Assembly: GCA_905182495.1 (NCBI GenBank)
Contig: CAJJBU010000003.1
Coordinates: 1-64,000 of the forward strand
Source: Flavobacteriales bacterium UBA952
GTDB lineage: Bacteria; Bacteroidota; Bacteroidia; Flavobacteriales_D; Crocinitomicaceae
Reading direction: 5' to 3'
DNA length: 64,000 nucleotides
Made by a program: the position numbers and the translations under genes
The notes under the pieces: model-generated
The model's input: the letters and a program-made list of their open reading frames with translations, nothing else
Told to the model about the DNA's origin: nothing
The model's database searches: none
Shown: piece by piece, positions 1 to 64,000 of the stretch
How positions within the stretch are numbered: the first letter of the stretch is position 1
Layout of the letters: each line of letters starts with the position of its first letter

Positions 1-324
1 GCACATCAAAAGCCACTGTCCGCTCAGGGCGGAATCCTTTTTAATCGATACATTATTTTAGTGGTTGATGAGTCCCGTGAAGCTATTTCAGGATGCTCAA
101 TTGACTCCTCTGTTCATTTTGTGAAAATGATTGAATCCAAATTGGGAGTTGACTTTTTTAATCGTTTGAACGTCCTGGTTTCTGAAGGAGACCAACAAAA
201 AATAGTCTCTTACCATGACTTAGAGCTATTGAAGGGTGCCTTTGTATTCAACCCTAGAGTAGGATCACTAAAGGAACTCAGAGAGAGCTGGTTGCTTGAA
301 ATTAAGGAAGCTCCTTTCTTTTAG
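1..324 (+). CDS. C-terminal part of a small conserved Flavobacteria protein (often labelled ABC transporter ATPase)
   Basis: The frame is open from the first base of the window, so the 5' end of the gene lies outside; 107 codons and a TAG stop remain. The visible part contains GCSIDSSVHF followed by a run of hydrophobic and charged residues and ends in APFF. I recall this pattern from a roughly 160-residue family in Flavobacteria that databases label ABC transporter ATPase, although no Walker motif is present in the visible part and the family name looks misleading. A GTG at base 61 could be mistaken for a start but the reading frame and family similarity continue upstream of it. The last four bases (TTAG) are shared with the stop codon of the convergent aldehyde dehydrogenase-like gene. 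Function unknown. Confidence 0.7.
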   Translation, partial: AHQKPLSAQGGILFNRYIILVVDESREAISGCSIDSSVHFVKMIESKLGVDFFNRLNVLVSEGDQQKIVSYHDLELLKGAFVFNPRVGSLKELRESWLLEIKEAPFF

Positions 325-1199
325 TACGAGCTAGACGAACCACCAATATTTTCAATAGGATGCCAGGTAGTTTTCAATTCTTGAAAATCAGTGATGTATT
401 GAATTCCTTGTCCACCCTGTACGTCCCATTCGTCATCATATGTTCTCACACGTTTTAAATTGTCTGCCGAAGCGATCTGAATATCTTTTATATACGCTGA
501 GCGCGAACAAATAGAGATCGCATTGACATCCATATGACTAGATAGCGGAGACCATAATTCGGAAACTTGACCCGTTAGTATATTAACGACCCCAGGAGGA
601 ACATCTGATGTGTTTAAAACTTCCGCGAGTGTAACAGCGCATAGTGGTTTAGACTCCGAGGCAATCAAGACGCATGAATTACCCCCTGAAATCACTGGCA
701 ATAGCATTGATACCAATCCAAATAATGATGAAGATTCTGGAGAAATAATACCTACGAGACCTGTAGGCTCATAACTTGAGAAATTAAAATGAGATGAACT
801 CACCGGATTTACGGAGCTAGCAACTTGATTGAATTTATCGCACCAACCTGCGTAATAGACAATCCGATCTATGCAATCATTGACCTCAATTTGAGCCGCT
901 TTTTTAGTAGAATCTTGAAGCATCAATTCTTCAATAAACTGAGACTTGCGTCCCTCCAATATTTCGGCAATTCTATAAAGTATTTGCCCTCGGTTAAAAG
1001 CAGTTCGTTCTTGCCATGCCCCTTGGGCTTTTCGTGCAGCCACAACCGCATTTCTTATGTCCTTACGAGAACTTTTACACATATTGGCAATGGATCTTCC
1101 ACTCGCGTTAGTCGCTTCGTAAAACCTTCCAGATTCCGTTCTTGGGAATTTACCGCCAATATAGATTTTATATGTTTTTAGAACTTCAATACGTTTCAT
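321..1199 (-). CDS. Truncated aldehyde dehydrogenase-like protein lacking catalytic residues
   Basis: This 292-residue product aligns by eye with the first part of the aldehyde dehydrogenase family: an N-terminal oligomerisation segment (YIGGKF near residue 13), the helix with YYAGWCDKF near 115-123 and a coenzyme-domain stretch with PPGVVNILTG near residue 200. The usual PWNFP is replaced by ISPESSS, the ELGGK glutamate motif and the GQxC nucleophile are both absent, and the protein ends in WHPIENIGGSSSSY where the catalytic domain should begin. A full family member has about 480 residues. There is no internal frameshift, so it appears to be an intact shorter gene, not a decayed one. It follows the complete aldehyde dehydrogenase by 7 bases in the deoC operon. 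I infer a structural or regulatory partner of that enzyme; independent catalysis is unlikely. Confidence 0.75.
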   Translation of the reverse strand: MKRIEVLKTYKIYIGGKFPRTESGRFYEATNASGRSIANMCKSSRKDIRNAVVAARKAQGAWQERTAFNRGQILYRIAEILEGRKSQFIEELMLQDSTKKAAQIEVNDCIDRIVYYAGWCDKFNQVASSVNPVSSSHFNFSSYEPTGLVGIISPESSSLFGLVSMLLPVISGGNSCVLIASESKPLCAVTLAEVLNTSDVPPGVVNILTGQVSELWSPLSSHMDVNAISICSRSAYIKDIQIASADNLKRVRTYDDEWDVQGGQGIQYITDFQELKTTWHPIENIGGSSSSY

Positions 1200-1206
1200 T
1201 GCTTAA

Positions 1207-2652
1207 TTATTTAAGATAGGCTGCCAAACCATGTAATCCACCTTCTCGTCCATACCCACTTTCTTTATATCCCCCAAATGGAGAAGAAGGATCAAATTTA
1301 TTATAAGTGTTTGCCCAAACAACACCTGCTTTTAATTTTGATGTAAGGTTAAATATCTTGGAACCTTTATCCGTCCATACGCCTGCCGCTAATCCGTAAG
1401 GAGAGTTGTTCGCTTTTTGAATCACTTCGTCTACAGTTCTAAAAGTCTGTATTGATAAGACTGGGCCAAAAATCTCTTCTTGCGTTAAAACACTTGACTG
1501 AGCAACATTTATAAAAAGTGTAGGCGCACAGTAATACCCCTTTTTCGGAAGTACACATTTCGACTGAAAGAATTCAGAACCTTCTTTGATACCAATCTTG
1601 ATATATTTGTTGATTATGGAAAGCTGTTCTGCTGAATTAATCGCCCCAATATCTGTGTTTTTATCTAATGGATTCCCAATTTGCAAAGATTGCATTCTGT
1701 GTTTAAGCTTGCGAATCACTTTTTCGGCAACATTCTCTTGTACAAATAATCGAGACCCAGCGCAGCATACATGACCTTGGTTAAAAAAGATGCCATTAAT
1801 GATACCCTCAACGGCTTGATCTATAGGTGCATCATCAAAAATAATGTTTGCTGATTTACCACCGAGTTCTAGTGTCGCTTTCTTAGTTGTGCCAGCGATA
1901 CTACGTTGGATGAGCTTACCGACAGCTGTGGAACCCGTAAAAGCAATTTTGGCAACCTTAGGGTGAGAAACAATTGCCGCTCCAGTATGTCCATAACCTG
2001 TGACAATATTAACAACTCCTGGAGGCAGACCTGATGCATGAATGATTTCAGCTAATTTCAATGCCGTAAGTGATGTCGTTTCGGCAGGTTTAAGGACAAC
2101 TGTGTTCCCGGTAGCTAACGCAGGAGCTATCTTCCATGCAGCCATAAGTAACGGGAAGTTCCAAGGAATAATTTGACCGGCAACACCTAAGGCCTCCTTT
2201 TTTTGATTTGGAAAAGCATATTCTAACTTATCTGCCCATCCGGCATAATAGAAAAAATGATTACAGGCTAATGGAATATCGATGTCACGAGATTCTCTTA
2301 TGGGCTTGCCTGAATCTAGGGATTCAATAACAGCTAACTCCCTGGCATGTTCTTGCATCAATCTAGCAATTCTAAAAATATACTTACCTCTTTCAGAGGC
2401 GCTAATTTTGGACCATACTTCCTTATATGCACGATCGGCTGCTTTTACCGCTAAATCAACATCATGATCATTAGCATCTGCGATCTCTGCAATTCGTTCT
2501 TCGTTATGCGGATTATGGGTAGTAAAATATTTTTTCGATGAGGGTTCTACCCATTTTCCATCTATATAAAGCGCATATTTCTTATTGAGTTTAATGTGCG
2601 CTGTGCTCTCCACGGATGCAGCATAATCCCAATTGTTATTTTTTGTCGTCAT
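1207..2652 (-). CDS. NAD(P)-dependent aldehyde dehydrogenase of the deoC operon
   Basis: A 481-residue full-length aldehyde dehydrogenase. The coenzyme domain shows PWNFPLLMAAWKIAPALATG and KPAE, the general-base motif reads ELGGKSANIIF, and the nucleophile lies in NQGHVCCAGSR with Cys296 at the catalytic position. EEIFGPVLS and the C-terminal SPFGGYKESGYGREGG are typical of the family. The gene starts 2 bases after the deoC stop and is followed by the truncated paralogue, so all three are probably co-transcribed from the promoter at 3582-3589. The context suggests it oxidises the acetaldehyde, or another short aldehyde, released by DeoC from deoxyribose 5-phosphate. The substrate is an inference from context; the enzyme class is well supported. 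Confidence 0.93.
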   Translation of the reverse strand: MTTKNNNWDYAASVESTAHIKLNKKYALYIDGKWVEPSSKKYFTTHNPHNEERIAEIADANDHDVDLAVKAADRAYKEVWSKISASERGKYIFRIARLMQEHARELAVIESLDSGKPIRESRDIDIPLACNHFFYYAGWADKLEYAFPNQKKEALGVAGQIIPWNFPLLMAAWKIAPALATGNTVVLKPAETTSLTALKLAEIIHASGLPPGVVNIVTGYGHTGAAIVSHPKVAKIAFTGSTAVGKLIQRSIAGTTKKATLELGGKSANIIFDDAPIDQAVEGIINGIFFNQGHVCCAGSRLFVQENVAEKVIRKLKHRMQSLQIGNPLDKNTDIGAINSAEQLSIINKYIKIGIKEGSEFFQSKCVLPKKGYYCAPTLFINVAQSSVLTQEEIFGPVLSIQTFRTVDEVIQKANNSPYGLAAGVWTDKGSKIFNLTSKLKAGVVWANTYNKFDPSSPFGGYKESGYGREGGLHGLAAYLK

Positions 2653-2654
2653 AG

Positions 2655-3566
2655 TTAGTCTATTGTAAAATAATCAGCAGATTGATAAGCGCCAGTATCC
2701 GTTTTTAAAATTTGCATAAGCACGTCATTTGCCAAGCTACTTGCTCCGAATCGGAACCATTGATTCGTAAGCCATTCCTGACCAAGAACCTCCTTCACCA
2801 TTACCAAATTATGCAAAGCCAGCTTTGCGTTCGAAATACCTCCTGCAGGTTTCATTCCAACCATTACTCCGGTTTCATCATAGAAATCGCGAATAGCCTG
2901 AAGCATCGTATAGGTAACTTGCATAGTCGCCGCAGGTTGGATCTTACCTGTGGACGTTTTAATAAAATCAGCTCCGGCATACATTGCGATATCACTTGCT
3001 TTTCTAACATTATCAAGCGTTGAAAGCTCCCCTGTTTCAAGAATAACCTTAAGCCTTGCATCACCGCAAACCTCTTTAATAGCTGAGATTTCATCAAATA
3101 CAAAGGAAAATTCCCCAGAAAGAAATTTACCTCTAGAAATCACCATGTCGATCTCGTCCGCCCCATGCTCTACGGCATACTTGGTGTCGGAAATCTTAAC
3201 ATTCATAGGAGCCTGTCCTGATGGAAATGCGGTCGAAACCGAAGCCACCTTAATTCCAAAATCACCGACAATAGATTTGGCCAATCGGACCATCGAAGGA
3301 TAAACGCAAACGGCAGCTACTGTGGGTAAATCGGGATAGCTATCATGCAAATGAGCAGCTTTAAAACACATCTGACGAACCTTACCAGGAGTGTCCTTGC
3401 CTTCCAAGGTCGTCAAGTCTATCATGTTAAGAACCATATGTAGCCCCTGCATTTTTGAATCATTTTTAATGCTTCTCGATTGAAATCTAGCAACTCGTTC
3501 CTCTACTCCTACCTTATCAATAGATGGAGATCTTGGAACAGCATTAAAATCGTTTGTTTTAGTCAT
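2655..3566 (-). CDS. deoC: Deoxyribose-phosphate aldolase
   Basis: Cleaves 2-deoxy-D-ribose 5-phosphate to glyceraldehyde 3-phosphate and acetaldehyde in deoxynucleoside catabolism. The 303-residue protein has the class I aldolase Schiff-base motif GADFIKTSTGK with Lys203 as the likely nucleophile, preceded by GADEIDMVISRGKFLSGE and followed by VGMKPAGGISNAK. The phrases ISRGKFLSG, KASxIAMxAG and the C-terminal WLxxxxFRFGASSL resemble the longer animal DERA type more than the 259-residue E. coli enzyme, and there is an N-terminal extension of about 45 residues. It is the first gene of a three-gene minus-strand operon with two aldehyde dehydrogenase family genes. A -7 box lies 15 bases upstream. 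No phosphopentomutase or thymidine phosphorylase gene is present in the window. Confidence 0.95.
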   Translation of the reverse strand: MTKTNDFNAVPRSPSIDKVGVEERVARFQSRSIKNDSKMQGLHMVLNMIDLTTLEGKDTPGKVRQMCFKAAHLHDSYPDLPTVAAVCVYPSMVRLAKSIVGDFGIKVASVSTAFPSGQAPMNVKISDTKYAVEHGADEIDMVISRGKFLSGEFSFVFDEISAIKEVCGDARLKVILETGELSTLDNVRKASDIAMYAGADFIKTSTGKIQPAATMQVTYTMLQAIRDFYDETGVMVGMKPAGGISNAKLALHNLVMVKEVLGQEWLTNQWFRFGASSLANDVLMQILKTDTGAYQSADYFTID

Positions 3567-3581
3567 AATAAATTATCAAAT

Positions 3582-3589
3582 CAAAGATA
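3582..3589 (-). promoter_or_regulatory. Putative -7 promoter box of the deoC operon
   Basis: On the minus strand the bases read TATCTTTG, a perfect match to the Bacteroidota -7 consensus TAnnTTTG, ending 15 bases before the deoC ATG. No clear TTG -33 element is seen at the expected distance. Confidence 0.5.
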
Positions 3590-3696
3590 CAGAAAAGAAA
3601 TAGTATCATTTTTAAATATTTCTCGTAGAATAAAAAGATTATCAATTATGATTGCGAATTCAAATCAAAACTGAGTACCTTTAAGGGTAGAATAAA

Positions 3697-4293
3697 ATGA
3701 TGAAACTGCAAATATTTTCTTTAGTCTGTCTTCTTAGTCTTTTGACTTTGAATGATACGCATGCACAGCAGAATGAGTCACAAAAACACATTATAAAGTT
3801 CAACCTCGCTCCCATTTTCGTTGGAGAATTCATGCCTTCCTATGAATATGTATTTCATAAAAAGCTCTCTGGCGAAATAGGCATAGGATTTGTGACTAAA
3901 AATTATCTGAATGATTTTGTGCAAGAATCAAACTTATCAAATTCCAGACTGTTAAAGGCCGGACCGGCATTTTCTTTAGCCCTAAGATACTACCCTTACA
4001 GAAGCGCTGAGCTAATCTACTGCACCGCCGAAATTCGCTACAGGAGATATAGAGAAGCATACCAGCAGTTGAATGCTGAGGGGCTTACAGAGGAAACTAT
4101 CGAGTACAACCAAAGGGTCATTCCCCGGTTAGGATTAGGCTACATTATTTATATGGATTCTCATCTACTCATTGATTTATCAGCTAATTTAGGATTGGGA
4201 ATTGAAAAGAAATTACTACTGTTCAATGAATCGCCAATGTCAAATTATTTTTTACACTTTGGTATCGGATTTAAACTAGCCTATACCCTATAA
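3697..4293 (+). CDS. Outer-membrane beta-barrel-like protein of unknown function
   Basis: A 198-residue protein with a Sec signal peptide (hydrophobic stretch to about residue 23, cleavage likely after THA before QQNES). The mature part alternates polar and hydrophobic residues with repeated glycines and aromatic ends, as in LRYYPYRSAELIYCTAEIRY and HFGIGFKLAYTL, the pattern of an outer-membrane beta-barrel. The C-terminus ends in a short amphipathic strand. It is divergent from deoC and about 19 bases upstream of radA. The sequence TACCTTTA, one base off the -7 consensus, lies just upstream at about 3677-3684. No specific family is recognised. Confidence 0.7.
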   Translation: MMKLQIFSLVCLLSLLTLNDTHAQQNESQKHIIKFNLAPIFVGEFMPSYEYVFHKKLSGEIGIGFVTKNYLNDFVQESNLSNSRLLKAGPAFSLALRYYPYRSAELIYCTAEIRYRRYREAYQQLNAEGLTEETIEYNQRVIPRLGLGYIIYMDSHLLIDLSANLGLGIEKKLLLFNESPMSNYFLHFGIGFKLAYTL

Positions 4294-4312
4294 ATACAAG
4301 CACTTAAGAATA

Positions 4313-5668
4313 ATGTCTAAAAATAAATCAGCCTTTTTTTGTCAAAGTTGCGGACACGAAACTCCTAAATGGTTGGGGAAATGCCCTGGGTGCTCTAGCT
4401 GGAACTCATTTGTTGAAGAAATCAAGCAAAAGAAAGGAAGCATAGCGCCGTTTTCAAAAAGTGCTACGGATGCAAAGCCAATAGTCTTGCAAGATATTAA
4501 AGAGCAGGGAAAACAAAAAAGAGTACTCCAAGACACAGAACTCAATCGTGTTTTAGGTGGTGGTGTTGTGTTAGGCTCTCTTATTCTTGTGGGGGGCGAT
4601 CCTGGGATTGGAAAATCCACTTTAATGTTGCAACTTGCTATTAAAGAGAACTTCAAAGTCCTTTACGTTTCAGGCGAAGAGAGTGAAAATCAAATCAAAA
4701 TGCGCGCAGAAAGAATTGGTATCTCCAATGAAAACTGCCACATTTTAACCGAAACAAATTTAGAGTCTATACTCACACATGCTTCACAATTACAACCTGA
4801 GATTCTTGTCATCGACTCCATACAAACCCTTCACAGCTCTCAGGTAGAAAGTGCAGCAGGAAGTGTGTCTCAAGTAAGAGAAAGTGCAGCATGTTTGCTA
4901 CGGTATGCTAAAGAATCTCACGTGCCGACCTTTTTAATTGGTCACATCACAAAAGATGGTTCTATTGCTGGACCTAAAGTACTTGAGCATATGGTTGATA
5001 CCGTATTGCAATTTGAAGGTGATCGGAATTATGTTTACCGTTTACTGCGTACGATAAAAAATCGTTTCGGCTCGACAAATGAAATTGGCATCTATGAAAT
5101 GTCAGGAACAGGGTTGCGCATTGTAGAGAATCCATCAGAAATACTTGTGACAAATACAGATTCTGAATTGAGCGGTATTTCAATTTCTTCAACTCTAGAA
5201 GGTTTAAGGCCTTTTCTTATTGAGATTCAAGCGCTCGTCAGTTCTGCAGCATATGGCACACCACAAAGAAGCTCAACAGGTTTCGATGCAAAAAGATTGA
5301 ATATGCTTCTTGCCGTACTTGAAAAGAGGTGTGGCTTCAAATTAGGAGCTAAAGATGTCTTTTTAAATATCGCAGGAGGAATCAAGGTAGATGATCCTGG
5401 GGTCGACTTAGCGGTTACTATGGCTGTACTATCCTCCAACGCCAACCTACCTATCCCTCCCGGAATTGCTTTTTCAGCGGAGGTGGGACTGTCTGGAGAA
5501 ATCCGCCCCGTTAATAGAATTGATCAGCGAATTGCAGAAGTTGAAAAGCTAGGTTATAATAAAATTATTATCTCCGAAAATATTAAAGGATTTGACCCCT
5601 CAAATTACAAAATCGATATTGTACAATGTACTAAAATCGATCAAGTTGTAAAAGCAGTATTTTCATAA
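4313..5668 (+). CDS. radA: DNA repair protein RadA
   Basis: RadA is a RecA-like ATPase that processes recombination intermediates by branch migration. The 451 residues show all family parts in order: a four-cysteine zinc finger (Cys10, Cys13, Cys24, Cys27), Walker A GGDPGIGKST at about 94-103, the RadA-specific KNRFGSTNEIG motif near residue 245, and a C-terminal Lon-protease-like domain containing GGIKVDDPGVDLAV and FSAEVGLSGEIRPV. The length is normal. The gene is followed by rsmI after 15 bases, and both probably share a transcript that begins upstream of the outer-membrane protein gene or just before radA. Confidence 0.97.
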   Translation: MSKNKSAFFCQSCGHETPKWLGKCPGCSSWNSFVEEIKQKKGSIAPFSKSATDAKPIVLQDIKEQGKQKRVLQDTELNRVLGGGVVLGSLILVGGDPGIGKSTLMLQLAIKENFKVLYVSGEESENQIKMRAERIGISNENCHILTETNLESILTHASQLQPEILVIDSIQTLHSSQVESAAGSVSQVRESAACLLRYAKESHVPTFLIGHITKDGSIAGPKVLEHMVDTVLQFEGDRNYVYRLLRTIKNRFGSTNEIGIYEMSGTGLRIVENPSEILVTNTDSELSGISISSTLEGLRPFLIEIQALVSSAAYGTPQRSSTGFDAKRLNMLLAVLEKRCGFKLGAKDVFLNIAGGIKVDDPGVDLAVTMAVLSSNANLPIPPGIAFSAEVGLSGEIRPVNRIDQRIAEVEKLGYNKIIISENIKGFDPSNYKIDIVQCTKIDQVVKAVFS

Positions 5669-5683
5669 AAAAGATTATATAAA

Positions 5684-6355
5684 ATGGGAAAACTTATTAT
5701 TGTTCCTACCCCCATTGGAAACCTTGAGGATATTACCTTAAGAGCAATCAGATACCTCAAAGAATGTGACCTGATTTATGCAGAAGACACTAGAGTCACT
5801 AGAAGGCTTCTATCTCATTTAAATATTGACAAAAGGACTGTTGCTTTTCATTCTCACAATGAACATAGAATCCTTGATAAATGCATTGAAACTATAGAAG
5901 AAAATGAATTTACTGTATTGGTTTCTGATGCAGGGACTCCAGGGATTTCGGACCCAGGTTATTTATTGGTTCACGCCTGTGTATCTCATGGAATTGAAGT
6001 TGAATGCCTTCCGGGGCCAACAGCGATAATACCAGCTTTGGTTGCTTCTGGATTTACATGCGAACGCTTCCATTTTGAAGGCTTCCTTCCACACAAAAAA
6101 GGAAGAGAAACAAGAATTAAAAGTATTTCAGAGCTAACATGCACAGTGGTTTATTATGAATCTCCGCATAGAATCGTAAAAACCTTAACGCAATTACAAA
6201 AAGTTCTAGAGGAAGACAGAAAAGCCTGTGTTGTTCGCGAGATATCCAAGATTTATGAAACATATCATCATGGAACTCTCTCTGAACTTATGACATACTT
6301 TACGGAAAACAAACCAAAAGGTGAATTGGTTTTGATCATGGAAGGAAAATCTTAG
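5684..6355 (+). CDS. rsmI: 16S rRNA (cytidine(1402)-2'-O)-methyltransferase
   Basis: RsmI methylates the 2'-hydroxyl of C1402 in the decoding centre of 16S rRNA using S-adenosylmethionine. The 223-residue protein begins MGKLIIVPTPIGNLEDIT and contains AEDTRVTRRLLSHL, SDAGTPGISDPGY and PGPTAIIPALVASG, the signatures of the tetrapyrrole-methylase-fold RsmI family, and a late FEGFLPHKKG segment. The protein lacks the extra C-terminal domain of the longer E. coli protein (286 residues), as is usual for this phylum. Its stop codon interlocks with that of the convergent coiled-coil gene (shared TTAG at 6352-6355). Confidence 0.96.
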   Translation: MGKLIIVPTPIGNLEDITLRAIRYLKECDLIYAEDTRVTRRLLSHLNIDKRTVAFHSHNEHRILDKCIETIEENEFTVLVSDAGTPGISDPGYLLVHACVSHGIEVECLPGPTAIIPALVASGFTCERFHFEGFLPHKKGRETRIKSISELTCTVVYYESPHRIVKTLTQLQKVLEEDRKACVVREISKIYETYHHGTLSELMTYFTENKPKGELVLIMEGKS

Positions 6356-7014
6356 CGCAGTTCCTTTAATCTTTTCTCAACGCTTTCAACACGTTTTTTC
6401 TGAGTTTCTATTTCAATCTTCTTACCCGATTGATCCTCTAGGTTTTTCTTTATCTCTTCTTCGTTTTGGGAAATTTTTTTCTCAAAATCTTTGATTTCTT
6501 TTTCTAAATTCTCTTTTCTTTTGACAAGTTCCTTTTGTTCCTTTTCAAGACCATCTAAAAGCTTATTTTCTTCACTTTCAATTTGCTCAACCCAATTTTT
6601 GACTGAGGAAAAAGCGAACGCTTCTAAAATGACTTTAATGACTTTAAATTTTTCAGGATGGTCTTTACTATTGAGGTATGCTCCGCCAAGATCAAAACCA
6701 AAAAGAACAGAAACCTCCCCATTATTGGACACCATGCTTTTTGCATAAGCATTGAAAGGCATTTCCCCCATGTCTTTTAATTCAACCATCAAAGCACTAT
6801 GCTCATTTTTAGATTCTTTATGCTTGCTAAACCCCTTAAACAATTTTTTGATTTTAGATTCTATAAAATCTTGACTCACATAAGGAATGTCTAGAACCAA
6901 TACATTCACATTTTGAGCATCAGAAAAATCTGCATTTTGCTCCTGAACTTTGATCGCCTGAGCCATTACTGCAGGTCCCATCAATAAAAATAATAGGGTA
7001 TAAAGTGTCTTCAT
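6352..7014 (-). CDS. Exported coiled-coil protein of unknown function
   Basis: A 220-residue product with a Sec signal peptide (MKTLYTLLFLLMGPAVMAQ, cleavage after AQ or MAQA). The ATG at 7014 is chosen because the only longer start is a GTG four codons upstream that would place charged residues before the signal. Residues about 140-220 are a long heptad-rich coiled coil of Glu, Lys and Gln. The middle region (MVELKDMGEMPFNAYAKS) shows no known domain. The gene faces rsmI with a four-base overlap of stop codons and is divergent from holB, with about 65 bases between the two ATGs. Periplasmic location is inferred. Confidence 0.7.
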   Translation of the reverse strand: MKTLYTLLFLLMGPAVMAQAIKVQEQNADFSDAQNVNVLVLDIPYVSQDFIESKIKKLFKGFSKHKESKNEHSALMVELKDMGEMPFNAYAKSMVSNNGEVSVLFGFDLGGAYLNSKDHPEKFKVIKVILEAFAFSSVKNWVEQIESEENKLLDGLEKEQKELVKRKENLEKEIKDFEKKISQNEEEIKKNLEDQSGKKIEIETQKKRVESVEKRLKELR

Positions 7015-7067
7015 TTTTTTTAGCACTAATTTAAACTTCTTTTTGAATAGAGAACTGAAAACATTCG

Positions 7068-7075
7068 TAATTTTG
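7068..7075 (+). promoter_or_regulatory. Putative -7 promoter box of holB, implying a leaderless transcript
   Basis: TAATTTTG matches TAnnTTTG exactly and ends only 4 bases before the holB ATG at 7080. TTTG at 7042-7045 is a possible -33 element with a somewhat long spacer. Transcription would start at or next to the ATG. Confidence 0.5.
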
Positions 7076-7079
7076 AATC

Positions 7080-8198
7080 ATGCTTTTCCAAAACGTTATT
7101 GGGCAAAATGATTTGAAACAAAAACTTCTAAAAGAAGTTAAAGATCAAAAAGTAAGTCATGCCCAATTATTTACTGGCGACTCTGGTTTTGGAACTCTCC
7201 CATTGGCATTGGCATTCGCGCAATTGTTATTCTGTGAAGAACCAAAGGAAAACGATAGTTGCGGTGTATGTTCTTCCTGCATACAAGTTAAAGATTTGCA
7301 GCATCCAGATTTACATTTCAGTTTTCCGACCGTACAAGGAATCAGTAAGATCTCTGATGGACTGATTTCTGAATGGCGGGAGCAGATTAAAGAGATGCCC
7401 TATTTTTCGAGCTTCGATTGGATCAAACGAATTGACCCCAAAGAAGGTAATCCCATTATATCTGTTTTTGAGAGTAAAGAAATACAGCGAAAACTCCGAT
7501 TAAAATCATATCAAGGCGGATATAAAGTCCTGATTATTTGGATGCCTGAAAAAATGAATTCAGAATGCTCCAATAAGATTCTTAAAATACTAGAGGAGCC
7601 TCCCAAAAAAACCGTCTTTATTCTTGTCTCAGCGAATGCAGACCTACTAATAGAGACGATAAGATCAAGGTGCCAAGTTGTTCAATTGCCACGCATCAAA
7701 AATGACACGCTTTCAAGTCACCTAATGAAGGTGTTTAAGATCAGTGAAGAAAAGTGCAAATCAATCACCGCTTTTTCTGAAGGTAATTTAATTAGGGCTA
7801 TGGAGGTTGCAGAGACCCAGGATGGTGAAGAAGCACTAAAAGATGCCTTTATTACTCTTATGAGATCTAGCTATAAAAAGAATGTTATTGAAATGATGAA
7901 TTGGGCGGATTCAATGGCAAAAGAAGGGAAAGAACGTCAAAAAATATTCTTAAAATACACCTTGCATATGCTCCGCCAATGTCTTGTAAAAAATTATATG
8001 GGGGATGAACTTGTCCAAGTTTCAACTGAAGAAGCTGATTTTATATCCAAGTTCTCACCGTTCATCTCGGGCAACAATATTCGAGAATTTATGAAGGCAT
8101 TTGATGAAGCATTTTACCAATTAGAAAGGAATGCAAATTCTAAAATCCTATTTACCTTGCTTTGTTTTCAATCAATGCGTTATCTTCACAAACAATGA
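7080..8198 (+). CDS. holB: DNA polymerase III delta prime subunit
   Basis: Clamp-loader subunit that helps to open and load the sliding clamp. The 372-residue protein begins FQNVIGQNDLKQKLLKEV and SHAQLFTGDSGFG, the usual start of delta prime and DnaX proteins. The phosphate-binding loop is degenerate (GDSGFGTLPLA without the GKT), as expected for delta prime, which does not hydrolyse ATP. A zinc module follows (cysteines in LLFCEEP and CGVCSSC), then KILEEPPKKTVFIL and the SRC-type motif IRSRCQVVQLPRI. The C-terminal half is the helical collar domain. It leads a tight unit with ricT, gldH and a DUF6495-like gene. Confidence 0.93.
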   Translation: MLFQNVIGQNDLKQKLLKEVKDQKVSHAQLFTGDSGFGTLPLALAFAQLLFCEEPKENDSCGVCSSCIQVKDLQHPDLHFSFPTVQGISKISDGLISEWREQIKEMPYFSSFDWIKRIDPKEGNPIISVFESKEIQRKLRLKSYQGGYKVLIIWMPEKMNSECSNKILKILEEPPKKTVFILVSANADLLIETIRSRCQVVQLPRIKNDTLSSHLMKVFKISEEKCKSITAFSEGNLIRAMEVAETQDGEEALKDAFITLMRSSYKKNVIEMMNWADSMAKEGKERQKIFLKYTLHMLRQCLVKNYMGDELVQVSTEEADFISKFSPFISGNNIREFMKAFDEAFYQLERNANSKILFTLLCFQSMRYLHKQ

Positions 8199-8232
8199 TT
8201 AATCAAAAATTTCTACTTTTAACAAATAAAAT

Positions 8233-9381
8233 ATGAGTTGTAAATCCTGCAGTAGTGGTGGTGGAAAACCAAATGGTTGCCGTACAAATGGAACCTGTAG
8301 CACCAGTGGTTGCAATAAACTAGAGGTTTACGATTGGCTTGCCAATATTGATCTTCCTGGTGGCCAGCAGCCTTATGATATTCTTGAAGTACGCTTCAAA
8401 AATTCAAGAAAAGAATTTTTTCGGAATGCCGAAAAGTTAAACATACAAGTAGGGGATATCGTCGTTGTTAATGCCTCATCAGGTGTTGATGTTGGTCTGG
8501 TTTCAATTGTAGGCGAGTTGGCTAGGATTCAAGTCAGTAAAAAAACAAAAGACTTCAAACCCTTAGAATCCCGGAAAATTGTTCGAATCGCCAATCAAAA
8601 AGATATAGACCTTTGGATTAAAGCACGATCACAGGAAAAAGAGCTGATGTACAAAGCACGGACTCTAGCCATTAATCTTGGTCTTCAAATGAAAATTTCA
8701 GACGTAGAATATCAAGGCGACATGTCTAAGGCGACCTTCTATTATACAGCTGAAGGTCGTGTTGATTTTAGACAGCTTATTAAGGATATGGCCGGTGAAT
8801 TCCGCATGCGCATAGAGATGAAACAAATCGGGTCACGACAGGAATCAGCAAGACTAGGGGGCATTGGCTCATGCGGGCGTGAATTATGTTGCTCCACATG
8901 GCTAACGGATTTCAGAAGCGTCTCTACATCAGCAGCTCGATACCAGCAATTATCCTTAAACCCTCAAAAACTAGCAGGGCAATGTGGGAAATTGAAATGC
9001 TGTCTTAACTTCGAATTGGATGCTTATCTTGAAGGTCTAAAAAACTTCCCAAAAACAGAAACTCGATTAAAAACGCAGAAGGGTGATGCCTATCACGTGA
9101 AGACGGATGTATTTAAGCATACCATGTGGTACGCATATAGAGGAGAAAATGAATTATACCCTCTAAAGCCCGAACGCGTAAAAGAAATAATTGAAGCAAA
9201 CAAAACCGGCGAAAAACCAAGTGATCTTAAAGATTATCAAATTCGTGAAGAAGTGATAGAAGAAGTGGTTGGTTATTCAAATGTGGTTGGTCAGGATAGC
9301 GTTAATCGTTTTGAAAAATCATTCAAAAAAGGGAAAAATAAAAACCAACGCAGAAAAAAGAAACCTACCCAGAGTAAATAA
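8233..9381 (+). CDS. ricT: RicT/YaaT-type PSP1 domain protein
   Basis: The PSP1 C-terminal domain family includes Bacillus RicT (YaaT), part of a Fe-S-containing complex that affects RNA processing and development. The 382-residue protein contains the PSP1 core (EVRFKNSRKEFFRNAEKLNI, then IGSRQESARLGGIGSCGRELCC and GQCGKLKCCLNFE, about residues 195-260), with the cysteine pairs expected to ligate a cluster. The N-terminus adds a second cysteine-rich head (Cys3, Cys6, Cys16, Cys22, Cys27) that I recall from Bacteroidota homologues, and the tail is a basic run of Lys and Arg. Its stop codon directly abuts the gldH ATG. The molecular role in this phylum is not known to me. Confidence 0.88.
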   Translation: MSCKSCSSGGGKPNGCRTNGTCSTSGCNKLEVYDWLANIDLPGGQQPYDILEVRFKNSRKEFFRNAEKLNIQVGDIVVVNASSGVDVGLVSIVGELARIQVSKKTKDFKPLESRKIVRIANQKDIDLWIKARSQEKELMYKARTLAINLGLQMKISDVEYQGDMSKATFYYTAEGRVDFRQLIKDMAGEFRMRIEMKQIGSRQESARLGGIGSCGRELCCSTWLTDFRSVSTSAARYQQLSLNPQKLAGQCGKLKCCLNFELDAYLEGLKNFPKTETRLKTQKGDAYHVKTDVFKHTMWYAYRGENELYPLKPERVKEIIEANKTGEKPSDLKDYQIREEVIEEVVGYSNVVGQDSVNRFEKSFKKGKNKNQRRKKKPTQSK

Positions 9382-9876
9382 ATGAAATCACTGAAAATAT
9401 CTTCATTACTATTGGGCCTTTTGATTCTATCTTCATGCGGTAAAAAGCCATTTTTCATGGATACGATTACATTTGAAGGTCAAAAATGGAAAGAGGAATT
9501 CACTCCGGTTTTCAAGGTTGATTTCGATGGGGACACAAGTGCTTATGATGTCGTTTTCACCTTTCGGACATCTACAAATTACGAGTACAACAATCTATGG
9601 ATTTACCTCTCGACAAAAGGACCAGAATGCGAAGCCCTAGGTAATAAAAATAATTTTTTAGGCAGGAACGCAAAAGAGCTAAAAATCGCAAAAGCAAGTG
9701 GCGATTGGCTCGGGAATAAATCAGGAACATTCGTAGAAAACAAATTGTATTACATACGCAGTAAGTTCTGTAAAGGGACCTATGAATTCAAATTAGAGCA
9801 AGGTGTAACCATGAATGAGCTTAATGAAGTTCATGATGTCACTATTGAGATTAATCCAACCGTTTGGGAGAAATAA
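9382..9876 (+). CDS. gldH: Gliding motility lipoprotein GldH
   Basis: GldH is a lipoprotein required for gliding in Flavobacterium johnsoniae and is found across gliding and related Bacteroidota. The 164-residue protein has a lipoprotein signal (LLGLLILSSCGKK, lipidated Cys19), a Bacteroidota-type start of the mature chain, and the family pattern of NNLWIYLSTKGP, SGDWLGNKSGTFVENKLYY and a late FKLEQGVTMNELNEVHDVTI. It begins one base after the ricT stop, so translation is probably coupled. The neighbours holB and ricT match the arrangement I recall for gldH in other Flavobacteria. The identification rests on motif similarity seen by eye. Confidence 0.8.
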   Translation: MKSLKISSLLLGLLILSSCGKKPFFMDTITFEGQKWKEEFTPVFKVDFDGDTSAYDVVFTFRTSTNYEYNNLWIYLSTKGPECEALGNKNNFLGRNAKELKIAKASGDWLGNKSGTFVENKLYYIRSKFCKGTYEFKLEQGVTMNELNEVHDVTIEINPTVWEK

Positions 9877-10352
9877 GATTTAGATTATTGACGAATACGG
9901 AGCTTGAATCGCTCTCCGAAGAATTTATTCAATTTCTGGTTGTTCAAGGAATTGATGATCAAATGTGGCGTGACATCAATACAAAAACCCCGGAAAAAGC
10001 GAATGACCTTGTGTCTGTTTTTAGTGACACGGTCTTAAAAAAAGTGTATTCCAAGGTAAAGTTCATGAGCTTTGTTTCTGAGCAAGTATTCTCAATCTTT
10101 AAAATCGAAGCGCATACGATGCATGTCGTTGTTATCAAAAACCTTTCTATAGACCTAGGGTTTAAAGATATAGAAGATGTTATAACCCGCTTAAAAAAAG
10201 ACTTGAACGACTGCGAGGCATTCACTGCCACCAGGGAATTAGGCTCAGGTATTTTAGATGAAATTCACTCTTTAACAGAAAAAGGGTGCCTGATTGCCGA
10301 GCAAGATTTATGGAAACAGTTTGAACATTATCAGAAAAAAACCTCCAATTAA
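9864..10352 (+). CDS. DUF6495-like conserved Bacteroidota protein
   Basis: A soluble protein of about 150-162 residues containing LLTNTELESLSEEFIQFLVVQGI and EKANDLVSVFSDTVLKKVYSKVKFM, a pattern I recall from small Bacteroidota proteins assigned to DUF6495. The function is unknown. The start is unclear: no ATG lies near the family N-terminus. The longest reading uses TTG at 9864, inside gldH. The family consensus (M, K, Y, R, R, L, T) aligns with codons from the ATA at 9873, which overlaps the gldH stop as ATAA. A second TTG lies at 9888. The gene is translationally coupled to gldH whichever start is used. The tail is rich in Lys, Gln and Glu. Confidence 0.7.
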   Translation: MGEIRFRLLTNTELESLSEEFIQFLVVQGIDDQMWRDINTKTPEKANDLVSVFSDTVLKKVYSKVKFMSFVSEQVFSIFKIEAHTMHVVVIKNLSIDLGFKDIEDVITRLKKDLNDCEAFTATRELGSGILDEIHSLTEKGCLIAEQDLWKQFEHYQKKTSN

Positions 10353-10416
10353 GCATCTTTTTAGGAGAATTTTCGTTTTTAAAGTATATTTATAGACCAT
10401 TTGAAAAATTAGATTA

Positions 10417-11049
10417 ATGAAAACTCTTTATATTTTTAGCCTTATCACGGCAATAACCTTGCTTCTACCTTCATGTATAGAGCACGAAGTAATTCCAGCC
10501 CCCGTAAATACCGTGGATTTAAACGCTGCTTTTATTGGCTTTGTGAATGGAACTCAAGTGGAGTTCACACAGAATGTATTGGGTTATGGTGCTGAATCTT
10601 TAAACGCAGAGGACATTAACCCAGCCCCGACACCTTCACACATGACCTACGGAACAAAAATAAAGTCTATATACCAAAATCAGGCGATTCGACTTAAATT
10701 TGGTACTTTAGATTGGGATGTATCACAGAACTCTTATCCAACAGTAAGCATGTTTAATGATTGGTTAAATACATGGGCAAACACACCGGTTTCTTTCTCA
10801 GATCAAGGACTTAGTGGTATGGAAATTGAGTATATCGATATCAATGGTGTTTCTTGGTTTTCAAGACAATCGGACCCAGGACAAGACGGTACTTTTATAA
10901 TATTAGGGCAAGAGTCCGACAATACTGGGGATTACTCCTTGTTTGAATGTAGATTCAATTGTTTGGTTTGGAGGATCAACCCTCAAACCAATCTTGATGA
11001 GTCTTTAAATATTCAAAATGGGAAAATCACTTCTTGGTTCAGGAAATAG
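10417..11049 (+). CDS. Putative lipoprotein of unknown function
   Basis: A 210-residue product with a lipoprotein signal peptide: hydrophobic LITAITLLLP followed by SC at residue 20, then a charged IEHEVIP linker. The mature part has many Asn, Asp and aromatic residues and reads like a beta-rich secreted domain (VDLNAAFIGFVNGTQVEFTQ, then DQGLSGMEIEYID). No family is recognised. The predicted location is the periplasmic face of the membrane or the outer membrane. TATATTTA, one base off the -7 consensus, lies about 25 bases upstream, so it may have its own promoter. The next gene starts 18 bases downstream. Confidence 0.65.
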   Translation: MKTLYIFSLITAITLLLPSCIEHEVIPAPVNTVDLNAAFIGFVNGTQVEFTQNVLGYGAESLNAEDINPAPTPSHMTYGTKIKSIYQNQAIRLKFGTLDWDVSQNSYPTVSMFNDWLNTWANTPVSFSDQGLSGMEIEYIDINGVSWFSRQSDPGQDGTFIILGQESDNTGDYSLFECRFNCLVWRINPQTNLDESLNIQNGKITSWFRK

Positions 11050-11067
11050 AAAACACATATTGGTTTC

Positions 11068-11763
11068 ATGAGTGACATACTCAAAATAGCAATTATCGGT
11101 GACTACAATTTCACGTATAATTCTCACCATGCGACAAACTTATCCCTTGACCACTCCGCAAATTTTTTAGATTTAGAGCTTAATTATTATTGGATTAAAA
11201 TCAGTGATGCTTTAAAACACAAAGCTGGCTATTTTGATCAATATGATGGGATTTGGATTGCACCAGGGCCCATTGGAAATCCATTTTTCTTGAATGGAAT
11301 TTTTAAAAAATTAATGGAGCGGAAAATCCCAGTATTAATTACAGGCGAGGGGTTTAAACTCTTTTTAGAATACTTAATTACGTTCCATCAGCTTACGTCA
11401 TACCGGGAAAAACTTATTTCTGAAAATCTAATTGCCGGAAGTAGTTTTGAACGTCTAACTGTCCAGCCCCAAAGCAAAGCCTTTCAAAAGCTTTATGAGA
11501 ATTTTTCTACGGTCGAGCTAAGCTCTTCCAGATATAGTGTTTATCCTCAGCTTATAGACCAACTTAAAGCAAAGCATATTGATATTGAAGCTCTTAATCA
11601 ATTTGATGATCCAGAAATCATAAGTCTAAAAAATCATCTTTTTTTCATAAGCTGTGCATTTTGCCCTCAAATCTCATCAACACGAGATATCCCCCATCCC
11701 ATAATCTATACTTTCGTGAAAATGTCGGTAGAGAAAAAATCAAATTTGAATAAGCTCATTTGA
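11068..11763 (+). CDS. CTP-synthase-like class I amidotransferase domain protein, catalytically degenerate
   Basis: The 231 residues resemble the stand-alone glutaminase-like relatives of CTP synthase (IAIIGDYNFTYNSHHATN at the start, YDGIWIAPGPIGNPFFLNGI, then IPVLITGEGFKLFLEY and a late HLFFISCAFCPQISS). In active members the middle motif reads GTCGGFQ with the nucleophilic cysteine; here it reads ITGEGFK, so the Cys is replaced. The final FQPE glutamate of the His-Glu pair is replaced by Gln in FCPQISS. I therefore expect no glutaminase activity. It may bind a nucleotide-like or amide ligand, or act as a scaffold. The gene overlaps the convergent helicase gene by 24 bases. Confidence 0.7.
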   Translation: MSDILKIAIIGDYNFTYNSHHATNLSLDHSANFLDLELNYYWIKISDALKHKAGYFDQYDGIWIAPGPIGNPFFLNGIFKKLMERKIPVLITGEGFKLFLEYLITFHQLTSYREKLISENLIAGSSFERLTVQPQSKAFQKLYENFSTVELSSSRYSVYPQLIDQLKAKHIDIEALNQFDDPEIISLKNHLFFISCAFCPQISSTRDIPHPIIYTFVKMSVEKKSNLNKLI

Positions 11764-14700
11764 TTGCGTATAATACAACATAGGGATTACTTTTTTACCA
11801 AAAATCTCTTCCAAATTACGTTTGTAATTCCATACCTGTTCTTGATGTTTTTTAGAGCTCACGCCTGTCTTGAAATCTAGAACGATAATATCTGAGTTCC
11901 GGACCAGAACTTTATCTGGCCTCAGTATTTTTCCAGTTGGTACCAAGATCGCATGTTCATTTAGCACTTTTTGCACACCAACCAAAAGATCTTTTTCTTC
12001 AGCAACTGTAAAATACATTTCAGCTGCAGCTTTAATATCCCCGCGCATTGACACATCTATTTGTCCAGAAACTATAAATATATCAAGTGCCTTATCAAGT
12101 TCATTCGCTGCTTCAATGACACCCATCAATAAATGAAAATAAATACCAAACAAACGTTCCTCCTGAGAATCAAAACTTTCCTTAAGGACTTCTTTGTATG
12201 CGATCTGCAATTTAGAATCATCTGTAACGACTTCTACAGGCACATAAAACGAGCTATCGTCGATAGAAATTGATTGATTTGCATCAAATTTTGAACGCTG
12301 TTCGCCAGACTGATAATTTAGTTGTCCATCCGTCGGGGCTAATGAAAACGTTTGGGCGATATTGTCATGAAACAATTTGCCTAAATTACTTTCTCTATTA
12401 AATCGATTAAAAATATAAAGTCGACGCTCTGGCCTTGTTAAACCAACATAAAGAAGATTTAATTTATCTAAAAGAATGAGGCTTTCTTCTTCAAGTGCTT
12501 TGTTGTGAATTTCATCTAAAACATTATTTTTAGACAGAGAAGTATAAAGAACTTTCCCATCGGCTTCGACAAAAAACTTAGCCTCCCCATGAATAGATAA
12601 ACTAAAATCTATCTTCGGAATAATGACAATTGGAAATTCTAACCCTTTAGACTTGTGGATGGTCATGATCTGGACCGACTCTTTACTTTCAGGCATTTTC
12701 AAAGCAAATTTCGCTTTATTTTCGTCAAAATATTCTAGAAATTTCGATAAATCGGATTGCCTATTGCTTTGAAATTGAAACACTAAGTCAGAAAATTGAT
12801 GCAAATATGGATTAGACGTTTCCTTCCACCCCATTAATCGTATAAACTGCTGGGCCAGCTGCACAAGATTCTCGAAGGGCTTAAAAAAGGATTGAGGACT
12901 CCCAAAATATGTATTTAGAAATCGATCATCATCGAAAACCTTCATCGATTTTCCTTTACTCGTTTTAATTTCTACAATAAAATCAAAATAAGGGTCATTC
13001 AAAGATTCGTTCATTCTAAAATACAACTCCGCAAATTGCCGCTTCATTAAATCTAAACTAGGGCGCATTCTCCATTTTAGATAGGCAATTAATAACCGAA
13101 CCTCCATGTTTCTTGAAATCAAAAGTGACTCCTGAGAGAAAACTGAAATCCCCCTTTTAGTCAGCTTATTTGCAATCTGAACACCTAGGTCATTTTTATC
13201 AGTCAGAATACAAATGTCACCAAGGTCAAAGTTATCACTCACTGATTGGAGAATAATCGATTCGATTTCATCAATCATTTCTTCTGTATCCGGTTTTTTC
13301 TTTTCCGACAATATCTGAACAAATCCTTTTTTTGACGATGCTGGAGTTTGACTCACGGAGTCATAAAACTTTTCAAATTTAGGCGAAAGAGAGCTGCTAA
13401 ATTGCTGGAAAAAATCATTGTTAAAATTCACGATTTCCGGAGCCGAACGGTAATTCATTCCAAGTGGTTTCTTGATCCCCATTTTCTCGAAATAAGCGGA
13501 TGTTTCTTCAATTTTTGGATCTCTTTCTGGATTATAAATCGAGGGAAGTGCCACAAATTGCTCAGCAAGTCCATTATTAAATCTATAGATAGACTGTTTA
13601 GGGTCTCCCACGATTAAATTTTGTTTTCCATAAGACAATGATTCTCTCAAAAGAGGCAGTAGATTTAACCATTGCAATCTAGAAGTGTCCTGAAATTCAT
13701 CTAAAAGAAAATGTTCGTAACGTGTTCCAAATCTTTCATAAATATATGGGGCCTCTTCCTTTTGCACCAATGTTCCGATCAACTCATTAAACTCAGATAT
13801 ACGAATGACTTTTGTTTTAATGCGCAATTCTTTCAATGCCTCTGAAACATACTTCAAGAGGGCCATATTGAAAAAATTAGACTTGTATTTGCTTAATAAC
13901 ATATTGCGCTGTGCTTTTTGCGCATAGAAATCATTTAATTCCAACAACTTATATTTTAATTCTTGGGTAAAAGCCTTACTATCTCCTGGTTCTGCACAAT
14001 ACTTTAAAAATGTTTTTGTAAGCAATGAATCGCCTCTATTAAAAGAAGGAAAGCGCTGATAATTGATGATTTTATTTAAGGACTTTAGCGTATTGGTTTT
14101 GCCCGGCAGATCATCAGAATTAATAGCCAGGCTATCAAAATAATTTTTTAAACCTTGATTTATTAATACAAATTCTTCGTCGATTGTAGTCAGCTCTTTA
14201 GAGATTAAACCATACTCCTTTTCATCGAAGGAAAACGACTGTAATAAATCAATAAAAGATCTATTCTTCTCATTATTCAGTGAGGATGCGAAGGACAAAA
14301 GATGTCTCTTAAAATTCCATTGACCCCCATCCTGAAAGTTAGATTTAGCATAGTTTTTCACAAGTTTTGTTAGCTCAACATTATCGGACGCACCTACATT
14401 ACTTAACAACAATTCTAGTACCTCATCTAATACTTCTTTCTCATTTAAAGAAATCTCAAAATCAGAAGGTAAATTCAAATCATTTGAAAAAGATTTAATT
14501 AGTCTTAAATTAAATTTATCAATGGTGGACACATTAAAATTTTCGTATCCGTGTAAAATTGCTTTTATCGATTCTGCTGCTCTTTTCGTGATTTGAGATT
14601 TATCCAACTTGAGGATTCCTTGAAGTTCACTAATAATTGAGGCCGTTTTGGAGTCTACGCCGCTTGATTTATATTTTGAAATATTAAACAAGGCGTCAAT

Positions 14701-14892
14701 AATCCGTGTTTTCATCTCCAGAGAAGCCTTGTTTGTGAAAGTAATAGCAACTATTCCTTTATACTTTTGAGGGGATTGAGGCGCTAGTAGAATTGACAAG
14801 TACTCTAAAACAAGCTGATAGGTTTTTCCGCTTCCTGCAGAAGCATTCAGGACACAAAGAGGGTGGACTTTTCTATCAATTGTAGATAACAT
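11740..14892 (-). CDS. UvrD-type helicase with C-terminal nuclease (AddA/RecB-like)
   Basis: This is the large helicase-nuclease that in Bacteroidota is expected to act with an AddB-like partner in double-strand break processing. Superfamily 1 motifs appear in order: NASAGSGKTYQL (Walker A), ITFTNKASLEMK, DEFQDTSRLQW (motif II), GDPKQSIYRF (motif III), MNYRSAPEIV (motif IV), MTIHKSKGLEFPIVIIP (motif V) and LLYVGLTRPERRLYIF (motif VI). The PD-(D/E)XK nuclease motif IIVLDFKTG is near the C-terminus. I place the start at 14892 (1050 residues, MLSTIDRK just before the Walker A); the 48 in-frame codons upstream overlap the leader of the divergent MbnP gene and look unrelated to the family. The AddB partner is not in the window. 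Confidence 0.93.
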   Translation of the reverse strand: MLSTIDRKVHPLCVLNASAGSGKTYQLVLEYLSILLAPQSPQKYKGIVAITFTNKASLEMKTRIIDALFNISKYKSSGVDSKTASIISELQGILKLDKSQITKRAAESIKAILHGYENFNVSTIDKFNLRLIKSFSNDLNLPSDFEISLNEKEVLDEVLELLLSNVGASDNVELTKLVKNYAKSNFQDGGQWNFKRHLLSFASSLNNEKNRSFIDLLQSFSFDEKEYGLISKELTTIDEEFVLINQGLKNYFDSLAINSDDLPGKTNTLKSLNKIINYQRFPSFNRGDSLLTKTFLKYCAEPGDSKAFTQELKYKLLELNDFYAQKAQRNMLLSKYKSNFFNMALLKYVSEALKELRIKTKVIRISEFNELIGTLVQKEEAPYIYERFGTRYEHFLLDEFQDTSRLQWLNLLPLLRESLSYGKQNLIVGDPKQSIYRFNNGLAEQFVALPSIYNPERDPKIEETSAYFEKMGIKKPLGMNYRSAPEIVNFNNDFFQQFSSSLSPKFEKFYDSVSQTPASSKKGFVQILSEKKKPDTEEMIDEIESIILQSVSDNFDLGDICILTDKNDLGVQIANKLTKRGISVFSQESLLISRNMEVRLLIAYLKWRMRPSLDLMKRQFAELYFRMNESLNDPYFDFIVEIKTSKGKSMKVFDDDRFLNTYFGSPQSFFKPFENLVQLAQQFIRLMGWKETSNPYLHQFSDLVFQFQSNRQSDLSKFLEYFDENKAKFALKMPESKESVQIMTIHKSKGLEFPIVIIPKIDFSLSIHGEAKFFVEADGKVLYTSLSKNNVLDEIHNKALEEESLILLDKLNLLYVGLTRPERRLYIFNRFNRESNLGKLFHDNIAQTFSLAPTDGQLNYQSGEQRSKFDANQSISIDDSSFYVPVEVVTDDSKLQIAYKEVLKESFDSQEERLFGIYFHLLMGVIEAANELDKALDIFIVSGQIDVSMRGDIKAAAEMYFTVAEEKDLLVGVQKVLNEHAILVPTGKILRPDKVLVRNSDIIVLDFKTGVSSKKHQEQVWNYKRNLEEIFGKKVIPMLYYTQSNELIQI

Positions 14893-14959
14893 AACTATAG
14901 GAGATTTCTGAGGCTTAAAAATAGGAAAATACAATAATTTTAGCTTAATTTTGATAAGT

Positions 14960-15745
14960 ATGTATCGGATTCTTTTTTTATTTATTTGTTTTAGTATATG
15001 CGCTTCTTCATGTAAAAAGAAAGGGTGTACAGACACAGCAGCGGAAAACTATAACACAAATGCAACGGACGATAACGGAAGTTGTAGCTATACACAAGTA
15101 TTAAAGATAAATATCAATCCCCTTTATGGGAGTGACAAACTTTTTTTAGATTCAATTTATACCAGTCAGGAAGGTTATCAGGTAAAATTTTCACAACTCA
15201 GTTTTTATCTTACCTCATTAAACAATGATCAGGACACACTTAAAACTGCAGCACTATATGATTACCGAATCAAGGGTGTTGAGCTTCTAGAAACTACAGG
15301 TGATTATACTAAGTTCTCTAATTTAAACGGAATAATTGGGCTTGATTCAATTAGCAACCATAGCGATCCATCGGGGTTTGACAACTCAAGTGATTTAAAC
15401 ATAAGTAATGCGGGACTGATGCATTGGAGTTGGAATACAGGATACATATTCCTCAATATAGAAGGGAAAGTGGACACATTGGGCACCGGGGTATTTGACC
15501 ATAATTTCAGCTTTCATATTGGGACAGACGCTTTTAGAGGCAATTTCAATTTCTCAAATTTAAATTGGACTTTATCCCATGAAAACGAGCATTCTCTAAA
15601 CTGGTCACTGGATCTTTTTGAATTTTTAAATGGTGATTCAAACCCAATCGATTTAAAAGATGAGTTTATTACGCATACCTCGAGTAACCAATTAGTACTT
15701 GCTGGAAAAGTAGCCGTGAATTTCAAGAATGCACTCATTCCCTAA
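14960..15745 (+). CDS. mbnP: MbnP family lipoprotein
   Basis: MbnP-like proteins are secreted beta-rich proteins that are oxidised by a partner di-haem enzyme (MbnH); in methanotrophs the pair belongs to copper homeostasis. The 261-residue protein has a lipoprotein signal (MYRILFLFICFSICASSC), then a short two-cysteine module (GCTDTAAENYNTNATDDNGSC) common in secreted Bacteroidota proteins, then the MbnP domain with LFLDSIYTSQEGYQVKFSQL, FYLTSL and MHWSWNTGYIFLNIEGK. The start is the ATG at 14960 because the upstream TTG at 14951 adds nothing to the signal. It is followed after one base by the di-haem peroxidase gene, the usual MbnP-MbnH pairing, which makes the assignment firm. Confidence 0.85.
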   Translation: MYRILFLFICFSICASSCKKKGCTDTAAENYNTNATDDNGSCSYTQVLKININPLYGSDKLFLDSIYTSQEGYQVKFSQLSFYLTSLNNDQDTLKTAALYDYRIKGVELLETTGDYTKFSNLNGIIGLDSISNHSDPSGFDNSSDLNISNAGLMHWSWNTGYIFLNIEGKVDTLGTGVFDHNFSFHIGTDAFRGNFNFSNLNWTLSHENEHSLNWSLDLFEFLNGDSNPIDLKDEFITHTSSNQLVLAGKVAVNFKNALIP

Positions 15746-15746
15746 C

Positions 15747-16823
15747 ATGAAAGCAGTTTTATTTTTTTTATTGGGTTCCTTTATTTTTTTTTCTTGTAGA
15801 AAAGAACAAGTGGAATATATCACTACCCCTTACAACCTTGCGATTCCATCACATTTCTCTCAAATGAATATACCATTGGATAACCCGATGACTAAAGAAG
15901 GGGTAGAATTAGGCAGGTATCTTTTTTACGACACGAAATTAAGTGGCGACAACACCATGAGCTGTGCGAGCTGTCACCAACTTAATAGTGCCTTCGCTGA
16001 TAATGTAGCGAAGCCTTTTGGGATTGACGGCATTGCCGGAACGAGGAACACAATGCCCCTATTTAATCTCGGGTGGGATGATTTCTTCACCTGGGATGGG
16101 AGAAAATCGAGTCTAGAAGAACAAATTTTAGAACCTGTTCCAAACCCGATTGAAATGCATATTGAATGGAAAGATGCTGTCGAAAAGCTACAGCTAGATG
16201 TCTATTACCGAAATGAATTCTTTAAAGCTTTTGGAGAGGAAGGGATTGACTCAAGCAAAGTAGCAAAAGCTATTGCTCAATTTATAAGAACCATAATCTC
16301 CTCATCTTCAACATTTGATGTGATGTATAAATTTGAAAACGGATTAAGTTTATCTAATCTAGAAAACCAAACATTGCAAAATATAGAACCCGAAACTTGG
16401 GCCGGATATGACCTATTTAAGAGTTTAAACGGGGCAGATTGCTTTCATTGCCACAATGGTCCATTAATGCGTGTGAAAAAATTTAGTAACAATGGCTTGG
16501 ACCTTTCCTTTGCGGACAGCGGCCGAGCGCTTGCTTCTATGAACCCCGAAGATATAGGCAAGTTTAAGGTTCCCTCCCTGCGAAATCTATCCGCGACAGG
16601 CCCATACATGCACGATGGTCGATTCAATACTTTAGACGAGGTTATAGAGCACTATTCAAGCGGTGTTCAGCAGAGTTCAACTATAGACCCATTAATCGAA
16701 TACGCGAATCAAGGCGGAGTGCAGTTAGACACTGAAGAAAAGCAATGGCTAAAGAAATTCTTACTTTCTTTGAACGATACCATTTTCATTAATAATCCTA
16801 ATTTTGAGGATCCATTCAACTAA
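15747..16823 (+). CDS. mbnH: MbnH-like di-haem cytochrome c peroxidase family lipoprotein
   Basis: This belongs to the MauG/cytochrome c peroxidase superfamily. The 358-residue protein has a lipoprotein signal (LLGSFIFFSC) and two CxxCH haem sites, CASCHQ near residue 75 and CFHCHNG near residue 235, spaced as in the family. It also shows AFADNVAKPFGIDGIAGTRNTM and the late VPSLRNLSATGPYMHDGRF. I start it at 15747, one base after the mbnP stop; the longer ATG at 15729 lies within mbnP. The tight pairing with an MbnP gene suggests it oxidises a tryptophan of that partner, as reported for MbnH, rather than working as a plain peroxidase. It is the second gene of a four-gene unit. Confidence 0.87.
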   Translation: MKAVLFFLLGSFIFFSCRKEQVEYITTPYNLAIPSHFSQMNIPLDNPMTKEGVELGRYLFYDTKLSGDNTMSCASCHQLNSAFADNVAKPFGIDGIAGTRNTMPLFNLGWDDFFTWDGRKSSLEEQILEPVPNPIEMHIEWKDAVEKLQLDVYYRNEFFKAFGEEGIDSSKVAKAIAQFIRTIISSSSTFDVMYKFENGLSLSNLENQTLQNIEPETWAGYDLFKSLNGADCFHCHNGPLMRVKKFSNNGLDLSFADSGRALASMNPEDIGKFKVPSLRNLSATGPYMHDGRFNTLDEVIEHYSSGVQQSSTIDPLIEYANQGGVQLDTEEKQWLKKFLLSLNDTIFINNPNFEDPFN

Positions 16824-16825
16824 TC

Positions 16826-18247
16826 ATGGAAGCTACAATAAGACATTTAACCACAGAGGAAAAAGCCCTTAAAATAAATCTCCAAACTGACATTTATGGT
16901 TGCTTTGCTGAAATAGGTGCAGGCCAAGAGGTTGCAGCAAACTTTTTTAAGGCAGGGGGTAGCTCAGGAACGATAGCATTCACGCATTCCGCTTATGACA
17001 TGAAGGTATCGGATGCCATGTATGGAAAAGCCAAAAGATATGTTTGCGAAGAACGCCTTCAGACCATGCTTAATACAGAGTTTTCAAGTCTAAAAAACAC
17101 ATTACCCAATAAATATAAAGAATCTAAATTTTTTGCTTTTTGCAATACGGTTGAATCTCTGAACTATCATAAAACGAACCAAGGTAAAGGTTGGGTTGGC
17201 TTACGTTTTCAGCTCAATAAGCAGCGTGAGCCAAACAATGCGATTTTACATGTCAAGATGCATGACAATAGTCATAAGGGACAGCAAGAGGCTCTTGGTA
17301 TTCTTGGGGTGAATTTAATTCACTCATGTTACCATAGATATAATGATATTGATGAATTCCTCGACAACTTAATGCATAGAATTCCACGTGACCGTATTGA
17401 AATAGACATGCTTAGTTTAACAGGGCCTGACTTTAGTACAATCGACAATAGGGTTATTGCACTTAACCTTGTCAAGAGAGGGATCACGGACGCAACCATG
17501 TTTGACCTTGCTCGAAATGTTTTGCAACCCACTACAGCATTGTATAAAAAGAATATTCTTTTGACCAGAGGAAGATTTAGACCTGTAACTAAGGTTCATA
17601 TCGATATGATTGAAAATGGTCGAAAAGCTTTTTCCAAAGAAAAAGAAGTTCAAGAAGATAATGTTTCAGTAATATTCGAATTGACCTTGAAAGACCTTAC
17701 TGCTGATGGGAAAATTTCAGTTCAAGATTTCTTGGATAGAGCGGATTTATTAAGCTCATTGGGATATACAGTTATGGTTTCAAATTACTTGAAACATTAC
17801 AAGATGGTTGAGTACCTTGCGCCGATTGCAAAAGGTAATCTTATCGGTGTTATTCTGGGAGTATACAACCTAAATACAATTTTCGATGAGCGCTACTACG
17901 ACAATCTCTCTGGGGGACTGCTAGAGGCATTCGGACGAGGTTTTGGTCCAAACATGAAGCTATACGTATACCCTGCCTTAAATGTTGAGGATGGAGAGAT
18001 TTATGACCTAGACAACATTGAAATCGCACCTAATCTTATGGGCCTATTGCAATACATGAGGGAGAACGATAAAATAAAACCTATTCTTGAATTTGACCCA
18101 AAGCTTTTACATATCATGTCTGACGATGTTCTTTCTAAGATTAAAGCAGGTGCCTCAAGCTGGGAAGAAGATGTGCCAGAATCCGTTGCTAAAGCGATTA
18201 AAGCATTTGAACTATTCGGTTACCACAAAAAAGCTGTTAAAGCATAA
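16826..18247 (+). CDS. Conserved Bacteroidota protein of unknown function (473 residues)
   Basis: A soluble protein with no signal peptide or membrane segment. The N-terminal IYGCFAEIGAGQEVAANFFKAGGSSGTIA is a strong conserved block that I recall from Bacteroidota proteins sometimes labelled TonB-dependent receptor or nicotinate-nucleotide adenylyltransferase. Neither label fits: there is no beta-barrel and no nucleotidyltransferase HxGH motif. Other conserved-looking stretches are NILLTRGRFRPVTKVHIDM near residue 240 and FGRGFGPNMKLYVYPALN near residue 370. It starts 2 bases after the MbnH-like gene and its stop TAA overlaps the ATG of the WYL regulator gene as TAATG, so it is translationally coupled to the regulator. 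Confidence 0.8.
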   Translation: MEATIRHLTTEEKALKINLQTDIYGCFAEIGAGQEVAANFFKAGGSSGTIAFTHSAYDMKVSDAMYGKAKRYVCEERLQTMLNTEFSSLKNTLPNKYKESKFFAFCNTVESLNYHKTNQGKGWVGLRFQLNKQREPNNAILHVKMHDNSHKGQQEALGILGVNLIHSCYHRYNDIDEFLDNLMHRIPRDRIEIDMLSLTGPDFSTIDNRVIALNLVKRGITDATMFDLARNVLQPTTALYKKNILLTRGRFRPVTKVHIDMIENGRKAFSKEKEVQEDNVSVIFELTLKDLTADGKISVQDFLDRADLLSSLGYTVMVSNYLKHYKMVEYLAPIAKGNLIGVILGVYNLNTIFDERYYDNLSGGLLEAFGRGFGPNMKLYVYPALNVEDGEIYDLDNIEIAPNLMGLLQYMRENDKIKPILEFDPKLLHIMSDDVLSKIKAGASSWEEDVPESVAKAIKAFELFGYHKKAVKA

Positions 18248-19254
18248 TGCCTCATATTAAAAACGCCCTAATCCGGTTTAGAATCATTGATAAAATGATT
18301 CGTAATAAGTACAAAGCATATCCCTCTAAAGAAGAACTTAGAGAGGCTTGTGAAGAGTCCTTATACGGTTCGGTTCATGGAGCCCATATCTGTGATAGTA
18401 CCATTGAGAAAGATTTATTTAATATGAAAATGGAGAATGACGCTCCTATTAAATATAGTAAAAAGAATGGCGGTTATTATTATGAAGACCCCGATTATAG
18501 TATTAACGACATACCTTTAACAGAAGACGAAATCAGTTCTATTAAATATGCTGTAGATACCTTGCATCAATTTAAGGAGGCTCCTTTTTTCAAAGATTTT
18601 GGTAATGCAATCGACAAAATTGTGGACCGAGTATCCGTTGCTGGTGACGAAAATAAAATGTCAAAATATATTCAATTTGAATCCGCTACATCAATAGGAG
18701 GTAATGAGTTTTTACCCTTATTACTTGAAGCAATTCAAAGTAAAAAGAAGCTTTGGTTTGTTTATACAAGTTTTATTAAAGATGCTGGTAAACCAAGAAA
18801 GGTATCCCCTCTTTTTTTAAAAGAATACAGAAATCGATGGTACTTAATTTCATACGACCCAAGTCAAAAAGACATTAGAACCTATGCCTTAGACCGTATG
18901 GGGGATTTGAAAATCTTAGAAGATGAGCAGGAAGTTCCTGAAGGCTTTGACCCCGAAGCGTATTTTCAAAATGCAATGGGGATTACTAGCTACAAAGGTG
19001 ATGCCTATAAAATTATTTTAAAAGCAGGAGAGGTCGCTTCAAAATATATAAAAAGTCAGCCCATTCACCATTCTCAATTCATTTTGAAAGAAGAAGAAGA
19101 GGCTACTTACTTTGAATTGAAGCTGTTATTATCTGAAGAGCTAATCCGCACCCTACTCAGTTATGGAGGTGAAATACAAGTCATTGAGCCACAGGAATTA
19201 AAGTCATTATTAATTGACCGTATTCTTTCTATGAGAAAGGTCTACAGTCTATAG
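18247..19254 (+). CDS. WYL domain transcriptional regulator
   Basis: A 335-residue predicted regulator. The N-terminus has a DeoR/HTH-like region (ALIRFRIIDKMIRNKYKAYPS, then EKDLFNMKMENDAPIKYSKK, the usual two-stranded end of such a winged helix). The WYL ligand-sensing domain follows at about residues 150-240 with LWFVYTSF, KPRKVSPLFLKEYRNRWYLI and RTYALDRM. WYL proteins often sense nucleotide or nucleic-acid ligands and frequently control neighbouring genes. Here the ATG overlaps the previous stop codon, so it is made together with the unknown protein. It ends 48 bases before paaG. The regulated targets are not visible in the sequence. Confidence 0.87.
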   Translation: MPHIKNALIRFRIIDKMIRNKYKAYPSKEELREACEESLYGSVHGAHICDSTIEKDLFNMKMENDAPIKYSKKNGGYYYEDPDYSINDIPLTEDEISSIKYAVDTLHQFKEAPFFKDFGNAIDKIVDRVSVAGDENKMSKYIQFESATSIGGNEFLPLLLEAIQSKKKLWFVYTSFIKDAGKPRKVSPLFLKEYRNRWYLISYDPSQKDIRTYALDRMGDLKILEDEQEVPEGFDPEAYFQNAMGITSYKGDAYKIILKAGEVASKYIKSQPIHHSQFILKEEEEATYFELKLLLSEELIRTLLSYGGEIQVIEPQELKSLLIDRILSMRKVYSL

Positions 19255-19275
19255 AATTAGAATCTAAGGATTTGT

Positions 19276-19283
19276 TAATTTTG
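19276..19283 (+). promoter_or_regulatory. Putative -7 promoter box of paaG
   Basis: TAATTTTG matches TAnnTTTG exactly, 19 bases before the paaG ATG, in the 48-base gap after the WYL gene. This suggests that paaG and the following gene form a unit separate from the MbnP operon. Confidence 0.5.
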
Positions 19284-19302
19284 AATTAGAATTATAACTT
19301 AA

Positions 19303-20076
19303 ATGGAACTTAAAATAACGCAGAATGATGGCATCTGTCATCTTACATTTAACCGACCTGAGGTCTACAATTCATTCAATAGAAGCATGGCATTAGCCTT
19401 ACAAAAGGCTTTGGATGAATGCGAGAATAACGATGCAGTTCGTGTTATTGTTTTAAGTGGAGAAGGCAAAGCATTTTGTGCAGGACAAGACCTTGCCGAG
19501 GTTACCGATCCTCAAGGCCCTGAATTGAAGACCATTATCGGAGAACATTATAACCCCATCATTACAAGGATTCGAAACATTGAGAAACCTATAATTGCTG
19601 TTGTAAATGGTGTCGCCGCGGGCGCGGGTGCAAACATAGCACTAGCTTGCGATATTATTTTCGCAAAAAAGAGTGCCTCTTTTATTCAAGCGTTTTCAAA
19701 AATTGGATTAATTCCAGATTCCGGTGGAACCTATTTTTTACCCCGTATCATCGGAATGCAAAAGGCAATGGCATTAATGATGACAGGAGACAAGGTTTCT
19801 GCAGAAGAAGCGGAAGCGTTAAAAATGATTTATAAAGCGGTCAATGATGACGAATTTGATGAAGTTGTTTCAACCTTCTCGTTAAAGCTAGCCCAAATGC
19901 CGACTAGAGCACTAGGTTTGACAAAAAAAGCCATCAATCATAGCTTTATGAATACTTTAGCGGAACAATTACAACTTGAAGAAGAATTACAAAACGAAGC
20001 AGGACAAACTACAGATTTTCATGAAGGTGTACAAGCCTTTTTAGAAAAAAGACCTGCAAAATTTATAGGAAAATGA
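19303..20076 (+). CDS. paaG: Enoyl-CoA hydratase/isomerase family, PaaG type
   Basis: The 257 residues align by eye along their whole length with E. coli PaaG, the ring-1,2-epoxyphenylacetyl-CoA isomerase of phenylacetate breakdown: NRPEVYNSFNRSMALAL, GEGKAFCAGQDLAEV, VNGVAAGAGANIALACDI, FIQAFSKIGLIPDSGGTY with the catalytic Asp, and a C-terminal DFHEGVQAFLEKRPAKF. The next gene starts with a 4-base overlap and encodes a 3-hydroxyacyl-CoA dehydrogenase, the normal partner in the same route. The oxygenase genes paaABCDE, the ligase paaK and the ring-opening enzyme paaZ are not in the window, so the pair may work with genes elsewhere or serve another crotonase pathway. Confidence 0.87.
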   Translation: MELKITQNDGICHLTFNRPEVYNSFNRSMALALQKALDECENNDAVRVIVLSGEGKAFCAGQDLAEVTDPQGPELKTIIGEHYNPIITRIRNIEKPIIAVVNGVAAGAGANIALACDIIFAKKSASFIQAFSKIGLIPDSGGTYFLPRIIGMQKAMALMMTGDKVSAEEAEALKMIYKAVNDDEFDEVVSTFSLKLAQMPTRALGLTKKAINHSFMNTLAEQLQLEEELQNEAGQTTDFHEGVQAFLEKRPAKFIGK

Positions 20077-21236
20077 TTGAAACAATTGGCGTTGTTGGCT
20101 CCGGGACAATGGGCATTGGAATTGCTCAAATCGCAGCTCAAAATGGGCATCAAGTTATATTACATGACCACAGCGAGGAACAACTGAAGAAATCCAAATT
20201 TAATTTGGAAAAAGTACTCATCAGACTTGTTGAAAAACAAAAAATTACTGATTCCGAGAGGAAAGATATTTTAAGTCGAATCTTATTTACCCCTAAAATA
20301 AGTGAATTATGGCCTTGTGGATTAGTTATCGAAGCTATTATTGAAAACATTGACATTAAACATCAAATTTTTAAAGCTTTAGAAGATATTGTATCAGAGC
20401 ATTGTATTTTGGCCTCAAACACCTCTTCATTATCAATTGCATCGATTGGCGCATCATTAAAAAATTCAAACCGAATTCTAGGTGTTCACTTTTTCAATCC
20501 AGCACCACTTATGCCTTTGGTTGAAATCATACCCTCGATACAAACATCTAATAAAACGACTGATTCCGCAAAAAAAATAATAGAAAGCTGGGGTAAAACA
20601 GTTGTATTATGTAAAGATACTCCTGGGTTCATCGTCAATAGAGTCGCTCGACCTTTTTATGGTGAGGCACTTCGAATTTATGAAGAAGGGATTGCTGACT
20701 TTGCAACGATAGATTGGGCTCTTAAGGATTTAGGTGGATTTCGAATGGGGCCTTTTACACTCATGGATTACATCGGAAACGATGTCAACTTTGCTGTTAC
20801 GGAATCTGTTTTCAAGGCATTCTTTTATGACCCCCGGTTTAAACCTTCTTTTACTCAAAAACGCTATGCTGAAGCCGGTTATTTGGGACGAAAATCAGGA
20901 AGAGGATATTACGATTACAACAAGATCAATAACAACTCAGAACCTATAAAAGACAAAGTACTTGGTACATTGATTTTAAATCGAGTACTATGTTTACTTA
21001 TTAATGAAGCTGTGGATGCCGTCTTTATGAGTGTCGCTACGGCAAAAGATGTGGACCTAGCTATGACCAAAGGGGTGAATTACCCTAAAGGCTTGCTGAA
21101 GTGGGGAGATGAGATTGGTTTAGAAGTTGTTCTCAATCAGCTGCAGAAACTATTTGATTTCTACGGAGAAGACCGCTACAGACCCAATCCACTACTTAGA
21201 AAAATGGTCCATGAAAACAAGACGTTTTTCATTTAA
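20073..21236 (+). CDS. 3-hydroxyacyl-CoA dehydrogenase, PaaH type
   Basis: A 387-residue NAD-dependent dehydrogenase that oxidises 3-hydroxyacyl-CoA. The Rossmann motif GVVGSGTMGIGIAQIAAQNG is at the N-terminus, SNTSSLSI and ILGVHFFNPAPLMPLVEII follow, and GKTVVLCKDTPGFIVNRVARP introduces the C-terminal part. That part holds two copies of the helical 3HCDH domain (FRMGPFTLMDYIGNDVN near residue 225 and YPKGLLKWGDEIGLE near residue 340), as in PaaH and BdhA-like proteins. It overlaps paaG by 4 bases (ATGA), which supports a joint role in phenylacetate or related acyl-CoA degradation. Butyryl-type substrates remain possible. Confidence 0.87.
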   Translation: MIETIGVVGSGTMGIGIAQIAAQNGHQVILHDHSEEQLKKSKFNLEKVLIRLVEKQKITDSERKDILSRILFTPKISELWPCGLVIEAIIENIDIKHQIFKALEDIVSEHCILASNTSSLSIASIGASLKNSNRILGVHFFNPAPLMPLVEIIPSIQTSNKTTDSAKKIIESWGKTVVLCKDTPGFIVNRVARPFYGEALRIYEEGIADFATIDWALKDLGGFRMGPFTLMDYIGNDVNFAVTESVFKAFFYDPRFKPSFTQKRYAEAGYLGRKSGRGYYDYNKINNNSEPIKDKVLGTLILNRVLCLLINEAVDAVFMSVATAKDVDLAMTKGVNYPKGLLKWGDEIGLEVVLNQLQKLFDFYGEDRYRPNPLLRKMVHENKTFFI

Positions 21237-21255
21237 ATTTTCCATCTGAAATTAC

Positions 21256-21263
21256 TACATTTG
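21256..21263 (+). promoter_or_regulatory. Putative -7 promoter box of metK
   Basis: TACATTTG matches TAnnTTTG exactly and ends 20 bases before the metK ATG. The whole gap is only 47 bases, too short for a SAM riboswitch. Confidence 0.5.
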
Positions 21264-21283
21264 CGAACTAATATTTTGTAAAA

Positions 21284-22537
21284 ATGGCTTATTTATTTAC
21301 TTCTGAATCCGTTTCTGAAGGACATCCTGATAAAGTAGCAGATCAAATTTCTGATGCTTTAATTGATAATTTTCTTGCTTTTGACCCAGAATCAAAGGTA
21401 GCGTGCGAAACACTTGTAACCACAGGTCAAGTTGTTCTTGCAGGCGAGGTGAAATCCAACACATACCTTGATGTGCAAAAAATTGCCAGAGACGTCATCA
21501 ATAAAATTGGTTACACGAAAAGTGAATACATGTTTGACGGTAATTCTTGCGGGGTTTTTTCTGCCATACACGAACAGTCTTCAGACATCAATCAGGGCGT
21601 AGAAAGAGCTGTAAAAGAAGAGCAAGGTGCAGGCGACCAAGGAATGATGTTTGGCTACGCAACAAATGAGACAGAAAGCTATATGCCGCTTCCTCTAGAG
21701 ATTTCTCATATCCTTTTAAAAGAACTTGCAGCGCTTCGAAGAGAAAACAACGAAATAACTTATTTGAGACCTGATTCAAAATCTCAGGTTACCATTGAAT
21801 ATTCAGATGACAATAGACCCATTAGAATAGATGCTATTGTTTTATCAACCCAGCATGATGACTTTGCTAGCGAATCTATCATGCTCGACAAAATAAAGAG
21901 GGACGTTATCCAAATCCTTATTCCAAGAGTAAAAGCTTTACTTCCATTGGAAACACAAAAGCTTTTCACCGATGAGATCACCTATCATGTAAATCCAACT
22001 GGCGTTTTTGTTATTGGTGGGCCCCATGGAGATACGGGTTTAACAGGAAGAAAAATCATCGTTGACACCTATGGTGGAAAAGGAGCTCATGGTGGTGGTG
22101 CTTTTTCAGGAAAGGACCCTTCAAAAGTCGATCGATCTGGTGCATATGCAACAAGACACATTGCTAAAAATGCAGTAGCTGCAGGATTAAGTGATGAAAT
22201 CCTAGTACAAGTGGCTTATGCGATAGGGGTCGCAAAACCAATGGGCTTGTTTGTTGATACCTACGGGACTTCGAAAGTAGACATGACCGATGGTGAAATC
22301 GCTCGAAAACTAGAAGAACTTTTTGACATGCGTCCTTTTGCAATAGAAACAAGATTTAACCTAAGAACACCTATCTATTCAGAGACGGCAGCTTACGGTC
22401 ATATGGGGCGGGAATGTGTTACCGTTGAAAAAACATTCAAAGATGCATCTGGAAAGGTTCAAAAAATGAATGTCACATTATTCCCATGGGAGGCACTGGA
22501 CTATGTTGATAAAGTAAAAAAAGTATTCCATCTGTAA
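21284..22537 (+). CDS. metK: S-adenosylmethionine synthetase
   Basis: Makes S-adenosylmethionine from methionine and ATP in the cytoplasm. The 417-residue protein is full length and has [18 protein letters not shown] at the N-terminus, [12 protein letters not shown] near residue 112, and [21 protein letters not shown] with [19 protein letters not shown] in the second half, all defining motifs of MetK. It has its own -7 box in the 47-base gap and ends in a strong intrinsic terminator. No SAM riboswitch is present. It is probably transcribed alone, downstream of the paaG pair. Confidence 0.98.
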
Positions 22538-22553
22538 AAGACTAAAGATTGAT

Positions 22554-22582
22554 AAAAGGACCCAAAGCGGTCCTTTTTTTTT
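22554..22582 (+). terminator. Intrinsic terminator after metK
   Basis: AAAGGACC, a 6-base loop and GGTCCTTT form a perfect 8-bp hairpin (22555-22562 with 22569-22576), followed by a run of T. This is the clearest terminator in the window. Confidence 0.9.
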
Positions 22583-22697
22583 GTCTTATAAATTTTACAG
22601 CCTATCATATAACATGCTAAATACGCGACTTAGGTAAGGAAAAAATAATATTTTTACAATACCTCTATGGCTTTGTAAAAATTCTAAAAGATACACT

Positions 22698-24065
22698 ATG
22701 CAAAAATTGTTTTCGATCATTCTCATCCTATCCTTACACTTTGGCTGTATGGGGCAAAAAGTAACATTCATGGATAAGATGATGAGTAAAAAACTGATTG
22801 GTGAAGGGAAGGAACTGTTTTATGCAGGAAGTATAAGTGAGGCCATGCTTACATTCAGAAGAGCAAAATTAAAAAATCCTTTATCAGGAGATGCTTGCTA
22901 TCAGTTATGTATAGCCGAATTTCATTTGCGGAGTTATTACGATGCTTACAACCATGCTATTGCCGCAGAACGTATGATCACCAAGAAAAAAGATGGTGAG
23001 TACTATTATTATTTAGGTCGTATTTTCCAAACCTTAAACAAAGTCGATTCTGCAAAAATATTTTACAATCTTTCAAGAGAAAAACTAGGGCCCCGTATAT
23101 CAAAGGATTATGAACTTGATATTTTAATTGACCAATGCGATTTTGTCAAAAATGAAGCTGAAAAAGGCGTGAAGTATCTCTGTAAACCATTTTCAAGAGC
23201 CGTAAACTCTAAATATGACGAATACGGTGCCGTTCTAATTTATAATAAAAAACGATTATTCTTCACTGCACGACAACCCGAAACCACAGGGAGTAATATA
23301 AATTATGACGACCAAAAGTTTTTTGAAGATATCTACAGAGCGGATTGGGATGAACAACTGCAAGATTGGAAAATAAATATCGAATCCATGGAAGAATACA
23401 ATACTGAAGGCTTCGATGCCTTGAATTTTGTTTCTAGGAATGGCAAATATGGACTACTGACCATTAATACATCCGCATCCATAGAAAAAACAACCGCAAG
23501 CTCGGAGATTTATGAATTCGAAGTGGATGAAGAGGATAGCTCATGGTACATGGATCCTATTAAATCAGAAAGCATTAATACAAGCTACTTTGAAGGAGCT
23601 GCTACCATTTCAGACACAAGTTTTGATGAGGATGAAACTGCCACTCAAACGATGGTATTTGTCAGCGACCGTAAATCGGATAAAAGTTTAACTGATTTAT
23701 ACACCGTTCAACGCATTGATGATAAATGGGGTGAAGCCAAAGCTTTAGATTCATTGAACACCTTAGGCAGAGAAACTACGCCTTTTTTAACTGAAGACGG
23801 TAAATTTCTTTTTTTTAGCAGTGATGCTTTACCCGGAATGGGTGGGTACGATGTTTATTATAGTGAATGGCTAAACGATAGATGGGGTGCACCTATAAAT
23901 CTGGGTGCAGCCATTAATACAGTTCACGATGACACACACTTTCAGTATTTCCCAGAATACAACATGGGTACTATTTCAAGTGTCAATGATTATGACGGAT
24001 ACTTTAGTTATGATTTATTTAAGATAGACCTGTCCAATTCGAATTTTCCATTTTTAAAAAAATAA
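22698..24065 (+). CDS. TPR and PD40 beta-propeller secreted protein (PorE-like without an OmpA domain)
   Basis: A 455-residue exported protein. The N-terminal signal (MQKLFSIILILSLHFGC) ends in a Cys at residue 17, so it may be a lipoprotein. Residues about 35-140 read as two or three TPR-like repeats (LFYAGSISEAMLTFRRAKLKN and similar). Residues about 155-455 are a WD40-like PD40 propeller (FVSDRKSDKSLTDLY and FLTEDGKFLFFSSDALPGMG, a recurrent blade motif). Bacteroidota proteins of this plan often end in an OmpA-like peptidoglycan-binding domain, as in PorE of the type IX secretion system; that domain is absent here. A role in the outer envelope or in type IX secretion is inferred. Confidence 0.75.
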   Translation: MQKLFSIILILSLHFGCMGQKVTFMDKMMSKKLIGEGKELFYAGSISEAMLTFRRAKLKNPLSGDACYQLCIAEFHLRSYYDAYNHAIAAERMITKKKDGEYYYYLGRIFQTLNKVDSAKIFYNLSREKLGPRISKDYELDILIDQCDFVKNEAEKGVKYLCKPFSRAVNSKYDEYGAVLIYNKKRLFFTARQPETTGSNINYDDQKFFEDIYRADWDEQLQDWKINIESMEEYNTEGFDALNFVSRNGKYGLLTINTSASIEKTTASSEIYEFEVDEEDSSWYMDPIKSESINTSYFEGAATISDTSFDEDETATQTMVFVSDRKSDKSLTDLYTVQRIDDKWGEAKALDSLNTLGRETTPFLTEDGKFLFFSSDALPGMGGYDVYYSEWLNDRWGAPINLGAAINTVHDDTHFQYFPEYNMGTISSVNDYDGYFSYDLFKIDLSNSNFPFLKK

Positions 24066-24108
24066 AGCGTCTTTAACTTCTTTATGCATCAAAACCCTGA
24101 TTTATATT

Positions 24109-24855
24109 ATGCCTCGTTATTTTTTTGAAATATCATATGAGGGCACGAATTTCTTCGGTTGGCAAAAACAACCTCAAGACCTTTCTGTACAAGGCTGTAT
24201 AGAGGAAGAACTTAGCAAATTATTTTCCTTGAAAAAAATTTCTATTATGGGTTGTGGAAGAACGGACACAGGCGTTCACGCAAAAAAATATTATTTCCAC
24301 ACAGATTTTAATACGAAAATTGATACAAATCAATTTATATTCAAACTAAACCATATGCTCCCTAAGAGCATCTCAATTCATAAAATATTTGAGGTCGACA
24401 AGGACCTTCATGCTAGATTTAACGCGCAATTAAGAACGTATAAGTATTTTATTCACGGAAAAAAAGACCCTTTTAAAGCAGTTTCGTCATGGTGGATTAC
24501 GCAATCTCTAGATATTGAACTAATGAATTTAGCAGGGGAAATGTTAATAGGGACTCATGATTTTGAGTCATTTTCAAAAACAAATACGGAGGTGAAAACA
24601 CATATTTGCTCCGTAAAAAAAGCGCAATTCACGACAAATGGAAACAACCTTATTTTTGAAATTTCTGCGAATCGATTTTTAAGAAACATGGTCCGAGCCA
24701 TCGTTGGAACACTTATAGAGGTTGGCTTAAAAAAAATAAACCTTGAAGATTTTAAGAACATAATAGATTCTAAATCAAGACAACGAGCGGCGGCATCTGC
24801 ACCGGCCGAGGGATTATTTCTTTGGGATATTTCCTACCCTGATGGTTTAATCTGA
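24109..24855 (+). CDS. truA: tRNA pseudouridine(38-40) synthase
   Basis: TruA converts uridines 38-40 of the tRNA anticodon arm to pseudouridine. The 248-residue protein is full length and begins with YFFEISYEGTNFFGWQKQP; the catalytic aspartate is Asp53 in GCGRTDTGVHAKKYYFH. ARFNAQLRTYKYF and the late NRFLRNMVRAIVGTLIEVG are family hallmarks. The gene converges on fabD with a 9-base overlap of the coding ends. No promoter box was found, and it may be read through from the PD40 gene 43 bases upstream. Confidence 0.97.
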   Translation: MPRYFFEISYEGTNFFGWQKQPQDLSVQGCIEEELSKLFSLKKISIMGCGRTDTGVHAKKYYFHTDFNTKIDTNQFIFKLNHMLPKSISIHKIFEVDKDLHARFNAQLRTYKYFIHGKKDPFKAVSSWWITQSLDIELMNLAGEMLIGTHDFESFSKTNTEVKTHICSVKKAQFTTNGNNLIFEISANRFLRNMVRAIVGTLIEVGLKKINLEDFKNIIDSKSRQRAAASAPAEGLFLWDISYPDGLI

Positions 24856-25734
24856 TAATGTAGCTCCTTCCGTAAGAACCTCTCTATTTACTTTTTTAAA
24901 CAAGCCTTGCAACACCCTTCCTGGCCCCACTTCAATGATATGACTTGCTCCATCCTTAAGCATTCTCTCCATTATTTGAGTCCACTTTACAGCCCCTGTG
25001 AGCTGTAAAACTAGGTTCTTTTTTATTTCATTTGGGTCAGAAACTGGGTTTGCATTAACATTTTGATATACCGGACAAATCGGGGTGCTAAAATGAGTGG
25101 ATTCGATTGCAGAGGCCAATTCCTCTCGCGCAGGCTCCATCAGTGGAGAATGAAAAGCGCCGCCAACAGGCAAGACCATAGCACGTCTAGCGCCAGCCTC
25201 ACTTAGCTTTGAACAAGCAAGCTCCACAGCGGGAATCGCACCAGAAATCACTAACTGCCCAGGACAATTATAATTCGCAGGAACAACAACACCATCAATA
25301 GAAGCGCAAATATCCTCAACTATATGATCTTCTAGACCGAGAATTGCAGCCATAGTAGAGGGCTCTTTTTCACAAGCACCTTGCATAGCCAAAGCACGTT
25401 TTGAAACCAGTTTCAATCCATCCTCAAAACTCAACGATCTATTTGCGACAAGTGCGGAAAACTCACCCAACGAATGCCCCGCAACCATATCAGGCAAAAA
25501 AGACTCTCCTAAACAAGCTGCCAAGATTGTAGAATGCAAGAAGATTGCAGGTTGTGTGACCTTGGTCTGCTTGAGTTCATCGGCAGTGCCTTCAAACATG
25601 ATTTTTTGAATATCAAAACCTAGAATATCATTGCTTTTCGAAAATAAATCTTTAGCTAATGCTGATGATTCGTAAAGATCCTTACCCATTCCTGAAAATT
25701 GAGCGCCTTGACCAGGGAAAACATATGCTTTCAT
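24847..25734 (-). CDS. fabD: Malonyl CoA-acyl carrier protein transacylase
   Basis: Transfers malonyl groups from CoA to acyl carrier protein in fatty acid synthesis. The 295-residue product begins MKAYVFPGQGAQFSGMGKDLY, has the nucleophile Ser88 in GHSLGEFSALV, and GGAFHSPLM and VGPGRVLQGL near the C-terminus. The start is placed at 25734: the alternative 7 codons upstream (MKKNKNN) overlap the -7 box at 25755-25762 and could not be in the message. The gene appears to be a single transcription unit. The other fab genes are not in the window. Confidence 0.96.
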   Translation of the reverse strand: MKAYVFPGQGAQFSGMGKDLYESSALAKDLFSKSNDILGFDIQKIMFEGTADELKQTKVTQPAIFLHSTILAACLGESFLPDMVAGHSLGEFSALVANRSLSFEDGLKLVSKRALAMQGACEKEPSTMAAILGLEDHIVEDICASIDGVVVPANYNCPGQLVISGAIPAVELACSKLSEAGARRAMVLPVGGAFHSPLMEPAREELASAIESTHFSTPICPVYQNVNANPVSDPNEIKKNLVLQLTGAVKWTQIMERMLKDGASHIIEVGPGRVLQGLFKKVNREVLTEGATLSD

Positions 25735-25754
25735 ATTGTTCTTGTTTTTTTTCA

Positions 25755-25762
25755 CAAAAGTA
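25755..25762 (-). promoter_or_regulatory. Putative -7 promoter box of fabD
   Basis: On the minus strand the bases read TACTTTTG, an exact TAnnTTTG match, 20 bases before the fabD ATG at 25734. It decides the start, since the longer reading would begin inside the promoter. Confidence 0.55.
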
Positions 25763-25770
25763 ATAGAATA

Positions 25771-26616
25771 TTAAAATTGACCGTCGGAATGATATTTCCC
25801 ATTTTTATAAACTTTAACTTTCATAATAATACCGTCCATATCATAATCATAGACCTTACCATCCCAAAGCAGACCATTTCGAAAAGTACCATCCATCCAA
25901 ATCTCATCGTTCTTGTTGTAAAGTTTATTGTAACCAAATTCTTCAAAGCTAACGCCCTTCGTGTTACGAGAAACCACTCTTGGCGGTTTTAATGAATTGT
26001 CTTGAATTACCAGCACGGGTATCTCAATAGACGGCTCATAAGTCCTTATCGACTCTTTTTCTCCAAATTCATCAAGAATCACTTCATATTTTAAAGAACC
26101 ATTTTTATAATAATGCTTAATCGTCCCAAATGGTTTCCCGTTTTTTGCCGAATACTCTAATTGAAGTTTCCCATTCTTAAAGAAATATTGAATTTTACCA
26201 GATTCCTCACCGTTGTTATTATAATTTCCACGATACGCAATTTTACCATTGTCAAAAAAACGAATACAATTTCCCTTGTACTTGTTTTGTATAAAGGTTG
26301 CCTCTTCCATCTTTTTGGCATTCGAATAATACCTAATATAAAAACCTTCAGGGCGATTGTTTCTATAATTACCTTTTAGCTTTGGTGTTTTACCATCGCG
26401 GTGATAACGGACCCATACTCCTTCTTTTCTACTATTAACGAAATTACCTTCTTCCACTTTCGAATCCATGGGGTATTTTGCAAAAGGATGATCTTTACCC
26501 TTAAACACCCAATTTCCTGTTTTACTTCCAGATTTGTCTAGCTTGTTTTGAGCCCAATACGAATTGAACGCAAAACAGAGCAAGCATGCAAAGAAAAGCA
26601 TTGCTTTTATTTTCAT
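25771..26616 (-). CDS. Exported protein with MORN-like repeats (YwqK antitoxin family type)
   Basis: A 281-residue product with a signal peptide (MKIKAMLFFACLLCFAFNSYWAQN). The rest is a run of about eight 20-24 residue units of the MORN_2 kind, for example GFYIRYYSNAKKMEEATF, GNCIRFFDNGKIAYRGNY and GTIKHYYKNGSLKYE. Databases call such proteins toxin-antitoxin system YwqK family antitoxin, a label with little support when the protein is exported and no toxin is adjacent, as here. The start at 26616 is chosen because the longer start (26631) overlaps the promoter box and spoils the signal peptide. The repeats suggest a beta-solenoid envelope protein. Confidence 0.8.
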   Translation of the reverse strand: MKIKAMLFFACLLCFAFNSYWAQNKLDKSGSKTGNWVFKGKDHPFAKYPMDSKVEEGNFVNSRKEGVWVRYHRDGKTPKLKGNYRNNRPEGFYIRYYSNAKKMEEATFIQNKYKGNCIRFFDNGKIAYRGNYNNNGEESGKIQYFFKNGKLQLEYSAKNGKPFGTIKHYYKNGSLKYEVILDEFGEKESIRTYEPSIEIPVLVIQDNSLKPPRVVSRNTKGVSFEEFGYNKLYNKNDEIWMDGTFRNGLLWDGKVYDYDMDGIIMKVKVYKNGKYHSDGQF

Positions 26617-26628
26617 ATGCCTAAAATA

Positions 26629-26636
26629 CAAATCTA
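26629..26636 (-). promoter_or_regulatory. Putative -7 promoter box of the MORN-like protein gene
   Basis: On the minus strand the bases read TAGATTTG, an exact TAnnTTTG match, 12 bases before the ATG at 26616. Confidence 0.45.
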
Positions 26637-26717
26637 ATCCATTTGAAGCATTGCATCTATCGTGAAAATTGTGAATAAAAAAAAGAAACGATACCCCCTA
26701 TTAAGAAGAGTTCTAAT

Positions 26718-26725
26718 TACTTTTG
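26718..26725 (+). promoter_or_regulatory. Putative -7 promoter box of the flavin reductase gene
   Basis: TACTTTTG matches TAnnTTTG exactly and ends 13 bases before the ATG at 26739. The region between the two divergent genes also holds the box of the MORN-like gene. Confidence 0.5.
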
Positions 26726-26738
26726 TAACTGTAAGATT

Positions 26739-27632
26739 ATGATTTCAATAGATCCAAAAAACATAGAAGTACCTAAGTTGCACCGCTATCTTTTGGGAGC
26801 CGTTGGCCCCCGACCGATTGCTTTCGCATCTACGATTGATGAAAAGGGCGTACCCAACCTTGCACCGTTTAGTTTTTTCAATGCTTTTAGCGCAAATCCA
26901 CCAATACTCGTCTTCTCTCCTGCAAGGTCTGGCAGAACGAATACAACGAAAGACACGTATAACAATGTTAAAAAAATTCCAGAGGTGGTGATTAATGTTG
27001 TTAACTATGAAATCGTACATCAGATGAGTCTTGCAAGCTCGCCTTACCCATCGAATACAGATGAGTTTATCAAAAGTGGCCTAACGCCTATCGATTCGGA
27101 TTCTGTGAAGCCCTATAGAATTAAAGAATCTCCGGTACAATTCGAATGTAAAGTGAATGAAGTGATTGAATTAGGGGATCAAGGAGGTGCTGGAAACTTA
27201 ATTATTTGTGAAGTTCTTAAAATTCATATCAGCGAAGAGATACTAGATGAAAATGGGATGATTGACCAGCATAAAATAGATTTGGTATCACGTATGGGGG
27301 GGAATTGGTATTGTCGTTCGGATAAAAATTCAATGTTTGAAATACCGAAGCCAATTACGACATGTGGAATCGGCTACGATCAATTGCCAAATGACATATT
27401 AACGAGCCAAATACTGACCGCCAACAATTTAGGCCAGCTGGCAGGGATTGAATCAATTCCAAATGAAACTGATGTAAATGAATACAAACTCATCGAATTA
27501 AGTGAATTGTTTTTATCTTTGGAAGAAGATGCAGCTCAGTTGGAAATAGAGATCCATAAACGAGCAAATTTATTATTAGAAAAAAATCTTTTAGAAGAAG
27601 CTTGGTTGACGCTTCTTTCTTTTAACAACTAA
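26739..27632 (+). CDS. Flavin reductase family protein (FMN-binding split barrel)
   Basis: A 297-residue member of the flavoredoxin/DIM6-NTAB family, which binds FMN in a split barrel. The N-terminal GAVGPRPIAFASTIDEKG, then NLAPFSFFNAFSANPPILVF and TTKDTYNNV, are the conserved FMN-binding region. The C-terminal 100 residues include a late acidic helix and no second domain. It shows no partner oxygenase in the neighbourhood, and the electron acceptor is unknown. The DUF3127 gene starts 16 bases later, so they may share a message. The family is certain; the reaction is not. Confidence 0.87.
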   Translation: MISIDPKNIEVPKLHRYLLGAVGPRPIAFASTIDEKGVPNLAPFSFFNAFSANPPILVFSPARSGRTNTTKDTYNNVKKIPEVVINVVNYEIVHQMSLASSPYPSNTDEFIKSGLTPIDSDSVKPYRIKESPVQFECKVNEVIELGDQGGAGNLIICEVLKIHISEEILDENGMIDQHKIDLVSRMGGNWYCRSDKNSMFEIPKPITTCGIGYDQLPNDILTSQILTANNLGQLAGIESIPNETDVNEYKLIELSELFLSLEEDAAQLEIEIHKRANLLLEKNLLEEAWLTLLSFNN

Positions 27633-27648
27633 ATACACAACAAACAAC

Positions 27649-28035
27649 ATGTACAAATTCCAAGGAAAAATTAAGGTCATCAATGACACTCAAGAAATAA
27701 GTGAAAAGTTTAAAAAAAGAGAATTCGTGGTAACGGATACCTCTTCAATGTATCCTCAAGATGTTATGTTTCAGTCTGTGCAGGATAAATGCGATATGCT
27801 TAACGGTTATAACGTAGAGGATCAAGTAGAGGTTTCTTTCAATTTAAGAGGACGTGAATGGACAAGTCCAGATGGCGTTGTAAAGTATTTCAATACACTT
27901 GATGCATGGAGAATTGAAAAAGCTGGTCAAGGGGGTGGAATTCCTGCTGCTGGACCATCTGATATGTCTTTAAATACTGAAACTCCCGCGGCAAGCGCGA
28001 AAGCAACTGAAGAAAAAGACGACCTTCCTTTTTAA
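27649..28035 (+). CDS. DUF3127 domain protein (possible OB-fold)
   Basis: A 128-residue protein in which residues 1-90 match the Bacteroidota DUF3127 pattern (MYKFQGKIKVINDTQEI, FKKREFVVTD, YPQDVMFQSVQDKCDMLNGY, SFNLRGREW and KYFNTLDAWRIEK). The sequence of short strands and the tail of Gly, Pro, Ala and acidic residues ending in DDLPF recalls single-stranded DNA-binding proteins, whose acidic C-terminal DDxPF recruits partners. I infer an OB-fold nucleic-acid-binding protein of unknown role. It ends 27 bases before the aroA stop, with a bidirectional terminator between. Confidence 0.85.
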   Translation: MYKFQGKIKVINDTQEISEKFKKREFVVTDTSSMYPQDVMFQSVQDKCDMLNGYNVEDQVEVSFNLRGREWTSPDGVVKYFNTLDAWRIEKAGQGGGIPAAGPSDMSLNTETPAASAKATEEKDDLPF

Positions 28036-28053
28036 GGTTTTAATATGACTATT

Positions 28054-28077
28054 AAAATGGGGCTATTGCCCCATTTT
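28054..28077. terminator. Bidirectional terminator between the DUF3127 gene and aroA
   Basis: AAAATGGGGC, loop TATT and GCCCCATTTT form a 10-bp perfect hairpin with A on one side and T on the other, so it can end transcription from both sides. It overlaps the last codons of aroA. Confidence 0.9.
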
Positions 28078-29328
28078 TCTTGGTCTTAATTTTTCTAAAT
28101 CTTTCCAGAAATCAGGATAGCTTTTTGTAACGGCTAAGGCTCCCTCTATCTGTAAACCACCTTCTATTTGAAGCGCAGCAATCGCCAAGCACATGGCTAT
28201 TCGATGGTCTCCATGCGAACTTACTTTTGCGAAACGAAGCGCTTTTAATCCATCAATACACATTTCATCTCCATCAAAATAAATTTCGGCACCTATCTTC
28301 TGAAATTGAGAAAGTAAAACCTGTGACCTATCACTTTCTTTATTCACAAGTCTATGGACCCCCTTTATTCTTGAAAGACCATTGCAAAATAAAGCTAGGG
28401 TTGCCAATGCGGGAAACAAATCAGGACAGTCTGTTGCATCAAAGTTAAAAGCAATTGACCCTGCACTGTGAAAGCTCAATTGATCTTCATTAATTAAAAA
28501 AGTAGCTCCAACCATAGTTAAAACTGAAAGAATACGTTCATCAGCCTGATCAGTGGATATATTAAGTCCCTTTAGAGAAACCTGATGACCGATTGCTCCA
28601 GCAACAATCCAATAACTTGCGGCACTCCAGTCCTTTTGTACAGAATAGGAAGTCAATTGATAGGGATCGTCATTAGAAAAACTAAAAACATTACCCATAC
28701 CAAGATCAACACGAACACCAAAATGCTTCATCGTATTTAAAGTCATTTTAACATAAGGAAAACTTCGAAGATTGATTGCGCGAAGAACGATTCTTCGGCT
28801 TAGAAGAGGAATCCCTATGAGCAAACCAGAAATAAACTGAGAGCTAATACTTCCGTCGACTTCTATTGAATCCAAATTAGGGTCCAATCCCCCTCGAATA
28901 AAATAGGGGAGACGATTGTCATTAGAAGTGATTTCAATTCCATATTTCAGACCAAAGTCATCAATAAACCCATGAGACCTGTCAAGAATTGAGCCGCTGC
29001 CATCAAATTCATATTCCCCTTCATGTAAACAACATAATGCCGACAATAATCGAAAAGTCAAACCACTTTCACCACAGTCAAAAGAGGCCTTAGCGGGAAA
29101 ATGAGTCGTACCTGTTACCAAAATATAGTTATCCTGGACCTCTAGCGCTGCTCCTAAAACTTTAATGCACTTCAGCATGGTTCTCACATCATCGCTTAAA
29201 CCAATTTCACATATGGTTGATGTTCCCGGCGTCAATGCTGCCAATAGAAGCGCGCGTTGGGCATCACTTTTCGAAGGCGGGATCACGACCTCCCCGCTCA
29301 ATAAGCCAGGACTCACGACTTGACGCAT
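28063..29328 (-). CDS. aroA: 3-phosphoshikimate 1-carboxyvinyltransferase
   Basis: EPSP synthase of the shikimate pathway; joins phosphoenolpyruvate and shikimate 3-phosphate. The 421-residue protein has the N-terminal IPPSKSDAQRALLLAALTPG with the active-site Lys and Ser, DCGESGLTFRLLSAL, SSQFISGLLIG, and the C-terminal KESDRSQVLLSQFQKIGAEI and HGDHRIAMCLAIAAL, all typical. The start is the ATG at 29328; the stop of the upstream gene overlaps it as TGATG. The partner upstream supplies the first step of the same pathway and the chorismate mutase step after it, so this is an aromatic amino acid operon. Confidence 0.96.
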   Translation of the reverse strand: MRQVVSPGLLSGEVVIPPSKSDAQRALLLAALTPGTSTICEIGLSDDVRTMLKCIKVLGAALEVQDNYILVTGTTHFPAKASFDCGESGLTFRLLSALCCLHEGEYEFDGSGSILDRSHGFIDDFGLKYGIEITSNDNRLPYFIRGGLDPNLDSIEVDGSISSQFISGLLIGIPLLSRRIVLRAINLRSFPYVKMTLNTMKHFGVRVDLGMGNVFSFSNDDPYQLTSYSVQKDWSAASYWIVAGAIGHQVSLKGLNISTDQADERILSVLTMVGATFLINEDQLSFHSAGSIAFNFDATDCPDLFPALATLALFCNGLSRIKGVHRLVNKESDRSQVLLSQFQKIGAEIYFDGDEMCIDGLKALRFAKVSSHGDHRIAMCLAIAALQIEGGLQIEGALAVTKSYPDFWKDLEKLRPRKMGQ

Positions 29329-30413
29329 CAAAATTTGTTCGTCCTTGGATTCATAATTCTCGTCTGATGCCGTATTGATTCTTGGTGAATCGCCTCCATT
29401 AAAATCCTCACGAATTGTGGTGTCAAATGATAACTTTCACTTTGTGACAGCCGTTTGGTAATTAATTTAGACCAATGCTCCTGTTGTAAGATGGTGATGT
29501 TGTTTTCTCGTTTCAAGACACCCACTTCTTCACTTAACTGCATCCTTTCACTAAGCAAACCAAATAGCTGGTCATCCAAAACTGATACTTTCTCTCGGAT
29601 TTCCTCAATCATCGAAGCAACATCCTGCGAGAAATCAGGTTGTCGCAAAACAAGTTTTTGAAGTAAATCACGCAGCCCATTTGCATTTATTTGCTGTTTA
29701 GCATCAGACCAAGCTTGATCCGGATTCGGATGGGTTTCAATCATTAAACCATCAAAGTTTAGATCCATCGCATTTTGGCTCACCTCTAAGAGTAAATTTC
29801 TATTACCCGAAATATGACTAGGGTCACATAACATCGGAACCTCTGGCCGATGTTCTTTGAAAGCTATTGGGATTTCCCAGCTAGGAACATTCCTATACTT
29901 CGCATGATTATAGATTGAAAAACCGCGATGTATAGCAGTCAAATCATCAAGTCCAGCCTTGTTAAATCGTTCAAAGGCGCCAAGCCATAATTCCAAGTCT
30001 GGATTAATTGGGTTTTTTATAAGTATGGGGGTATTTGTACCCTTTAGGGCATCCGCAATTTCTTGAACAGCAAAAGGATTTACAGTCGTTCTGGCACCGA
30101 TCCATAAGGCATCAACGCCTGCGTTTAATGCAGCATCGACATGCGCCTTATTTGCCACCTCTGTACATGTCGGTAAACCATTTTTTTTGCCCGCTTCAAC
30201 AAGCCATGGTAGAGCCTTTACTCCAAGACCTTCAAAACTATCTGGATGTGTTCTAGGCTTCCAAATCCCAGCGCGTAACATTTGGACTTCAGAATTTGCA
30301 ACGATTTCCTGACTGATTTGTGCTACTTGATCAGAAGACTCTGCGCTGCATGGACCTGCAATTACGAAAACATTAGAATTCGAAAGGATCTTATCGGTAA
30401 GTTTATTTTTCAT
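29328..30413 (-). CDS. Bifunctional DAHP synthase/chorismate mutase
   Basis: The first part (about residues 1-260) is the class I beta type 3-deoxy-7-phosphoheptulonate synthase: VFVIAGPCSAESSDQV, MLRAGIWKPRTHPDSFEGLG, DALWIGARTTVNPFAVQEI, ILIKNPINPDLELWLGAFER and LCDPSHISGNRNLL. The remaining part (about 270-361) is a helical AroQ chorismate mutase: IEEIREKVSVLDDQLFGLLSERMQLSEEVGVLKRENN. The fusion is characteristic of Bacteroidota. The ATG at 30413 is preferred over a TTG 18 bases upstream. It overlaps aroA by one base. It feeds shikimate synthesis and diverts chorismate to prephenate in one polypeptide. Confidence 0.93.
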   Translation of the reverse strand: MKNKLTDKILSNSNVFVIAGPCSAESSDQVAQISQEIVANSEVQMLRAGIWKPRTHPDSFEGLGVKALPWLVEAGKKNGLPTCTEVANKAHVDAALNAGVDALWIGARTTVNPFAVQEIADALKGTNTPILIKNPINPDLELWLGAFERFNKAGLDDLTAIHRGFSIYNHAKYRNVPSWEIPIAFKEHRPEVPMLCDPSHISGNRNLLLEVSQNAMDLNFDGLMIETHPNPDQAWSDAKQQINANGLRDLLQKLVLRQPDFSQDVASMIEEIREKVSVLDDQLFGLLSERMQLSEEVGVLKRENNITILQQEHWSKLITKRLSQSESYHLTPQFVRILMEAIHQESIRHQTRIMNPRTNKF

Positions 30414-30545
30414 TGAATCGGGTATATTCAAACGCTATAAATACATGGCATAACCAGCATATAAATTTAGTTATATAACCACCTTAAAGGTATTTTAGTT
30501 CATAGAAATAATGTAAAAACACATTAAAAGACACTCCTTTTCATT

Positions 30546-32054
30546 TTATTCAATACCCTCATTCAAAATATTTTCAGAATCAGGCAATTCAGTAATTGAT
30601 GGGCGCGTTACCTGCCATTTATCACGAAGGTAAATTACGATTCCAATAAAAATAATACCCCAAAACATTAAGGCAATACCTATCGCATTTATATTCTCTA
30701 ATAAATCATCTGAAAAGAACTCGATGAATTTGTTTACGAGCGCAATTATAACGATTGACACACCTAAGAATATTTTTAATTCCGATTTAACCCGAAGCCC
30801 AACGGTGACATATCCGTAGCCCATCCAAATCAAATAAATTAAAATTAAATAACATCCAAAACCTGCAGGAAACAAGTAACTGACAATGAAAATATAGAAC
30901 GGAAACCACATCAACCCCGGATTCAGTGAAATCTCATTTTCTTCAATTTCATTACTATAGGTATAAAAGATCCCCACAATTAATCCAAGAAGAACTATAT
31001 AAGAAAACTGCTTATGAAATGAATAGTCCTCAACTAATGAAATAGAACGCTGCACTTCAATCAATAGCTCTTTCGACGACAGTAAAAAGCCCATCACAAC
31101 GATTAATAAAATCACAGCAATCTCAATCGGACGACCAAAAATAGTACTTGCATTATTAAAATAAGCTTTTGAGAAAATATACAAGCCTGGTAAAATAACT
31201 GTTAGAATAGCTAGATAAAGTCCAGAAGAACCTGAAAGCTGAAAAAAGGCCAAAGACATAATCATAAGTAGAAATAAAACTGCGAAAATAATTTCTCCCG
31301 GACCAACATCTGTCGATTTTCGCAATCTCGGTAACCAGAAGTAAAGTATCCCAGTGCCATAAAGCCATAACATTTGAGGTAAAAACGATAACCAATTGTC
31401 CTCCACAAAAAAACCAACGGCGGCAGCCGAAACAGCAATTAAAATCATATAAATATATGAAGCAAGAATCGACTTTAGGCGATACACAATAGCCAAACCA
31501 ATGCTTAAAACAATGAAGGCTAGAAGATCCGACCTGAACCACTCATAGATTTCAAAATTAAAATAGGCCATAATGATTGTTGAAGAAACACCAACATATA
31601 GAAATAGTGCAGAAACCTCCCTCCATAATCCATGACCAAAAAACACAGTATTACAGACGAAATAAACCGTTAACCCTATCAGAAGCGGAAGAAATAAAAT
31701 CTTATCAAATGCCTCAGGGGAAATCTGTTCAGGTAGCAATAAAATTAGTAAACCGCCAAAAACCGCTAGAATACCGGCACTAGCCAAATTAAATTTAAAA
31801 ATCTTATATATCGGAAAAGACTGACTCGGCTTAGATGCTTCCAATAAGCCATGACGAAAACGACTTTCTTCTTCACCCCTCGGCGTTCTTTTAGAAAACT
31901 CCTTTTCCAACCATTTCTGCTTATCATAAGCAAGTAGCGCTTGTATATAGGGTAAAAGTAGTAATGCCCATAGCAGCGCTATAACACTTCCTGCAACGAC
32001 ACTAACAAGTTCTGAATTATAAAAAAAAAAATTATTCAAAAATGAGTTCATCAT
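30546..32054 (-). CDS. Large multi-pass membrane protein of unknown function
   Basis: A 502-residue protein with about 12-14 predicted membrane segments (for example VAGSVIALLWALLLLPYI, ASAGILAVFGGLLILLL and LGLIVGIFYTYS). The only sizeable soluble part is a charged loop near residues 47-75 (KQKWLEKEFSKRTPRGEEE). Short tails end in an acidic SITELPDSENILNEGIE. No transporter motif is recognised. The gene lies 51 bases from the ZIP transporter and is transcribed in the same direction; a link is possible but not shown. Confidence 0.75.
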   Translation of the reverse strand: MMNSFLNNFFFYNSELVSVVAGSVIALLWALLLLPYIQALLAYDKQKWLEKEFSKRTPRGEEESRFRHGLLEASKPSQSFPIYKIFKFNLASAGILAVFGGLLILLLPEQISPEAFDKILFLPLLIGLTVYFVCNTVFFGHGLWREVSALFLYVGVSSTIIMAYFNFEIYEWFRSDLLAFIVLSIGLAIVYRLKSILASYIYMILIAVSAAAVGFFVEDNWLSFLPQMLWLYGTGILYFWLPRLRKSTDVGPGEIIFAVLFLLMIMSLAFFQLSGSSGLYLAILTVILPGLYIFSKAYFNNASTIFGRPIEIAVILLIVVMGFLLSSKELLIEVQRSISLVEDYSFHKQFSYIVLLGLIVGIFYTYSNEIEENEISLNPGLMWFPFYIFIVSYLFPAGFGCYLILIYLIWMGYGYVTVGLRVKSELKIFLGVSIVIIALVNKFIEFFSDDLLENINAIGIALMFWGIIFIGIVIYLRDKWQVTRPSITELPDSENILNEGIE

Positions 32055-32105
32055 ATTTTACGTTTTAGTTATACCTAAAGATATAAATATTAAACGTTAA
32101 AGACT

Positions 32106-32831
32106 CTAAGACAATACCATAGCCAAACCTCCACCTAAAAGAATACTGACCAATTTCAGCAGATTAACACGATGGTTTTCAGATGTCTCAAAAATAATTG
32201 TAGTAGAAATATGTAAGAACATACCAACAACAACAGCCAAAATCACATGAATATTTAAACCAAATTGCTCTGGATTGAATTGCATACCGAGTAAAGCTCC
32301 TATAGGCGTTGTTAAAGCAAAAAGAGTTAGGAAGAACCACGATTTTAACATGCCCATACTTGAATTCAAGAACAAGGTCATAAGTGCTATCGCTACAGGG
32401 ATCTGATGGAAAATAATACCCCAAAACAACGATTCATGTTCATGTCCCGTATGTGAAACATGCCCGCCGTAAGCACCACCCAAGGGGAAGCCCTCTATAA
32501 CCGAATGAATAGATAAGGCTACAAAAAGTGTAAGAGGAATACGGCTGCCGCTGTGCGTATGTGTATGTCCATGCTCAATTCCTCCAGAGAAATATTCGAG
32601 TATTAGCTGCACTAGAAATCCAAGAAGTATAAAAAGCCCCACATTTTCGAAATCATGTTGGTACAAATCAGGTAAGAGATGCTGAAAAATAATTGCTAAA
32701 AGAAACCCCCCACTAAAAGCCAAAGTCAATTTAATCATTCGCACTTTATGCGTAGCTTTCAGATAGGCAACCATTAAACCTCCAAAAAGGACGGATAAGA
32801 TTAAATAGATCTGTAATATTAAAAAGCTCAT
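32106..32831 (-). CDS. ZIP family metal transporter
   Basis: A 241-residue membrane protein of the ZIP family, which imports zinc or related divalent metals. The His-rich loop is HGHTHTHSGSR and the fourth segment carries the metal-binding HSVIEGFPLGGAYGG motif (His and Glu ligands), followed by HQIPVAIALMTLF in the next segment. The size and eight-segment layout fit. It shares a 4-base overlap with the methyltransferase gene upstream (32828-32831). Specificity for zinc or iron cannot be read from the sequence. Confidence 0.9.
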   Translation of the reverse strand: MSFLILQIYLILSVLFGGLMVAYLKATHKVRMIKLTLAFSGGFLLAIIFQHLLPDLYQHDFENVGLFILLGFLVQLILEYFSGGIEHGHTHTHSGSRIPLTLFVALSIHSVIEGFPLGGAYGGHVSHTGHEHESLFWGIIFHQIPVAIALMTLFLNSSMGMLKSWFFLTLFALTTPIGALLGMQFNPEQFGLNIHVILAVVVGMFLHISTTIIFETSENHRVNLLKLVSILLGGGLAMVLS

Positions 32832-33562
32832 AATTTTCGTGACGCAATAATAATCAATCGTTCTGATTTTTCAGGTATATATTCATCTAAATCAAAGGAT
32901 CCGAAAGTGAATTTTATATTAAAATAAGGTGCTAGTAATTTAACGAATTGTTCTCTATCAATGGTTTGAACCCGTTCCGTAAAATGATAGTGCTCCCCCT
33001 TATCGACAAAACGTATCTCTTTTAATATGTGCGTACCCGTATATTTTCTTGAAATATTGAAGTCTATACCATTTAATGATTTTTGCTCCTTTTCCACTAT
33101 GTTGTTAATGACCTTAGTCGCATTCATGAAGTCGATCACAAGCTGTCCTCCAGGTTTTAACATTTTATAAATGGCTTCACATACCCGTTCATTTTCTTCA
33201 TGAGAATCAAAATAACCAAAGCTTGTAAAGAGATTAAAAACACAATCAAAGGTTTCTCCTTGAATGGCTTTTCGCATATCATGAACCGCAAAAGATAAGT
33301 TTGAATTCTCAAATCCCTTGGCAGCAGCAATACTTTGAGCAGACAAATCTACTCCCAAAACCCTATGCCCACTTGAATTCAATGTTACAGCATGCCTTCC
33401 TTTTCCACAGGCTAAATCTAGCAATGAAGAATTCGGGGTAAGCTTTAAGACCCCTAATAAAGCCTGGATAAATCGCTTTGCTTCTTCATCATTTCTATTT
33501 TGATAAAGGATATGGTAATAACTCGTATCGAACCATTCGGCAAACCATTCTTTTTTTTGCAT
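32828..33562 (-). CDS. Class I SAM-dependent methyltransferase
   Basis: A 244-residue methyltransferase with the SAM-binding motif LLDLACGKGRHAVTLNSSGH, then RVLGVDLSAQSI, FDCVFNLFTSFGYF and LKPGGQLVIDFMN. No substrate-specific signature is recognised. It precedes and overlaps the ZIP transporter by four bases, so the two are made together; the link is unclear. The N-terminal WFAEWFDTSYYHILY is found in this small-molecule methyltransferase group. The divergent coaE gene starts 73 bases away. Confidence 0.88.
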   Translation of the reverse strand: MQKKEWFAEWFDTSYYHILYQNRNDEEAKRFIQALLGVLKLTPNSSLLDLACGKGRHAVTLNSSGHRVLGVDLSAQSIAAAKGFENSNLSFAVHDMRKAIQGETFDCVFNLFTSFGYFDSHEENERVCEAIYKMLKPGGQLVIDFMNATKVINNIVEKEQKSLNGIDFNISRKYTGTHILKEIRFVDKGEHYHFTERVQTIDREQFVKLLAPYFNIKFTFGSFDLDEYIPEKSERLIIIASRKL

Positions 33563-33622
33563 GCCACGAAATTACAATTTATTACAGAATCAATTCTCCT
33601 ATTTTAGATGGCTAAAAAGCCC

Positions 33623-33630
33623 TAAATTTG
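33623..33630 (+). promoter_or_regulatory. Putative -7 promoter box of coaE, implying a leaderless transcript
   Basis: TAAATTTG matches TAnnTTTG exactly and ends 5 bases before the coaE ATG at 33636. Confidence 0.45.
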
Positions 33631-33635
33631 AATCA

Positions 33636-34217
33636 ATGAAAAAGATCGGGCTAACTGGCGGTATTGGAAGCGGCAAAAGCTTTGTTGGGAAAATCTTAGA
33701 ATCAATGGGTTATCCTGTCTATTATTCTGATCAACGCGCCAAGAAAATCATGAATACAAATAGTATTATTAGAGAAGGTCTCACAAAAATATTTGGTTCC
33801 GAAGCATTTATTAACGATAGGATCGACAGAGATTTTCTTGCACATCAGATTTTTAATAAGCCCGTGTTAAGAACAAAAATAAATGACCTAGTTCACCCAA
33901 TAGTCCGAGATGATTTTAATAAATGGAGTAAAAGTCATAATGCACATCAGTTTCTATTTAATGAGGCCGCAATTCTATTTGAAACAGGAGCAAATAAAAA
34001 CTTTGATGCCGTTATTTTGGTCTGCGCACCTGAACAACTTAAAATAGAACGAGTTCTTGAAAGGGATGCTATAAAAGAAGATGACGTAAAATTAAAAATG
34101 AATGCACAATGGACAGATGATCGAAAAATAAAATTAACACCCTATCACATTGTTAATGATGGCATTCAATCTATTCCCCCACAAATTGAAAATATTCTTC
34201 TCGCTATCGGTTCCTAA
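33636..34217 (+). CDS. coaE: Dephospho-CoA kinase
   Basis: Last step of coenzyme A synthesis, phosphorylating the 3'-hydroxyl of dephospho-CoA. The 193-residue protein begins MKKIGLTGGIGSGKSFVGKIL with the P-loop and has YPVYYSDQRAKKIM, HPIVRDDFNKW and LVCAPEQLKIERVLERD. The start is the ATG at 33636; the reading frame is open 25 codons further, but the -7 box falls in that extension. The stop codon interlocks with that of the DUF2141 gene (shared CTAA). Confidence 0.95.
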   Translation: MKKIGLTGGIGSGKSFVGKILESMGYPVYYSDQRAKKIMNTNSIIREGLTKIFGSEAFINDRIDRDFLAHQIFNKPVLRTKINDLVHPIVRDDFNKWSKSHNAHQFLFNEAAILFETGANKNFDAVILVCAPEQLKIERVLERDAIKEDDVKLKMNAQWTDDRKIKLTPYHIVNDGIQSIPPQIENILLAIGS

Positions 34218-34642
34218 TAGACCATTCTTATCGTAATACCCCTGTCCTTATTCAAGGACAAAGAACAGGACTGAAAAGAAGGAATAGAAAACCTAGGTCG
34301 AATATTATTTGAAAAAGCAAATGCTTCTTTTGGAATACCCAAAAAATTAGTATCACAAAGTTTATTGGCATTTTCATCATGATAAATCGCCACGGCATAT
34401 TTGCCTTTCGGTAAGCTTTTAAAAGTATACACCTTCGATGTGCCTACTGTTTTTACACGAGCCATTTTATAAGTCTCACCCACTTTGGGGAATTCGGAAG
34501 CCTTATTATACAAGCCAAGCTGAACGACTCCATTGTTGTTTTTTAAACCATCAATTTGAACAGTTAAATCAAAATTATTTTGCGCATTAGCGCTATTCGA
34601 TAAAGCAACTAGAATAGAAAAAAGACAAATTAAATGCTTCAT
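34214..34642 (-). CDS. DUF2141 domain exported protein
   Basis: A 142-residue protein with a signal peptide (MKHLICLFSILVALSNSANAQ). The mature part matches DUF2141: LTVQIDGLKNNNGVVQLGLYN, KVYTFKSLPKGKYAVAIYHDENANKLCDTNFLGIPKEAFAFSNN, split here as conserved blocks near residues 78-118. The family is a small beta-sandwich with no known activity. It overlaps the upstream hydroxylase gene by 4 bases and is last in a three-gene unit with the FkbM methyltransferase. Confidence 0.88.
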   Translation of the reverse strand: MKHLICLFSILVALSNSANAQNNFDLTVQIDGLKNNNGVVQLGLYNKASEFPKVGETYKMARVKTVGTSKVYTFKSLPKGKYAVAIYHDENANKLCDTNFLGIPKEAFAFSNNIRPRFSIPSFQSCSLSLNKDRGITIRMVY

Positions 34643-35334
34643 TTTTTAAAGGTCGTTTTAAATATTCGATCCATCCAACTGAATGTAGAGGCGTAATTAC
34701 CCTTTAGTCTTGCATGATGATCATCATGGTGCTTTGTCTTACTCAGAAAAGGTATTTTACTAAAGAAAGGCAATTCCAGATCAGAATGAATATGTATTTC
34801 GTGCAGGTTGCGCAACATTCCGAATAGCCACAATGCATAAATATTAATAGGCATCACGACAAGAATTAATGCAAAAGCGATGACCACACCAATCATCCCG
34901 AGCATCCATTCTATAGGATGGGCATATAGATACTCCAGAGGGAATGGGGTTGTTGCTCTATGGTGAATGGAATGCACGTGTTTTAACATGAATTTATTTT
35001 CGTGCAGCCAACGGTGAAAGAAATAGAACCAAATATCATCGATGAAGAAAGCAAAGAGTACCTGCAAGCCAATCATCCATAACGGAATAAAAGAGGTTTC
35101 TAGGACGTCATAAATCAAATATGAACTAATACCCGCTACACTTATAAGGAGTATAAAGTTGAATAAAAATAGAGGCATTCGCTTCTTAAAAACAGAGTCC
35201 TGATATGCTTTATTTTGGATTCGAAAGGGCTTGAAAAGATCGGTCTTAAGAACGAGCATGCTATAAAGCAAACCAAATAAATTAGAAACTACAGGAACCA
35301 AAATAGTCCCTATTACAACCCATTCTCGCGTCAT
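34639..35334 (-). CDS. Fatty acid hydroxylase/sterol desaturase superfamily protein
   Basis: A 231-residue membrane protein with four predicted segments and the three histidine clusters of the diiron hydroxylase superfamily: HRWLHEN, HSIHHR and HDDHHAR, plus an additional HEIHIHSD before the last cluster. Members oxidise lipids, sterols or carotenoids at a membrane-bound di-iron centre. The substrate cannot be told; carotenoid or lipid modification is plausible for a pigmented Flavobacterium. It overlaps the FkbM and DUF2141 genes by 4 bases each, a strong sign of joint function. Confidence 0.87.
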   Translation of the reverse strand: MTREWVVIGTILVPVVSNLFGLLYSMLVLKTDLFKPFRIQNKAYQDSVFKKRMPLFLFNFILLISVAGISSYLIYDVLETSFIPLWMIGLQVLFAFFIDDIWFYFFHRWLHENKFMLKHVHSIHHRATTPFPLEYLYAHPIEWMLGMIGVVIAFALILVVMPINIYALWLFGMLRNLHEIHIHSDLELPFFSKIPFLSKTKHHDDHHARLKGNYASTFSWMDRIFKTTFKK

Positions 35335-36128
35335 CTTAATGCAAATAAATTAAACATTACTGAATCCTCAAGACCTATTTCTCTTTCGTGATGTAACCTT
35401 GAAAACCCTTTCTCATTGAGCATCTTTTTAATTTTCTCAAGGCGGTGATCAATATCATGAACCTCTACTACCACAGACTTAATTTTAGGCCAATGTTCAT
35501 CAGAGATACCTTTTAACACAGACCACTCTGCACCTTCACAATCTATTTTAAGTAAATCGATTTTTTCTACCTGTTCTTTCTCTATAATTGAAGAAAGTGT
35601 AACTAAGTTACATTCCACCAGTTTCTTTCCTTTAACTAAAAATTTCGCAATAAGTCCGGAGAAAATAGGAGGAATTAATTTCATCCACTTCATGCCATCC
35701 GGCGGGTTTTTCATAGTTCCTTTTACGGCCCGTGAGAATGCTTTTGGATCCTTATCCCATTCTTCAGGGTGTAAAGTAGATAAAGCGGGGGTATTCGGGA
35801 AATAAGTAAACATAGCTTTTTCAGAAGTATCAGAAATACCCAGTTGAAAAGTATGGATTCTTCCTTGCCCATGAACTTCTGCATTTTTTTTCAAAACTGA
35901 GAAAATATCTGGAATTGGCTCAAAGCAATACGCTCTTACATTTTTAGCTTTTTGAATAGCCCTTAGGCCGAAAACCCCCACATTAGCACCCACATCAAAA
36001 ACAACATCGTTCTCGTCAATAGCAATACCATTCTGAAGATATCCTTCAACATGATGGTCCAACATTTTTGTCTCAGGTTTTCTTAAACAAAAAATTGGTG
36101 TACCGTCATTTAGGATTGTTTGAGTCAT
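35331..36128 (-). CDS. FkbM family methyltransferase
   Basis: A 265-residue SAM-dependent methyltransferase of the FkbM family, which methylates hydroxyl groups on carbohydrates or polyketides. Motifs: VVFDVGANVGVFGLRAIQKA for SAM binding, CFEPIPDIFSVLKKNAEV, and LLKIDCEGAEWSVLKGI, the family signature. The start is the ATG at 36128; a TTG just upstream is not preferred. It is the first gene of the unit with the hydroxylase and DUF2141 protein. The substrate is unknown. Confidence 0.87.
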   Translation of the reverse strand: MTQTILNDGTPIFCLRKPETKMLDHHVEGYLQNGIAIDENDVVFDVGANVGVFGLRAIQKAKNVRAYCFEPIPDIFSVLKKNAEVHGQGRIHTFQLGISDTSEKAMFTYFPNTPALSTLHPEEWDKDPKAFSRAVKGTMKNPPDGMKWMKLIPPIFSGLIAKFLVKGKKLVECNLVTLSSIIEKEQVEKIDLLKIDCEGAEWSVLKGISDEHWPKIKSVVVEVHDIDHRLEKIKKMLNEKGFSRLHHEREIGLEDSVMFNLFALR

Positions 36129-36180
36129 CAATCCCTAAAATAATGATTTTTACTTTAGAAGAAAAGTTTACATACCCTTT

Positions 36181-37812
36181 TTACTTCTGTAGAAACGGGT
36201 AAGGATAATCAGTAGCTGGAACAAACGTTTCTTTAATCGTACGCGCCTGAACCCATCTTAATAAATTCATAGCTGCACCCGCTTTATCATTTGTCCCCGA
36301 ACCTCTAGCCCCTCCAAAAGGTTGCTGACCTACAACGGCTCCTGTACACTTATCATTGATATAAAAGTTACCCGCTGCATTCTCTAATTTCTTTGTTGCC
36401 AATGCAATCGCATAACGATCTTGGGAGAGTATAGATCCAGTCAATGCATACTCAGAAGTTTCATCAAGAATATCCAATGTCTCCTCAAAAGCATCGGCTT
36501 CATATACATATATTGTTAGAACAGGGCCAAATATCTCTTCACTCATTGTTCTGAATTTTGGATCAGTCGTTACGACAACAGTTGGAGAAATAAAATAACC
36601 TTGGGATTTGTCAAATTCACCACCCACTATTATTTCTGCATCCTTGTGATCATTACAATAGGTAATATATGCACTGATCTTATCAAAAGCTCTTTCATCA
36701 ATAACCGCATTAATGAAATTTGTATTGTCTTCTGGAGACCCCATTTTAAATGAAGAAACCTGTTCAACCAATATAGACTTAACTTCTGTCCATATATTAT
36801 TCGGAACATACCCTCTTGATGCTGCCGAACACTTTTGTCCTTGAAATTCAAATGAACCTCTCGATAATGCGGTTGCTACTTCTGCAGCATCAGATGATTT
36901 ATGAACCATGATAAAGTCTTTCCCTCCTGTTTCACCAACAATACGTGGGTAGACTCTGTAGTGTTCCATGTTGTTCCCAATCTTTTTCCAAAGTTGTTGG
37001 AACACACTCGTCGATCCCGTAAAGTGAAGTGCCGCAAATTCTTTGTGCTTGAAAATGACATCACCTGCCACTGGACCTTCCACTGAGATCAAGTTAATGA
37101 CACCTTCAGGTAAACCTGCAGCGTGAAACAAGTCCATTATAACTTGTGCAGAATACATCTGTGTTTCAGATGGCTTCCACACGCAAGTGTTGCCCATCAT
37201 GGCAGCAACAGCAGGAAGGTTTGCAGCGATTGAAGTAAAGTTGAAAGGAGAAATAGCAAACACAAATCCTTCTAGCGGACGGTATTCCATTCTGTTCCAA
37301 ATACCCGGTTGAGAATCTGGTTGATTGCTATACATCTCTTGCATCAAGTAAACATTGAATCGAAAGAAGTCAATCATTTCACAAGCAGCATCAATTTCGG
37401 CTTGCATTACGTTCTTAGATTGAGCCAGCATGGTTGCTGCATTCATTCGGTCTCTGAAAGGACCCGCTAATAATTCAGCAGCCTTCATGAAAATGCTAGC
37501 TCTGTGCTCCCAAGGTAAAGATGACCATGCATCCTTTGCCTCGAGTGCACTTTGAATCGCTTTTTCTACATGACCTGTATCCCCACGGTTAAAATGACCG
37601 ATCACATGTTTATGATCATGTGGTGGAGCCATTGCTATTTTTTGCGATGTTCTAACCTTTTCACTACCAATATACATGGGTATATCAATTGGTTTTTGTG
37701 CATACATCTCTTTATAAACAGACAAAAGAGCTATTCTCTCAGGCGAACCTGGAGCATAAGACTTTATAGGTTCGTTAACGGCAGTAGGAACAGAGTAAAA
37801 GGCATTCGACAT
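36181..37812 (-). CDS. L-glutamate gamma-semialdehyde dehydrogenase
   Basis: Oxidises L-glutamate 5-semialdehyde (from proline) to glutamate with NAD. The 543-residue protein has the pattern of the Bacteroidota PruA/RocA type: ISPFNFTSIAANLPAVAAMMG, PSETQMYSAQVIMDLFHAAG, FTGSTSVFQQL, ETGGKDFIMVH with the catalytic Glu, and FEFQGQKCSAASRGYVP with the nucleophilic Cys. The C-terminal QPFGGARGSGTNDKAG is characteristic. I place the start at 37812 (MSNAFYSVP), since the upstream extension overlaps the -7 box at 37829-37836. The proline dehydrogenase gene is not in the window. Confidence 0.95.
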   Translation of the reverse strand: MSNAFYSVPTAVNEPIKSYAPGSPERIALLSVYKEMYAQKPIDIPMYIGSEKVRTSQKIAMAPPHDHKHVIGHFNRGDTGHVEKAIQSALEAKDAWSSLPWEHRASIFMKAAELLAGPFRDRMNAATMLAQSKNVMQAEIDAACEMIDFFRFNVYLMQEMYSNQPDSQPGIWNRMEYRPLEGFVFAISPFNFTSIAANLPAVAAMMGNTCVWKPSETQMYSAQVIMDLFHAAGLPEGVINLISVEGPVAGDVIFKHKEFAALHFTGSTSVFQQLWKKIGNNMEHYRVYPRIVGETGGKDFIMVHKSSDAAEVATALSRGSFEFQGQKCSAASRGYVPNNIWTEVKSILVEQVSSFKMGSPEDNTNFINAVIDERAFDKISAYITYCNDHKDAEIIVGGEFDKSQGYFISPTVVVTTDPKFRTMSEEIFGPVLTIYVYEADAFEETLDILDETSEYALTGSILSQDRYAIALATKKLENAAGNFYINDKCTGAVVGQQPFGGARGSGTNDKAGAAMNLLRWVQARTIKETFVPATDYPYPFLQK

Positions 37813-37828
37813 AATTGTGTTTTTGTTG

Positions 37829-37836
37829 CAAACATA
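37829..37836 (-). promoter_or_regulatory. Putative -7 promoter box of the glutamate semialdehyde dehydrogenase gene
   Basis: On the minus strand the bases read TATGTTTG, an exact TAnnTTTG match, 16 bases before the ATG at 37812. A TTG lies 20 bases further upstream (complement of CAA at 37857-37859), giving a well-spaced two-part promoter and deciding the start. Confidence 0.6.
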
Positions 37837-37873
37837 AGAATAGTTAACTATCATTACAACAAAAGACTTCTCA

Positions 37874-39067
37874 ATGACTAGAATCATTCTCCTCTCAATA
37901 CTAATTAATATATCCCTTTTAGGAAGATCCGAATCGAAAGTAACCTTCATCGAATATAAAAATGAAACTGATTTAATTCGCAAAGCTAACTTTGCTCTTG
38001 AATTATGGACATACTATAATAGATTCAACGTGGACTCTCTTAACGTTCTTGGCGTATCTCTAAAGAAAAGTAACAGAGGAGTAAACGACTCCTTCGTAAA
38101 AGGAGTTTGGCAGCGCATCCTAGGGAGCTTCGATGTGAAAAAAGGATTTTTAAAAGATGGGCTTGCGCTACTGAAGTCTTCAAGATCGATATTCATTAAT
38201 CTTGGAGACAACCGATTAATAAGCGAAGCATTTAACGAAACGGGAATAGGTTATCTATTGCTAAGTGATTTTCAGCATGCTAAAGAAAATTTTAATTCCT
38301 CAATGGAATTTGGTGATTATTCAGGGTCTGTTAACCATTCTTATTTGGCCATGATCAATTTAGCCCAATGTTACCAAAAAGATGGAGATTTTATTTCAGC
38401 CAAGTTGTACGCGAATAAATATACTAGATATGCGCTAGATGTTGAGAAATTTGAATCCGCCGCAAATGGATATTCCTTTTTAGGTCAAATTTCAATGGAT
38501 GAAAATAAATTGGATAAAGCGATTGTTTTCTTCAATAAACAAATGGAATATGCTCAGAAGAGTTCAGCACCATTAATACTTACCCGCGCTAAAAACAATC
38601 TTGCTATCACTTTATTTTTACAAGGAAAATCCAAAGAGGCTTTACAACTATTTCAAGAGGTTCTTTCTGAGAGAAAAGCGCAAGGAGTTATAATATATCT
38701 ATGTGATGCCTACCTCAATTTAGGGGAGCTATATATCGAAATTCATGATTCGGAAACATCTAAGAAATATTTAGATTCGTCCATTCATCTTGCTGAAAAA
38801 CATGGTTTGATTACTAATCACATCGAAGCCCTTGAAATGTGTTTGGGTTTGAATGAATCCACGGCTGTTAAATACGAAATTTTAGTTCTAAAAAGCAAAC
38901 AAAAACGAATACTTGTGAAGCAAAGAAATGAAAGAAAATTAAAAGCAGTACCTATGAACAACAAAATTGCTCCAGGAAATCTACCTTGGTACATTTACCT
39001 GGTCTTCTTTATTATCCCCATTGTTCTATATATGTTCTTCCGTAAAAGTTTATCTGACGAGGGTTAG
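37874..39067 (+). CDS. TPR protein with a C-terminal membrane anchor
   Basis: A 397-residue protein with an N-terminal signal (MTRIILLSILINISLLGRSES) and seven or so TPR-like helices (for example AFNETGIGYLLLSDFQHAKEN, AANGYSFLGQISMDENKLDKA and ARAKNNLAITLFLQGKSKEA). A single hydrophobic segment near the end (WYIYLVFFIIPIVLYMFF) and a short basic tail anchor it, with the repeats on the periplasmic side. The layout resembles the sensory half of Bacteroidota TPR-histidine kinases without the kinase. Its last 18 bases overlap the giant repeat protein gene in the opposite direction. Confidence 0.75.
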   Translation: MTRIILLSILINISLLGRSESKVTFIEYKNETDLIRKANFALELWTYYNRFNVDSLNVLGVSLKKSNRGVNDSFVKGVWQRILGSFDVKKGFLKDGLALLKSSRSIFINLGDNRLISEAFNETGIGYLLLSDFQHAKENFNSSMEFGDYSGSVNHSYLAMINLAQCYQKDGDFISAKLYANKYTRYALDVEKFESAANGYSFLGQISMDENKLDKAIVFFNKQMEYAQKSSAPLILTRAKNNLAITLFLQGKSKEALQLFQEVLSERKAQGVIIYLCDAYLNLGELYIEIHDSETSKKYLDSSIHLAEKHGLITNHIEALEMCLGLNESTAVKYEILVLKSKQKRILVKQRNERKLKAVPMNNKIAPGNLPWYIYLVFFIIPIVLYMFFRKSLSDEG

Positions 39068-42000
39068 AAAACCATGCCCCGTGAGCTCTTGTCCATTGAA
39101 TCCTAGGGCATTGTATTTATAAAAATACACCCCCTCTTTAGCGTCATTTCCATTCGAGGATTTACCGTCCCATCCGATATCAATCGATTCAATAGTCGTC
39201 ATAATATTTCCCCATCGATTTAATATGATAAGCTCAATACTTGCAATGTTTTCAGTCTCTACAATAAATAGTTCATTGGTGCCATCTTGATTTGGACTAA
39301 AGACATTCGGAACAAAGATAATTGGAGGCCCGGTGGGTATCACCTCAATTAACAGCTGCATGGTATCCTCGCAATTCTCGTTGGAGGCTATTAGAGTTAC
39401 CGTGAAGTCACCCTCTATATTATAAGTTGTAGAAACCCCTGACAAATCATTCAAATCCTCACTTTCTGTATTTCCAAAATCCCAATAATAGTTTGTTGCA
39501 TTGGAGCTTGAATTTGTAAAATTAACGGTTAAGGGAACTACTCCAGAAATAATATCTGCTGAAAACAAGGCATTGGGGTAAGGAATTGAGGTAAGGTTTA
39601 CTGAAGAAGTACCCGAACATCCATTAACATCTATACCCGTTACCGTATAAACACCACTTGAATTGATGACCGTTGGATTCCCATCCACCACTCCATTACC
39701 CCATGAATAAGTGCCTGCAGGTCCGGCACCACTACCTATTAAAGTTACCACATCACCCTCGCAAACTGTCATTGGACTACCTGCATCTATAATTGGGAGC
39801 GGATTCACAATAACCAAAACCTCATCTTGAGTTTCACAACCATTTACACTCATACCCGTAAGTGAATACGTTCCTGTTATGACAGGTTGGAATGATACAC
39901 CATTTTGAACGCCATCCGACCAAGTGTAAGTCACTCCATTACTTCCTTCCAAAACAACCGATTCACCTAAACAAATTTCAATATCATCACCAGCAAATAC
40001 CGGTATATTTGGATTGACGGTTACCGTAAAGTTTAAAATGGGGCTTTCACATCCATCGACCATATAAACGACACTGTATTGCGTAGTTATGGTTGGAGTG
40101 ACAATAATCTCATTAGATGACTCGCCACCTGGTTGCCATAAATAGCTACCGTTATTTAGGCCAGAAAATGCCGTAATTACCGCCTCTTGACCTTCACAAA
40201 TCTCATCAATACCCGTAACAGATAAATCTGGAGTTTCGTTGACCTCTATAAGCATTTGCATATTTAAAGCACATTGACTCGGATTTGGAACAAACGCATA
40301 AATAGTCCCTCCAATAGCACCTGTGTTGATACCTGGGGGACCCCAAACCCCTTCAATACCTTCGTTCGAAATATTAGATAATGCATCTGCTACATCTCCT
40401 TCACAATATGGACCAAGTTGATCGAATATTGGGACTTGAGAAGCATTAACCGTCAAGCTCATAGTCGCAAGAGAATCACATCCTGAAACCGCTGCTGTAA
40501 GAGTAATTGTTTGAGAACCTCCAGCTCCAAAAAACATTCCATTCCATAGATAAGGCAATTCCGAATCACATATGGTATCAAAGCTTTCACTAATCAGTGT
40601 TGGGTTTACATCTAAAACCAAAGTTGCTAACGAATCGCAGCCCGTAACAAGGGAAGATAATGTAGCGATTTGGGAACCTGCCGAATTAAAACTTAAACCA
40701 TTCCATAGATAAGGTAAATCTTGTTCGCAAATAATTTCCTGAGTGACACTTGATATTGTTGAGTTTACGATTAGGTTCAGCGTCGCAACTGAATCACATC
40801 CCGAAGAACTAACCAAGTTCACAGATTCAGTAGTCGAGGAATTTAATGTTAAACCATTCCAAATGAAAGGCAAGCTATTGTCACATACAGCTTGATTAGT
40901 TGTGCTTGTTAATAATGGATTAACTGTTAGATTCAATATCGCAAGAGAATCGCAACCCGTAATAGCGCTAGTAAGCACTGCAGCATCACTACCTGATGTG
41001 TTAAATGTCAATCCATTCCAAGCGAAAGGTAAATCTGAATCACAAATAGTAAGATTCGTGACACTTGACAATGGTGCTTGAACACTTAGGTTCAAGGACG
41101 CAAGTGAATCACAACCTGAAACCAAACTAGATAAAGAGGCCTGTTGAATTCCTGCAGAAACAAATGTCAGGGTATTCCATGTAAAGGGAAGCTCATTCTC
41201 ACAGACCGTTATAGCGGTCGTACTAGATAAAATTGGATTTACAAGAAGGTTTAATGTGGCTATTGAATCACATCCAGTTATAAGCCCTGATATTGTCGCA
41301 ACTTGCGTTCCTGGCGAAGCAAAAGATAATCCATTCCATAAATAGGGAAGGTCTGTTTCACATATTGTTATCTCTGTTGTGCTTTCTAATAAGGGATTAA
41401 CCGTAACCGTGCCTGATGAAGCACCAATACATCCTGCTAAATCATAATCACAGGTGTAAGTTGTCGTAGAATTAGCCGTGACGTTAATCGACGGAGAAGT
41501 TTCACCAGTTCCCCATAAAAAAGACCCCCCAGCAATAGATGGGATAGCCGTTAAAGTAATCAAGTCCCCTTCACAAATGGTTTCTGAATTTACCGTTAAG
41601 GTTGGCACAATCGCATTTGCAACTACCTCGACCGTATCGATAATAGGTTCAGTACATGCACCCGCATCATCAACCGAAACCTCATAAAAACCTGGGGAAA
41701 GGCCCGTGGCCGTGGCCGTGGTCTGTATTGGGGAAGTGTTCCAAGAATAGGTGTAACCCGGAAATCCTCCTGATGCATTAATAGTTGCCGTTCCGTCATC
41801 CCCTGCACAAGAAACAGGTGTTGATGAAACTAAGGACTCTAGAGCACTGGAGCATTCTAAAAAATCGACAAAGACTCCGGAGTCCCAAAAGGGGTCTCCT
41901 GCATCGGCAATGGCTATTTTAAAATGATACGACTGACATGGAATCACAGACACATCAGATACCAATACGGTTGTGAATGCATCAAAAATATTGGTCAAGC

Positions 42001-42616
42001 CAGCACTGTTATCGACATAAAAAGCGTTATTTAAATTTGCATTCACGTTATCAATACTTACTATCGTCGTTCCATTAGGTAAAACAGCAACATTGTTATT
42101 ATTGTAATTGCCACCTGCAGGATTTGGACCTGTTATAAAAAAGCCAAAAGCATCATTAAAACCAGAAGAAACCCATTCAGGATATTCCTCTGATCCAAAA
42201 ACAAATCTTATCTGCATTTCATCACAAGAAGGAACGACATCAAACTCTAAAATACAACAGTCATAATCCGCCAATGGTTCTAGTGTACCTAACTGGGCAT
42301 CATTACAAGTTGTCGCGTTATTTGTACTCATAAATCCTGATCCAGGCTGATTCAAATCAAGCACATTACCCGTTGTTAATACGAGTCCTGTCGGAATACC
42401 CAAATCTGTGGATTCTCCATTAGTAAAGGTTCCATATGCGTTCGATGGACAGTTTATAGTCGCATTAGAAATAGTGAGGCCTCCGCTAATAAAAGAATTT
42501 ACAATAACACTGGCGTTTGCACCTTGATTTGTAATCACTAATTGTGCGCGTATATTATTTGTGAATAAAACAATACATGTAAATAGTAAATAAGAGAATA
42601 TGTATTTTAAAATCAT
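39050..42616 (-). CDS. Giant secreted repeat protein with gliding-motility C-terminal domain
   Basis: An 1188-residue protein with a signal peptide (ILKYIFSYLLFTCIVLFTNNIRAQ). Domains in order: a choice-of-anchor-L-like domain at about residues 25-250 (VIVNSFISGGLTISNATINC, then EMQIRFVFGSEEYPEW), a SprB-like segment (CAGDDGTATINASGGFPGYTYSW), six tandem repeats of 52-53 residues around WNGLSF and TGCDSLATLNL (positions about 412-730), further Ig-like segments, a PKD domain (YYWDFGNTES), and a C-terminal CHU_C/type IX secretion sorting domain (VFSPNQDGTNELFIVE to HGFLTLVR). I start at the ATG at 42616 because the 15-codon extension spoils the signal peptide. It is exported by type IX secretion and is likely an adhesin. 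Confidence 0.88.
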   Translation of the reverse strand: MILKYIFSYLLFTCIVLFTNNIRAQLVITNQGANASVIVNSFISGGLTISNATINCPSNAYGTFTNGESTDLGIPTGLVLTTGNVLDLNQPGSGFMSTNNATTCNDAQLGTLEPLADYDCCILEFDVVPSCDEMQIRFVFGSEEYPEWVSSGFNDAFGFFITGPNPAGGNYNNNNVAVLPNGTTIVSIDNVNANLNNAFYVDNSAGLTNIFDAFTTVLVSDVSVIPCQSYHFKIAIADAGDPFWDSGVFVDFLECSSALESLVSSTPVSCAGDDGTATINASGGFPGYTYSWNTSPIQTTATATGLSPGFYEVSVDDAGACTEPIIDTVEVVANAIVPTLTVNSETICEGDLITLTAIPSIAGGSFLWGTGETSPSINVTANSTTTYTCDYDLAGCIGASSGTVTVNPLLESTTEITICETDLPYLWNGLSFASPGTQVATISGLITGCDSIATLNLLVNPILSSTTAITVCENELPFTWNTLTFVSAGIQQASLSSLVSGCDSLASLNLSVQAPLSSVTNLTICDSDLPFAWNGLTFNTSGSDAAVLTSAITGCDSLAILNLTVNPLLTSTTNQAVCDNSLPFIWNGLTLNSSTTESVNLVSSSGCDSVATLNLIVNSTISSVTQEIICEQDLPYLWNGLSFNSAGSQIATLSSLVTGCDSLATLVLDVNPTLISESFDTICDSELPYLWNGMFFGAGGSQTITLTAAVSGCDSLATMSLTVNASQVPIFDQLGPYCEGDVADALSNISNEGIEGVWGPPGINTGAIGGTIYAFVPNPSQCALNMQMLIEVNETPDLSVTGIDEICEGQEAVITAFSGLNNGSYLWQPGGESSNEIIVTPTITTQYSVVYMVDGCESPILNFTVTVNPNIPVFAGDDIEICLGESVVLEGSNGVTYTWSDGVQNGVSFQPVITGTYSLTGMSVNGCETQDEVLVIVNPLPIIDAGSPMTVCEGDVVTLIGSGAGPAGTYSWGNGVVDGNPTVINSSGVYTVTGIDVNGCSGTSSVNLTSIPYPNALFSADIISGVVPLTVNFTNSSSNATNYYWDFGNTESEDLNDLSGVSTTYNIEGDFTVTLIASNENCEDTMQLLIEVIPTGPPIIFVPNVFSPNQDGTNELFIVETENIASIELIILNRWGNIMTTIESIDIGWDGKSSNGNDAKEGVYFYKYNALGFNGQELTGHGFLTLVR
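40430..41380 (-). repeat. Six tandem 52-53 residue repeats in the 1188-residue secreted protein
   Basis: Six units, each about 159 bases (one has 156), share a central LPxxWNGLxF and a later TGCDSLATLxL with two conserved cysteines. Divergence between units is high, so the array is old. Confidence 0.85.
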
Positions 42617-42752
42617 GTATTTATAACAAATTATATTATAATGACTGAATTTACACTTCACAGGTTGCTTACAAATTTGTAAAACTTAAACAATGAAAAA
42701 GGAGATGAACTTCATCATTCAATCAAAAAATATAATAAAATACCCGCTATTT

Positions 42753-45700
42753 TTATTTTAAAATACTAACTATTCCTATAGATTGATCGGTGACACCATC
42801 ATTGAACACAACAATATAATAATAAGAAGCGACAGGTAGTGCATTCCCATTAAATCTTCCATCCCATGGTCTTTGGCTATACGCACCTTTTTCAGATTCA
42901 AAAATCTGATTTCCCCATCGGTTATAAATAAAGACCTTATTATTCGGGTATATATTGTCAATGTTTTCCAATTCCCAAATATCGTTTACCATATCATTAT
43001 CTGGAGTAAATGCAGTTGGAATAATAATGTTACATTCTTCAAATGTAATCGTCACACTGGCGGGTAGACCTTCACAATCGCTATCATTAGCGGTCACATA
43101 ATAGGTCATACTTCCTAAAACAACATTTGGTATAATCGACTCTCCAAATGAAATTATTTGGGAAATCGCAGGGTCACTATACCATGTGTATTCGCCTGAA
43201 CTGCCAGAAGCAAGAACTTGTTCAGGAATCATATTTGCACAATACAGCACATCTTCTGAAACATCAGGAGCCACAGGGATCGGATTGACAATAACGGTCT
43301 GCACATTATTTAAAATGATATCACATGCATTGTCAGACAAAGAAGTAATCACATATGCGCCTGAGGTGTTGCCTAAATTGAGGGGTGAACTACTCGAAGA
43401 AATATTTAATGGAATTCCGTTTAATGTATAATCTAATGTATAATCTGGAGCACCACTGACCTCCACAAGAAGATCGTCGATAAGATCTCCATCACAATAG
43501 ATCCCCTCTCCAGTAAAACTTAACAACATGGGCAACTCATTAATCGTTATGTCAAATGAAACCTCATTACTACAGGTACCATTCTCATCATAAACATATA
43601 CTGTTTGAGAACTAAGAATAGCATCATTAATAGGTGAACCGCCATTACTTTGAGAATCATTATAGTAATTTTGATTCCCAGAAAGGTTATTACCTTGAAT
43701 GCTTAATGGCAGGATAAAACTTTCACAGGACTCCTGAGGTCCAGGATTTATAATCGAAGGTGTGTTGGTTACGGTCACAGTGAAGCTAGATTCATCGGAA
43801 CATGTACCGAGAATATCATAAATATAAATGGTTTGTGTAGAGCTAATCATATCCCCAGAAAGTAGAGGTGTTCCCTCAGCATTACTTTGGGTGTAATAGC
43901 TTTCATTACCCGATAGATTCGTTCCCGAAATATCAAGAAGTGTATATGTATCACATACGGTACTGTCTAATTGGAAATTAATAGAAGGGGCGCCGGGATT
44001 ATTCAAGTCCATAAGATCTGGAGAGGTAAATTCACAACCATTATGTATGATTGAGAAAGATGAATACAATCCAGCTCCTAAGCCCAATATCAAGTATTCC
44101 CCGAAAGTATCCGCAGTGAAATTAGAGACTTGTGAAGGTGTGCTTAAAGAATCATAGCTGATTGTATACAGTGCACCTGCATTTAGTCCACTTATGGTAA
44201 TACTACCATTACTTGCATTACAAATATCAGGGTCTGTCCCTGACATAGTATACGATGGCGTATTGTTAATGGTTAAATCGAGACTAACAAGAGAATCACA
44301 TCCGTTTACTCCACCTCCTGTAATATTGAATGATGCTGAATTGTTACTTACAACATAGGTGTTTCCATCAATCCAAAGATATGAATCACAGGCCGTCTGT
44401 GTGTCTGTTCCCGTAACTGAATTATTAATTATTAGGTCTAAAGTCACTGTGCTGTCACACCCTGCAGTATTGGTTAAAAGAAAAGTAGCACTGTTATTAC
44501 TTGTCGTATAGGTATTCCCATCAACCCAAGTATATGAATCACAAGCAGTCTGGAAGTCTATTCCTGTTGAGGAGTTAGAAATCGTAAGATCAAGAGTCAC
44601 CAAACTGTCACATCCTCCACTTGCCGTTAAAGTAAACGCAGCAGAGTTGTTACTTGTCGTGTAAGTATTCCCATCAATCCAAGTATAAGTATCACAAGCA
44701 GTCTGCGTATCGGTTCCCGTTAGAGAATTTGCAATCGTTAAATCAAGAGTCACCAAACTATCGCATCCTACAGCATTGGTTAAAAGGAAAGTAGCACTAT
44801 TGTTACTTGCTATATAAGTAACCCCATTAATCCAAGTATAATTATCACAAGAAGCCTGCGTATCGGTTCCAGTTGTGGGGATCGTAATCGTAAGATCTAA
44901 AGTCACTATGCTGTCACATCCAGCTGCATTCGATAATAACCACGTCGCACTATTGTTACTTGCAGTATAAATGTTCCCATCAATCCAAGTATAAGTATCA
45001 CAAGCCGCTTGAGTGTCTGTTCCTGTCGTTGCGTTTGTAATGGTAAGGTCAAGAGTCACTGTACTGTCACATCCAGCTGCATTCGATAATAACCACGTCG
45101 CACTATTGTTACTTGCAGTATAAATGTTCCCATCAATCCAAGTATAAGTATCACAAGCCGCTTGAGTGTCTGTTCCTGTTGTTAAATTATTAATAGTCAA
45201 GTCAAGAGTCACCAATGAATCACATCCGTTTTCTGCACCTCCAACAATATTAAATGTTGCTGCATTGTTACTAGAAGTATAATTCACACCATCAATCCAT
45301 AAATACGAGCCACAGGCTGTTTGGATATCCACTCCTACTACTGTATTGTTGATCGTTAAGTCAAGCGTTACCAAAGAATCACATCCGTTTGATGCGCCAC
45401 CAACAATATTAAATGTTGCTGCATTGCTACTAGAAGTATAGTTTACACCATCAATCCATAAATACGAGCCACAGGCCGTTTGGATATCCGTTCCTACAAC
45501 TGTATTGTTGATCGTTAAATCAAGAGTCACCAATGAATCACATCCGTTTTCTGCACCCCCAACAATATTAAATGTTGCTGCATTGTTACTAGAAGTATAG
45601 TCCACACCATCAATCCAAGTATAAGTATCACAAGAAGCCTGAGTATCGGTTCCAGTTGTGGGGCTCGTAATCGTGAGATCTAAAGTCACCAAAGAATCAC

Positions 45701-47483
45701 ATCCATTTGATGCGCCATCAACAATATTAAATGTTGCTGTATTGTTACTAGAAGTATAGTTCACACCATCAATCCATAAATACGAGCCACAGGCTGTTTG
45801 GATATCCACTCCAACGACTGTATTGTTGATCGTTAAATCAAGAGTCACCAATGAATCACATCCGTTTGATGCGCCACCGACAATGTTAAATGTTGCCGTA
45901 TTGTTATTTGTGCTATAAGTGTTTCCATCAATCCATAAATACGACACGCAGGCCGATTGAGTATCTGTTCCTGTTGATGATTGATTCACAACAACGGTCA
46001 TGGTTTCAGTCAGCGCACATTCTCCGGCATCAGGAGTAAAAGTATATGTCGTGGTAGAAGATGAATTATTAACAGGCGACCAATTTCCTGAAACACTATT
46101 GTCACTTATATTCGGTAGACTAAACGAGCCTCCGTTGCAGATATCTGCGATTTGATTAAATATAGGAGTGACAATTGGAGGCTCCGTTATGGTAATACTA
46201 CTTGAAGAAAAGCATCCGTTCGCATCCGTAACTGTAACCGTGTAAATTCCTGCAGCTAAATTCAACACCTCATTTGTCGCGCTATTTGAATTGTTTGAGG
46301 TGCTGATTACGTTTCCAGAATCATCTGTCCATTCAAAATCCCAAGGATTTGCTGTTGTTTGAGCTTCAGCTGTGACAATGCCATCGCTCAAACCTTGACA
46401 ACTAACATCTCCAGAAGACACTAAAGGTGATGCACAACAAGCAAGACTTGCACTAAAGAGAAATACTGGATCAAAATTACAGCCTACATCGGACCAATTT
46501 CCTGTCTCCCCATCTCCATAGGTTTCAATATTTACACTTAAGTCGTCACCCGTTTGTCCAGGCGGACAATTTTCTACGGTAGCCTGCCAACAAAACTCCC
46601 AGTCCAATCCTGTACCTTGACAATTATCACCAAAATTATTTGTAGGATCCCCATCAGGAATTGTATTAAAACCTGCAATCGCACCATCAAAGAAAAAACC
46701 ATTTGAGTTTCCAAGGGGAGTAGTAACTCCCGTAAACCAATCCCAGATTCCAGGACCCGAATCACAAGTTGGGGGTGAACTAATTGGGGTTAAATTGATC
46801 CAGGAACTACCCATAATAGGAACCACACCCTGAAACCAATTTGTATTGGTCTGATTCCATTCATCAACCGTAAAACAAAAGGTTACTACCGTACCTGGTT
46901 GATATGTTCCATTCACTGGCAAAGGATCAACAGTCATTGTTGAGGCAAGTAAACACGCATTACAATCTACATTATTTTGTAGCGTAAGATCAAAAGTCCC
47001 TTCATCATTTAAATCTCCTCCACTAATTTGCAAATAATAGGTGTCGCCTGGGTTGAGCTGATCGATTGTCGTTGTCAAGGAGCCACCGCTACCAATATCG
47101 CATCCCGCTCCGATTAAATTGCCACAATTCCCTGCCCATAATGCAACATTTGGATCATTGATTAAACCGTTTATGGTAATATCTAATGACAAACCCGAAG
47201 GAACAAATGAATACCAAACATCTGTTGCTGGTGATGCCATATCTTGTCCACTTCCTTGACAATTAATTAATGTGGTATATGGGTTTTCCGTTTGTGCTCC
47301 AACATTTGTGAGATTTGTAAAAGTCACCGGGTCACCCTGGCCATCGTTATTCGGTCCGTTTCCGCAATTCGCTGGAGCGGGAAGAGTACCTAGGGGTGAG
47401 GCATTAAAGCAATCATCATTAGAAACTTGAGAAAAGCATGAAAAATGAACGAATACACCTAGTATAAAAATGATTATTCTCAT
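42753..47483 (-). CDS. Giant secreted repeat protein with gliding-motility C-terminal domain
   Basis: A 1576-residue protein with a signal peptide (MRIIIFILGVFVHFSCFSQ). Residues about 20-170 form a carbohydrate-binding-like domain (DMASPATDVWYSFVPSGLSL), then a Trp-rich region (DWEFCWQATVENC), a SprB-like segment with AGIYTVTVTDANGC, eleven tandem repeats of 51-53 residues (about residues 500-1075) that carry YxWIDGxxY and GCDSLVTLDLTI, then Ig-like segments and a C-terminal CHU_C domain (IIPTAFTPDNDMVNDIW to VSILK). The type IX secretion sorting domain and the repeats point to a cell-surface or released adhesin. It is probably read together with the small gene upstream, and a paralogue of the following gene. 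Confidence 0.88.
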   Translation of the reverse strand: MRIIIFILGVFVHFSCFSQVSNDDCFNASPLGTLPAPANCGNGPNNDGQGDPVTFTNLTNVGAQTENPYTTLINCQGSGQDMASPATDVWYSFVPSGLSLDITINGLINDPNVALWAGNCGNLIGAGCDIGSGGSLTTTIDQLNPGDTYYLQISGGDLNDEGTFDLTLQNNVDCNACLLASTMTVDPLPVNGTYQPGTVVTFCFTVDEWNQTNTNWFQGVVPIMGSSWINLTPISSPPTCDSGPGIWDWFTGVTTPLGNSNGFFFDGAIAGFNTIPDGDPTNNFGDNCQGTGLDWEFCWQATVENCPPGQTGDDLSVNIETYGDGETGNWSDVGCNFDPVFLFSASLACCASPLVSSGDVSCQGLSDGIVTAEAQTTANPWDFEWTDDSGNVISTSNNSNSATNEVLNLAAGIYTVTVTDANGCFSSSSITITEPPIVTPIFNQIADICNGGSFSLPNISDNSVSGNWSPVNNSSSTTTYTFTPDAGECALTETMTVVVNQSSTGTDTQSACVSYLWIDGNTYSTNNNTATFNIVGGASNGCDSLVTLDLTINNTVVGVDIQTACGSYLWIDGVNYTSSNNTATFNIVDGASNGCDSLVTLDLTITSPTTGTDTQASCDTYTWIDGVDYTSSNNAATFNIVGGAENGCDSLVTLDLTINNTVVGTDIQTACGSYLWIDGVNYTSSSNAATFNIVGGASNGCDSLVTLDLTINNTVVGVDIQTACGSYLWIDGVNYTSSNNAATFNIVGGAENGCDSLVTLDLTINNLTTGTDTQAACDTYTWIDGNIYTASNNSATWLLSNAAGCDSTVTLDLTITNATTGTDTQAACDTYTWIDGNIYTASNNSATWLLSNAAGCDSIVTLDLTITIPTTGTDTQASCDNYTWINGVTYIASNNSATFLLTNAVGCDSLVTLDLTIANSLTGTDTQTACDTYTWIDGNTYTTSNNSAAFTLTASGGCDSLVTLDLTISNSSTGIDFQTACDSYTWVDGNTYTTSNNSATFLLTNTAGCDSTVTLDLIINNSVTGTDTQTACDSYLWIDGNTYVVSNNSASFNITGGGVNGCDSLVSLDLTINNTPSYTMSGTDPDICNASNGSITISGLNAGALYTISYDSLSTPSQVSNFTADTFGEYLILGLGAGLYSSFSIIHNGCEFTSPDLMDLNNPGAPSINFQLDSTVCDTYTLLDISGTNLSGNESYYTQSNAEGTPLLSGDMISSTQTIYIYDILGTCSDESSFTVTVTNTPSIINPGPQESCESFILPLSIQGNNLSGNQNYYNDSQSNGGSPINDAILSSQTVYVYDENGTCSNEVSFDITINELPMLLSFTGEGIYCDGDLIDDLLVEVSGAPDYTLDYTLNGIPLNISSSSSPLNLGNTSGAYVITSLSDNACDIILNNVQTVIVNPIPVAPDVSEDVLYCANMIPEQVLASGSSGEYTWYSDPAISQIISFGESIIPNVVLGSMTYYVTANDSDCEGLPASVTITFEECNIIIPTAFTPDNDMVNDIWELENIDNIYPNNKVFIYNRWGNQIFESEKGAYSQRPWDGRFNGNALPVASYYYIVVFNDGVTDQSIGIVSILK
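44260..45980 (-). repeat. Eleven tandem 51-53 residue repeats in the 1576-residue secreted protein
   Basis: The units are 153 or 159 bases long. Each has TGxDxQxxC, YxWIDGxxY and GCDSxVTLDLTI; the spacing differs by two residues between the sub-types. Several units are nearly identical and one pair is exactly repeated (see next entry), so the array is still changing. Confidence 0.92.
44911..45179 (-). repeat. Exact 116-base duplication inside the repeat array
   Basis: Bases 44911-45026 and 45064-45179 are identical over 116 bases, offset by 153 bases (one 51-residue unit). This is much closer than any other pair in the array and indicates recent duplication or gene conversion. Confidence 0.9.
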
Positions 47484-47485
47484 AA

Positions 47486-47848
47486 CTATTTCCTGTTAAT
47501 TTTTTTCTTTTTCAAATCTCGATCAACACGTATAACAATAACCCCGTTTTTGGCAATAGAGTATATGTGCTTACTAGCTATCTTTACTGATTTATTACAG
47601 GAATCAATCATTTCAAAACCTTCCCCGATTAATTGATTTTTTGATTTTAAGAAGACCCTTGCACCATCATCAAATAAAATCTCAAAATTTTCAATCTCAT
47701 GATAATATCCACACCAATTGGCTTGATTTATTGCACTCGCAATTTGTTCGAGTGAATATTTTGACCCTTCTTGTATTGAAGAATAATGTTTTTGGGATTT
47801 AACGTGATAAGAGGCTATTACAAATAGACAAATAATAATTATTTTCAT
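47486..47848 (-). CDS. Small exported protein of unknown function
   Basis: A 120-residue product with a signal peptide (MKIIIICLFVIASYHVKSQ). The mature part (ASAINQANWCGYYHEIENFEILFDDGARVFLKSK) shows a single Cys-containing core and a very basic tail (DLKKKKINRK). No family is recognised. It lies 2 bases upstream of the 1576-residue repeat protein gene and is likely its operon partner; whether it assists export or folding is unknown. Confidence 0.6.
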   Translation of the reverse strand: MKIIIICLFVIASYHVKSQKHYSSIQEGSKYSLEQIASAINQANWCGYYHEIENFEILFDDGARVFLKSKNQLIGEGFEMIDSCNKSVKIASKHIYSIAKNGVIVIRVDRDLKKKKINRK

Positions 47849-47968
47849 TTAAATGAATTTAATTTATTTCCAAGAAATACTCTTATCAGGAGTAAAAGTA
47901 CATAACTTTAAACAAATAAAAAAAGAGTACTAGAGACCGTTTTTGAATGGAATCCTTAATTTTAAAAA

Positions 47969-49078
47969 ATGTTCCTAGAACGACTTCAGTTAATACAATT
48001 CAAAAATCATCAAAACACGGAGATTCAACTCCTAAGTGGCTTAAATGCCTTTGTAGGAAAAAACGGAAGTGGTAAAACCAATATACTCGATGCGATATAC
48101 TACATGAGTATGTGTAAGTCATATCTGAATCCTATTGACAAACAAAATGTCATGTTTGATTGCTCATTTTTTCAAATTCAAGGTGCCTGGAATACAGAAA
48201 ATAAAACCCAAACTGTTGCTTGTTCATACAAACTAGGTTCGAAGAAAAAAATAAAACTCAACAAAAAAGAATACGAAAGACTTGCCGAACACATTGGTAA
48301 ATTCCCTGTAGTCTTTATCTCCCCCTATGACGGTGATCTCATTAACGAAGGCAGTGAATTAAGAAGGAAATGGATGGATGGAATCATCTCTCAGGTCGAT
48401 CCTATTTATTTAAACACGATTCAATCCTATCAGAAAGTTTTGATGCAAAGAAATGCTCTGCTAAAAAACATGAGTGAACACAGATTATTTGACCTTGAAT
48501 CCATAGAAGTCTGGGATGCTCAACTCGACAAGTTAGGTTCATTTATTCATGAAAAACGGAAAGATTTTCTGGAATCATTTATTCCCGTTTTCAATAAGTT
48601 CTACGAACAAATTGGCGACGGAATCGAAAACGCGGCTATCGAATATAAATCACAACTCACTAATGAGAACTTTGCTGAAATCCTTATCGCTTATCACAAA
48701 AAGGATAGTTATACACAGTATACAAACGCGGGAACACATAAAGATGATTTAACCTTTACTATAAAAGGCCACCCCGTTAAAAAATTCGGATCACAAGGAC
48801 AGCAAAAATCTTTTGTAATCGCTTTGCGTTTAGCGCAATTTGATTGGTTAAAAGCTCAAAAAAAAACGAATCCAATTCTGCTTCTTGATGATATCTTTGA
48901 CAAATTAGATGGCGAACGGGTTCAGAAGCTCGTAGGTTTGGTTACACAAGATTATTTTGGCCAGGTTTTACTTTCCGACACAGATCAAAAGAGAATGGAA
49001 TCCCTATTAGATTCCTTACCTGTACCCTCAAAACTATTTGAAGTAATTGAAGGAGATGTTAAAGAAATTTCTCGCTAA
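47969..49078 (+). CDS. recF: DNA replication and repair protein RecF
   Basis: RecF is an SMC-like ATPase that helps RecA load at single-strand gaps. The 369-residue protein has the P-loop GKNGSGKTNILDAIYY (residues 30-45), the ABC-type signature GSQGQQKSFVIALRLAQ near residue 275 and the Walker B PILLLDDIFDKLD near residue 310. The helical arm lies between. It is followed after 11 bases by the dciA-like gene, an arrangement found in many bacteria. No dnaA or dnaN is in the window. Confidence 0.97.
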   Translation: MFLERLQLIQFKNHQNTEIQLLSGLNAFVGKNGSGKTNILDAIYYMSMCKSYLNPIDKQNVMFDCSFFQIQGAWNTENKTQTVACSYKLGSKKKIKLNKKEYERLAEHIGKFPVVFISPYDGDLINEGSELRRKWMDGIISQVDPIYLNTIQSYQKVLMQRNALLKNMSEHRLFDLESIEVWDAQLDKLGSFIHEKRKDFLESFIPVFNKFYEQIGDGIENAAIEYKSQLTNENFAEILIAYHKKDSYTQYTNAGTHKDDLTFTIKGHPVKKFGSQGQQKSFVIALRLAQFDWLKAQKKTNPILLLDDIFDKLDGERVQKLVGLVTQDYFGQVLLSDTDQKRMESLLDSLPVPSKLFEVIEGDVKEISR

Positions 49079-49083
49079 CTTTG
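49076..49083 (+). promoter_or_regulatory. Putative -7 promoter box of the dciA-like gene, implying a leaderless transcript
   Basis: TAACTTTG is an exact TAnnTTTG match. It overlaps the recF stop codon and ends 6 bases before the ATG at 49090. Confidence 0.4.
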
Positions 49084-49089
49084 CAGCAC

Positions 49090-49401
49090 ATGGCCTATAA
49101 TCCTGACAATCGAAGAGCACGTAAAGAACAATCCCTTGGAGATGTAATCGATAAATTGCTTAAGGCTTACCGGCTCGATGATAAGATGAAGGAGTTTGAT
49201 CTAAATGATGCATGGCCAGAATTGATGGGGACTGCAGTAGCCCATCGAACAAAAAGCATAGAAATAAAAAACAAGAAGCTACTTTTGAAAATAGATTCTT
49301 CTGTCATGCGCGAAGAGCTGCATGCGGGGAAACAAGTCATTATCGAACGGGTCAATCAATTTATGAAAAAAGAGGTCATTACAGACGTTTGGTTTTCCTA
49401 G
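49090..49401 (+). CDS. DUF721/DciA-like protein
   Basis: A 103-residue protein of the DUF721 family, which includes DciA, the helicase operator that replaces DnaC in most bacteria. Basic N-terminus (YNPDNRRARKEQSLGDV), then the conserved KH-like core LNDAWPELMGTAVAHRTKSIEIKNKKLLLKIDSS and VMREELHAGKQVIIERVNQF. The start is the ATG at 49090; a TTG 9 bases upstream lies in the recF tail. Position after recF supports a role in replication. Its stop interlocks with that of the CotH gene (shared CTAG). Confidence 0.8.
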   Translation: MAYNPDNRRARKEQSLGDVIDKLLKAYRLDDKMKEFDLNDAWPELMGTAVAHRTKSIEIKNKKLLLKIDSSVMREELHAGKQVIIERVNQFMKKEVITDVWFS

Positions 49402-52334
49402 ATACCTTCCTTGCTAAATTCCTGATACATCGAATCAATATCAAATCGGATTTCACCAACATGTTGCCTCCCCTCAAAGTAAATTCTCGAGCCTTTTTCA
49501 AGCAATAACTTCGTTTTTACGTCCTTCAATATGGCAGAATTCACAATCAATTCGGCAGGTCCATACTCTGCCTTTTTCATGTAAGATGCAAAGGCATAAG
49601 CGCAAGAGCTGATCCTTGTATTATCAATTGTAACCTTTGATTTATCTTTCGATGCTATAGCAATCGAAGCGCCATTTATATCACAATTCACAATCCTTAA
49701 ATCCGAATGTTCTCCTCCTGAAATTCCTTTATCTCCCGAATTCTTGATTTGGCAGCCTTCAATTTTAATTTTACTCCCTGAAAAATCAATACAATCATTT
49801 CCAGTATCAAAAAATGTAGAATAACGAAGAATTCCGGTGCAAAAGTCTGCATCAAACCCATCCGAATAGGTATTGCCTATTTTACAAGAATCTAAAACAA
49901 AATCACAACGGATAAGATTTAAAGCATCCTCACTACGCGAGTTTAAAAAACTGCAATTCGATACTTTCACTGCCCCCTCGTAAATGGTGACACCTCCCGT
50001 TAATATCCAATGTTTCGTGTTCGCAGCTGTTAGATTTGAAAAATTGACATACTCCAATTCAACTTCGCCTCCATTCGGAAGTAAAACGACCCCTCCTCCT
50101 TTGGGACCTTGCCCATTAAAAACGATAGGGTTCCGTTCCGTACCCATCATTTTCACTGGGGAATAGGAAACCAAACGGGCACCACCCTGTAATGTGATAT
50201 TCGCCCCTGCTTCAATTACCAACATTTTGTTACGCGGCACGTAAACTGTCTGGCTAAAAGTGTGTTTCCCTTTTTTAATTGTAACGACACCATCGTCCAA
50301 ATCTACCTTCAATTCAGTCGCTTGAGAACCAATAACCGAAAGTTTACCCACTGGAGGAAAAGGACTCACCTTTGCTTTAAGGAGAGAATCACCTGTTATT
50401 TTGGTTTTGTAATAGATCTTTTTTGGTCGAAACTTAAAATCATAAGATTTTACAACAGCATTGTCTATAAAGCCCCCCATAGAAATTAAAGCATCAAAAG
50501 GGAGAATTAGATTTTTGTTTAGCTTGGTTGTATAACCCACCAATTCTATCTCAGATAAAAGAAAATTTTCAAACTGAAGACGGCAAGACAAAGAGTCCGA
50601 TTCGGTGGTGTAAACTTTTAATGCAACCTCATCAAAAATCACATCTTGTTTCGTATCCTTGTAAACGCCCGTTTTCTTTATTTTTCTTTCAGCCAGGGGT
50701 AATTTCTCATAGCTCTTTACTTTTTCTTGAATATTGACTCTATTCATTTCAAAATAAGCTTGATCCAATTTATACATCGGGTACTCATGCCTCAAAAGCC
50801 CCTCGTAATGCTTGATTTCCACCTCCAATTCCTTGAGGGCATGCTTGATGTAATCAGCCGAGGAGAATTTCTTCAAATAGAGAATATACAAGTTATTAAA
50901 CTCCGAGTTCAAGAATAAGGCGTCAAAGCTTGTAAAGTCATTATCTCTTCGCCAATGCGCCGCTTTGCCTAATAATTCGCGATGAACCGTTAATTTCCCT
51001 GGAAAACAATCATAAGCAATAGGCTCGAGTAAACCATTCACTGGGTTCAAATAATTACGCTGGTTATGCCATATCAAACCATGTTTTGAATTCAAAACAT
51101 CACACATCGCTATGAAACGAGCCATCTTATCTAGATCCATGTACTCCTCAAGATTGTGATCTAGATCTCTAAAACGCCCCATGTGACTTTGAGCCAATAC
51201 AAATTGCTGCAATAAGACTGGGTTTCGGCGTGTCCTTTTACTACTAAAAGGCAGTATCTCAGCCGATTCCACGTAAGGATATTTTTTCAGTCCTTTGTGT
51301 TCTACTTTTTGATTGTGGTAACCCTGCCAAACTCCACTTTCATCAAATTTAACAATAGGCCCCTCTCTCCGATCTCTATACTCTAAAAGTCTTTTGTCAA
51401 AATGCTCTTCCAAAGCATATACACCGCGGTTAACGCCATTTATATAAACCACTTTAAATTTATAGCGGGTTGTCAACACATTTTCCTTTTCAAACAAACG
51501 ATGTCCAAACCATTCCATCATAAATGATCTCGTGTGCGGATCCTGAATAGAAAACTTTTTCATGCCCTGGTAGGCATTGCTTCCCTTGAATTTAATTCGA
51601 AATGACCATTTATCACCCTGGAGATGATCCACCCAATCACCTTTGATTCTCAAGGAAACAGGAACCTTAGCTCCTTGCATAACGACAGAAGCCTTAAAAT
51701 AAGATTTCAAGTCTGAAGTGATCACCCCTTGATTTAAGGCGCGATTTCTAAATTCAACAATACTATCCAATGCCGAAGGAAGTATTTCAATTCGCAAGAT
51801 ATCTTCTTCCGCGACATGTTCTGGTTTTTTGTTCTCCCGAAAACAATCAATAGTGATATCATCAAAGTATAAATCTTTCTTTTTGGGATTCCAGAGATAA
51901 ACCTGCACAAAATCATGGTCTTGTTTGGCTACAAAGCTCACATTTATAAGCTCCCACTCAACATTTTCTTGCAATGAAACGTCGTTGCTTTCATATTGTA
52001 ATTGCCCCTTTGAAGCAATGATCAATTGACCACTTTCTCCACCTTTTTTTCTATAAACGGAAGCATAAATAATATCACCTTTCTTAATATCATCCAATTT
52101 AAAAGAAGCTCCAAACTCATGTTTAACATCCAATTTAAAGCCAAATTCTCCAGTACGGCTATACGCTGAAGAACGACAATTCGCGTTAGAAAGATAATGA
52201 TCACCCTCTTTAAATTTTTTGCCCGATATAGTTTCAGCGCTGCATTCTATATGCAAGTGGGTTTCAACTTTTTTATCTGAAGAGCACGCACTTATAAGAG
52301 CTATTAGTAAAAGAGTGAAGAGGGTCAGCCTCAT
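49398..52334 (-). CDS. CotH-like kinase and right-handed beta-helix lipoprotein
   Basis: A 978-residue lipoprotein (LLIALISACSSDKK). After a carbohydrate-binding-like domain (residues about 25-170, FDDITIDC), a CotH-like domain spans about 180-480 (LRIKGDWVDHLQGDKWSFRIKF, FKVVYINGVNRGVYALEEHFDKRLLEYR, VLNSKHGLIWHNQRNYLNP, EPIAYDCFPGK). CotH proteins are atypical protein kinases of spore coats and cellulosomes; the usual WDxD motif is diverged here. The last third is a right-handed parallel beta-helix (SFLNSRSEDALNLIRCDFVL, NTYSDGFDADFCTG, DCIDFSGSKIKIEGCQIKNS). The combination suggests a surface protein that modifies or binds polysaccharide or proteins. It is probably a single-gene unit. Confidence 0.8.
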   Translation of the reverse strand: MRLTLFTLLLIALISACSSDKKVETHLHIECSAETISGKKFKEGDHYLSNANCRSSAYSRTGEFGFKLDVKHEFGASFKLDDIKKGDIIYASVYRKKGGESGQLIIASKGQLQYESNDVSLQENVEWELINVSFVAKQDHDFVQVYLWNPKKKDLYFDDITIDCFRENKKPEHVAEEDILRIEILPSALDSIVEFRNRALNQGVITSDLKSYFKASVVMQGAKVPVSLRIKGDWVDHLQGDKWSFRIKFKGSNAYQGMKKFSIQDPHTRSFMMEWFGHRLFEKENVLTTRYKFKVVYINGVNRGVYALEEHFDKRLLEYRDRREGPIVKFDESGVWQGYHNQKVEHKGLKKYPYVESAEILPFSSKRTRRNPVLLQQFVLAQSHMGRFRDLDHNLEEYMDLDKMARFIAMCDVLNSKHGLIWHNQRNYLNPVNGLLEPIAYDCFPGKLTVHRELLGKAAHWRRDNDFTSFDALFLNSEFNNLYILYLKKFSSADYIKHALKELEVEIKHYEGLLRHEYPMYKLDQAYFEMNRVNIQEKVKSYEKLPLAERKIKKTGVYKDTKQDVIFDEVALKVYTTESDSLSCRLQFENFLLSEIELVGYTTKLNKNLILPFDALISMGGFIDNAVVKSYDFKFRPKKIYYKTKITGDSLLKAKVSPFPPVGKLSVIGSQATELKVDLDDGVVTIKKGKHTFSQTVYVPRNKMLVIEAGANITLQGGARLVSYSPVKMMGTERNPIVFNGQGPKGGGVVLLPNGGEVELEYVNFSNLTAANTKHWILTGGVTIYEGAVKVSNCSFLNSRSEDALNLIRCDFVLDSCKIGNTYSDGFDADFCTGILRYSTFFDTGNDCIDFSGSKIKIEGCQIKNSGDKGISGGEHSDLRIVNCDINGASIAIASKDKSKVTIDNTRISSCAYAFASYMKKAEYGPAELIVNSAILKDVKTKLLLEKGSRIYFEGRQHVGEIRFDIDSMYQEFSKEGI

Positions 52335-52354
52335 ATTAAAAATGTGTTATGTCG

Positions 52355-52362
52355 CAAATGTA
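52355..52362 (-). promoter_or_regulatory. Putative -7 promoter box of the CotH/beta-helix gene
   Basis: On the minus strand the bases read TACATTTG, an exact TAnnTTTG match, 20 bases before the ATG at 52334. Confidence 0.5.
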
Positions 52363-52474
52363 AAGAATTAAATTTTTAGGGTATTAAATTTAAACTTCTA
52401 TTCCTATGGCATTTGAAATGGCTTCAAACTATTCGCTGTGGTCATTTTTACTATATTTATTACTTTAAAAAAAC

Positions 52475-53197
52475 ATGAAAAAACAGCTTGATAAAATTGT
52501 AGAAACAAGAGATTCTAAATATGGTCTGTATTTCGATTACGCCATCCAATTCCTTATCCTTTTATCCGTAATTTCTTTTACCATTGAAACAATACCGGAC
52601 CTTGAAGAAAGAACTCGAAATGTTTTAGAAAAAATTGAAATCATTTGTATTACAATCTTCTCCTTAGAATATCTAATTCGTCTTTATATCGCTAAAAACA
52701 AAACAACCTTTGTTTTTAGTTTTTATGGCCTCATTGATTTGCTTGCGATTCTGCCTTTCTATTTGGCACTAGGATTTGACCTTAGATCAGCTCGTATCTT
52801 GCGATTCTTAAGACTATTTAGACTCATAAAACTCATTAGATATAATAAAGCAATAAAGCGATTTCAAAGAGCATTTATAATGATAAAGCAAGAATTGATT
52901 ATGTTTAGTTTTGTGTCATTCATTTTATTCTACTTATCAGCAGTTGGCATATATTATTTCGAGAATAGCGTCCAACCCGAGGCGTTTTCTTCTATATTTT
53001 CGAGTATGTGGTGGTCTGTTGTAACTTTAACTACCGTGGGATATGGAGACATTGTTCCCATTACAATAGGAGGAAGAATTTTTACTTTCGTCATTCTTAT
53101 GTTGGGACTTGGTATTATAGCTATTCCTTCAGGTATGATCTCTTCAGCTTTAACGGAGGCAAGGGCCATGGAGAAAAAAGAAAACCAAGAAAAATAA
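52475..53197 (+). CDS. Voltage-gated-type potassium channel (ion transporter)
   Basis: A 240-residue Kv-like channel subunit. Six membrane segments are visible; S4 reads RSARILRFLRLFRLIKLIRYNK with regularly spaced arginines, and the selectivity filter is TLTTVGYGDIVP near residue 190. The end is a short cytoplasmic helix (SSALTEARAMEKKENQEK). The closely related families include KvAP-like and other prokaryotic channels. It stands alone, with about 140 bases to the next gene. Confidence 0.92.
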   Translation: MKKQLDKIVETRDSKYGLYFDYAIQFLILLSVISFTIETIPDLEERTRNVLEKIEIICITIFSLEYLIRLYIAKNKTTFVFSFYGLIDLLAILPFYLALGFDLRSARILRFLRLFRLIKLIRYNKAIKRFQRAFIMIKQELIMFSFVSFILFYLSAVGIYYFENSVQPEAFSSIFSSMWWSVVTLTTVGYGDIVPITIGGRIFTFVILMLGLGIIAIPSGMISSALTEARAMEKKENQEK

Positions 53198-53335
53198 TCT
53201 TGAAAAATCAAGCTGCAACGAAACAACGCTGTAAATCTATTTATCTCTTTCCTATTTGCTAGATTCGTAAAGTATTTCAATCTGTTTATTACGAAGTTAT
53301 GCCTGCCGTAAAATAAAACCAATACCTATTAATAA

Positions 53336-53908
53336 ATGAATGTTTCCGTCTTAAAAAACCACAACACAAGTCATTGGTCTGGTGGTTCTACTACAGAGTT
53401 ATTTATCCACCCTGCTGAAGCTAAGTATTCAGAACGGAATTTTCAGTTAAGACTCAGTATTGCCAAAGTAGATGATGAACAGTCTACATTTACGTCATTA
53501 AATGGTGTCAATCGGAAACTGATGGTCTTGGAAGGGCAGATTTACCTTAACCATAAAAACCAGCATAGTTCAAAATTAAAAAAATTTAACGTTGATACTT
53601 TTAAGGGCGATTGGACAAGCACATGCATTGGGACATGCACAGATTTCAATGTGATGACCATGGGCCCTTTGAAGAGTGAATTGTTCGGTTTACACATTGC
53701 ACCTGACAATAAATCCGACATTGAACTTGAGCCCCAATGGGAGAATTTATATGTCTTTGTGCTTAATGGCTGTCTCCAAATTGAAATCAACCACGAAACC
53801 TTAATTCTTGAGGAGGGAAAACTACTTGTGATTCATCAATCATCTCAGGTACTATTCCCAACTTACTCAAAAGAAGGATGTCAAATTGCAGTCACTAAAA
53901 CGACCTAA
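53336..53908 (+). CDS. HutD/Ves family protein
   Basis: A 190-residue double-stranded beta-helix protein of the HutD family. The matching blocks are SHWSGGSTTELFIHPAEAKY, FQLRLSIAKVDDEQSTFTS and GVNRKLMVLEGQIYLNHKN. HutD is found with histidine utilisation genes and its relatives are cupin-like; E. coli Ves is a homologue. Here no hut genes are in the window. The reaction, if any, is unknown. It is transcribed in isolation. Confidence 0.82.
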   Translation: MNVSVLKNHNTSHWSGGSTTELFIHPAEAKYSERNFQLRLSIAKVDDEQSTFTSLNGVNRKLMVLEGQIYLNHKNQHSSKLKKFNVDTFKGDWTSTCIGTCTDFNVMTMGPLKSELFGLHIAPDNKSDIELEPQWENLYVFVLNGCLQIEINHETLILEEGKLLVIHQSSQVLFPTYSKEGCQIAVTKTT

Positions 53909-53999
53909 ATAGGTCTAAATAACCTGGTAGCGATTTCTAATGTGAAAAACAGATGGATTTAAGTCAGAGCAAAGCTAAAATTACTTACTTTTCTATCTC

Positions 54000-54842
54000 A
54001 TGCACGCTAAAAACCCCTTTTTGGAATCCTATGATTTTGAAGCATTAATTCAACATCACCCGTCATTAAAACAATTTGTTTTTGTCAATAAATATGGGAC
54101 AGAAACAATAAGATTTGCAGACCAAAAAGCAGTAAAAGCACTCAACCGAGCGCTGTTAAAAATGCAGTATGGAATCGATTGGGAAATTCCAGACCAAAAT
54201 TTATGCCCTCCAATTCCTGGTCGCTTGGATTATTTACTTCATATAGAAGAACTTGTTTATAAAAAAAATATTCATCTATTAGACATTGGAACAGGGGCAA
54301 ATTTAATTTATCCGATATTGGCGTCATGTCACTTCAAATGGCGTTGTACCGCAAGTGAAATAGATCCTAAATCTTTGAAGAACGCAGAAGAAATCATAAA
54401 AAACAATCCAGCCCTTAGCACCGTCGTTTTGAGGGAGCAAATAAACGAGCAAAGCATTCTAGAAAATATTATTCTGCCCGATGATTTTTTTGATGTGGTG
54501 GTTTGCAACCCTCCTTTTTTTAAGAGTGCCGAAGATGCACAAAAACAAAATCAGAGAAAGGTGAAGAACCTAAAAATTAAAGAGACCGCTACCCTTAATT
54601 TTGGGGGGCTTTCTAATGAGCTTTGGACGGAAGGTGGAGAAGAGGTTTTTCTCAAAAAAATGATACTTGAAAGTACCAAGTTTAAAAGCCAGGTTCATTG
54701 GTTCACCTCTTTAGTCTCAAAAAAAGAGCATCTCAAGAGCTTACTGCATACAATAAAGAAAACAAAGCCAAAACACTATAAGGTCATTGATTTAGATTTA
54801 GGTAATAAATCAAGTCGTTTCCTTGCTTGGACCTATACCTAA
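54000..54842 (+). CDS. rlmF: 23S rRNA (adenine(1618)-N6)-methyltransferase
   Basis: RlmF methylates A1618 of 23S rRNA. The 280-residue protein has a family-specific N-terminal block (HAKNPFLESYDFEALIQHHPSL), the SAM motif LLDIGTGANLIYPIL, and the catalytic VVCNPPFFKSAEDAQKQNQRK near residue 165, followed by GLSNELWTEGGEEVFLKKMI. TACTTTTC, one base off the -7 consensus, lies about 10 bases before the ATG. It converges on the DUF3078 gene, 38 bases away. Confidence 0.93.
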   Translation: MHAKNPFLESYDFEALIQHHPSLKQFVFVNKYGTETIRFADQKAVKALNRALLKMQYGIDWEIPDQNLCPPIPGRLDYLLHIEELVYKKNIHLLDIGTGANLIYPILASCHFKWRCTASEIDPKSLKNAEEIIKNNPALSTVVLREQINEQSILENIILPDDFFDVVVCNPPFFKSAEDAQKQNQRKVKNLKIKETATLNFGGLSNELWTEGGEEVFLKKMILESTKFKSQVHWFTSLVSKKEHLKSLLHTIKKTKPKHYKVIDLDLGNKSSRFLAWTYT

Positions 54843-54880
54843 AGGAGCATTCATAGACTATATTTAATAGAAATTAAAGG

Positions 54881-55792
54881 CTAATTCTCAAGCTTGTACG
54901 AAATACCAATACCTAAAACAGATTTAAATTGAGTCCTTGGCCCAACATTGCCGTTTTTATCTCGAATCTGAATATCGTCATCGTAAACTAAATTCCATTG
55001 TGCCGTGGCAGAAAAGAGTGAATTTACACGAAAGATAAAAATGAGTTCGGCGTTTACATCTATATTTTGAGGCTTGTTTAGGTAATTGCTAAAGAGCTCT
55101 ACCTTCGATTTCATTTCAACATTCTTCATGACCTCTGTATTCCATTTGAGTTTAATGAAAGCGCCAAATTCATGTCTAATCCGTTCCCCTTTTTCAACAC
55201 CGAAAGCCCCTAGCTGAGACAAATAATCATCCATAACAAAAGTCGTTTTAGCCGCCAAAGGAGAGGCAAATATGGAGAACCCCTTGTCTTTAATATAATC
55301 GACACCTAAGGCCAAATTAAGATAACCCGGTGCCATAAACTTTGAAACGGCTATAGAATCATTTGGAAATGTAAAACCATCTGCAAACTGCGTTTTAAAA
55401 CCAGCGTTTATACTAAGTAATGATTTCTTGGAGAATCGGATCCCGAGCATACTCGAAAGATCAATTTTATCATCTGTTTTCTGGAGATTCATAAACGCTG
55501 CCTCATCTAAGTATTTGATCCCACCAAATGCGAGAGAAAGATCACTTGACCATTTCCATTTTTCTTTATTATAAACTGCGTTTGCAGAAATAGACGCATT
55601 TAAAGAAATATTGTTACGACCACCTGAATTCCAATTCACAAAAGAACTCTGGGTTCCATTCAATGTGTACAATGATTTAAGCTTCCAAAATGTAAGCGTG
55701 TCTGTTTTTACTGAATCCGTTTTTTGGGCAGAAATACAAAAATTGTTAAACAAAAAAAGGATTGCTAGAAATGATTTAATTTTGAGGTACAT
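54881..55792 (-). CDS. DUF3078 family protein, probable outer-membrane beta-barrel
   Basis: A 303-residue protein with a signal peptide (ILFLFNNFCISAQ). The mature chain matches DUF3078: SLYTLNGTQSSFVNWNSGGRNNISLNASISANAVYNKEKWKW, which is conserved in Bacteroidota (split here as LNGTQSSFVNWNSGG and ISANAVYNKEKWKW). Later amphipathic strands (FSATAQWNLVYDDD, FKSVLGIGISYKL) suggest a beta-barrel in the outer membrane. The function is unknown. Confidence 0.85.
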   Translation of the reverse strand: MYLKIKSFLAILFLFNNFCISAQKTDSVKTDTLTFWKLKSLYTLNGTQSSFVNWNSGGRNNISLNASISANAVYNKEKWKWSSDLSLAFGGIKYLDEAAFMNLQKTDDKIDLSSMLGIRFSKKSLLSINAGFKTQFADGFTFPNDSIAVSKFMAPGYLNLALGVDYIKDKGFSIFASPLAAKTTFVMDDYLSQLGAFGVEKGERIRHEFGAFIKLKWNTEVMKNVEMKSKVELFSNYLNKPQNIDVNAELIFIFRVNSLFSATAQWNLVYDDDIQIRDKNGNVGPRTQFKSVLGIGISYKLEN

Positions 55793-55807
55793 TTTAAATG
55801 TTTTTTA

Positions 55808-55815
55808 CAAAAATA
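55808..55815 (-). promoter_or_regulatory. Putative -7 promoter box of the DUF3078 gene
   Basis: On the minus strand the bases read TATTTTTG, an exact TAnnTTTG match, 15 bases before the ATG at 55792. It lies in the 30-base gap to the divergent DUF3089 gene. Confidence 0.45.
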
Positions 55816-55822
55816 ACTGCTT

Positions 55823-56809
55823 GTGAGACAACTCATTCTGATTTCGATTATAATTATTCAACAATTTGCGCTGAATTCACAAATCGAGGCTGATTATTCT
55901 AATTTAGATCATTGGTTGATTTCACCTGATAATAAAAACAAGCTTCACGAAGCTTATATTAAAGATTCCTCTTTAATTGAATATGCTGATGTTTTTTATA
56001 TCTACCCCACTGTTTTCTTAGACAAAAAGGATCCCAATTGGAATGTCTCAATCGATAATGAAGAACAAAGAAATAAAGCGATCAGAGTGACCCGTTTTCA
56101 GGCATCTGCATGGGCTGAAGCTGGAAGGATGTTTGTTCCATATTATTCTCAAGCCAATTTAAGAAGCTACACCTCACTTGAAACAGGAGGCAGAACGGCT
56201 CTTTTGAAGGCTTATAAAGATGTAAAGGCTGCCTTTTCCTATTACCTTGAAAATCACAATAAGGGGCGCCCCATTATTCTAGCGGGACATAGCCAAGGAT
56301 CTACGCATGCCATGCTTCTTCTTAAAGATTTTTTTGATGGAAAAGCGCTCCAAGAACAATTGGTCTGTGCCTACTTGCCGGGCATTGGCATTAATGAAGA
56401 TGAATATCAAAGTATTCCTCTTTTAACCAATGAAATAGAAACTGGGGGGTTTGTAAGTTGGAATACATTTAAAAGACGATATAAAACGAAAAAATACAAG
56501 AATTGGTACCAGGGAAAAGCGGCAATCAATCCCGTAACATGGGATTTACAAGCCATTGCTAAAAGAGAAAAACATAAAGGGTTTTTATTTCAGGACGATA
56601 AAATGTACACACAGTCATTCCACACTCATGTTGCGGATGGCGCCGTTTGGATCAGCTTACCTCATGTACCGTTTCGATCCTTTGCTTGGACGCTAGAGGA
56701 TTATCATATCGGTGATGTAAACCTCTTCTGGAAAGACATACAGAGTAATGCTAAAACACGAGTAGAGGCCTATCAGCAAAAAGATATAGCTAAATCTAAA
56801 AAGCTATAA
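55823..56809 (+). CDS. DUF3089 alpha/beta-hydrolase-like exported protein
   Basis: A 328-residue protein that starts at a GTG (no ATG in frame nearby) with a signal peptide (LILISIIIIQQFALNSQ). The DUF3089 pattern is FYIYPTVFLDKKDPNW, RVTRFQASAWAEAGRMFVPYY, then AFSYYLENHNKGRPIILAGHSQGSTHA, a GxSxG-type nucleophile elbow with Ser in GHSQGS. The domain resembles lipases and esterases. It faces away from the DUF3078 gene with only 30 bases between the starts. The substrate is unknown. Confidence 0.82.
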   Translation: MRQLILISIIIIQQFALNSQIEADYSNLDHWLISPDNKNKLHEAYIKDSSLIEYADVFYIYPTVFLDKKDPNWNVSIDNEEQRNKAIRVTRFQASAWAEAGRMFVPYYSQANLRSYTSLETGGRTALLKAYKDVKAAFSYYLENHNKGRPIILAGHSQGSTHAMLLLKDFFDGKALQEQLVCAYLPGIGINEDEYQSIPLLTNEIETGGFVSWNTFKRRYKTKKYKNWYQGKAAINPVTWDLQAIAKREKHKGFLFQDDKMYTQSFHTHVADGAVWISLPHVPFRSFAWTLEDYHIGDVNLFWKDIQSNAKTRVEAYQQKDIAKSKKL

Positions 56810-56826
56810 ACTCTTTTCGAATTGAA

Positions 56827-56856
56827 TTGTTGTTTTCTTGAGTTAAAGTATATTTG
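56827..56856 (+). promoter_or_regulatory. Putative promoter of gcvP
   Basis: TTG at 56827-56829 and TATATTTG at 56849-56856 are separated by 19 bases, the Bacteroidota spacing. The -7 box ends 26 bases before the ATG at 56883. Confidence 0.65.
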
Positions 56857-56882
56857 CAAAACGTTAATTAACAACTTTCTTG

Positions 56883-59735
56883 ATGAGCCCATTTACTAGC
56901 CGACACATTGGCCCCTCCTCTTCTGAAAAAAAATCCATGATGGATGCCATTGGTGTCGATTCAATGGAAGAACTAATCAGTAAAACTGTTCCTTCTCAAA
57001 TAAGAATTTCGGAAGAATTGAAGATCTCAGATGCGATGAGTGAAAATGAGTTTTTAATTCATATGTCATCGCTAGCAAAAAAGAATAAAGTATTCAAATC
57101 ACATATCGGTTTGGGTTACCATGAAACCATAACGCCATCTGTTATTTTAAGAAATGTTCTTGAAAACCCAGGATGGTATACCGCTTATACGCCCTATCAA
57201 GCAGAAATTTCTCAAGGAAGGCTTGAAGCCCTTATGAATTTTCAAACTATGGTTTTGGATTTAACAGGAATGGAAATTGCAAACGCATCCTTGCTAGACG
57301 AATCCACTGCCGCTGCCGAGGCAATGCTTATGTTTTTCAATGGGCGTTCGAGAGCCGATCTGAAAGCCGGTAAGGTTAGGTTTCTTCTAGATGAAAATGC
57401 TTTACCCCAAACAATTGATGTTGTCAAAGGACGGGCGATGAACCTAGGTATCGAACTTGTTGTCGGAAATATTGACGAAACTCAAATTGACAATTCCTTT
57501 TTTGGCGCAGTCATACAATACCCCGATGCGAATGGACACATCCCTGATTTGTCAAATCGAATCGAACGCTTAAAAACACAGAACCTTCATGTAGCTGTAG
57601 CTGCTGATTTATTAAGCCTAGCACTATTAAAAGCACCTGGACATTATGGAGCTGATGTCGTGCTCGGATCTTCACAAAGATTTGGAGTTCCCATGGGATA
57701 CGGAGGGCCACATGCAGCTTTCTTCACGGCAAAAGAGAGTTTTAAAAGAAATATGCCGGGAAGAATTATCGGTATTTCAAAAGATACGGATAACAACACC
57801 GCACTGAGGATGGCGTTGCAAACTAGGGAGCAACATATTAAAAGAGGGAAAGCAACCTCTAATATATGCACCGCACAAGCCCTTCTTGCAGTTATGGCAA
57901 GTATGTACGGCGTTTATCATGGTCCAGATGGAATAAAAAAAATAGCTAAACATGTTAATCGTTTGGCCAATCAAGTCGCTGCTGGATTAAAATCTATGGG
58001 GTATGAGCTTGGTTCAGAAAATTTCTTTGACACTGTCTGGATCAAAAACATCGATAGTCAAGCGCTTAAAACCTTAGCGGAGAAGCAGGAGATTAATTTC
58101 TATTACAAGAACAATAAGGAAGTAACCATTAGCTTTGCAGAGCCACACACCGATGAGGATGTTGAAACTTTGTTAGGTGTTTTTTCTGATTTTAAAGGGA
58201 AGAAATTTACCATTGAAAAAGGTGACCAGTCAATAGCAGAAGAATTCTTAAGAACCGATGCTATATTGTCACAACCCATATTCAATAGTTATCATTCTGA
58301 ATCCAAGATGATGCGCTATCTAAAAAAACTTGAAAACAAAGACCTTTCTCTTGTTCACAGTATGATTCCATTAGGTTCTTGCACAATGAAACTGAATGCC
58401 GCTAGCGAATTAATTCCCATTACGAACTCGTCCTTTAGCAACCTGCATCCATTCGCGCCACTAGAACAAGTTCAAGGATATCACGATATATTTGAAGAAC
58501 TGAACAAAGCCCTCTGTGAGTGTACAGGATTCGCCGGCATGTCGTTACAACCTAATTCTGGAGCACAAGGAGAGTATGCCGGGTTAATGGTTATACGCGC
58601 CTTTCATGAATCCTTAGGGGAGCACAAAAGAAAGGTAATGATTATCCCTTCCTCTGCACATGGAACAAACCCGGCTTCAGCAGTTATGGCTGGATTTAAG
58701 GTTGTGGTGACCAGCTGCGATGAAAATGGAAACATCAACGTAGATGAACTTAAAAAAGTCGCAGAGGAAAACAAAGAAACGCTTGGAGGCTTAATGGTTA
58801 CTTACCCTTCAACACATGGTGTCTTCGAGGAAGCGATTAAGGAAATAACAGGTATCATCCATGATAATGGAGGTCAAGTATATATGGATGGTGCAAACAT
58901 GAATGCTCAAGTAGGGATTACGAATCCTGGAAACATTGGAGCTGATGTATGTCACCTAAATCTTCATAAAACTTTTGCTATACCTCACGGTGGTGGCGGT
59001 CCAGGTATGGGACCTATTGGTGTTGCGGCTCACTTAATACCTTTTCTTCCAGGCAGTACACTCATAAAATCTGGAGGAGAAAAAGCCATTCACGCAATTT
59101 CTGCAACACCTTATGGAAGTGCTTTGATCCTACTTATCTCTTATGGATACATAAAAATGCTTGGGGCTAAAGGACTTAGAGAATCTACCGAAATGGCTAT
59201 TCTCAATGCCAATTACATTGCAAAAAAGCTAGAGGACCATTACCCAATTCTTTACAAGGGAAAAAATGGAACTGTCGCGCATGAAATGATTTTGGATTGC
59301 AGAGATTTTAAAAAATCTGCAGAAATAGAGGTCGCTGATATCGCTAAGCGTTTGATTGACTTTGGTTTTCACGCTCCTACCGTTTCGTTTCCAGTAGCAG
59401 GAACTTTAATGATTGAACCTACCGAATCAGAGGACTTAGATGAGCTCGATCGATTCATTGAAGCCATGGTTAAAATTAGAGAGGAGATTCGCGATATCGA
59501 AAACGGGCATTCCGATAAAGAAAATAACTTATTGAAAAATGCACCGCACACTGCAAATTGTATCATTAATAAGAATTGGAGTTCCCCATACTCACCTCAA
59601 GAAGCAGCCTACCCTTTACCATATCTCATTGAGAACAAATATTGGGTGCCTGTACGCCGAGTTGACAATGCTTTCGGAGACCGCAACTTGATTTGTGCTT
59701 GTCCGAGCGTTGAAAGTTATGTACATTTAGACTAA
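56883..59735 (+). CDS. gcvP: Glycine dehydrogenase (aminomethyl-transferring), P protein
   Basis: P protein of the glycine cleavage system; a PLP enzyme that decarboxylates glycine and passes the aminomethyl group to the H protein. The 950-residue protein is the single-chain form with two fused PLP-type halves. It begins MSPFTSRHIGPSS, contains LDESTAAAEAMLMFF and MIPLGSCTMKLNAASEL, and has the PLP lysine Lys696 in NLHKTFAIPHGGGGPGMGP. The ATG at 56883 is used, not the TTG 3 bases upstream. gcvT and gcvH are not in the window. bshB1 starts right after the stop. Confidence 0.98.
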   Translation: MSPFTSRHIGPSSSEKKSMMDAIGVDSMEELISKTVPSQIRISEELKISDAMSENEFLIHMSSLAKKNKVFKSHIGLGYHETITPSVILRNVLENPGWYTAYTPYQAEISQGRLEALMNFQTMVLDLTGMEIANASLLDESTAAAEAMLMFFNGRSRADLKAGKVRFLLDENALPQTIDVVKGRAMNLGIELVVGNIDETQIDNSFFGAVIQYPDANGHIPDLSNRIERLKTQNLHVAVAADLLSLALLKAPGHYGADVVLGSSQRFGVPMGYGGPHAAFFTAKESFKRNMPGRIIGISKDTDNNTALRMALQTREQHIKRGKATSNICTAQALLAVMASMYGVYHGPDGIKKIAKHVNRLANQVAAGLKSMGYELGSENFFDTVWIKNIDSQALKTLAEKQEINFYYKNNKEVTISFAEPHTDEDVETLLGVFSDFKGKKFTIEKGDQSIAEEFLRTDAILSQPIFNSYHSESKMMRYLKKLENKDLSLVHSMIPLGSCTMKLNAASELIPITNSSFSNLHPFAPLEQVQGYHDIFEELNKALCECTGFAGMSLQPNSGAQGEYAGLMVIRAFHESLGEHKRKVMIIPSSAHGTNPASAVMAGFKVVVTSCDENGNINVDELKKVAEENKETLGGLMVTYPSTHGVFEEAIKEITGIIHDNGGQVYMDGANMNAQVGITNPGNIGADVCHLNLHKTFAIPHGGGGPGMGPIGVAAHLIPFLPGSTLIKSGGEKAIHAISATPYGSALILLISYGYIKMLGAKGLRESTEMAILNANYIAKKLEDHYPILYKGKNGTVAHEMILDCRDFKKSAEIEVADIAKRLIDFGFHAPTVSFPVAGTLMIEPTESEDLDELDRFIEAMVKIREEIRDIENGHSDKENNLLKNAPHTANCIINKNWSSPYSPQEAAYPLPYLIENKYWVPVRRVDNAFGDRNLICACPSVESYVHLD

Positions 59736-60452
59736 ATGAAATTAGATATTCTTGCTTTTGGTGCCCACCCGGATGATGTTGAAATTTCTTCAGGAGCAAC
59801 GCTATTAAAATATGCCAAAGCGGGTAAGTCAATTGGGATCATTGATCTTACAGAAGGGGAACTTGGAACACGTGGCTCAGTGGATAAAAGGTATGCCGAA
59901 GCTGAAAAAGCAAAGGTGTTTATTGGACTAAAAATTAGAGAAAACCTCAATTTGGGAGATGGCTTTTTTGAGCATTCTAAAGAGAATCTGTTCAAAATAA
60001 TTGAATGTATTAGAAAATATCAGCCCGAAATGATTTTAGCGAATTCAGTTCACGACCGACACCCCGACCACGCTAAAGGTGCTAAATTAGTATCCGAAGC
60101 AGCTTATCTTTCAGGCCTAAAGAAGATTGAAACACATGTGAATGGTGTACGTCAGGAAGTCCATCGCCCGAAAATCCTCTTGCACTACATACAAGACTTT
60201 TACCTAGGCCCAGATATTATTCTAGACGTTAGCGATACGGGCAGTCAAAAAGTAGATTTAATAAAGTGTTTTGAAAGTCAGTTTTTTAGTCCCGATTCAA
60301 TTGAATCTAAGACCCCTATTTCTGGTGAAGAATTTTTTAGTTATATAGAAGGACGTATGCTCAGCCTAGGCAGAGAACTAGGTGTCAAATATGGAGAAGG
60401 ATATACGATTAACCGCACTCTCGGAGTTAACGATTTATTTGATTTAAAATAG
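59736..60452 (+). CDS. bshB1: Bacillithiol biosynthesis deacetylase BshB1
   Basis: BshB1 removes the acetyl group from N-acetylglucosaminyl malate in the synthesis of bacillithiol, the low-molecular-weight thiol of many Bacteroidota. The 238-residue LmbE-type enzyme begins ILAFGAHPDDVEISSGATL with the zinc-binding HPDD, has DLTEGELGTRGSVDKRYAEA, NSVHDRHPDHAKGA with the second metal ligands, and GEEFFSYIEGR at the end. The ATG abuts the gcvP stop, so it may be co-transcribed with gcvP. The downstream nucleoside transporter gene overlaps it by 9 bases in the opposite direction. Confidence 0.92.
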   Translation: MKLDILAFGAHPDDVEISSGATLLKYAKAGKSIGIIDLTEGELGTRGSVDKRYAEAEKAKVFIGLKIRENLNLGDGFFEHSKENLFKIIECIRKYQPEMILANSVHDRHPDHAKGAKLVSEAAYLSGLKKIETHVNGVRQEVHRPKILLHYIQDFYLGPDIILDVSDTGSQKVDLIKCFESQFFSPDSIESKTPISGEEFFSYIEGRMLSLGRELGVKYGEGYTINRTLGVNDLFDLK

Positions 60453-62108
60453 CATTCCGGCAAGCACTGAAGTAGACATACACGCCAGTGTCCCCCCAAT
60501 CAATGCCAAAAACCCAAGCTGTGCTAGCATGGACTTTTTATTAGGCACTAGAATGCCTATACCTCCAACTTGAATTCCAATAGAAACAATATTTGCAAAG
60601 CCACACAAAACATAGGTCGCCATAATAATCGTTTTATTCGATAGTTCATCTTGGATCTCTCCTAGATGGGGATAGGCAATGAATTCATTAACAATGGTCT
60701 TTTCACCTAGCAGTTGTCCAAAGTACATGGCATCTTGCCATTCAACCCCTAAAACCCATGCGAGAGGCGAAAGCAGATAACCAGAGATACTCTCAAAACT
60801 CAAACGATCATACATCCCACCAGATTCTATAATGGCATTCAGTGAGGTCCAATCTCCGATTTTAAAGACAAAATAATTAAGCATTGCAATCAAACTTGTA
60901 AAGACCAAAAGCATTGCGCCTACATTAACCGCGAGCTTCAAACCATCCGTTGTTCCATTGGTGATGGCTTCCAAGGCATTAACCCCTATTTTATCTTTAG
61001 CTACATCTAAATCTTTATTTATTTTTTCCGTTTCTGGCAGTAGCATTTTTGCAAAAACGATAGCGGCTGGTGCCGACATCAATGATGCCGTTAACAGGTG
61101 CTTTGCATAAAACATTTCCAATGCGGGATCACCCTTTCCTAAAATTCCAACAACAGCTCCTAAGACCCCACCTGCTATAGTAGCCATTCCGCCGACCATT
61201 AAACAAAGCATCTCAGATTTTGTCATTCTCTCCAGATATGGTTTTACGAGTAAAGGCGCCTCAGTCTGTCCTACAAAAACATTTGCTGCGGCTGCAACAC
61301 TTTCGGATCCTGAAATACCTAAAAAACGATTCATGACCCAAGCCATTCTTTTAACAACAAACTGAAGCACACCAAAGTAATACATCAAACTAGAAAGAGC
61401 AGAAACAAAAACGACAGTAGGCAAAATCCAAAAAGCAAAATTCGCTAACATTGGAGGCATTTCACCCGCCGAACCAAAAAGGAATACGGCACCATCGTGA
61501 GAAAAATCAATCACTTTAGTAAAGGCTTTTGCCAACCAATCAAACAAGGTGCTTACAAAAGGAACTTTTAAAATGACGATTGCCAAGACGAGCTGCAAAA
61601 GAGAGCCCTTAATGACCAAACTCCAATTAATATTCTTGCGGTTTCGACTCAATAGGAAAGCGACAAGAAATAGAAAAAACATGCCTATTATACCTCTAAA
61701 TATAGAACTAAAAGGAAATGATGTGTTTTTAAAAGTACTGCCGTAATCATGGTAAGAGAATCGCTTTCCATCTGAACTCAAGGTAAGCTTATTATCAGAT
61801 TGGTATGAGATTGGAAAACCAAGGCCTTGAATGACTTTACGAGAACCGTTATTTCTTTGGGCCACTTCCTTTTCTGGACTTAAGAAAAGACTATCATTTC
61901 TTACGATCCATGTACCTTTTGAATAACTTGAAAGTTCTAGATCATTGTTTTCAAATACACCAGATTTAAGAAGCTTTAGAACATTACCAGAACGATAGTA
62001 AACCTCATCTTCAAAATTATTGTTTTCGGAAGCCATTGTGAAGCTTGAAAGTGCGACACAACAATAAATACAAATTAGTATTCTATAGATTTCTTTTTTT
62101 AATCTCAT
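60444..62108 (-). CDS. Concentrative nucleoside transporter with an N-terminal periplasmic domain
   Basis: A 554-residue CNT family symporter. The C-terminal 415 residues carry the family features: AGEMPPMLANFAFWILPTVVF, GQTEAPLLVKPYLERMTKSE (with the GQTEAP nucleoside-binding motif) and ANIVSIGIQVGGIGILVPNK. The first 125 residues are a signal peptide plus a small beta-rich domain (YYRSGNVLKLLKSGV, GTWIVRNDSLFLSPEKE, KLTLSSDGKRF) that I recall from other Flavobacterium nucleoside transporters and resembles a lipocalin-like module. The start overlaps the 3' end of the bifunctional nuclease gene by 26 bases. It takes up nucleosides, probably with sodium. Confidence 0.9.
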   Translation of the reverse strand: MRLKKEIYRILICIYCCVALSSFTMASENNNFEDEVYYRSGNVLKLLKSGVFENNDLELSSYSKGTWIVRNDSLFLSPEKEVAQRNNGSRKVIQGLGFPISYQSDNKLTLSSDGKRFSYHDYGSTFKNTSFPFSSIFRGIIGMFFLFLVAFLLSRNRKNINWSLVIKGSLLQLVLAIVILKVPFVSTLFDWLAKAFTKVIDFSHDGAVFLFGSAGEMPPMLANFAFWILPTVVFVSALSSLMYYFGVLQFVVKRMAWVMNRFLGISGSESVAAAANVFVGQTEAPLLVKPYLERMTKSEMLCLMVGGMATIAGGVLGAVVGILGKGDPALEMFYAKHLLTASLMSAPAAIVFAKMLLPETEKINKDLDVAKDKIGVNALEAITNGTTDGLKLAVNVGAMLLVFTSLIAMLNYFVFKIGDWTSLNAIIESGGMYDRLSFESISGYLLSPLAWVLGVEWQDAMYFGQLLGEKTIVNEFIAYPHLGEIQDELSNKTIIMATYVLCGFANIVSIGIQVGGIGILVPNKKSMLAQLGFLALIGGTLACMSTSVLAGMLF

Positions 62109-62676
62109 CTCTTAGTTTGGAAGCAAGCTCATAATCTTCATTTTCTAGAGCTTCTTGAAGTTGTTTTTCCAGCTCTTTCATTGAACTAGAAGAATGGCTG
62201 GTTTCCACTTCTAACTCCAATGTATCGTCCTGACCAATCAATGAATCATTTTCGAAAGCATCTTCCTGATCTCTCGTTATTCCGGCATCATCTAAAACAT
62301 TTGAGAAGGTATAAATTGGGCTATTAAAACGAACGCCAACTGCGATAGCATCTGATGTTCTTGAATCAATTTCTGTCAACACACCATCCTTCTCACAAAT
62401 CAACTTAGCATAGAATACACCCTCAACAAATTTATAAATCAGAACTTCCTTGATTACAACTTCAAAGGAAACACAAAAAGACTTAATAAGGTCATGGGTT
62501 AAAGGACGATTAGGAATCATTTTTTCTAATTCAACAGCAATAGCTTGTGCTTCAAATCCACCTATGACAATAGGTAGTTTCCTATTACCCGCTGCTTCAG
62601 ACAAAGTTAAAACATACGAGCCCGACTGTGTCTGACTGTAAGCTATTCCTGAAATTTCCAATCTAACTTTTTGCAT
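62083..62676 (-). CDS. Bifunctional nuclease domain protein with UvrB/UvrC motif
   Basis: A 197-residue protein with a DUF151 bifunctional nuclease domain (residues about 1-130: LSEAAGNRKLPIVIGGFEAQAIAVELEK, then RPLTHDLIKSFC and IDSRTSDAIAVGVRFNSPIY) followed by a short acidic linker and a UvrB/UvrC-type helical motif (SSSMKELEKQLQEALENEDYELASKLRDEI). Such proteins are common in Bacteroidota and their role is unknown. The start is the ATG at 62676; the TTG two codons upstream is not preferred. It is upstream of, and overlaps, the nucleoside transporter gene, which is consistent with nucleotide salvage. Confidence 0.87.
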   Translation of the reverse strand: MQKVRLEISGIAYSQTQSGSYVLTLSEAAGNRKLPIVIGGFEAQAIAVELEKMIPNRPLTHDLIKSFCVSFEVVIKEVLIYKFVEGVFYAKLICEKDGVLTEIDSRTSDAIAVGVRFNSPIYTFSNVLDDAGITRDQEDAFENDSLIGQDDTLELEVETSHSSSSMKELEKQLQEALENEDYELASKLRDEIKKRNL

Positions 62677-62711
62677 ATTCAAAGCGGTAAGGCCTAACTA
62701 AGTTACAAATA

Positions 62712-63644
62712 TTATGATGCTTTAAATTTCTGAATGGCTTCATTTAGCCTTGGAACTACGTCGAAAGCATCTCCTATAACACCATAATCTGCAGCTTTAA
62801 AAAAAGGTGCTTCAGGATCAGTATTAACAACGACAATTACTTTTGACCCGTTAACTCCAGCCAAATGTTGGATTGCACCTGAAATTCCAATTGCAATATA
62901 TAAATCAGGACGAATAGCAACACCAGTTTGACCAACATGCTCATGATGTGGCCTCCATCCGATATCAGCGACAGGTCTTGAACACGCTGTAGCTGCGCCT
63001 AGCGTTTTTGCTAAGTCTTCTACCATTCCCCAATTTTCAGGCCCTTTTAATCCTCGACCCGCAGAAACAACACGTTCTGCTTCAGGAAGCGGGATTTCAC
63101 CTTCCGGTTTTTTGGTTGAGATTACTTTAATCGCCGCATCTCCAACCTGAGAAGAAAATTCTTCTACGGGACAGGGGCTTGCTATTTCCTCTGGAGGTAA
63201 ACTATTTGGTAAAAGAGAAATTATTTTTGAAGAAGAACTTACCTTTACCTTTCCAATTGCCTTACCTGAAAAAACATTAACATCAATACATCCTTCTGAA
63301 TCAGGAAGCGAGATCGCTCCTGAAACTAAACCCGCTTGCATACTTACAGAAAGCATAGGGGCAATTGACTTACCGTATAGATCATGAGAAAAAACAACAG
63401 TATTTGAACCATTTGAAGATGCTGCTTGAGCAATCATTCTAGTGACTTGCTGCTGGTCATCTCCATTCACACTCCGGTCAACCATAACCTTAGAAGCTCC
63501 ATAAGTTCCTAATTGTGCTAATTCTTCACTTGAAAGAGTGCCGTTACTTAAGGCAATAACATCTCCTAATTTCCTAGCATAAGTTACAGCTTCGAAAGAA
63601 GCCTTTGAAATACCATTGGTAGAATTTATATAGACTAATATCAT
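62712..63644 (-). CDS. etfA: Electron transfer flavoprotein alpha subunit
   Basis: EtfA binds FAD and with EtfB passes electrons from acyl-CoA dehydrogenases to the membrane quinone pool. The 310-residue protein has the FAD-binding C-terminal block: VSAGRGLKGPENWGMVEDLA, ACSRPVADIGWRPHHEHVGQTG, RPDLYIAIGISGAIQHLAG and VNTDPEAPFFKAADYGVIGD. It is 17 bases downstream of etfB. The pair is typical; acyl-CoA dehydrogenase genes are not in the window. Confidence 0.96.
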   Translation of the reverse strand: MILVYINSTNGISKASFEAVTYARKLGDVIALSNGTLSSEELAQLGTYGASKVMVDRSVNGDDQQQVTRMIAQAASSNGSNTVVFSHDLYGKSIAPMLSVSMQAGLVSGAISLPDSEGCIDVNVFSGKAIGKVKVSSSSKIISLLPNSLPPEEIASPCPVEEFSSQVGDAAIKVISTKKPEGEIPLPEAERVVSAGRGLKGPENWGMVEDLAKTLGAATACSRPVADIGWRPHHEHVGQTGVAIRPDLYIAIGISGAIQHLAGVNGSKVIVVVNTDPEAPFFKAADYGVIGDAFDVVPRLNEAIQKFKAS

Positions 63645-63661
63645 GTTCTTATAATTTAAAT

Positions 63662-64000
63662 TTAGATCACTTTTGCTTCACTATGCAACAAGGCAACAAG
63701 CTCATCCATGTTTTCAGGATCGATCATCTTAACCGCAGACTTTTCTCCGGGCATCGTATAGGAAACAAACTCCGTTAGACCTTTAATATCTGCTGCAGGC
63801 ATAACATTTAGCGGCTTTTTTCTTGCAGCCATTATTCCTCGCATATTTGGAATACGTTGCTCAGCCATTCCTTTAGCACAGCTAATTACTGCTGGAGCTT
63901 CAACTTCAATCACTTGAACGCCTCCTACAATTTCTCTTTCAACAGTTAAAGATGTTCCTGAAACATCAAGCTTGGTTGCTAAAGAAACAAAAGGTAGATC
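63662..64000 (-). CDS. etfB: Electron transfer flavoprotein beta subunit, C-terminal part
   Basis: The reading frame is open to the end of the window (112 codons plus stop), so the N-terminus lies beyond it. LPFVSLATKLDVSG and the block IEVEAPAVISCAKGMAEQRI, followed by NMRGIMAARKKPLNVMPA, match EtfB. It is the upstream partner of etfA. A GTG at 63913 is internal and is not a start. Confidence 0.93.
   Translation of the reverse strand, partial: DLPFVSLATKLDVSGTSLTVEREIVGGVQVIEVEAPAVISCAKGMAEQRIPNMRGIMAARKKPLNVMPAADIKGLTEFVSYTMPGEKSAVKMIDPENMDELVALLHSEAKVI

Follow-up and report, generated by a model that had tools for sequence, protein, structure and literature searches.

A conserved MbnP-MbnH gene pair in a Crocinitomicaceae genome and its relatives across Bacteroidota

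The window analysed here, a stretch of 64,000 nucleotides from Flavobacteriales bacterium UBA952 (Crocinitomicaceae), carries an MbnP-MbnH gene pair at positions 14960-16823, and this pair is a conserved, co-inherited cassette. Probably, MbnH makes kynurenine at Trp156 of MbnP and so completes a Cu(I) site, with which the lipoprotein would hold or pass on copper. The features of the two genes are listed below.

14960..15745, + strand: MbnP-family lipoprotein, A-type of the genus, 261 aa (PF20243 match, 7l6g-like model)
15011..15013, + strand: Cys18 of MbnP, presumed lipid-modified (invariant in 16 of 16 aligned A-type orthologues, at least 90% in 49 rows; lipobox by eye)
15023..15085, + strand: GCTD..A.NYN..AT.DDGSC insert, from lipobox to MbnP domain (by eye, also in L085, L086, L091, L094 and L106)
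15747..16823, + strand: diheme lipoprotein enzyme of 358 aa, MbnH family within the MauG/bacterial cytochrome c peroxidase superfamily (PF03150, TIGR04039, 6e1c)
15963..15977, + strand: CASCH, first heme-binding motif of MbnH, residues 73-77 (all 92 canonical partners share Cys73, Cys76 and His77)
16440..16454, + strand: CFHCH, second heme-binding motif of MbnH, residues 232-236 (Cys232, Cys235 and His236 likewise shared by all 92)

The MbnP frame starts with ATG at 14960 and ends with TAA at 15743-15745, and the MbnH frame runs from ATG at 15747 to a stop at 16823. The single base between them, 15746, agrees with the spacing given in an earlier note on this DNA; an in-frame ATG upstream at 15729 is an alternative MbnH start, which would replace the gap by an overlap with MbnP. 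With a G+C content of 0.378, the pair hardly differs from the window as a whole (0.376). The family identities proposed in that note were also confirmed. PF20243 (MbnP) matched the first protein with an E-value of 7.6e-17 and 62.3 bits, above the Pfam gathering cut-off of 27, and PF03150 (CCP_MauG) matched the second with an E-value of 3e-50, over its cut-off. Among NCBIfam models, TIGR04052 (MbnP_like_WxW) was the best for MbnP, yet it failed its curated cut-off of 140 with 24.1 bits, and TIGR04039 (MbnH family) was the best for MbnH (E-value 3.9e-71, 239.8 bits), with the curated cut-off of 362.85 not reached. As the latter cut-off was exceeded in just 3 of 198 sampled Bacteroidota genomes, it is poorly informative on function in the phylum. 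A PDB search with MbnH placed 6e1c first (E-value 2.2e-41), ahead of all peroxidase structures; this entry, deposited as 'Di-heme enzyme', we take to be MbnH of Methylosinus trichosporium. Comparison with locus L110 (FRAM18_bin190), which is 76% identical to the window, gave dN/dS values of 0.084 for MbnP and 0.042 for MbnH, indicating purifying selection.

Lipoprotein signals on both products, claimed earlier, were recognised by eye rather than with a predictor, in the N-termini MYRILFLFICFSICASSC and MKAVLFFLLGSFIFFSC. The cysteines of MbnP are confined to positions 10, 14, 18, 23 and 42, and the domain itself has none; the four-Cys motif known from the deposited name of 7l6g is therefore absent, and the link between this motif and TIGR04052 is drawn from that name. 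The Cys-bounded NYN..AT.DDGSC insert occurs in a subset of the genus, and a similar segment lies N-terminally in the MbnP-like protein of L213 and the second copy of L214. Two CXXCH motifs per MbnH were found in all 178 pairs.

The pair is widespread. PF20243 MbnPs were detected in 51 of 198 Bacteroidota genomes (50 over the cut-off), and MbnH-model matches at an E-value of 1e-20, a threshold that also picks up other peroxidases, in 93. Every one of the 51 MbnP genomes held an MbnH-model match, vs 42 of the 147 others (Fisher p 7e-22, counts by eye). At the gene level, 69 of 70 MbnPs in the phylum sample (69 PF20243 matches over the cut-off and one tandem copy from a model of our own) had a same-strand MbnH no more than 900 bases downstream, two tandem MbnP copies with MbnH one gene away being included in the 69. 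The lone exception was L211, with the motif YWTPWQSY. The suggestion that this might be a wider Bacteroidota system thus held as to spread but not as to novelty: passages of PMC3621798 put MbnP/MbnH-type pairs outside methanobactin operons in print in 2013, so the pair in the window is not a new system.

At loci of the window type, MbnH lay directly 3' of MbnP in 80 of 80 cases (the best 80 of 147 confirmed). According to the earlier note, close relatives that lack the pairing would refute its reading; none was seen for the window locus, whereas other copies in the genus do occur single-partnered. Peptide patterns including MHW[GS]W served to find these 80 loci, which builds part of the motif conservation among them into the selection; many also come from genomes of the genus sample, and the two sets are therefore interdependent. 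For 108 non-redundant pairs, patristic distances of the two proteins correlated with r 0.905, the maximum in 500 permutations being 0.129. The MbnH tree did not conflict with 49 of the 52 supported MbnP splits and reproduced 35 of them exactly. Because related sequences are not independent, this congruence reflects co-inheritance and is not proof of contact.

Within the genus, MbnP (E-value 1e-3) and an MbnH-model match (E-value 1e-15) were each present in 61 of 61 examined genomes. Counting fragments, 4 genomes had one MbnP match, 29 had two, 26 had three and 2 had four. The genome of the window carries three pairs on one contig: A in the window, B at C3:356894 and C at C3:198655. Each has WxW (MHWSWNTGY, MYWTWQSGY and MYWGWSFGY, respectively). 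Their enzymes fall in three separate deep groups of the MbnH tree, each with enzymes of other Bacteroidota families, which indicates old paralogous cassettes and not recent duplicates. A fourth MbnH of this genome (L010, 8073-8849) is truncated and relic-like, with the first heme part missing, and begins directly after a tRNA-Arg (7978-8052).

Several features of the other copies were recorded alongside. The gene after the B-type pair of the window's genome (L008, 10391-11854) encodes a YHYH-domain protein (PF14240) that carries a T9SS sorting tail. Long C-terminal tails were seen on C-type or C-like MbnPs of L009 (8308-9267), L063, L068, L215 and L217; TIGR04183 scored above its cut-off in the last four and slightly below it in L198. 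T9SS sorting of the third MbnP in the window's genome was considered and rejected, with no TIGR04183 match in that copy (G000) or in L210. One MbnP followed by two tandem MbnH genes was observed at L215, L216, L217, L218, L235 and L236, and four of the six distal enzymes have CFHCH as second heme motif, like MbnH of the window.

By coordinates, 14 of 148 MbnP matches in the genus lacked MbnH. Eleven of them were inspected (the rest are G211:C39, G213:C82 and G241:C35). An MbnH frame cut by the contig end was present at L190, L192 and L193, and MbnP itself was cut in this way at L191, L195, L197, L199 and L209; L194 ends in an inverted stretch resembling MbnP, apparently a misassembly, and L196 is a fragment. 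A real solitary MbnP-C, with WxW intact and no MbnH downstream, was found at L198 (1844-2950, G237), a genome with an MbnH on another contig. Among the fetched loci, 22 apparent cases of missing MbnH were discarded as a threshold artefact, the frames overlapping by more than 60 bases and each locus having an MbnH match, and L014, which appeared unpaired in the co-phylogeny and 205-frame sets through a similar overlap, is paired by coordinates.

Conversely, 16 of 150 listed MbnH matches lacked MbnP. Six of them are orphans (L200-L205), one is the relic-like copy described above, three lie close to contig ends (L206, L207 and L208), and six more make up the rest. The orphans are C-type MbnHs with no adjacent MbnP match, from G245, G235, G203, G239, G217 and G241. 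In L200, L201, L203 and L205 the enzyme comes straight after a methyltransferase, where the window's genome has MbnP-C; L202 and L204 were checked solely for the missing MbnP match. Phe83 differs in four of the six orphans, and the other near-invariant positions are kept. An MbnH without linked MbnP in six genomes would suit an enzyme that is chiefly an H2O2-detoxifying peroxidase, for which MbnP would donate electrons or act as scaffold and Trp oxidation would be incidental, and the superfamily does take in classical cytochrome c peroxidases. One-to-one pairing and congruent trees argue against this, as do the best NCBIfam fit to TIGR04039 and the rank of 6e1c above all peroxidase structures, and we regard such a role as very improbable.

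We then return to the preferred reading, for which the site in MbnP is central. Its predicted residues are as follows.

15419..15421, + strand: Met154, predicted Cu(I) ligand and only Met of mature MbnP (at least 90% of 35 rows; opposite Met of GMAWNW in 7l6g)
15425..15427, + strand: Trp156, first Trp of WxW and predicted kynurenine site (35 of 35 rows; retained in proteins whose second Trp has shifted or disappeared)
15431..15433, + strand: Trp158, second Trp of WxW (35 of 35 rows; moved or missing in the f7 group and most GGGYH members)
15515..15517, + strand: His186, predicted Cu(I) ligand (35 of 35 rows; opposite VHVG of 7l6g)

A PDB search with the single MbnP sequence gave no match up to an E-value of 1. 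A profile of 35 diverse MbnPs retrieved 7l6g as the sole sequence up to that value (E-value 1.7e-5), an entry titled MbnP from Methylosinus trichosporium whose PDB names include 'Metallo-mystery pair system four-Cys motif protein', and its alignment set GMAWNW and VHVG of 7l6g opposite M154-W156-W158 and H186. The AlphaFold model of MbnP, built with 49 rows, had a mean pLDDT of 91.3 and a pTM of 0.81. In a Foldseek search with it, the six 7l6g chains were the only matches with E-values up to 0.001 (1.2e-5), and VIA-align superposed 197 residues on 7l6g with Z 15.8 and an rmsd of 3.2 at about 14% identity in the fold alignment. The next entry had Z 3.6; entries below Z 4, transthyretin-like and others, were not accepted as kin.

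MbnP of the window has four Trp (156, 158, 203 and 215). G127, W156, W158, G161, G169 and H186 were invariant, and M154, Y162 and G188 conserved at the 90% level, in a 35-row alignment with identities to the window down to 16%, whose rows were drawn mostly from best-scoring loci and are thus biased upward in conservation. Met154, Trp156 and His186 were kept in 49 of 49 A-type rows, in part by construction since these loci were found with patterns over the same residues, and Trp203 was invariant there. Judged by alignment, HWSW (residues 155-158) is the WxW motif of the MbnP family. We predict Met154 and His186 to be copper ligands from the MbnP copper site, in which WxW is preceded by a Met at position -2 and followed further on by a His; M154, W156, W158 and H186 reproduce this pattern. 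In a PNAS paper of 2021, Manesis and colleagues reportedly identified the first Trp of WxW as the residue that MbnH turns into kynurenine, and His and Met as the ligands of Cu(I). By analogy, we infer that MbnH, a predicted periplasmic diheme lipoprotein, would oxidise Trp156, the first Trp of MHWSW, to kynurenine using a peroxide-level oxidant; that Met154, His186 and the modified Trp156 would form a Cu(I) site; and that the copper-loaded MbnP lipoprotein may hold copper or hand it on at the cell envelope.

The two Trp of MHWSWNTGY had been put forward together as targets. The motif is real, but its two Trp are not equal candidates, as variation in the family indicates. Among the 70 MbnPs of the phylum sample, weaker matches included, 54 had MxWxW, 4 had WxW without Met and 12 lacked WxW, the last being 5 GGGYH, 4 W..W and 3 other proteins (2 of these weak tandem copies). 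MbnH was nearby for 11 of the 12, so the enzyme can be retained without its canonical target. In a wider redundancy-reduced set, WxW was present in 190 of 205 MbnP frames. A first motif survey (WxW in 107 of 108) was set aside as it overstated conservation, being seeded with the motif and drawn mostly from best-scoring loci, and the figure of 178 of 178 in the pair set carries the same best-scoring-locus bias. In family f7, the second Trp is shifted and the first unmoved in the motifs YWVPW, YWEAW and YWSGW, all of them beside MbnH, and L216 (FWGPTTRY, MbnH adjoining) has the first Trp alone; in all, the first Trp was retained and the second lost or moved beside MbnH at L216, L214, L220 and L221. 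Of the two, the first Trp therefore varies less, in line with the reported MbnP chemistry, and Trp156 appears the likelier target of MbnH than Trp158, with the alignment of shifted motifs somewhat doubtful.

The most divergent motifs belong to a GGGYH subfamily. A model of four members found 8 of 395 genomes at E-values below 1e-50, the four included, and MbnH adjoins MbnP in all 8 (L240-L247, with MbnP within about 1084-2274 of each). In place of WxW these proteins carry segments such as MEWPVAMGGGYHYM, SWNVPEMLGGGYHFM or SFNVPAMLGGGYHYM. The segment contains no Trp in L241 and L242, so the known product cannot form there, and L246 still has WNW; MEW of L243-L245 and MLW of L247 are ambiguous as to which Trp they align with. 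All 8 passed PF20243, six with 68.9 to 126.8 bits, G103 (L240) with 104.4 and G013 (L244) with 114.3. The MbnPs form one clade (SH-aLRT 99). Their MbnHs occupied two places on the best tree, a single clade not being rejected (p 0.25), and four of them (family f6) were sister to the MbnH clade of the window with support of 91. Near-invariant MbnH positions were intact in 8 of 8 partners, and the Trp of an EWF/NQWF segment was seen by eye in all 8 MbnPs.

Such proteins bear on whether MbnH modifies MbnP differently, at Trp 158, 203 or 215 or to another product (N-formylkynurenine, a crosslink), for a different metal or none. The 12 of 70 sampled MbnPs without WxW, 11 with MbnH near, would fit this, as would the invariant Trp203 in 49 A-type rows and the GGGYH group, which keeps MbnH with 2 of 8 members devoid of a motif Trp. 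The A-type rows, in contrast, all share Met154, Trp156 and His186 (partly by construction) with the solved MbnP, and we judge a different modification unlikely for the pair in the window. A broader conjecture, which we advance tentatively and hold to be rather doubtful, is that the cassette is a general builder of oxidised-residue metal sites beyond the conversion of Trp to kynurenine at WxW. It would comprise several ancient Bacteroidota lineages, three of them in this genome, some with the target Trp moved or lost and MbnH kept; GGGYH proteins might then carry another modified residue, such as the Trp of EWF/NQWF or the Tyr of GGGYH.

The earlier statement that no methanobactin genes are near was upheld for the MbnB family: MbnB/TglH/ChrH (PF05114) had no match at an E-value of 1e-3 or better in the whole genome (G000, 85% complete), MbnA being too short to exclude. 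Copper genes were sought beside the window locus and none was found. The neighbours encode a UvrD-like helicase, a WYL regulator, an enoyl-CoA hydratase and a hydroxyacyl-CoA dehydrogenase (WYL assigned by a match, the others by eye). The order UvrD(-)-MbnP-MbnH-x16826-WYL recurs, with UvrD in 77, x16826 in 77 and WYL in 71 of 80 loci (the best 80 of 147, some ending early). The named relatives behind these best 80 loci are all metagenome-assembled, and the nearest are Bacteroidota, chiefly with titles of Flavobacteriales or Crocinitomicaceae. The gene directly 3' of MbnH (16826-18247), present in 77 of the 80 related loci, encodes a 473-aa protein without a Pfam match. Elsewhere in the genome, 5 SCO1-family matches (3 strong) and 4 plastocyanin-family matches point to likely users of periplasmic copper.

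The predicted copper flow may be read as acquisition, which the preferred reading assumes, or as storage. A pair serving storage or detoxification of excess copper, and not uptake of scarce copper, would share the chemistry of the preferred reading and differ in purpose. MbnPH-like genes lie in operons with diverse copper-homeostasis genes according to passages of PMC9426467 (2022), whereas CorA and MopE, of similar chemistry, are described as copper-repressed in parts of PMC3912023; we consider the excess-copper purpose possible, if somewhat unlikely. Weighing against the preferred kynurenine-copper cassette as a whole are the non-copper neighbours, the TIGR04052 score, the missing domain Cys and the WxW-less MbnPs with MbnH.

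Comparison with known systems places the pair closest to Methylosinus trichosporium MbnP (7l6g) and MbnH (6e1c). The gene pair, the fold, MxWxW, the aligned His and the diheme partner are common to both; unlike that system, the pair in the window lies away from methanobactin genes, encodes lipoproteins without domain Cys and scores below the cut-offs of TIGR04052 and TIGR04039. CorA/CorB of Methylomicrobium album and MopE/SACCP of Methylococcus capsulatus likewise pair a copper protein of the surface or envelope with a peroxidase-like diheme enzyme, and have kynurenine near Cu(I) in a two-His site, as set out in parts of PMC3912023. The site there consists of Kyn62, His64 and His114, whereas MbnP of the window has Met154, Trp156 and His186 with a further Trp at +2; a Met and His site with Trp at +2 is MbnP-like, not CorA-like. 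As to a relation to MopE or CorA, the PDB profile search with 35 MbnPs up to an E-value of 1 gave 7l6g alone, a missing match being no exclusion. MauG, which acts on methylamine dehydrogenase, is also a diheme enzyme of the MauG superfamily acting on Trp of a partner, as predicted for MbnH of the window. The present enzyme, however, scored 159 bits with TIGR03791, far under the MauG cut-off of 443.85, and its partner is MbnP, not an amine dehydrogenase.

Our literature searches, which were of limited coverage and support no claim of absence from print, met no paper on Bacteroidota MbnP variants; within that scope, two points are apparently new, namely the multi-copy state across the genus and the MbnPs that lack WxW yet are linked to MbnH. 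The finding would extend the kynurenine-copper system of methane-oxidising bacteria to aquatic Bacteroidota, with the gene pair in every examined genome of one genus. It also provides a natural series, in which the second Trp is lost, both are lost or MbnH stands without linked MbnP, that is ready for testing which residue is oxidised and how far each MbnH is confined to its own MbnP.
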